Of a stretch of 23,781 bases of DNA, positions 1 through 23,781 are shown piece by piece (within the stretch, counting starts at the first letter, position 1; the number at the start of each line of letters is the position of its first letter). The stretch comes from a virus. A model generated the notes under the pieces. It saw only the letters and a list, made by a program, of their open reading frames with translations. It ran no database searches and was not told the DNA's origin. A program made the translations under genes and the position numbers. The stretch covers positions 1-23,781 of the IMG/VR virus record IMGVR_UViG_3300025086_004228; one strand, 5' to 3'.

Positions 1-1
1 A

Positions 2-775
2 CTAACAAAAATAATGGAATCATTAACAGAAGTTAAATATAAAATAGGAACAACAGGTACATTACAAGAAACAAAAACACATAAATTACAACTTGAAGGT
101 ATGTTCGGACCTGCTTACTTTGTCACAACATCTTCTGATTTAATGTCAGAAGGAACTCTTGCACAACTTGATATACAAGCATTAGTATTATCTTATTGTG
201 ATGAAGAAAGAAAGTTAGTAAGTAAAATGACTTATCAAGAAGAAATGGATTGGATTGTTCGTAATGAGAAACGAAATACTTTTATAAATAATTTAGTAAA
301 AGATTTGAAAGGTAATACACTAGTCTTATTTCAATTTGTTGAAAAACATGGTAAACCATTATTTAAAATGTTAAACAAACTTGATAGAAAAGTTTTTTTC
401 GTTTTTGGTGGAACAGATGCTGTTGATAGAGAAAAAGTAAGAGAAATTGTAGAGAAAGAGAAAGATGCAATAATTGTAGCTTCTTTTGGAACATTTTCAA
501 CAGGTATCAATATAAAAAGATTACATAATGTAGTATTTGCTTCTCCAAGTAAAAGTAGAATAAGAAATTTACAATCTATTGGTAGAGGATTAAGAAAATC
601 AGAAGATAAAGATAAAGTCACATTATATGATATCGCTGACGACCTTTCATGGAAGAAAAATATGAATTATACACTAAATCACTTTTCAGAAAGAATAAAT
701 ATCTATAGTACAGAGAAATTTAACTATGAAATACATTCAGTAAGGATACCAACAAATGCCGATAACAAAGGATAA
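2..775 (+). CDS. uvsW: UvsW-type DNA/RNA helicase, C-terminal part (5' end outside window)
   Basis: This is the C-terminal half of an SF2 helicase like T4 UvsW, which unwinds branched recombination intermediates and R-loops and helps switch off origin-dependent replication. The frame is open to the window edge, so the ATG at 14 is internal; T4 UvsW is about 503 aa and only about 257 codons are seen. Visible parts, counted from that ATG: TTGTL near the start (motif III area), VASFGTFSTGIN around residues 155-166 (motif V) and QSIGRGLRK around 187-195 (motif VI with its arginines). The gene overlaps the next one by 20 bases. The family call is confident; the N-terminal Walker A and DEAD-like motifs lie upstream and cannot be checked. 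Confidence 0.9.
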   Translation, partial: LTKIMESLTEVKYKIGTTGTLQETKTHKLQLEGMFGPAYFVTTSSDLMSEGTLAQLDIQALVLSYCDEERKLVSKMTYQEEMDWIVRNEKRNTFINNLVKDLKGNTLVLFQFVEKHGKPLFKMLNKLDRKVFFVFGGTDAVDREKVREIVEKEKDAIIVASFGTFSTGINIKRLHNVVFASPSKSRIRNLQSIGRGLRKSEDKDKVTLYDIADDLSWKKNMNYTLNHFSERINIYSTEKFNYEIHSVRIPTNADNKG

Positions 776-1235
776 TACTTCATATCAATATTTAAAATTT
801 AATGATGGAAAAGAAATATTTGCAATGGTAAGAGAAGTAGATAATAAATTAGAATTGAATCTACCAATGAATGTTATGTGCAAACCAGCTTTAACAGGTG
901 GTGTCACAATTCACTTAGGACCATTTGTTCCTTTTACAACAGATGATAAAATGATTATAGATACAAGTGATATTGTTGTAAGAACTAGTATAACTAATCA
1001 ATTTATATCTTTATATGATGAAGCGTGCACGACATGGTTAGATATGAGAGAAAATGATACTATAGATATAAAAACATCAAAAGAAGATTATCGTCAACAA
1101 CAAAAAGAATTAGCTTCTTTAGTAAAAGAAAATTTATCAAAGGTAGTTAGAGAAGAATTATGGGAAGATTATCCAGAAGATGAAGAATATTTAGATTTTC
1201 AAAATTTACCGGGTAAAGATGATATTATACACTAA
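756..1235 (+). CDS. Conserved phage protein, possible Sm-like fold (copy A)
   Basis: A 159-aa protein of unknown function. Its first ~95 residues look like a small beta-barrel: a GKEIFAMV strand, a basic/proline stretch, VTIHLGPFVPF and a DIVVRT strand. The C-terminal third is charged and acidic (about residues 105-159). The same strand pattern and spacing occur in the 103-aa protein at 3598, so the two appear to be distant paralogues. The pattern resembles Sm/LSm-like proteins, but this is inference and no function should be assigned. The ATG at 756 overlaps the end of uvsW and has AGGA nine bases upstream (743-746). Its position between uvsW and gp55 suggests expression with the replication/late-transcription genes. 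Confidence 0.75.
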   Translation: MPITKDNTSYQYLKFNDGKEIFAMVREVDNKLELNLPMNVMCKPALTGGVTIHLGPFVPFTTDDKMIIDTSDIVVRTSITNQFISLYDEACTTWLDMRENDTIDIKTSKEDYRQQQKELASLVKENLSKVVREELWEDYPEDEEYLDFQNLPGKDDIIH

Positions 1236-1289
1236 TCTCTTTATATAATATATTCTCTCTTTCCGAACATTACATATTCATTTTACAGT

Positions 1290-1553
1290 ATGAATAAGGA
1301 TTGGTCAAGCCAAATTATGAAAAAAAATAAAAAAAAGTACATTCATGTTAATCAACATAAAATCCGTGCAAATAAAAAACATGGTACAAATGAACCTGTA
1401 ATAACTATAAAAGAAGGTAGTTCAAATACATATTGTCATGAAGTTAAGATATTAGGTGAAAGTACAGTTAGATATGGTGGTAATGAAAAACCTATATTAC
1501 CTTGTGGTGCAAGAGTAGTTATTGAAACTACAGCAGACATTGAAATAGCTTGA
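1290..1553 (+). CDS. Conserved small T4-like marine phage protein
   Basis: An 87-aa basic protein of unknown function. It has a lysine-rich N-terminus, then YIHVNQHKIRANKK, a central TYCHEV segment and a C-terminal CGARVVIETTADIEI strand pair. From memory, closely similar small proteins are common in marine T4-like phages, including cyanophages; no activity is known to me. The ATG at 1290 is used here, but the in-frame ATG at 1317 would give the more conserved-looking start (MKKNKKKYIH). Neither has a good ribosome binding site. The 54-base gap before the gene is AT-rich and contains a TATAAT at 1244-1249 without a convincing -35 element. Its stop codon lies within the promoter of the next gene. 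Confidence 0.75.
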   Translation: MNKDWSSQIMKKNKKKYIHVNQHKIRANKKHGTNEPVITIKEGSSNTYCHEVKILGESTVRYGGNEKPILPCGARVVIETTADIEIA

Positions 1554-1577
1554 CCTATCAAGGTTTCATAGTATAAT
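1550..1577 (+). promoter_or_regulatory. Sigma70-like promoter for gp55, predicted leaderless
   Basis: TTGACC at 1550-1555 and TATAAT at 1572-1577 are separated by 16 bases. Counting seven bases past the -10 box puts the likely transcription start at about 1584, the A of the gp55 ATG, so the mRNA would have almost no leader. The -35 box overlaps the TGA stop of the preceding gene. The block AGTATAATAGATACATGA is identical at 14263-14280, before the DUF3310 gene, which supports a shared promoter class. No mapped transcript start is available. Confidence 0.6.
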
Positions 1578-1583
1578 AGATAC

Positions 1584-2114
1584 ATGACTAGACAAAAAAG
1601 ACAAACAAAAGAGTCAGTTCATTATGTAAACAATAAAGAGTTTACTGCTGCAATTATTAAACACAATACTGCTTGTAGAAAAGCTGTTAAAAAAGGTGTA
1701 GATAAACCAAGAGTGTCAGAGTATATTGGAGAGTGTATATACAAAATTGCAACTAGATTATCAACAAAACCAAATTTTATAAACTATTCTTATAGAGATG
1801 AAATGATATGTGATGGTATTGAAAATTGTTTACAATATATAGAAAATTTTAAAGAAGAAAAGTCAACTAACGCTTTCGCTTATGTGACACAAATAATTTA
1901 TTTCGCATTCTTAAGAAGAATACATAAAGAAAAGAAACAATCAGCTATCAAACAAAGAAGTATAGAACAAGCTGGTGTTTTATTTGATACTTTTGATACT
2001 ATGGACGGTAATACTCAAGGTATGAATAATTCTTATGTAGATTATCTACAAGAAAACATGAATCCTATAAATTATAAACCTCGTGGGTCAAAAAAGAAAA
2101 AAGAAGATAAATAA
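1584..2114 (+). CDS. 55: Late-transcription sigma factor, gp55-like
   Basis: A 176-aa homologue of T4 gp55 (about 185 aa), the small sigma-family protein that directs host RNA polymerase to phage late promoters, working with the sliding clamp (gp45) and gp33. Similar blocks in T4 order are YVNNKEF near residues 14-20, RDEMICDGIE around 72-81 and NAFAYVTQIIYFAFLRRIHKEKK around 97-119, which is the core-binding and -10-recognition region. The C-terminus is lysine-rich. The ATG at 1584 is the only sensible start and lies exactly where transcription from the upstream promoter should begin. Clamp and clamp-loader genes are in the same window, so the late-transcription partners are linked. Confidence 0.9.
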   Translation: MTRQKRQTKESVHYVNNKEFTAAIIKHNTACRKAVKKGVDKPRVSEYIGECIYKIATRLSTKPNFINYSYRDEMICDGIENCLQYIENFKEEKSTNAFAYVTQIIYFAFLRRIHKEKKQSAIKQRSIEQAGVLFDTFDTMDGNTQGMNNSYVDYLQENMNPINYKPRGSKKKKEDK

Positions 2115-2120
2115 TACATT

Positions 2121-3182
2121 ATGAAAATAGCTTTGCTGAACGATACTCATGCTGGAGTTCGTAATAATAATCAGATGTTTGCAGAGTATCAAGGAAGATT
2201 TTTTACAGAAGTCTTTTTTCCTTATATAGACAAACATAAAATCAAACACATTATACATCTTGGAGATTACTTCGATAGAAGAAGGGATGTAAATTTCTAT
2301 TCTTTACATAAGAATCATGAACATTTCATAAAACCTATGATTGAAAGAGATATGACAATGGATTTAATTGTCGGTAATCATGATATCTATTTTAAATCAA
2401 CTAATGAATTAAATAGTCCAGAGTTTTTACTTAAGTATGATAATTTTAATGTATATACAGACCCAATCACAAAAAATTATGATGGGTTAGATATAGCTTT
2501 ATTACCATGGATTAATTCAGAAAATGAAGAAGAAGTAGAAGAATTTTTACAATTAACAACAGCATCTTTTGTTATGGCACATTTAGAAGTAAATGGTGGT
2601 ATGATGTCTCCAGGTCATTATCATGGTGGTGGAACACCTGTATCTTGGTTTGAAAGATTTGAACAAGTGTTCTCCGGACACTTTCATCATAAATCACAAT
2701 TAGGTAATATAAGATATTTCGGTTCACAAATGGAGTTCACATGGAATGACTTTGGTGATGAAAAATATTTTCATGTCTTTGATACAGAGACAAGAGAGAT
2801 AGAGGCTATTAAAAATCCTCTTAAAATGTTTCATAAAGTATTTTATGATGATACTAACGAAACATTAATGACTATAAAGAAAAAAGATTTTAGTCATTTA
2901 AAAAATACATTTGTGAAGATTATAGTCACAAATAAAAATGAACCTTATTGGTTTGATGTGTTTGTAGAAGAACTTATCAAAGCACAACCAGCAGATTTAA
3001 AAGTTGTTGAAGACCATAGTAATTTAGATGTTCTAAATGAAGATGAATTAGTCGGTGATGCAGAAGATACATTAACAATACTTACAAAACATATTGAATC
3101 ATTAAATATAGATGGAGATAAAACTAAACTTGATACTTTAATGAGGTCATTATATACAGAAAGTTTAGATATATTAGTATGA
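2121..3182 (+). CDS. 47: Recombination endonuclease subunit gp47 (Mre11/SbcD-like)
   Basis: A 353-aa metallophosphoesterase (T4 gp47 is about 339 aa). With gp46 it forms the Mre11-Rad50-type complex that resects DNA ends for recombination-dependent replication and degrades host DNA. Visible active-site motifs are NDTH at residues 7-10, GDYFD at 48-52, GNHD at 85-88, and the later histidines in MAHLEV (about 153-158) and GHFHHK (about 186-191). All the expected metal ligands appear present. It lies six bases after gp55. Its end overlaps the DUF805 gene in an ATGA junction. The partner gp46 is separated from it by three small genes. Confidence 0.95.
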   Translation: MKIALLNDTHAGVRNNNQMFAEYQGRFFTEVFFPYIDKHKIKHIIHLGDYFDRRRDVNFYSLHKNHEHFIKPMIERDMTMDLIVGNHDIYFKSTNELNSPEFLLKYDNFNVYTDPITKNYDGLDIALLPWINSENEEEVEEFLQLTTASFVMAHLEVNGGMMSPGHYHGGGTPVSWFERFEQVFSGHFHHKSQLGNIRYFGSQMEFTWNDFGDEKYFHVFDTETREIEAIKNPLKMFHKVFYDDTNETLMTIKKKDFSHLKNTFVKIIVTNKNEPYWFDVFVEELIKAQPADLKVVEDHSNLDVLNEDELVGDAEDTLTILTKHIESLNIDGDKTKLDTLMRSLYTESLDILV

Positions 3183-3598
3183 AAATAATTAATCATTTCA
3201 TGAATAACATGAAAACGGTGTTGCTTACAAGAGCGACAGATATTAACGGAAGGTCAGATAGACCTGAATATTGGTGGTTTACACTATACGCAAGTATTAT
3301 TATGTTAGCACTAATGGCAATAGACTATTATGTAATAGGATTTACATTCTATAGTATATTTGAACCATTCGGAGAAACAACAGACAGTGGTATACTAAGT
3401 TTATCTTTTATACTGGGAACACTAGTACAAAGTATATGTTTAAACGCAAGAAGATTACATGACAGAGGTCATAGTGGTTGGTGGCAATTAGCTATGTTAG
3501 TACCACTCTTAAACATTATAGTTTTATATTGGTTAGTAAGAGAAGCAAAAGATACACCAGAAGCACTTAAATATAAAAATCCATACGGAGTAAGATAG
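3179..3598 (+). CDS. DUF805-family membrane protein
   Basis: A 139-aa integral membrane protein of the DUF805 family, function unknown. Family hallmarks are NGRSDRPEYWWF at about residues 22-33 and RRLHDRGHSGWW at about 91-102, followed by a final hydrophobic segment and a short tail ending NPYGVR. Hydrophobic segments at about 34-58, 73-87 and 101-120 suggest three or four membrane passes. It is translationally coupled to gp47 through an ATGA overlap and to the next gene by a TAGTG overlap. A membrane gene inside the gp47/gp46 block is unexpected, and nothing in the sequence says what it does there. Confidence 0.85.
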   Translation: MKIINHFMNNMKTVLLTRATDINGRSDRPEYWWFTLYASIIMLALMAIDYYVIGFTFYSIFEPFGETTDSGILSLSFILGTLVQSICLNARRLHDRGHSGWWQLAMLVPLLNIIVLYWLVREAKDTPEALKYKNPYGVR

Positions 3599-3909
3599 TG
3601 ATAAAAATAATACAATTAATAACAGGTGAAATGTTAATAGCAGAAATGGTACCACCAACAGGTGATGTTGACATGCTTCACACAAAAAATATTACTATAA
3701 AAAATCCTTTGTTTATTCATCAACAAGCTGTTGAAGGACAAGGACCTAAAGTAAATCTTTATCCGTATAATATTCTTGGTGATGGTGATATTGAACTTAC
3801 ACCACATAGTATTGTATGGACAGTTCAACCTGAACAAAGATTAAAAAATCAATATCAAGAAGCATTTAGTAGTATAATAACACCACCAGGTCCAAAGTTA
3901 GTTAAATAA
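3598..3909 (+). CDS. Conserved phage protein, possible Sm-like fold (copy B)
   Basis: A 103-aa protein of unknown function that starts at a GTG overlapping the stop of the DUF805 gene. Its layout is IIQLITGEMLIAEMV (residues 4-18), NITIKNPLFI (about 30-39), a VNLYPYNIL strand (about 51-59), the acidic turn GDGDIEL and then SIVWTV, with a C-terminal helix QYQEAFSSI. This order closely parallels the N-terminal part of the 159-aa protein at 756. The strand pattern resembles Sm/LSm-like proteins, which often bind RNA; that is inference only. It is packed tightly between DUF805 and a 67-aa gene. Confidence 0.75.
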   Translation: MIKIIQLITGEMLIAEMVPPTGDVDMLHTKNITIKNPLFIHQQAVEGQGPKVNLYPYNILGDGDIELTPHSIVWTVQPEQRLKNQYQEAFSSIITPPGPKLVK

Positions 3910-4112
3910 TGGATAGTTTAAATTATTCTGGTGTGTGGATATCAGAAGGTCATTCTATAAGTTTTTATTCTTTAGATAAAGATACTATGGAAATTACTGA
4001 AAATTATAGAGTAAATGGTAAAGAAGTTAATACAACTCAAAAAGTTAATTTACAACAAGCAATAGATTATCAAGAAAGGTATATAAAATTAGGATATGAT
4101 AAAATTTCATAA
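3909..4112 (+). CDS. Small hypothetical protein
   Basis: A 67-aa protein that I do not recognise. It starts at an ATG overlapping the previous stop (TAATG) and overlaps gp46 by 17 bases, so its place in a dense operon supports it being real. The N-terminal half has alternating aromatic and polar residues (YSGVWISEGHSISFYSL), which suggests beta strands. The second half (QQAIDYQERYIKLGY) looks helical. There are no cysteines, no signal peptide and no membrane segment. Being between gp47 and gp46 does not imply it acts with them. Confidence 0.6.
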   Translation: MDSLNYSGVWISEGHSISFYSLDKDTMEITENYRVNGKEVNTTQKVNLQQAIDYQERYIKLGYDKIS

Positions 4113-5811
4113 AGTTAGATATAAAAACTTTTTATCTACAGGAAATGAATTTACAGAGATAGATTTATCTAAAAAGAAAACATCACTTATAATTGGTGCA
4201 AATGGTTCAGGTAAATCTACATTACTTGATGCTCTGACATTTGGTTTATTTGGTCGTGCTTTCAGAAAGATACCAAAAACATCTTTGATAAATTCTATAA
4301 ATCAAAAACATACTGTAGTTGAAATAGATTTTCAAATTGGTAGAAATCAATATCGTGTAATGAGAAGTATCAAACCAAATAAGTTTGAGATATATCGTGA
4401 TGGAAAATTATTACATCAAGATGCATCTGTTAGAGATTATCAAGCTATTTTAGAACAACAAATACTCAAATTAAATTATAAATCATTTACTCAAGTTGTT
4501 GTATTAGGTAGTTCTACATTTACACCATTTATGCAATTGAACATACCAGAAAGAAGAGCTATCATTGAAGATATACTTGATATTCAGATATTTTCTGTAA
4601 TGAAAGATTGTTTGAAACAAAGAGCATCAACATTAAATAATGAACAAAAAGAAATAAGAAATAACATCAAGATTGGTGAAGCAAAGATTGAAGGTCAAGA
4701 AGAAGCAATGAAACGATTAGAAGAAAATCGTGATGAAATGATTGATAAATTGACTAAAGATATTAATGAACATCAAAAAGATATTGATTCATTAAATGTG
4801 AATGTTGACCATGGTTTACAAACAGTTGGAAATTTAAAAGAAAAAATTAGTGATGAAAAAGAAATAAGAGAAAAACTTTCTCAAACATTGAGTGATGAAA
4901 GACAATTTGAATCAGAAAGAAAAAAATTCATTAAAGAGTTAAAATTTTATGAAGACAATGATGAATGTCCAACTTGTAAACAAGACATAGAATCAGACCA
5001 TAAAAAACAGATGTGTTGTGATACTACAGAAAGTTTAAAAGACATTGATAAAAAACTCAATGAAAGAAGTATTACTGTTGAAGAAGTTAATACTAGACTT
5101 GAAGAAATATCTAAAGTACAAAGTGAAATATCGTGGTATCAAGATGAAATACAAAAACAACAAAATTCTATTTCTACTAATGAACAATATATTGATAAAC
5201 TTCAAAAACAAATAGACGAACTTTCAAAACAAGAACATACAGAAGATGATAAAGATAAATTAAAAAAATATCACAAAGCATTAGAAGTATTACAAGGTAT
5301 GGATGCTAACTTATCAGAAGATAAACATTATCACGATTTAGCAGAGATACTACTAAGAGATAGTGGTATCAAAACTAAAATTATAAGACAATACTTACCA
5401 ATCATGAACAAATTGATTAATAAGTATTTGGCATCTATGGAGTTTTTTGTTCAGTTTGAACTTGATGAAGAATTTAATGAAGAAATTAAATCAAGATACA
5501 GAGATAATTTTTCATATTCATCATTTAGTGAAGGTGAAAAAATGAGAATTGATTTATCATTGTTATTTACTTGGAGAGCTGTTGCAAAGTTAAAAAATTC
5601 AGTAAACACAAATTTATTAATTCTTGATGAAGTATTTGATAGTTCACTTGATGAAGGTGGTACAGATGAATTTTTAAAAATACTTCATACACTAGATGAT
5701 AATACAAACACATTTATCATATCTCACAAAGGCGAATCAATGAATGAAAAATTTAATAATATAATTGAATTTGAAAAAACAAATAATTTCAGTAAGATAA
5801 AAGAAAAATGA
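4096..5811 (+). CDS. 46: Recombination endonuclease subunit gp46 (Rad50/SbcC-like ATPase)
   Basis: A 571-aa SMC-family ATPase (T4 gp46 is about 560 aa), partner of gp47 in DNA end resection. Domains in order: N-terminal ATPase lobe with Walker A GANGSGKST at residues 34-42; a long charged coiled coil at about 170-400 interrupted by the zinc-hook CPTC at 291-294; and a C-terminal lobe with the ABC signature SEGEK at 478-482 and Walker B LLILDE at 507-512. All key elements look intact. The start at 4096 overlaps the preceding small gene by 17 bases. The end overlaps peptide deformylase through ATGA. Confidence 0.95.
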   Translation: MIKFHKVRYKNFLSTGNEFTEIDLSKKKTSLIIGANGSGKSTLLDALTFGLFGRAFRKIPKTSLINSINQKHTVVEIDFQIGRNQYRVMRSIKPNKFEIYRDGKLLHQDASVRDYQAILEQQILKLNYKSFTQVVVLGSSTFTPFMQLNIPERRAIIEDILDIQIFSVMKDCLKQRASTLNNEQKEIRNNIKIGEAKIEGQEEAMKRLEENRDEMIDKLTKDINEHQKDIDSLNVNVDHGLQTVGNLKEKISDEKEIREKLSQTLSDERQFESERKKFIKELKFYEDNDECPTCKQDIESDHKKQMCCDTTESLKDIDKKLNERSITVEEVNTRLEEISKVQSEISWYQDEIQKQQNSISTNEQYIDKLQKQIDELSKQEHTEDDKDKLKKYHKALEVLQGMDANLSEDKHYHDLAEILLRDSGIKTKIIRQYLPIMNKLINKYLASMEFFVQFELDEEFNEEIKSRYRDNFSYSSFSEGEKMRIDLSLLFTWRAVAKLKNSVNTNLLILDEVFDSSLDEGGTDEFLKILHTLDDNTNTFIISHKGESMNEKFNNIIEFEKTNNFSKIKEK

Positions 5812-6338
5812 TAGTAAAAAATGAAAAAGATTTAAGAGAAAAATGTCCTGAGTTTGATTTTGATAATCCTATAGTTGACCCTATAGAATTAAAAAATGAA
5901 TTAATAGATGCAATGTTTAATCATGCAGGATTAGGTGTATCAGCAAATCAGATAGGATATAAAACTAGAGTTTTTGCAATGAGAGGAGAAACTAAACAAG
6001 ATTCAGTAGTTTGTTTCAATCCTAGTATTGTAGATTTTTCTCCTGAAATGAATACAATGGAAGAAGGTTGTTTATCATTACCTGATGTTTTTGCAAGAGT
6101 TGTAAGACCCTCTCATGTAGCAATTAAATATGTAAATGAATTACAAGAAGAAGAAGGACAACTTGCTGAAGGATTGACTTCTAGAGTATTTCAACATGAA
6201 CTAGACCATTTAGATGGTATTCTTTTCATTGATAGAATAGGTGAATTTGCTAGAAGAAGAGCTTTTGAAAAAGCAAAAAAGATAGAAAAAATGAGAAAAA
6301 GAGGTAAAGAAAAATACAAAGCTCGTTTTAGATTATGA
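5808..6338 (+). CDS. def: Peptide deformylase
   Basis: A 176-aa metalloenzyme that removes the formyl group from the N-terminal methionine of new proteins. All three family motifs are visible: GLGVSANQIG at 41-50, EGCLSLP at 86-92 with metal ligand Cys88, and HELDH at 130-134 with ligands His130 and His134 and catalytic Glu131. Deformylases are known auxiliary genes in marine phages and often lack the C-terminal part of bacterial forms. Here about 40 residues follow HELDH, ending in a very basic tail (RRRAFEKAKK through KARFRL). It is coupled by ATGA overlaps to gp46 before it and the oxygenase after it. Confidence 0.95.
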   Translation: MIVKNEKDLREKCPEFDFDNPIVDPIELKNELIDAMFNHAGLGVSANQIGYKTRVFAMRGETKQDSVVCFNPSIVDFSPEMNTMEEGCLSLPDVFARVVRPSHVAIKYVNELQEEEGQLAEGLTSRVFQHELDHLDGILFIDRIGEFARRRAFEKAKKIEKMRKRGKEKYKARFRL

Positions 6339-6922
6339 AACTTAATAATGCATCATTATCAGATTGTATAAAAGTTTATAGAAACATATTCTCTAATGAT
6401 TGGTGTGAAGACTTAATAACATATTTTGAAAATAGTTTATATGTTAGAACAGACGACCACAGAAAACAGTCTAATGAAATGCAACTTATAGGCGACCCAA
6501 GACCTGATGCTGTAGATTATAAAAATTACTTATTTGAAAAACTATATCCATTAGGTTCTAAATTTGAATCACATTTACATTCACTTTGTCATGAAGATTA
6601 TAAACCTCATGATAAACCATTATCTGATATTTACAATACAGGTTTCCGTTCATTACAAATACAAAGATATACACCAGAAGACAAAGGATATTCAGCTGTT
6701 CATGTTGAGTCTGGTCAAGAACACTATAAAAAATATTTAGCAGTAATAGTATATTTAAATGATGTAGAAGGTGGTGAAACTATATTTACTATGGGTGATA
6801 CATCAATAACACCTAAAACAGGTTCTGTAGCAATATGGCCAGCTGGATTACCTTTTTATCATTGTGGTCTTAAATCAAAAACAACAAAATATATTCTTAC
6901 TACTTGGTTTGAGTTCATGTAA
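6335..6922 (+). CDS. 2-oxoglutarate/Fe(II)-dependent oxygenase (prolyl-4-hydroxylase-like)
   Basis: A 195-aa protein of the 2OG-Fe(II) oxygenase superfamily, a group that hydroxylates proteins, nucleic-acid bases or small molecules; the substrate is unknown. The double-stranded beta-helix core is recognisable: [20 protein letters not shown] at about 107-126, [15 protein letters not shown] at 137-151 and [15 protein letters not shown] at 164-178. Likely iron ligands are His123, Glu125 (an HxE rather than the usual HxD) and His176, with Lys185 as candidate 2OG carboxylate ligand. Such genes are common in marine T4-like phages. It overlaps deformylase (ATGA) and is followed two bases later by the ferredoxin. 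Confidence 0.85.
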
Positions 6923-6924
6923 TC

Positions 6925-7248
6925 ATGGCTTTTGTTGTCACGGAAGCATGTATCAAGTGTAAACATACTGATTGTGTACAAGTATGTCCTGTTGATTGTT
7001 TTCATGAAGGTCCTAATTTCTTAGTTATAAATCCAGATGAATGTATAGATTGTGGATTATGTGTTCCTGAATGTCCTGAGGAAGCAATTTTTTCAGAAGA
7101 CGAACTAACAGAAAATCTAATACCTTTCATTGAAATAAATGAAGAATTATCAGAAGTATGGCCAGTAATAGATGAAGTAAAAGATTCTTTACCAGAAGCT
7201 GAAAAATACAGTAAAATCAAAGACAAATTACATTTATTAGAAAGATAA
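6925..7248 (+). CDS. fdxA: 7Fe ferredoxin (FdxA-like)
   Basis: A 107-aa bacterial-type 7Fe (3Fe-4S plus 4Fe-4S) ferredoxin, a soluble low-potential electron carrier. Nine cysteines are arranged as in FdxA/Azotobacter ferredoxin I: C9, C12, C17, C21 and C25, then C40, C43, C46 and C50. The sequence around them ([31 protein letters not shown]) and the C-terminal tail ending in LHLLER match the full-length family, so it is not a fragment. The closest resemblance I recall is to proteobacterial FdxA. A plausible role is feeding electrons to phage or host iron-sulfur enzymes, including the radical-SAM QueE encoded downstream; this is inference. The first copy of the repeated promoter module begins right after its stop. 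Confidence 0.93.
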
Positions 7249-7250
7249 GC

Positions 7251-7280
7251 TTGACACCGCCGGTACCCTTTTAGTATACT
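7251..7280 (+). promoter_or_regulatory. Repeated promoter/operator module, copy 1
   Basis: TTGACA at 7251-7256 and TATACT at 7275-7280 are separated by 18 bases. Inside the spacer lies the palindrome ACCGCCGGT (7256-7264), continuing into GGTACC. The predicted start is near 7287, leaving a short leader with AAGAGG at 7296-7301 as ribosome binding site for the 65-aa gene at 7310. Two near-identical modules occur at 7504 and 10421. The conserved palindrome between -35 and -10 looks like a repressor operator. Confidence 0.7.
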
Positions 7281-7309
7281 ATAACATAATAAAGAAAGAG
7301 GTAAAAAAT

Positions 7310-7507
7310 ATGTCACATTTCGTAAACGACCAAATAGCAGATGAAGCAATGATGAAAGTTGATTCTATGACTGACCCTGCTGTTATCAGACAATGTATAA
7401 TGAGAGGTCTAACATTAGACCTGTTTATTGATATTAATGAAGCAAGAGATTTACTATTAGATTGTATCTTTGATGAATTAATGTCAGTACCTGGACCATG
7501 TGGTTGA
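7310..7507 (+). CDS. Small conserved hypothetical protein
   Basis: A 65-aa acidic protein of unknown function, driven by its own promoter module and a good ribosome binding site (AAGAGG, eight bases before the ATG). It appears mostly helical. Features are MSHFVNDQIADEAMMKVDSM, a repeated pattern of Asp/Leu (LTLDLFIDINEARDLLLDCIFDEL) and a tail ending in PGPCG, with three cysteines. Its TGA stop lies inside the -35 box of the second promoter module, so the gene and the two modules form one tight unit. A regulator of the repeated operator is possible from position alone, but no DNA-binding motif is visible. Confidence 0.7.
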   Translation: MSHFVNDQIADEAMMKVDSMTDPAVIRQCIMRGLTLDLFIDINEARDLLLDCIFDELMSVPGPCG

Positions 7508-7533
7508 TACCGCTGGTACACTTTTGATATACT
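7504..7533 (+). promoter_or_regulatory. Repeated promoter/operator module, copy 2
   Basis: TTGATA at 7504-7509 and TATACT at 7528-7533 have an 18-base spacer containing the perfect palindrome TACC-GCT-GGTA at 7508-7518. The predicted transcription start is at about 7540, the A of the VWA-protein ATG. The leader equivalent of copy 1 (GAAGAAAGAGGTAAA, 7544-7558) is here read as codons of that gene. The module overlaps the stop of the 65-aa gene. Confidence 0.7.
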
Positions 7534-7539
7534 ATAAAC

Positions 7540-9861
7540 ATGATGAAGAAAGAGGTAAATACAATCAATTCAAATAAAGATATTCTTGCTAAACTAATGG
7601 CAACAGAGAATATTACAGTTATTCATAAAAAAGTTCCAACAGCTTATTTTGATGTTAAAAGTAGAACACTTTGTTGTCCTATTTTAAAAGAAGAAATGAG
7701 TTCTGAACTTACTGATTTATTTATGGGTCATGAAGTAGGACACGCTTTGAATACACCAGCAGAAGGTTGGCATGACGCAGTATGTGAAAAAGGTATGATG
7801 TTTAAAGGATATTTAAATGTCATTGAAGATGTTAGAATAGAAAAGAAAATAAAATCAAAATATCCAGGACTAAGAAAATCTTTTTACAGTGGTTATAAAG
7901 ATTTAGCTAATCAAGACTTTTTTGGAATCAGAGGTAAAAATATTCATGAAATGATATTGATTGATAGAATCAATCTTTACTTTAAGATAGGTTCAATAAC
8001 TCAAATAGAATTTAGTAAAGAAGAACAACCATACATTGATAGATGTAATAAATTAGAAACTTTTAAAGAAGTTATGGAGTTAGCAACTGAATTATTTGAA
8101 AGACAAAAAGAACTTACAGAAAATGAAGTAGAATCTATGACAGATATAGAAATTGAAGATATGTTAGAAGACTTAGGACTTAATGATTCAGAAGAAGAAG
8201 AATCAGAGTCAATGACTGTAGAAGTTTCAGAAAGTGAAGATTCAGATAATACTCAAGAAGGGTCTAATGCAAAGTCAGAAGATGAAGGTCAAGATTCAGA
8301 TGAAAGTTCAAGCTCCACGGATGGGTCAGAGAACTCAAGCCAAGAAGATGTCGAATCATCTGAATCATCTACAAAATCACCAAAAGGATTATTAACAGAT
8401 GAAAAAATGAAATCTATTTCAGATGAAGCTTTCAGAGAAAAAGAAGAAACATTATATGATAATGATGAATATTCAGCAGAACCTCAGTATTTAGAAATAC
8501 CAGGTAAAGTTAAATATGATAATTTCATTGTTGATTATAAAGAAATTGATTCTAAATTTAGAAAATTAGATAGACAATATGTTAAAAATTATGTAAAAGA
8601 ATTTGTTAACTCAAACAAAAAAATTATTAACTACATGGTTAAAGAATTTGAAATGAAGAAAGCAGCTGCTGATTACAAAAGAAGTTGGTCTTCAAAATCT
8701 GGTGAACTTGATATGTCAAAAATACATCAATACTTATTAAAAGATGATATATTTAACAGAGTTCAAATAACTCCTGATGGAAAAAATCATGGTGTAGTTA
8801 TGTTGTTAGATTGGTCAGGTTCAATGTCTGGTTCAGTTGAAGCGACAATGGAACAAGCAACTTTACTTTCAATGTTTTGTAGAAGACTTTCAATACCTTT
8901 TAGATTGTTTGCTTTTTCTGATGGTTATTTTGATAGAGCTGATACATATAGAAGCGAACTACTTGATGAAATTTATAGAGCAGACTATGGTTCTAAAAAA
9001 AGAGAAAAATTAGAACAACAATTAAGAGATTATGAAAGTAGTAAAGTATTTGGAACTGTAGTTGAAAAAGAAAATGCTTATCCTGATTTAGGTAGGTTTA
9101 ATCTTTTAGAAATATTTAATGAATCAATGTCAAATAATGAATTTAATAAAGCAATGGAAAATTGGTTTCAAATATCACAAGCAATTGAAAATCCTTACAG
9201 GTATGGTTATGAAAATGATACTAATTCAACTTTTGATGGTGAGTTTGGTGTTCCTAGTGGATTACAATTAGGTGGAACTCCTCTTGACCATTCATTGTTT
9301 ATAATCAGAGATTACTTAAAAGATTTTAAAGCAGACTATAATATTGATATTTGTAGTTTGATTACACTAACTGACGGTGCAAGTCATAGATTTACTGGAA
9401 GAAATACTAGACTAGTTGATAGAAAAATTAACAGAGTTTTTGATGTTAGTCAAAAAAATTATTACAATTCAACAACTCATGGTATTTTGGAATGGGTAAA
9501 AGAAACAACAGGTGTTAGAACAATAGGATTTTACATAACAAATTGTAAAGCATCTGATATAACATGGGAAGGTAAAAACTTTTGTGGTTCAAATATCGGT
9601 TCTTATGGTGATGAATATGAAAATAAAAGAAAAGAATTTATGAAATTATCAACATCATTTTCAGATGGTTGTTATGACTTAGCAATTCTAATCAATCAAA
9701 AGAAATTAAAATTAAATTATGATGAAGATGAACTTAATGTACATTCAATGGATGAAGGTGCTAACAAAGGAACTCTAAAAAGAGCTCTTGTAAAAGCAGG
9801 TAGTAATAAAATGAAACAAAGAGTTATCTTAAATCAATTCGTAGGACAAATGGCAGTATAA
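7540..9861 (+). CDS. HEXXH metallopeptidase-VWA protein (CobT-like)
   Basis: A 773-aa two-domain protein. The N-terminal part carries a zinc-peptidase motif HEVGHAL at 64-70, with a likely third ligand in NVIEDVRIE near 93-101. A Ser/Asp/Glu-rich low-complexity linker follows at about 205-280. The C-terminal half is a von Willebrand A domain with MIDAS motif LLDWSGSM (Asp424 in DxSGS) and a later TLTDGAS (Asp612). VWA proteins of this sort pair with MoxR/CobS-type AAA+ ATPases, and one is encoded at 10498. Phage homologues are often labelled CobT or peptidase; a cobalt-chelatase role is doubtful. The ATGATG at 7540 sits at the predicted transcription start, so it may be a leaderless message. 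Confidence 0.85.
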   Translation: MMKKEVNTINSNKDILAKLMATENITVIHKKVPTAYFDVKSRTLCCPILKEEMSSELTDLFMGHEVGHALNTPAEGWHDAVCEKGMMFKGYLNVIEDVRIEKKIKSKYPGLRKSFYSGYKDLANQDFFGIRGKNIHEMILIDRINLYFKIGSITQIEFSKEEQPYIDRCNKLETFKEVMELATELFERQKELTENEVESMTDIEIEDMLEDLGLNDSEEEESESMTVEVSESEDSDNTQEGSNAKSEDEGQDSDESSSSTDGSENSSQEDVESSESSTKSPKGLLTDEKMKSISDEAFREKEETLYDNDEYSAEPQYLEIPGKVKYDNFIVDYKEIDSKFRKLDRQYVKNYVKEFVNSNKKIINYMVKEFEMKKAAADYKRSWSSKSGELDMSKIHQYLLKDDIFNRVQITPDGKNHGVVMLLDWSGSMSGSVEATMEQATLLSMFCRRLSIPFRLFAFSDGYFDRADTYRSELLDEIYRADYGSKKREKLEQQLRDYESSKVFGTVVEKENAYPDLGRFNLLEIFNESMSNNEFNKAMENWFQISQAIENPYRYGYENDTNSTFDGEFGVPSGLQLGGTPLDHSLFIIRDYLKDFKADYNIDICSLITLTDGASHRFTGRNTRLVDRKINRVFDVSQKNYYNSTTHGILEWVKETTGVRTIGFYITNCKASDITWEGKNFCGSNIGSYGDEYENKRKEFMKLSTSFSDGCYDLAILINQKKLKLNYDEDELNVHSMDEGANKGTLKRALVKAGSNKMKQRVILNQFVGQMAV

Positions 9862-9862
9862 T

Positions 9863-10417
9863 ATGAAGAAACACGGACCAACAAAAGCAAACATGACCGG
9901 GAGAGCAACAGGACAAGATGTTGTTATGACTCCACCAGAAACGGCACATTGGATAGTTAATTATTTTGAACCATCAGGAAAACTATTAGAACCTTGTAGA
10001 GGTGAAGGAGCTTTCTATAATGCTTTAGTAGATTATAACCATGAGTGCAAAGGATTATCAGTTGAAGCTGATGATGTAGATTGGTGTGAAATATCAGAAG
10101 GTAAAGATTTTATGAATTATGATAAACAAGTAGATTGGATTATAACAAACCCACCATACAGTATATTTGATATATTTTTAAAGAAGGCAATGTCTATATC
10201 TGATAATATAGTATTTTTTGTTCCACTACAAAAATTATTTAAATCAAAAACAAATGATATTGATGTTTACCAATATGGTGGTGTAAAAGAAATAATAAAC
10301 ATGGGAACAGGAACTAGACATGGTTTCGCTATGGGGTTTCTTGTAGGTGCTATTCATTATCAAAAGGACTATCAAGGAGATATTAAATATACCAGAAGTC
10401 CGGGAGCGATGAAATAA
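9863..10417 (+). CDS. Small adenine-N6 DNA methyltransferase-like protein
   Basis: A 184-aa Rossmann-type protein with two methyltransferase motifs: LEPCRGEGAF at 42-51 (the DPxxGxG-like SAM-binding motif I) and TNPPYS at 95-100 (the catalytic NPPY motif IV of N6-adenine methyltransferases). It is far shorter than restriction-system methyltransferases and shows no target-recognition domain, so it could be a minimal orphan enzyme or a non-DNA methyltransferase. It starts one base after the VWA-protein stop and must share its transcript. It ends just before the third promoter module. The class assignment is good; substrate and activity are not established. Confidence 0.75.
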   Translation: MKKHGPTKANMTGRATGQDVVMTPPETAHWIVNYFEPSGKLLEPCRGEGAFYNALVDYNHECKGLSVEADDVDWCEISEGKDFMNYDKQVDWIITNPPYSIFDIFLKKAMSISDNIVFFVPLQKLFKSKTNDIDVYQYGGVKEIINMGTGTRHGFAMGFLVGAIHYQKDYQGDIKYTRSPGAMK

Positions 10418-10420
10418 AAC

Positions 10421-10450
10421 TTGATACCGCTGGTACACTTTTGTTATACT
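10421..10450 (+). promoter_or_regulatory. Repeated promoter/operator module, copy 3
   Basis: TTGATA at 10421-10426 and TATACT at 10445-10450 have an 18-base spacer holding the palindrome TACC-GCT-GGTA at 10425-10435, identical in the palindrome to copy 2. The predicted start is near 10457. GAGG at 10484-10487 serves the AAA+ gene at 10498. A 12-codon mini-ORF lies in the leader. Confidence 0.7.
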
Positions 10451-10459
10451 ATGTACATA

Positions 10460-10498
10460 ATGAAAAATAATCAATTAAATAGCGAGGTAAATATATAA
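10460..10498 (+). other. Possible 12-codon leader ORF coupled to the AAA+ gene
   Basis: An ATG at 10460 opens a 12-codon frame (MKNNQLNSEVNI) whose TAA at 10496-10498 overlaps the ATG of the AAA+ gene at 10498. It begins about three bases after the predicted transcription start. Its SEV-N codons are made of the same GAGGTAAAT sequence that acts as ribosome binding site. It could be a translated coupling peptide or chance in AT-rich DNA. Confidence 0.25.
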
Positions 10499-11664
10499 TG
10501 ATTAAATTGACAGCTCAACATGAGAAATTTATTGACGCAGCTGCTGGGTTATATCCAGGACAAGCTGAGTTTTCAAAATCACAAATTAAAAAGATTTGTG
10601 TAGAAACAGGATGTCCAAATCCTTCTTGGTTGCAAAAACCAGCGTATAGGGTAGGACATGGAACTTACTCTTTAGAACTAGCAGGTGTTGCAGTTCAAAA
10701 TAATGTAGTTAATCTACCTGTTGCTTCTACTACAGTCGGAGCTCCTAACATTGTTAGTGATGTTTCAGTAGTTCCAGAAGTTGTAAAGGAATATGTTCCT
10801 TTCGGACACTTCAAAGATTTAAAATCAATTATCAATTCAGGATTATTCTTTCCTGTTTTTATTACAGGATTATCAGGTAATGGTAAAACTATGATGGTTG
10901 AACAAATATGTGCTAAACTCAAAAGAGAATGCTACAGAGTTAATGTTACGGTTGAAACTGATGAAGATGATTTGATTGGTTCAAATACTTTAGTTGACGG
11001 AAACATAGTTTTCAGAGAAGGTCCTGTTCTCAAAGCAATGAGAAAAGGTGCTGTTCTTTTGATTGATGAAATTGATTTAGCATCTAACAAAATTATGTGT
11101 CTTCAATCAATACTTGAAGGTAAAGGTTATCTTAACAAAAAGACAGGTGAGTATGTTTCACCTGAGAATGGTTTTACAGTTATCGCAACAGCGAACACTA
11201 AAGGTAAAGGTTCAGATGATGGAAGATTCATCGGAACTAATGTTTTGAATGAAGCTTTCCTTGAAAGATTCTCAATCACAATGGAACAAGAATATCCTTC
11301 TAATGCAATTGAGAAAAAAATTCTCAATAAAGAGTTTGATAAACTTGAAGTCAAAGGTGCTTCTAGTTTTACAACTAACTTAATAACTTGGGCTGATGTA
11401 ATCAGAAAAAGTTTTTACGAAGGTGCAATTGATGAACTTATTTCAACAAGAAGACTAGTTCACATAGCACAAGCTTTCAAGATGTTTGATAATAAAATGA
11501 AAGCAATTGAAATGTGTGTTTCAAGATTCGATTCAGAAACTAAATCAACTTTCTTAGACCTCTACACAAAAGTAGATGCGGAAGCCGTTGAACTTGATGA
11601 TGAAGTTGCTGTTGTAGAAGATGATGAATATAAAACACCAGACAATGATGAAAATATATTTTAA
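10498..11664 (+). CDS. cobS: MoxR/CobS-like AAA+ ATPase
   Basis: A 388-aa AAA+ ATPase. After an N-terminal region of about 100 residues (a possible nucleic-acid or adaptor domain, then a Val/Ala/Pro-rich linker) the ATPase core shows Walker A GLSGNGKT at 124-131, Walker B LLIDEID at 187-193, a sensor-1 ATANT near 230-234 and an ERF arginine stretch near 258-260. The C-terminal tail is strongly acidic. Marine T4-like phages carry such genes annotated cobS, by likeness to the cobaltochelatase subunit. Here its natural partner is the VWA protein at 7540, which favours a MoxR/VWA-type protein-remodelling machine over cobalamin synthesis. It ends at a strong terminator. Confidence 0.88.
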   Translation: MIKLTAQHEKFIDAAAGLYPGQAEFSKSQIKKICVETGCPNPSWLQKPAYRVGHGTYSLELAGVAVQNNVVNLPVASTTVGAPNIVSDVSVVPEVVKEYVPFGHFKDLKSIINSGLFFPVFITGLSGNGKTMMVEQICAKLKRECYRVNVTVETDEDDLIGSNTLVDGNIVFREGPVLKAMRKGAVLLIDEIDLASNKIMCLQSILEGKGYLNKKTGEYVSPENGFTVIATANTKGKGSDDGRFIGTNVLNEAFLERFSITMEQEYPSNAIEKKILNKEFDKLEVKGASSFTTNLITWADVIRKSFYEGAIDELISTRRLVHIAQAFKMFDNKMKAIEMCVSRFDSETKSTFLDLYTKVDAEAVELDDEVAVVEDDEYKTPDNDENIF

Positions 11665-11678
11665 GAGTTTTACCTCGG

Positions 11679-11707
11679 TCTCGGCCTCGAAAGAGGTCGG
11701 GATTTTT
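11679..11707 (+). terminator. Intrinsic terminator with GAAA tetraloop
   Basis: TCTCGGCCTC (11679-11688) pairs with GAGGTCGGGA (11693-11702) over ten positions, two of them G-U, closing a GAAA tetraloop at 11689-11692, and TTTTT follows at 11703-11707. It is the most GC-rich short stretch in this part of the window. It lies 15 bases after the AAA+ stop, closing the operator-controlled unit. Confidence 0.85.
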
Positions 11708-11753
11708 ACTATCATGGAAAGTAAATAAATAGATATTACAAAGGAGAAATCGT

Positions 11754-12017
11754 ATGACACAATATCAAGAAAAAGTTAAAGAACAAAGAATAAAATTAGA
11801 AGCTGAAAAGTGGGCATTGGGTGTAAAAGCTCTTCATTCACATTCTTTAGATTCTATGTGGTATGCTTCAGATAGAAATGATGGCAAAGTTATTGATGTT
11901 GAATATAATGATGGGAGTGTTATGAGAACTATCAGTTCAACTAATGAAGTAGTTATGTTGGGTCAAAGACTTACGGGTGATGATTTAGTATCTGCTTATC
12001 AGAGAGGTGGTATATAA
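11754..12017 (+). CDS. Conserved hypothetical protein
   Basis: An 87-aa protein I do not recognise by function. The N-terminus is a charged helix (EKVKEQRIKLEAEKWALGVKAL). The C-terminal half reads as beta strands (KVIDVEYNDGSVMRTI, EVVMLGQRL) and a final short helix. It is the first gene after the terminator and has a strong ribosome binding site (GGAG at 11743-11746, seven bases before ATG). TAAATAAATA at 11722-11731 could be a phage late-type -10 element, but the match to the T4 late box is imperfect. Its stop overlaps the next start in TAATG. Confidence 0.7.
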   Translation: MTQYQEKVKEQRIKLEAEKWALGVKALHSHSLDSMWYASDRNDGKVIDVEYNDGSVMRTISSTNEVVMLGQRLTGDDLVSAYQRGGI

Positions 12018-12193
12018 TGGATTTTATTATAGGATTAATATTTACAATTCTAGCAGGTGTATTTGCTTATGGTTCATGGCACATAGAAGAAGAACAAAGA
12101 ATAGGTAGAGGATTAAATCTACCATGGGAAAAACAGAAAAGAAAAATTTTTGACAAGTCGGATTTAGAATATAAAGACGGCGATAATACTTAA
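12017..12193 (+). CDS. Small single-pass membrane protein
   Basis: A 58-aa frame, MDFIIGLIFTILAG onwards, with a hydrophobic segment at residues 2-20 and then a charged, soluble tail (HIEEEQRIGRG through SDLEYKDGDNT). This gives one membrane anchor with a short cytoplasmic or periplasmic tail; orientation is not certain. Its ATG overlaps the preceding TAA (TAATG), and a strong AAGGAGA for the next gene follows its stop, which fits genuine operon spacing. Function is unknown. Confidence 0.6.
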   Translation: MDFIIGLIFTILAGVFAYGSWHIEEEQRIGRGLNLPWEKQKRKIFDKSDLEYKDGDNT

Positions 12194-12201
12194 GGAGATA
12201 T

Positions 12202-12330
12202 ATGGATTTTTTATATAATTTATTTTGGTTCCCGATAAATTCATCGGTATTTTTAATTAATGTTGGATTATGGGGTTTAGTAGGATATTTAACTTATGAA
12301 GCTATTCGTAAGTATAAAAACAAAAAATAG
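12202..12330 (+). CDS. Tiny membrane protein
   Basis: A 42-aa frame with AAGGAGA at 12192-12198, a near-ideal ribosome binding site four bases before the ATG. The sequence is hydrophobic and aromatic (MDFLYNLFWFPINSS, then VFLINVGLWGLVGYLTY) with one clear membrane helix at about 16-33 and a basic C-terminus (IRKYKNKK) that should lie in the cytoplasm. Nothing indicates its function. The ribosome binding site and pairing with the preceding small membrane protein support it as a real gene. Confidence 0.55.
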   Translation: MDFLYNLFWFPINSSVFLINVGLWGLVGYLTYEAIRKYKNKK

Positions 12331-12348
12331 GGGCCTAGAGCTCGGGTA

Positions 12349-12420
12349 GGGACAGATGTTTAACCGTATACAAAAAGAACACATTTTTCAGCTTTGTCTG
12401 TATCGAATTAACATCATCCC
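12349..12420 (+). ncRNA. Possible structured RNA or long imperfect hairpin
   Basis: The 126-base gap before the gene at 12457 contains an interrupted inverted repeat: GGGA (12349-12352) with TCCC (12417-12420), GATGTT (12355-12360) with AACATC (12410-12415), AA with TT next to it, and ATAC (12368-12371) with GTAT (12400-12403). Loop sequences are AT-rich and lack a terminal T run, so a terminator is unlikely. A 32-codon ORF at 12356-12454 crosses it but has coding content unlike its neighbours and no ribosome binding site. It could be a small phage RNA or the remnant of a deleted RNA gene next to the tRNA. Confidence 0.35.
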
Positions 12421-12456
12421 GCCAAATTTTATTAACAATGGAAGTAGTATATAAAA

Positions 12457-12651
12457 ATGACACCACCGATTGAATTTGTAAAAAGAATTGGACCGGGTAA
12501 GTGTTCAAAGTGTGGAGTATACATTGAAGCAGATGTAGAAATGCATGTCGCTACTAATTTAACAGGTAGACCGAGTTTAATTAAAGACCAATTGGTTATT
12601 ATTGACCCGGAATTTTGTAAACAATGTTTTGAAAAAATAGTGCTATCGTAG
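12457..12651 (+). CDS. Small zinc-ribbon-like protein
   Basis: A 64-aa protein with two CxxC pairs, CSKC at residues 16-19 and CKQC at 54-57, spaced as in a zinc ribbon; the stretch between them (VEMHVATNL, LVIIDPEFC) is beta-like. It may bind zinc and contact nucleic acid or protein, but no function is known. The ATG at 12457 lacks a strong ribosome binding site. The TAG stop lies ten bases inside the tRNA gene that follows, so mRNA and tRNA sequences overlap. Confidence 0.65.
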   Translation: MTPPIEFVKRIGPGKCSKCGVYIEADVEMHVATNLTGRPSLIKDQLVIIDPEFCKQCFEKIVLS

Positions 12652-12717
12652 CTCAGTTGGTAGAGCAGCTGATTTGTAATCAGCAGGTCGTCAGTTCAAA
12701 TCTGACCGATAGCTCCA
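12642..12717 (+). tRNA. tRNA-Thr (anticodon UGU)
   Basis: A complete 76-base cloverleaf. The acceptor stem GCTATCG pairs with CGATAGC, the D arm is GCTC/GAGC, the anticodon stem is GCTGA/TCAGC with loop TTTGTAA (anticodon TGT), the T arm is GTCAG/CTGAC with loop TTCAAAT, the discriminator is T, and the CCA end is encoded. It reads ACA, a threonine codon that is very common in this AT-rich window, so it likely supplements the host supply. It overlaps the preceding CDS by ten bases, and a promoter begins two bases after the CCA. Confidence 0.97.
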
Positions 12718-12718
12718 T

Positions 12719-12747
12719 TTGACAGATAATGAAAGTGAGGATATAAT
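12719..12747 (+). promoter_or_regulatory. Sigma70-like promoter, predicted leaderless
   Basis: TTGACA at 12719-12724 and TATAAT at 12742-12747 have a 17-base spacer, a near-consensus promoter. The predicted start falls on 12754, the A of the ATG of the 90-aa gene, the same geometry as before gp55 and DUF3310. It begins right after the tRNA 3' end. A GAGG at 12737-12740 lies upstream of the predicted start and would not be in the mRNA. Confidence 0.65.
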
Positions 12748-12753
12748 TATACA

Positions 12754-13026
12754 ATGAACGAATATTTAATAGAAACAGTTGACACTATGAATGGTATTCA
12801 AAAAATATACAAGTTTGAAAATGGTTATGGTGCAAGTGTTATATGTCATGACGGTTCTTATGGTGGACCATATAAAAAGAATGGTCCTAATAAATGGGAA
12901 GTTGCAGCATGGGACGAGGATAAAGAATTTATTGGTAGGACATATTTGAATTGGGGAGATGATGTGAAAGGTTATTTAAATGACCCGCAAACTGATAGAA
13001 TTTTAAGGATAATACAAGCGTTATGA
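12754..13026 (+). CDS. Conserved small phage protein
   Basis: A 90-aa protein with a beta-rich first half (YLIETVDTMNGIQKIYKF, GYGASVICHDGSYGGPY), a WEVAAWDEDKEF segment and a C-terminal helical part (DVKGYLNDPQTDRILRIIQAL). Similar small proteins with the YGASVI/GSYGG block are, as I recall, found in many T4-like marine phages; no activity is known. It has its own promoter, whose predicted start is the ATG itself. Its stop overlaps the next start (ATGA). Confidence 0.75.
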   Translation: MNEYLIETVDTMNGIQKIYKFENGYGASVICHDGSYGGPYKKNGPNKWEVAAWDEDKEFIGRTYLNWGDDVKGYLNDPQTDRILRIIQAL

Positions 13027-13166
13027 TACAGAAAGTAAAAGAACAATTAGAATTTTGCAGATGTAATTGGAGGACTATTTTTGTAGGTAGTTTTTGTTTA
13101 CATTTTATATTTGATTGGTTTATTTTTGGTTTAGGTATTATGTTTGGAATGCATATAGGACATTAA
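13023..13166 (+). CDS. Small membrane protein
   Basis: A 47-aa frame beginning MIQKVKEQLEFCRCNW and continuing into a highly aromatic hydrophobic run (IFVGSFCLHFIFDWFIFGLGIMFGMHI), one long or two short membrane segments. The ATG overlaps the preceding stop (ATGA) and the stop is two bases before the next start, so operon position supports it. It has three cysteines, two of them as CRC. Function is unknown. Confidence 0.5.
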   Translation: MIQKVKEQLEFCRCNWRTIFVGSFCLHFIFDWFIFGLGIMFGMHIGH

Positions 13167-13168
13167 TT

Positions 13169-13474
13169 ATGAAAAAATTTATAATGTGGGTTGTTGATTG
13201 TTGGAGAGTAGTAATGGACAATAGATTTAACCCTTTAAGATATATACCTGACCCAAGTTTACAAATGTATTTTACTCTTGTACTATTTACAATATGGAGT
13301 GTTTATTTTGGTTTTGTAGCAACTTATTATATGGGTTGGTTAGGATATGATACTGTCATAAGCATTATTGTTCATATCGCAGTAGTATTACCAATAGGTT
13401 TTACAAATGCTGTCTTCATTGATGCTGAAAGAGACGGACATAAATGGTTAAAGGATTGGAGAAATAAAAAGTGA
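13169..13474 (+). CDS. Conserved membrane protein of T4-like marine phages
   Basis: A 101-aa membrane protein. After a short amphipathic N-terminus (MKKFIMWVVDCWRVV) comes a polar block with NRFNPLRYIPDPSLQMYF at about 19-36, two hydrophobic segments at about 34-56 and 63-82, and a polar tail (DAERDGHKWLKDW). From memory this layout occurs in many T4-like cyanophages without known function. The start at 13169 was chosen over the in-frame ATG at 13115 because the longer form would run 52 bases into the upstream gene and adds an unconserved-looking aromatic extension. The end overlaps the next gene at GTGA. Confidence 0.7.
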   Translation: MKKFIMWVVDCWRVVMDNRFNPLRYIPDPSLQMYFTLVLFTIWSVYFGFVATYYMGWLGYDTVISIIVHIAVVLPIGFTNAVFIDAERDGHKWLKDWRNKK

Positions 13475-13959
13475 ATATATTTTACTTAAATGAAAGTCCA
13501 GAGATAGCAGCTATTGAACACAATGATAAACATTGTGTAAAGATGATACTTGAATCAGCTCAAATGTTATGTACTGCTCATAGAGTTCTTGATGGTGATG
13601 AAAAAGCTGATAAACTTTTTATGTATAAAAAAGCTCATGTCAATCACCCAAGTACAATATGGGTAAGAGATAATGTTCATAACTATTGGTGGTTATATAG
13701 ATTATTTGAAGCTTTATGTGATGAATACACATATCGTTATGAGAAAGGACACATGACAGATTTAAAATTAAGAGAAACATTAAGAACACCACCTAAAAAC
13801 ATACCTGTAAATAGAAAGTTTTATCAACCACCTCAATGCATGCCAGAAGAATACAAAGGTGAAGATTCAGTTGAAGCTTATCAGAAATATTATATGGGTG
13901 AAAAAAGTAGTTTTAGTGTTTGGAAAACAAGACCAACACCAACATGGTATACAGTATGA
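13471..13959 (+). CDS. Conserved marine phage protein, function unknown
   Basis: A 162-aa protein starting at GTG (13471), overlapping the previous stop. A distinctive N-terminal segment NDKHCVKMILESAQMLCTAHRVL (about residues 18-40) has spaced His and Cys residues that could bind metal. It is followed by HPSTIWVRDNVHNYWWLYRLFEALCDEYTYRY (about 59-90) and a proline-rich C-terminus with QPPQCMPEEYKG. Homologues with these blocks occur in T4-like marine phages as far as I recall, always unnamed. It is mostly helical and soluble. It is coupled to the next gene by an ATGA overlap. Confidence 0.72.
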   Translation: MNIFYLNESPEIAAIEHNDKHCVKMILESAQMLCTAHRVLDGDEKADKLFMYKKAHVNHPSTIWVRDNVHNYWWLYRLFEALCDEYTYRYEKGHMTDLKLRETLRTPPKNIPVNRKFYQPPQCMPEEYKGEDSVEAYQKYYMGEKSSFSVWKTRPTPTWYTV

Positions 13960-14120
13960 CAATAAATTCAAAAAGTTGGCAAAACAATTCAGATGGTTGG
14001 GTTGATACTATGAATAAATCTAAAGAAGAAAAAGAAGAATATAAAGAATATTTAATTAAAAACAGTATGAAAGAAGTATTACCTTACAGAGAATGGTTAA
14101 GAGAAAAAAATAATGACTAA
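13956..14120 (+). CDS. Small charged hypothetical protein
   Basis: A 54-aa protein, MTINSKSWQ onward, with a lysine/glutamate-rich helix (KSKEEKEEYKEYLIKNSMKE) and the tail LREKNND. The start at 13956 overlaps the preceding TGA (ATGA) and replaces the longer in-frame ATG at 13920, which would lie 40 bases inside the upstream gene. The stop overlaps the next gene by eight bases. It has no recognisable domain. Confidence 0.55.
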   Translation: MTINSKSWQNNSDGWVDTMNKSKEEKEEYKEYLIKNSMKEVLPYREWLREKNND

Positions 14121-14280
14121 ATGGCATGGTGGTAAAGGTTCTAAAAGAAGACCAGAAGATTCTGAAAAGTATGAAGAAGCATGGGAAAAAATATTCGGTA
14201 AACCTAGAACAAAAGAAAAAACAAAACATGACAAAAAGAAACTTGACAGGACAGAAAACAGTAGTATAATAGATACATGA
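14113..14280 (+). CDS. Small basic conserved phage protein
   Basis: A 55-aa, very basic protein beginning MTKWHGGKGSKRRPED, followed by EKYEEAWEKIFGK and a lysine-rich tail. The MTKWxGGKGSK opening and IFGK ending are, from memory, recurrent in T4-like marine phages next to gp45 or similar genes; function is unknown. It overlaps genes on both sides. Its last 38 bases contain a complete promoter (14243-14270), so the same DNA codes for protein and drives the next gene. Confidence 0.7.
   Translation: MTKWHGGKGSKRRPEDSEKYEEAWEKIFGKPRTKEKTKHDKKKLDRTENSSIIDT
14243..14270 (+). promoter_or_regulatory. Sigma70-like promoter inside a coding region, predicted leaderless
   Basis: TTGACA at 14243-14248 and TATAAT at 14265-14270 have a 16-base spacer. 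The predicted start is 14277, the A of the DUF3310 ATG. The 18 bases from 14263 to 14280 are identical to those before gp55. It lies wholly within the preceding 55-aa gene. Confidence 0.65.
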
Positions 14281-14594
14281 GTTTGAAAAATATAGATTAT
14301 AAATTTAGTGAAGGTGAACTTATAGAGGAGTTGGGTCAGTATATTGATTCAACATATTCTAAAGATGAAGGTTCACATTATAATCAAAATAAATTTCAAG
14401 CAACCGAATTTATAGTAGACGGTGGACATGGAGAAGGATTCTGTATAGGAAACATTCTCAAGTATGCTCAACGCTATGGTAAAAAAGAAGGCTATAATCG
14501 TAAAGACTTATTGAAAGTTTTACATTATGGTATAATTGCACTGCATGTGCATGATTTAAATAATGGAGAAAGTGAATCAAATGAAACTAAGTAG
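14277..14594 (+). CDS. DUF3310-family protein
   Basis: A 105-aa protein. The block HYNQNKFQATEFIVDGGHGEGFCIGNILKYAQRYGKKEGYNRKDLLKVLHYGIIALH (about residues 38-94) fits DUF3310, a small phage family sometimes labelled a nucleotide kinase without proof. Family hallmarks visible are the N-terminal HYN, the GNILKYAQRYGKK segment and the Asp/Leu helix with a terminal HYG. It lacks a P-loop, so the kinase label should not be used. Expression is probably from the leaderless promoter in the upstream gene. Its 3' end overlaps gp45 by 14 bases. Confidence 0.78.
   Translation: MSLKNIDYKFSEGELIEELGQYIDSTYSKDEGSHYNQNKFQATEFIVDGGHGEGFCIGNILKYAQRYGKKEGYNRKDLLKVLHYGIIALHVHDLNNGESESNETK
14528..14536 (+). 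promoter_or_regulatory. Possible extended -10 promoter before gp45
   Basis: TGGTATAAT is a full extended -10 element (TGnTATAAT). It would start transcription near 14543 and give gp45 a leader of about 38 bases containing its GGAG. The nearest -35-like TTGAAA is only 14 bases upstream, so this rests on the -10 alone, within a coding sequence of AT-rich DNA. Confidence 0.25.
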
Positions 14595-15249
14595 CAATAC
14601 TCTTAATTTGTTGAATAATTTTTCAACAATTAATTCCGGTATTACAGTTAAGACCGGTAATGAAATATCAACTGTATCAGCAATGAAAAATATCTTTGCA
14701 AAAGCAATTGTAGATGAAACCTTTGAACAGGAACATTCAATCTATGACTTATCAGAATATCTAGGAGCAGTATCTTTATTTGATACACCAGACTTTATAT
14801 TCAATGGTGAATCAGTTGATGTTAATGAAGGTGATAATTCAGTCAGATATTATTATGCTGACCCACAAATGGTTATATCACCACAGAAAGATATTACAAT
14901 GCCTGAACCAGAAATTACTTTTGATTTAGATGAAGATGTTTTATCAAGTCTATTGAAAGCATCTTCTGTACTGTCATTACCTGATATGGTTTTATCAAGT
15001 GATGGTACAACAGTTCAGTTAACAGTAAAAGATAAGAAGAACGCAACATCAAATGTTTATAGTAGAACTGTAGCACAAGGTAATGGTTCAACTTATGAAA
15101 TGTTTTTAAGAATGGAAAATATTAAAGTGTTAGGTGGTGATTATACAGTTTTTGTATCATCAAAAGGAATAGCACATTTTACTAATAGAAATATTTCAGT
15201 CGAATATTTTATAGCTACAGAACCTGACTCAACTTATAATGAATCTTAA
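14581..15249 (+). CDS. 45: DNA polymerase sliding clamp, gp45
   Basis: A 222-aa homologue of the T4 trimeric clamp gp45 (228 aa), which tethers the polymerase to DNA and activates late transcription with gp55. The opening MKLSSNTLNLLNNFSTINSGI follows the T4 protein closely, and DLSEYLGAVSLF near 61-72 and a C-terminal YFIATEPDSTYNES match the ends of the two clamp domains. The start at 14581 is preferred to the in-frame ATG at 14563 because it matches the T4 N-terminus and has GGAG at 14565-14568. The gene lies two bases before gp44. Confidence 0.92.
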   Translation: MKLSSNTLNLLNNFSTINSGITVKTGNEISTVSAMKNIFAKAIVDETFEQEHSIYDLSEYLGAVSLFDTPDFIFNGESVDVNEGDNSVRYYYADPQMVISPQKDITMPEPEITFDLDEDVLSSLLKASSVLSLPDMVLSSDGTTVQLTVKDKKNATSNVYSRTVAQGNGSTYEMFLRMENIKVLGGDYTVFVSSKGIAHFTNRNISVEYFIATEPDSTYNES

Positions 15250-15251
15250 TA

Positions 15252-16190
15252 ATGAAAGAAGATTTTTTATGGGTTGAAAAATACAGACCTAGAAATATTA
15301 ATGACTGTATTCTACCAGAAGAAACAAAAAAAATATTTTTAGACTTTGTAAATAATAAAGAAATTCCTAATTTGTTATTGTGTGGTACTGCAGGTGTAGG
15401 TAAAACAACTGTAGCAAAAGCACTATGTAATGAATTAGATGCAGATTTTGTTATGATTAATGGTTCAGAAGAAAGAAACATTGATACTCTAAGAGTTAAA
15501 ATAAAACAATTTGCATCAACGGTTTCACTTAGTGGTGGTCCAAAGATTGTAATATTAGATGAAGCTGATTATCTAAATCCACAATCTACTCAACCAGCAC
15601 TTCGTGGTTTTATAGAAGAATTTTCAAAGAATTGTAGATTCATCTTTACTTGTAATTATAAAAACAGAATCATTTCTCCATTACATTCAAGATGTAGTGT
15701 TGTTGATTTTACTATTGAATCAAGTCAGAAACCAACAATAGCAAATGGGATATTCAAAAGAATTTTATATATTCTTAAATCAGAAAACATAGATTATAAT
15801 GAACAAGTAGTTGTTCAATTAGTTCAAAAATTCTTTCCAGATTTTCGTAGAGTTTTAAATGAACTTCAAAAGTATTCAGCTTCAGGTAAAATAGATAGTG
15901 GTGTATTAGCTAATCTTGATGATGAAAATTTAAATGAAGTATTAGGTTTTATTCGTGATAAAGAATTTTCTAAAATGAGAAAATGGGTTGCACTAAATAT
16001 ACATAACGACCCACAAGCTATCTATAGAAAGATATACGAATCTTTATTTACTAGAATGGAAAATAGTAGTGTTCCTCAAGCAATTATTATCTTGAGTGAT
16101 TATACATATAAGTCAGCTTTTGTTGCTGACCAAGAAGTCAACATGGTAGCATGTATGACTGAATTAATGATGGAGTGTAAATTAAATTGA
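15252..16190 (+). CDS. 44: Clamp-loader large subunit, gp44
   Basis: A 312-aa AAA+ ATPase (T4 gp44 is 319 aa), the four-copy motor that opens and loads the gp45 clamp together with gp62. Motifs seen are WVEKYRPRNINDCIL at the N-terminus, Walker A GTAGVGKT at 45-52, DEAD at 103-106 (Walker B), sensor-1 IFTCNYKNRI at about 131-140, and the SRC motif at 146-148 that provides the arginine finger in trans. The end overlaps queD through a TTGA junction. In T4 gene 62 follows at once; here it lies about 5.5 kb downstream. Confidence 0.95.
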   Translation: MKEDFLWVEKYRPRNINDCILPEETKKIFLDFVNNKEIPNLLLCGTAGVGKTTVAKALCNELDADFVMINGSEERNIDTLRVKIKQFASTVSLSGGPKIVILDEADYLNPQSTQPALRGFIEEFSKNCRFIFTCNYKNRIISPLHSRCSVVDFTIESSQKPTIANGIFKRILYILKSENIDYNEQVVVQLVQKFFPDFRRVLNELQKYSASGKIDSGVLANLDDENLNEVLGFIRDKEFSKMRKWVALNIHNDPQAIYRKIYESLFTRMENSSVPQAIIILSDYTYKSAFVADQEVNMVACMTELMMECKLN

Positions 16191-16651
16191 AATATAGAAA
16201 CATAACAGAGATAAGACCATACAGAGTTGTAAAAACATATGGTAATGAAACAGGTCATTCATGTGCATTTAGACAATGGAGAGCTGATTCACATTGTAAT
16301 CTAATTCATGGGTATGCATTAGGTTTTGAAATAACATTCGATTCTTCAACATTGAATGAACAAAATTGGGTTATTGATTTCGGTGATTTAGGTGTATTGA
16401 AAAAATATCTTAAAGATACTTTTGACCATACAACTGCAGTTGCTCATGACGACCCAATGTTAGAACATTTTATTAATCTTAATGATGAAAATTTGATTGA
16501 TATAAGATTAATGGATAATGTAGGTTGTGAAGCGTTTGCTGAACTTGTTTTTGATTTTTGTGTAAGTAATTTTGAAGACGATAGAGTTAAAGTAAAATCA
16601 GTTCGTGTTTTTGAACATGGAGCAAATAGTGCTGTATTCGGAAATTTTTAA
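16187..16651 (+). CDS. queD: 6-carboxytetrahydropterin synthase (QueD)
   Basis: A 154-aa QueD-family enzyme that turns dihydroneopterin triphosphate into 6-carboxy-tetrahydropterin, the second step to preQ0. Catalytic Cys37 (ADSHCNLIHG), His81 in FDHTT and Glu143 in VFEHG are all present. Zinc ligands His24 and His41 are present too, but the usual HGH reads HGY (Tyr43), as in the FRQWRADSHC subgroup. The start is TTG at 16187, overlapping the gp44 stop, since no in-frame ATG lies upstream of the essential residues. It overlaps queE. The enzyme class is confident; QueD activity rather than a pterin-synthase variant is supported by the gene set. Confidence 0.9.
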   Translation: MKYRNITEIRPYRVVKTYGNETGHSCAFRQWRADSHCNLIHGYALGFEITFDSSTLNEQNWVIDFGDLGVLKKYLKDTFDHTTAVAHDDPMLEHFINLNDENLIDIRLMDNVGCEAFAELVFDFCVSNFEDDRVKVKSVRVFEHGANSAVFGNF

Positions 16652-17483
16652 AAGTATTCAAGGAGAAGGACATTATACAGGTGTACCAACAACCTGGTTG
16701 AGATTTTTTGGTTGTAATTTAGAATGTAATGGTTTTGGTCAAGACGACCCAACAGACCCTTCAACATATAAATTACCATATCAAGACTTTGATTTAATTG
16801 AAGTTAAGAATGTAGAAGATTTGCCTGTATGGAAGTATGGTTGTGATTCATCTTATTCATGGTCAAAGAAGTTTGCAAAGATACAAAAAAATGAAACAGA
16901 AGAAGAAGTTGCAAAGAAATTATTTGACCAGATGTATGATGAAAATACTCATATAGCTTTTACAGGTGGTGAACCATTAATGAAAGCAGCTCAAAAGAAA
17001 ACTGTAAAGATTTTAGATGAAATGGAAAATTTATGTAGAGGTAAATTTGGTAAAAGATTCAAATATATTACATGGGAAACAAATGGAACAAGACCAATAG
17101 AAACTGTATTACATAATTATTTATCTTCAATGGGTCATGAAGTAGAATATTTCTTTTCAGTTAGTCCAAAGATGTTTAATACTAGTGGTGAAAAAGATGC
17201 TGTATGTCCTGAGATAGTAAAACAGTATCATGATATATCAGATGTTGGTCAATTAAAATTTGTATGTAATGGCACAGATGATTCGTGGAATGAGATTGAA
17301 GAATCAATAATAAAGTTTAGAGACATGGGTGTTAATTATCCTATTTGGATAATGCCTGTAGGAGCTACAGAAGAAGCTCAAGATGATAATGCAAAAGAGA
17401 TTACAATTCAAACAATGGAAAGAGGATACAATGTATCAGCAAGAGTTCATTGTTATATATTTGGTAATCAGATAGGAACATAA
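16617..17483 (+). CDS. queE: 7-carboxy-7-deazaguanine synthase (QueE), radical SAM
   Basis: A radical-SAM enzyme that converts 6-carboxy-tetrahydropterin to 7-carboxy-7-deazaguanine. IQGEGHYTGVPTTWLRFFGC is characteristic. The iron-sulfur cysteines are C-x3-C, then about 38 residues, then C in GCDSSYSW. Aligned to E. coli QueE this is one CxxxCxxC motif with about 36 extra residues before its last Cys. TGGEP, ETNGT and VSPK motifs follow. It is about 289 aa, longer than typical QueE (about 220). The ATG at 16617 is used here; GTG at 16629 has GGAG six bases upstream and may be the true start, and a GTG at 16605 is also in frame. It overlaps queD and ends in a TAATG junction with queC. Confidence 0.9.
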   Translation: MEQIVLYSEIFKSIQGEGHYTGVPTTWLRFFGCNLECNGFGQDDPTDPSTYKLPYQDFDLIEVKNVEDLPVWKYGCDSSYSWSKKFAKIQKNETEEEVAKKLFDQMYDENTHIAFTGGEPLMKAAQKKTVKILDEMENLCRGKFGKRFKYITWETNGTRPIETVLHNYLSSMGHEVEYFFSVSPKMFNTSGEKDAVCPEIVKQYHDISDVGQLKFVCNGTDDSWNEIEESIIKFRDMGVNYPIWIMPVGATEEAQDDNAKEITIQTMERGYNVSARVHCYIFGNQIGT

Positions 17484-18184
17484 TGGATAAAGTATTAGTA
17501 GTATTAAGTGGTGGTTTAGATAGTTCTGTTGCTTCTATGATGTGTGTTGATAAGTATGGTAAAGATAATGTTCAAGCTGTGACTTTTGACTATAATCAAA
17601 AACAAAAATTAGAAATATTAAAAGCAACTACTCTTTGTAGATGTTTAGAAATAGAACATACAATTCTAGATTTATCTGTATTAGGTACAATAGCACAACC
17701 AATGTCAGCAAACATATCAGGAACAGCTGTTGACATGCCAAACATTAAAGAAGTGTTAGGAGACCCTCAACCTGTCACTTATGTTCCATTTAGAAATATG
17801 ATTTTACTATCTCTTGCAATGAGTCATGCAGAAGTTCAAGGTTGTAATAAAGTAATTACAGGTCTACAAGTACATGATGAATATGGATATTGGGATACAA
17901 CACAAAAGTTTGTTGATACAATGAATAATGTAGCTTCTCAAAATAGGACTCATTCAGTATCTATTGAAGCACCATTTAGTCAAATGTCAAAAGCAGAAGA
18001 AATAGAAGTAGCAATAGAACTAGGACAGTTTGATTTACTTAAACATACATTAACTTGTTATGACCCTCAAGGTGTTTTATCTTGTGGTGAGTGTCCTTCA
18101 TGTGCTGAAAGAATTATGAATTTTATGAAAGTTGGTCGTAAGGACCCTGTTCCTTATGTTAAAGATATAAATTGGAATATATAA
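17483..18184 (+). CDS. queC: 7-cyano-7-deazaguanine (preQ0) synthase (QueC)
   Basis: A 233-aa ATP-dependent enzyme that turns 7-carboxy-7-deazaguanine and ammonia into preQ0. The PP-loop SGGLDS at 9-14 binds ATP, YVPFRN at 100-105 and a conserved GLQVHDEYGYWD segment follow, and four zinc cysteines close the protein: Cys192, Cys201, Cys204 and Cys207. Its length is normal for the family. The start overlaps the queE stop, and its own stop overlaps the amidotransferase start (TAATG), so the two are translationally coupled. In some archaea and phages QueC is fused to such an amidotransferase domain; here they are separate. Confidence 0.95.
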   Translation: MDKVLVVLSGGLDSSVASMMCVDKYGKDNVQAVTFDYNQKQKLEILKATTLCRCLEIEHTILDLSVLGTIAQPMSANISGTAVDMPNIKEVLGDPQPVTYVPFRNMILLSLAMSHAEVQGCNKVITGLQVHDEYGYWDTTQKFVDTMNNVASQNRTHSVSIEAPFSQMSKAEEIEVAIELGQFDLLKHTLTCYDPQGVLSCGECPSCAERIMNFMKVGRKDPVPYVKDINWNI

Positions 18185-18825
18185 TGTGTGCAATATTTGG
18201 AAGTAAAGATAAAGAAAAGTTTTTAGAATTAGCAGAACTGAATCAATACAGAGGTAATTTCGCTCATTCAACTACTGTATTTCAGACAGGTATGTTTCAA
18301 CATTATCCTGACGCTGAAAAAGTTATTCATATAACAACTAATACAGCTGAAGGTGAGTTTAAAGATTCAATAACAATGTCAAAAGAATATAAAATAACTT
18401 ATTATCTTGGTCATGTACAAGCACCAACAACAGATAGTGTCAAGACACACCCTTCAAATATTAATGGTGATTTACTTTGGCACAATGGAATCATAAAAGA
18501 TTATCAAGTTCAAGAATGGAAACATGAACTTGGTAATGTTGAATGGGATACTGAATTACTACATAGACATTTAGTTCTTGGTAATGATTTAGATAATGTT
18601 GATGGCACATTTAGTTGTGCTAGATACACAAAGGATAATCTTTATCTTTTTAGAAATGAGATTAGTCCTTTATTTTATGATGAAGATATGAACATATCTT
18701 CAACGAAGTTTGATAATTCACTAGAAACTGAATCTGGTGTTATGTATCAAATGAATTTAGTGAATAATAGTCTTGAACTAATAAATAGGTTTGAGACTAA
18801 AGAGAACCCATATTATTTTGGGTAA
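18184..18825 (+). CDS. Stand-alone class-II glutamine amidotransferase (Gat) next to QueC
   Basis: A 213-aa N-terminal-nucleophile amidotransferase domain that releases ammonia from glutamine. The start is fixed by MCAIFGSK, which exposes Cys2 as catalytic residue after Met removal; the in-frame ATG at 18172 would bury it. Other class-II motifs are GHVQAPTT at 76-83, THP at 88-90, WHNGII at 99-104 and DTELL at 122-126. No synthetase domain is attached. Fused Gat-QueC proteins make archaeosine-type (7-amidino) bases from preQ0, so this gene probably supplies ammonia to QueC or to preQ0; that step is inferred. It is coupled to queC by TAATG. Confidence 0.85.
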   Translation: MCAIFGSKDKEKFLELAELNQYRGNFAHSTTVFQTGMFQHYPDAEKVIHITTNTAEGEFKDSITMSKEYKITYYLGHVQAPTTDSVKTHPSNINGDLLWHNGIIKDYQVQEWKHELGNVEWDTELLHRHLVLGNDLDNVDGTFSCARYTKDNLYLFRNEISPLFYDEDMNISSTKFDNSLETESGVMYQMNLVNNSLELINRFETKENPYYFG

Positions 18826-18835
18826 TTTAATAATG

Positions 18836-18856
18836 TAATGTGACAAAACCACATTA
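18836..18856 (+). repeat. Inverted repeat upstream of folE
   Basis: TAATGTG (18836-18842) and CACATTA (18850-18856) are perfect 7-base arms with a 7-base loop in the 48-base gap between the amidotransferase gene and folE. A run of A follows, so it is not an intrinsic terminator for the + strand. It could be an operator, an RNA-processing hairpin or a weak structure just before the GGAG of folE at 18865-18868. Confidence 0.35.
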
Positions 18857-18873
18857 AAAAAAATGGAGAAAAA

Positions 18874-19533
18874 ATGAAAACTGATAAAAAATTAGGACTA
18901 GAAGTTGCAGAATATCTAGTTAAAAAAGGTGTAGAAACACCAATTACTGAAACTTCGTTAACAGACGAGGAGAAGATAGAACTAATCAGAGAGAACATGG
19001 AAATTGTTGTTGATGTATTAGGTTTAGACAGAGAAGATGATTCAATAGCTGGTACAGCTGATAGAGTTGCAAAGATGTATGTTTCTGAATTATGTTTAGG
19101 ACTATCTTACAATAACTTTCCAAAAGTATCTGTATTTGAAAACAAAATGGGATATGACCAAATGGTCGTACAAAAAGATATCACATTTCATTCATTGTGT
19201 GAACATCATTTAGTCAACTTTAATGGTTTGGCTCAGATTGCTTACATACCAAATGAAAATGTAATAGGACTTTCTAAATTAAATAGAATTGTAAATTTCT
19301 TTGCAAGAAGACCACAAGTTCAAGAAAGAATGACAGAACAAATTTTCTATGCTTTGGAGTATATATTAGGCACTAGTAATATTGGTGTTCTTGTACAAGG
19401 TGAGCATCTTTGTGTAAAATCTAGAGGTATTGGCGACCAAGCATCAGGTATGACTACATCTAAATTAGGTGGACACTTTTTTGATAAACATTCTGTTAGG
19501 TCAGAATTTATGAGTTTGGCGTTAAAATCATGA
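18874..19533 (+). CDS. folE: GTP cyclohydrolase I (FolE)
   Basis: A 219-aa enzyme that opens GTP to give dihydroneopterin triphosphate, the entry step to preQ0 (and folate). Zinc ligands are Cys109, His112 (SLCEHHLV) and Cys180 (GEHLCVKSRG). The conserved IGLSKLNRIVNFFARRPQVQERMTEQI and the TTSKLGG block are intact, so it should be active. The ATG at 18874 has GGAG five bases before it. This is the only gene in the cassette with an intergenic leader, which holds an inverted repeat. Its end overlaps the transglycosylase gene in ATGA. Confidence 0.95.
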   Translation: MKTDKKLGLEVAEYLVKKGVETPITETSLTDEEKIELIRENMEIVVDVLGLDREDDSIAGTADRVAKMYVSELCLGLSYNNFPKVSVFENKMGYDQMVVQKDITFHSLCEHHLVNFNGLAQIAYIPNENVIGLSKLNRIVNFFARRPQVQERMTEQIFYALEYILGTSNIGVLVQGEHLCVKSRGIGDQASGMTTSKLGGHFFDKHSVRSEFMSLALKS

Positions 19534-20822
19534 AGTTTGAATATGTAGTTTCCGGTTTAACTATGGGGATTGATGATTTATATTATAATCCTGTAGTTGC
19601 AGCACCTTATATAAAACACATGAATCAGAAAATTACTGATTTAGATGCAAGATTTGAAAATCAGAATTTATCTTTATTGTACAACGCACATCAGGAAAGA
19701 AAACATGGTGTGACTATGACAGAAACAATGAATGATTCGTGGCATCGTCTATTTGCTGACTCAGGTGGTCTTCAAATGGCAAGAACATCAAAAGGAATCA
19801 CACCAGAGTTGAAAGATAAAGTATATCATCATCAAGCAAAGTATTGTGATGTTGCTATGATATTTGATGAAATACCGATTGAGTTTGATTTATCACTTAT
19901 TGGTGGTAATTCAATGAAAGCTTCATTACTTGGTAGAAGATTTGATAGAAGTGATATCAAAAGAGCTGCTACAGCAACACTAGCTAATGTTAAAAGACAA
20001 ATAGAAGTATTTAAACAAGAAGATTCTAAAGCAAAGATGATGTTAATATCACAAGGTCAATCAGTAGAAACATATAGAGAATATATCGAATTGATATGTA
20101 ATGGTTTATCCGATGATGAAATTGATATGTTTGTATGTGGTGTAGCACCAAGTTCACTATGTAATGGTAATTCATTTGCTCATAGATGTGAAATGATTTA
20201 TGCAATGAAAGAATATCAGATACCTGATGTAATTAAAAATAATGTTCATTTATTAGGTGTTGGTAATCACGAAGCTTTGTCTCCGTTCTATCTATCACCT
20301 GATTACTTTAGTTTTATTGAGAATCTATCTTATGATTCATCTTCTCATGCTTCATCTTGGTTCTATTCAAGATATAGAAACAAAGACTTTGTAAATATTG
20401 ATGTAGATGTTGTTCATAGGTCAAAGAAAGGATTATCTCAAATTCATTCAGACCAATTACTTCCTGTTATCAATGAAATATTTGAATATGATAGAGAAAC
20501 ATTAAATGATTTTGGTATTACAGAACCAATGCAATTAATAAATGATTCAACTAAATGGTCAGTAGAAAATGTAAATGGTGATAGAAGATTTTGGAAAGAC
20601 CATGATTCAGCAATACATGGTAGATATTTAACACCATGGTTATGGGTCACAAATACTATTGGTAATTTTATGATTGAGTTGGATAGAAGAATTAATAATC
20701 CTGTAGATACAACAGGTCTTGGTTCTATTACTTCTTATGATGAATTTATTAATAATTGGTTATCAAGACAAAGAGCACCAGAGAAAGTGCCAGAACATTG
20801 GCCAGGAGTTTTAGATGTCTAA
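19530..20822 (+). CDS. dpdA: DpdA-type DNA guanine transglycosylase (TGT-like)
   Basis: A 430-aa tRNA-guanine-transglycosylase-like protein. In phages such proteins (DpdA) exchange guanine in DNA for a 7-deazaguanine base. TGT landmarks are present in order: FADSGGLQMA at 75-84 (general acid/base Asp77), FDEIP at 112-116, SQGQS at 174-178 for base recognition, FVCGVAPSS at 201-209, HLLGVG at 240-245 and a likely nucleophile in LSYDSSS, Asp269. The C-terminal 160 residues have no Cys, so the structural zinc site of bacterial TGT is absent. Next to folE, queD, queE and queC this points to DNA rather than tRNA modification, although a tRNA-specific enzyme cannot be excluded. It overlaps folE by four bases and the next gene by eight. 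Confidence 0.85.
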   Translation: MKFEYVVSGLTMGIDDLYYNPVVAAPYIKHMNQKITDLDARFENQNLSLLYNAHQERKHGVTMTETMNDSWHRLFADSGGLQMARTSKGITPELKDKVYHHQAKYCDVAMIFDEIPIEFDLSLIGGNSMKASLLGRRFDRSDIKRAATATLANVKRQIEVFKQEDSKAKMMLISQGQSVETYREYIELICNGLSDDEIDMFVCGVAPSSLCNGNSFAHRCEMIYAMKEYQIPDVIKNNVHLLGVGNHEALSPFYLSPDYFSFIENLSYDSSSHASSWFYSRYRNKDFVNIDVDVVHRSKKGLSQIHSDQLLPVINEIFEYDRETLNDFGITEPMQLINDSTKWSVENVNGDRRFWKDHDSAIHGRYLTPWLWVTNTIGNFMIELDRRINNPVDTTGLGSITSYDEFINNWLSRQRAPEKVPEHWPGVLDV

Positions 20823-21279
20823 ACACAAAGTACATTATGATTGGGTAGATTACGAAAGTGATATGAATAGTATTGATTGGTTAAAGTTTAGTCATGTCAT
20901 TGGTATCTATCGTGGTAGTTTACCAATGGCAACTCACATTTCAAATGTAAGAGATGTTCCTATGTCTATAATAGGATTTCAAACTAGAGATGGGAGTGAT
21001 AAAAAACCATATTGGATATACAACGCTATGGATTGGAATGACTTCAAAGAACAAAAAACAATTTTGATTGTTGATGATATCTATGACACAGGTAATACAA
21101 TTAATAAAGTAAAAGAATTAATTGAAAAATCTTCACCATATAACTGTAGTAAATTTGATGTACAACCTACATTATTAACTTATTGTTTATTTGGTAAAGA
21201 TGCTCCGGAAGGAACTAATCTTGTATATAGTAATTTACATCAAGAAGGTGATTGGATAGAATTTCCATGGGAGAGATAA
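20815..21279 (+). CDS. Phosphoribosyltransferase, purine type (Gpt-like)
   Basis: A 154-aa PRTase. The PRPP-binding motif ILIVDDIYDTGNTI is at 83-96, an RGSLPMA pyrophosphate loop at 33-39 and a C-terminal WIEFPWE at 147-153 resembling the xanthine-guanine phosphoribosyltransferase family. It joins a base to PRPP. In this setting a plausible substrate is the guanine that DpdA displaces from DNA, returning it to GMP and then GTP for FolE; this is inference. It overlaps dpdA by eight bases and abuts the DUF6884-like gene. Confidence 0.85.
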   Translation: MSKHKVHYDWVDYESDMNSIDWLKFSHVIGIYRGSLPMATHISNVRDVPMSIIGFQTRDGSDKKPYWIYNAMDWNDFKEQKTILIVDDIYDTGNTINKVKELIEKSSPYNCSKFDVQPTLLTYCLFGKDAPEGTNLVYSNLHQEGDWIEFPWER

Positions 21280-21696
21280 ATGAAATCACTAATAGTTTCT
21301 TGTTGTCAAGCTAAACTTCCAGGTACTCATAAAGCTATCGATATTTACCAAGGTAAAGTATACAAATTAATTCATAAAGAAAATCTACTAGATACTGTAG
21401 ATGTTTGGATAATGTCAGCACAACTAGGTCTAATTCATTCATCTGATATTATATCTTATTATGAATTTAAAATGAATGAAGAAGCTTCACAAAATTGGAT
21501 TAAGAAAGGATTACCTGAAAAATATCCTTCAGGTGAAATATACATTTATGGTGGTAAACTATATCGTGATGTATTAAATTCTTACTTTGAAAATACTATT
21601 GAATTGATTGGAAGAAACAGAGGTATTGGTGACCACTTTTCTGAATTGTTAAAATTTGTACATGAACATAAACCAAGAGGTGTACTACCAATATGA
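21280..21696 (+). CDS. DUF6884-like protein
   Basis: A 138-aa protein whose opening LIVSCCQAKLPGTHKAIDIYQGKVYKL and later WIMSAQLGLI and IISYYEF blocks follow the DUF6884 family (loosely YaaA-like), common in phages and mobile elements. The YIYGGKLYRDVL block at about 88-99 may form the second half of the fold. No function is firmly known to me. It directly follows the phosphoribosyltransferase and overlaps gp62 by four bases, making it the last gene of the cassette. A role in processing or protecting modified DNA is possible but unproven. Confidence 0.7.
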   Translation: MKSLIVSCCQAKLPGTHKAIDIYQGKVYKLIHKENLLDTVDVWIMSAQLGLIHSSDIISYYEFKMNEEASQNWIKKGLPEKYPSGEIYIYGGKLYRDVLNSYFENTIELIGRNRGIGDHFSELLKFVHEHKPRGVLPI

Positions 21697-22067
21697 ATCC
21701 ATTTGATTTTGTTAACTCAATAACATACTCTAAAGTTGATATCATGAATGATATCAATGAGAAAGAGTATGCTCCTTTTTTAGTAAATCGCTCACTATCT
21801 TATCATCAAGATTGTCTCTTGTATGCGAATGAAATGAACAGTAGATTTGATGTTTCACACAAGCTACAATATCATTATTTACTAAATAGTATTAGAAAAA
21901 GAAAAAGGTTTGCCAAATGGAGTAAACCAGAATTAGAAAACGATTTGAAAATCGTTATGGAATACTATTTAGTATCCCGAGGCAAAGCAGAAGAATATTT
22001 AAAAATATTAAACAAACATGAAATCGGGATTATCAAAACAAGAATGAACAAAGGTGGAGTGAAATGA
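21693..22067 (+). CDS. 62: Clamp-loader small subunit, gp62
   Basis: A 124-aa protein recognised as the small clamp-loader subunit from NPFDFVNSITYSK at the N-terminus, FLVNRSLSYHQDCLLYANEMN at about 29-49 and QYHYLLNSIRKRKRFAKW at about 59-76, blocks conserved in gp62 of marine T4-like phages. T4 gp62 is 187 aa, so this is the shorter version. It works with four gp44 subunits to load gp45. It is followed by regA as in T4, but separated from gp44 by the modification cassette. ATGA overlaps link it to both neighbours. Confidence 0.85.
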   Translation: MNPFDFVNSITYSKVDIMNDINEKEYAPFLVNRSLSYHQDCLLYANEMNSRFDVSHKLQYHYLLNSIRKRKRFAKWSKPELENDLKIVMEYYLVSRGKAEEYLKILNKHEIGIIKTRMNKGGVK

Positions 22068-22462
22068 GTTATGACATAGAAGATATGTTAGAAATATCAT
22101 TTAAAGAAAATGATGATTTTCTAAAAATTAGAGAAACATTAACAAGAATAGGTGTAGCATCAAGAAAAGATAGAACTCTCTATCAATCTTGTCATATTTT
22201 ACATAAAAGAAGTAAATATTATCTAGTGCATTTTAAAGAATTATTTGCGTTAGATGGTAAAGAATCATCTATTACTGAAAATGATTTAGCAAGAAGAAAT
22301 GCTATTGCTAAATTATTAGAAGAATGGAAATTACTTAGTATAGTAAAACCAGAAGATGCTACAACACCTTTAGCACCAATGAGTCAGATTAAAGTATTAC
22401 CTCATAAAGAAAAAGATGAATGGAAATTGGTAGCTAAGTATAATATCGGAGTAGCTAAATGA
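22064..22462 (+). CDS. regA: Translational repressor RegA
   Basis: A 132-aa RNA-binding protein (T4 RegA is 122 aa) that blocks translation of many early phage mRNAs, including its own and those of clamp and loader genes, by covering the start region. The line-up with T4 is strong: DDFLKIRETLTRIGVASRKDRTLYQSCHIL at about 17-46, YYLVHFKELFALDG at about 52-65, RRNAIAKLLEEWKLL at about 77-91 and EWKLVAKYNIG near the end. It overlaps gp62 and the lipase-like gene by four bases each. Confidence 0.95.
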   Translation: MSYDIEDMLEISFKENDDFLKIRETLTRIGVASRKDRTLYQSCHILHKRSKYYLVHFKELFALDGKESSITENDLARRNAIAKLLEEWKLLSIVKPEDATTPLAPMSQIKVLPHKEKDEWKLVAKYNIGVAK

Positions 22463-23232
22463 TAAGAGATTTATCTCAAAAAGAAAAACAAGTTTTATTT
22501 GCTAAACTATCAGCTATAGCTTATGATGATGTAAAAGATGCACGAAGTCAAGCAAAATTATTAGGATTTACAAAAACAGTATTAGTAGATATAGAAGGAG
22601 CACAGACTTATGTTTTTACTAGTAAAACAGATTGTGCTATAGCATGTCGTGGTACTCAACCTTCTGAAATGAATGATATCTACGCTGATTTAGAAATATT
22701 TAAAGCAGATTCAGTTTCAGGAAATAAAATTCATCAAGGATTTAAAGAAGAAGTAGATAAAGTATATCATGATGTAGAAAAATTACTTGATAGAGTTGCT
22801 AAAAATAAAGATGTATGGGCTTGTGGTCATTCACTTGGTGGTGCAATGGCAACAATTTTAGCTCAAAGATTAGAATTTAAAGATGGTCATAATGTAGATA
22901 CTTTATATACATATGGTTCTCCAAGAGCTGGTGGACCACAATTTAGTAAATGGTGTGATACACATTTAAATCATCAAAGATTTGTAAACAATAATGATGT
23001 TGTTCCTTGTGTTCCGACAGTATTTCGTTGGAGACATAATGGAAAATGTAATTATATTAAATCAACAGGTGAAATAACTACACTTGGTAGGTGGTCTTCT
23101 GAAAGAATTAGAGATAAAGGTTGGTCATTATTAACAACTATTTTAAGAGGAAGATTAGATATAATAGCTGACCATAATATTGATGATTACATTTTACATC
23201 TGGAGAATGACCAAAAACTTGAGAGTATCTAA
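22459..23232 (+). CDS. Class-3 lipase-like alpha/beta hydrolase
   Basis: A 257-aa alpha/beta hydrolase of the lipase class-3 family. The nucleophile elbow GHSLGG at 123-128 gives Ser125, the acid is probably Asp180 in NNNDVVP and the base His239 in ADHNIDDY. The family hallmark TYGSPRAGG is at 151-159. There is no signal peptide, so it would act inside the cell, for example on membrane lipids during takeover or lysis; substrate is unknown. It sits between regA and a small gene in the replication block, where T4 has DNA polymerase next. It is linked by an ATGA overlap to regA and a TAATG overlap to the next gene. Confidence 0.85.
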   Translation: MIRDLSQKEKQVLFAKLSAIAYDDVKDARSQAKLLGFTKTVLVDIEGAQTYVFTSKTDCAIACRGTQPSEMNDIYADLEIFKADSVSGNKIHQGFKEEVDKVYHDVEKLLDRVAKNKDVWACGHSLGGAMATILAQRLEFKDGHNVDTLYTYGSPRAGGPQFSKWCDTHLNHQRFVNNNDVVPCVPTVFRWRHNGKCNYIKSTGEITTLGRWSSERIRDKGWSLLTTILRGRLDIIADHNIDDYILHLENDQKLESI

Positions 23233-23537
23233 TGAATTTTCTATTCATACTTACATTAAAAAGTATATTATCATCTGTAATCGGTTCAAGTTTTTATAAA
23301 TGGTTTCAAACCACAACCTTAGGAATATGGTTTCAATTCAAAGTAGATTCATTCATGGAGTATTTATCAGATAAATACGATATAGAACTAGCTAAAAAAC
23401 AATCAAAGTTTGAAGCAGATTATCCTTTGATTATGAAAAGAATTGAAAAACTTGAAAAATTATCACACCCGGATAGACAAGAAGCTTTTAATAAAGTAAT
23501 AGATGAATTGGAAAAGAAGATAGATGAAAAGTCTTAA
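23232..23537 (+). CDS. Small protein with N-terminal hydrophobic segment and coiled coil
   Basis: A 101-aa protein of unknown function. Residues 1-20 are hydrophobic (MNFLFILTLKSILSSVIGSS), possibly a membrane anchor. The central FQTTTLGIWFQFKVDSFMEYLSDKYDIEL part is aromatic, and the rest is a lysine/glutamate-rich helix (MKRIEKLEKL, ELEKKIDEKS) likely to form a coiled coil. The start overlaps the lipase stop (TAATG) and the end overlaps the next gene by 14 bases. No domain is recognised. Confidence 0.65.
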   Translation: MNFLFILTLKSILSSVIGSSFYKWFQTTTLGIWFQFKVDSFMEYLSDKYDIELAKKQSKFEADYPLIMKRIEKLEKLSHPDRQEAFNKVIDELEKKIDEKS

Positions 23538-23781
23538 AGAATTTGTAAATTTACAAGAAAGTATAAAACCTTACAAATTAATAATGTTTTGTAATAATAC
23601 TTCTGACCAAACAAGAGATGTTTCTGATGCATCAGCATCATCTGACCTTTGGAAATTAATGACCGAAGCAGCTAAAAAAGCTAATATTCAAATATTTCGT
23701 GTTGACTTTAATGGTCTTTATGTAGAAAGAAAAAATGGTAAAACATTTATTCATTCTTACGATTTTGACCCTGATACAGAA
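23524..23781 (+). CDS. Start of a gene, possibly RimK-like ATP-grasp (3' end outside window)
   Basis: An open frame of 86 codons runs off the window. It begins MKSLKEFVNLQESIKPYKLIMF, has an Asn/Ser/Asp-rich stretch (NNTSDQTRDVSDASASSD) and then KKANIQIFRVDFNGLYVERKNGKTFIHSYDF. The layout resembles the N-terminal region of RimK-like glutamate-ligase proteins that I recall from marine T4-like phages, but the ATP-grasp core lies beyond the edge and cannot be seen. That an open coding region starts here is better supported than the family. Confidence 0.55.
   Translation, partial: MKSLKEFVNLQESIKPYKLIMFCNNTSDQTRDVSDASASSDLWKLMTEAAKKANIQIFRVDFNGLYVERKNGKTFIHSYDFDPDTE

Follow-up and report, generated by a model that had tools for sequence, protein, structure and literature searches.

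What does the short, palindrome-like word that recurs between the −35 and −10 hexamers of three promoters in one phage locus do, and which genes does it serve? The locus lies in the window, i.e., the whole 23.8-kb virus record analyzed here, which derives from a T4-like marine phage and encodes gp55, gp46/47, gp45/44, queuosine genes, a peptide deformylase, a CobT/VWA-like "peptidase," and a CobS-like AAA+ ATPase. Comparisons of its DNA and of its CobS protein place Pelagibacter phage HTVC008M and cyanomyoviruses closest among isolates, the CobS identities reaching at most about 57%. A near-complete relative of 129.5 kb from a sister clade (G007) carries CsgF/CsgG-like curli genes, as read by eye, and curli genes of this type have been described for SAR11 pelagimyophages (PMC7029224). 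On this evidence, the phage probably infects SAR11 bacteria.

Three matching promoter modules in the window

All three modules described in an earlier note on this DNA were recovered on the plus strand, each matching the 32-mer TTGANACCGCNGGTACNCTTTTNNTATACTAT with 0 mismatches and each endowed with the 18-base spacer, the TATACT hexamer, and the downstream GAGGTAA (at about 7299, 7552, and 10484) attributed to it (Table 1). The window holds no further copy, and at ≤3 mismatches it yielded these 3 matches vs 0 in 100 dinucleotide-preserving shuffles. Every module sets in immediately past, or overlapping, the stop codon of the preceding gene, and the unit runs in the order P1, 65-aa ORF, P2, VWA gene, methyltransferase-like ORF, P3, CobS gene, and a strong terminator-like hairpin. 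The 65-aa ORF has no match in Pfam or PHROG; look-alikes lie below boxes in L055 and G007. Between P3 and CobS, the stop codon of a mini-ORF overlaps the CobS start (TAATG), an arrangement that suggests a leader peptide with coupled translation. Beyond the unit, a GC-rich intergenic stretch upstream of ORF 12457 had no match in an Rfam search.

Table 1. Positions of promoters, genes, and RNAs discussed in the text
Feature	Record	Position (strand)	Details
Class-2 promoter (box-less)	window	1550..1577 (+)	TTGACC-16-TATAAT; 5′ of late sigma factor gp55 (ORF 1584-2114)
Class-1 promoter P1	window	7251..7282 (+)	−35 TTGACA 7251-7256; box CCGCCGGTAC 7257-7266; −10 TATACT 7275-7280; predicted start 7287
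65-aa ORF under P1	window	7310..7507 (+)	MSHFVND.IAD small-protein type
Class-1 promoter P2	window	7504..7535 (+)	−35 TTGATA 7504-7509; box CCGCTGGTAC 7510-7519; TG extended −10 TATACT 7528-7533; predicted start 7540 = VWA ATG (leaderless)
VWA/CobT-like protein	window	7540..9861 (+)	phage annotation "peptidase"; phrog_459, E 5e-175
DNA methyltransferase-like ORF	window	9863..10417 (+)	phrog_799, E 2e-30
Class-1 promoter P3	window	10421..10452 (+)	−35 TTGATA 10421-10426; box CCGCTGGTAC 10427-10436; TG extended −10 TATACT 10445-10450; predicted start 10457
Mini-ORF between P3 and CobS	window	10460-10500	ATG AAA AAT AAT CAA TTA AAT AGC GAG GTA AAT ATA TAA
CobS-like AAA+ ATPase	window	10498..11664 (+)	PF07728, E 4e-20; phrog_249, E 6e-117
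Intrinsic-terminator-like hairpin	window	11677..11704 (+)	12 pairs, then TTTTTA; end of class-1 unit
GC-rich intergenic stretch	window	12331-12456	GGGGCCTAGAGCTCGGGTAGGGACAG...
Class-2 promoter (box-less)	window	14243..14270 (+)	TTGACA-16-TATAAT; 5′ of ORF 14277, gp45, gp44
RNA-1	L102	1638-1806
RNA-1	L073	2791-2957
RNA-1	L053	3804-3967
RNA-1	L087, L112, L031, L094, L026, L084, L103, L092
RNA-2	L054	556-846
RNA-2	L046	833-1122
RNA-2	L111
RNA-2 (sister clade)	L248	6728-6937
RNA-2 (sister clade)	L251	3587-3798
RNA-2 (sister clade)	L262, L169, L247, L250, L253
88-aa RHH-looking ORF	G001 (L302)	34477-34740
Promoters of another type	HTVC008M	87354, 89838, 93012, 135022, 30052(−)	TTGAC-N18-TAGGATRTA

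A promoter class restricted to uncultured marine phages

A scan of IMG/VR with the pattern TTGANACCGCNGGTN{9,11}TATANT returned at least 164 site rows from at least 119 stretches, counting duplicate records as well as the copies in the window itself. In 3.2 Mb of viral DNA, the 32-mer has 168 distinct sites at ≤4 mismatches, separated from noise by a sharp gap, and its reversed pattern has none at ≤6 mismatches. Among the matches listed, essentially all true sites keep a spacer of 18 bp. An ORF starts within 300 nt of 152/159 sites, and several of the others precede a non-coding RNA; the palindrome is thus not spread widely away from promoters, and a spread of that kind is what the earlier note had named as fatal to its reading. 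Its notion of a dedicated regulon was supported, and this is a real promoter class. However, contrary to the same note, the regulon is not confined to the VWA/AAA+ unit: in relatives, the motif also lies 5′ of tRNAs, a 5′-deoxynucleotidase, many small ORFs, and two structured RNAs.

No copy occurs at ≤3 mismatches in the genomes of HTVC008M, Mosig EXVC030M, or AG-345-D19. Only five scattered matches were retrieved from 84,980 bacterial and archaeal genomes (Chthonomonadia, Clostridiales, Saprospiraceae, Negativicutes, and Pedobacter), with none in Pelagibacterales or cyanobacteria; these look like chance, and a host promoter motif was rejected on this ground. BLAST matches to Staphylococcus phages were also discarded, as they begin at query position 14-17 and so cover chiefly sequence 3′ of the box. 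The box promoter is restricted to an uncultured lineage of T4-like, pelagimyophage-type marine phages.

These promoters, hereafter class 1, consist of a TTG... −35, a spacer of exactly 18 bp, and, in most members, an extended −10 (TGnTATAAT/TATACT). A conserved asymmetric box, CCGCNGGTAC, occupies about −30 to −21 and holds 19 of about 45 bits of information, with 7.7 in the −35 and 8.5 in the −10. Positions 4, 10, and 23 are neutral and vary freely; the box, by contrast, does not. Sigma70-type promoters have −35 and −10 hexamers 16 to 18 bp apart and a start about 7 nt downstream. Class 1 conforms to this pattern with its 18-bp spacer, TATAAT/TATACT, and an ATG in register at base 7 or 10, and we lean toward regarding the three sites of the window as members of a lineage-specific class of such promoters.

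The box is asymmetric

The palindrome is indeed perfect in two copies, as previously noted: the second and third modules carry TACCGCTGGTA, with 4-bp arms around GCT, and the first carries CACCGCCGGTA. A dimeric repressor of phage or host origin bound to TACCGCTGGTA in the spacer would block RNA polymerase and shut the unit off. The location of the word in the spacer, the ACC/GGT symmetry of most class-1A sites, the strict spacing, and the strong core promoter elements would all suit such an operator, whereas the pattern of conservation does not. The arms span just 3 to 4 bp, and the left one shares a base with the −35 hexamer (its last). None of the 29 arm substitutions found in distinct sites is compensated, and only 25% of these sites have perfect TACC/GGTA arms. 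Furthermore, the AC following GGT is invariant, while its mirror positions are free or taken up by the −35, and conservation of the two arms is not two-fold symmetric, as it should be in a palindromic repressor operator.

The sister clade (CobS 61-65% identical) argues in the same direction. The same genes are preceded there by TTG-N7-GGTACA-N8-TATAAT, which has no ACC arm and places GGTAC one base closer to the −35. As TTG-N7-GGTAC-N9-TATANT, this form has 69 sites vs 7 in the control, and it tolerates −35 forms like TTGCAT. Given the uncompensated arms and the left arm missing from the sister clade, the palindrome was rejected as the functional unit. Within the box, GGTAC is the deeply conserved element, with CCGC as an extension in the window's clade. 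Repression through a palindromic operator is thus unlikely, while a variant with an asymmetric repressor site is possible.

A box-less class serves a different gene set

The same phages use a second class of promoters that lacks the box, TTGACA-N12-GTAG-TATAAT-AGATAYATG, with a spacer of mostly 16 but also 17 and 18 bp; the spacer-16 form has 49 sites vs 1 in the control. Class 2 precedes gp55, gp33, gp45, gp44, gp47, UvsX, primase, and NrdA/B, and class 1 precedes VWA, CobS, 5′-deoxynucleotidase, tRNAs, small ORFs, and the two non-coding RNAs. Of the 52 families of downstream genes, just 1 occurs with both classes (mean of 46.7 and minimum of 37 when labels were shuffled), a partition that is to be read as stability rather than as a p-value because orthologues are not independent. 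The box is the class label, which sets one fixed gene set apart from the box-less class for replication and late transcription. A third, late-type motif, YATAAATA, lies 5′ of other G007 genes, many of them apparently structural. Class 1 is distinct from T4-like late promoters (TATAAATA, no −35) in having TATAAT/TATACT together with a −35.

The two sigma70-type classes also differ in their core elements. About 96-98% of class-1 sites keep the −35 TTG, but TTGAC occurs in just 19/102 class-1 sites vs 58/58 class-2 sites with TTG, a comparison in which the −35 was left out of site selection and the unselected class-2 set still holds chance and class-1B matches. The TG of the extended −10 is present in 68% of class 1 vs 31% of class 2. 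Within class 1, a poor −35 is not offset by the box; both decay together, and compensation of a weak −35 by the box inside this class was discarded.

Predicted starts and leaderless messages

An ATG stands exactly at base 7 past the −10 in 60/82 class-2, 36/58 class-1B, and 42/174 class-1A sites, against 2.3% expected by chance; in 67 more class-1A sites it stands at base 10. A register so far above chance indicates that both the −10 and the start are real. It supports the starts predicted at 7287, 7540, and 10457, which it fits. Where the start codon coincides with the predicted transcription start, as it does for many class-2 and some class-1 promoters, the message should be leaderless. In the window, leaderless messages are predicted for gp55 (ATG 1584), ORF 14277, and the VWA gene (ATG 7540).

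Two conserved structured RNAs behind box promoters

RNA-1 (about 165 nt, 11 sequences) lies behind a class-1 box promoter and is followed in several contigs by another. In both clades, RNA-2 (about 210-290 nt, 10 sequences) follows a box promoter. Its sister-clade copies lie a few hundred bases 5′ of the VWA gene, and tRNA genes often intervene. Compensatory changes on both sides of a pair occur in 8/22 pairs of RNA-1 and 9/40 pairs of RNA-2, and the helices of the two RNAs keep 99% of cells paired vs 34-51% when slid. Indels in both are incompatible with coding, and an Rfam search of the two gave no match. Judged by their alignments, RNA-1 and RNA-2 would be two unreported conserved structured RNAs with covarying helices.

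What might read the box

We favor a phage-encoded, RNA-polymerase-associated factor, following the logic of MotA but not a member of its family, over a repressor operator. A phage reader is preferred because no part of the promoter is better conserved than the box, which moreover is phage specific and adjoins a −35 that is relaxed with respect to class 2. In this scheme, the host sigma70 polymerase would recognize TTG and the extended −10, a phage protein would read the box at or beside sigma region 4 together with host RNA polymerase, and this reading would make the polymerase use class-1 promoters in a particular phase. The logic would be that of T4 MotA, but box, position, and protein differ. 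Specifically, we propose, tentatively, that the 10-bp box between the two hexamers may be the target of a phage transcription factor from an undescribed family, which would redirect the host sigma70 polymerase to a single class of genes. Since the −35 departs systematically from consensus, an activator or an altered sigma contact suits the data somewhat better than occlusion, and the repression by occlusion put forward in the earlier note is not directly supported. On the other hand, the class-1 core is already good, with a mostly extended −10 and a fair −35, which counts against a required activator; these promoters might fire alone.

That the regulator is not obvious, as had been anticipated, still holds: the 56 small proteins of G007 include no class-specific DNA-binding family. 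The MotA and AsiA profiles (PF09114 and PF09010) matched nothing in 10 records, nor did they match in the controls. An RHH-looking ORF of 88 aa in G001 was considered as the regulator, but it has no Pfam match, and 14 other records contain no homologue. It lies about 1 kb upstream of a class-1 promoter cluster and is a weak lead.

The box could instead need no extra protein, the spacer being optimized for the host's own or a covalently modified RNA polymerase, in the manner of T4 early promoters with their extended consensus. Conservation of the full 32-mer, the frequent extended −10, and an initiator in register are in line with intrinsic recognition. However, we know of no sigma70 contact with a GC-rich 10-bp word of 19 bits at −30 to −21, class-2 promoters of the same genomes do without the box, and neither Pelagibacterales nor other host genomes showed the motif. 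We consider this explanation improbable, even though T4-like early promoters do conserve sequence outside the two hexamers (PMC1524935).

Near-identical modules 5′ of unrelated genes would also be expected from a mobile regulatory cassette of promoter plus stem-loop, copied between genes and conserved through recent duplication rather than function. Such cassettes have been reported for T4-type phages. Here, the 55 nt upstream hold no excess of hairpins (mean of −5.2 vs −6.0 kcal/mol for random stretches), and the stem-loop cassette was rejected on this basis. Besides, positions 4, 10, and 23 are free to vary while the box is not, and orthologous genes retain the box promoter across clades as distant as the window's and its sister, so that copying is a very improbable origin.

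Comparison with known promoters

Class 1 resembles T4 middle promoters in its sigma70-type, mostly extended −10, in an extra box at about −30 to −20, in a weakened −35, and in the assignment of one promoter class to one gene set. Nevertheless, TGCTTTA replaces the −35 in T4 middle promoters, whereas in class 1 no such Mot box takes its place and CCGCNGGTAC, at about −30 to −21, stands beside a kept TTG with its spacing fixed to both hexamers. The genes are different as well: class 1 serves accessory genes, tRNAs, and RNAs, unlike the replication genes of T4 middle promoters, and here it is class 2 that drives replication and late-factor genes. MerR-family operators also place a dyad-like element between −35 and −10. 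MerR sites are long dyads centered in a 19-20 bp spacer, and class 1 departs from them in its 18-bp spacer, 3-bp arms, off-center position, and asymmetric conservation. With T4 early promoters, class 1 shares an extended consensus beyond the hexamers and a location 5′ of tRNAs and novel ORFs (PMC1524935), but the early promoters have a GTTTAC −35 with A-rich upstream sequence and no GC-rich spacer box. By gene content, class 1 looks like T4 early genes and class 2 like T4 middle genes; judged by promoter quality, the order would be the opposite.

HTVC008M has five TTGAC-N18-TAGGATRTA promoters (0 in the reversed control), among them those of VWA and CobS, with a non-canonical −10. Both these and class-1 promoters hold 18 bp between TTGAC/−35 and TAGGAT/−10, but the HTVC008M promoters have no box and a different −10, i.e., the same genes are under another promoter type. 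The TTGAC..TATAAT-N6-ATG form is absent from both HTVC008M and Mosig. This other promoter type at VWA and CobS in HTVC008M, together with the lack of the box there and in Mosig, assigns the box to the uncultured lineage.

Implications

Marine T4-like phages are not known to encode MotA and AsiA. The separation of early and middle transcription has been described as unclear in cyanomyoviruses (PMC2984593), and no middle or late promoters could be predicted in a survey of pelagimyophages (PMC7029224). In the uncultured relative studied here, sigma70-type promoters fall into two sharply separated classes, accompanied by a late class, and explicit motifs, lists of genes, and predicted starts are now available. 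These class motifs make the early/middle question directly testable and point to a regulator, and the motif can be used to delimit transcription units in marine viral contigs. If true, the proposed reading of the box would amount to a novel way of appropriating sigma, used by the large group of marine T4-like phages that are without MotA, and would supply their missing early/middle switch.
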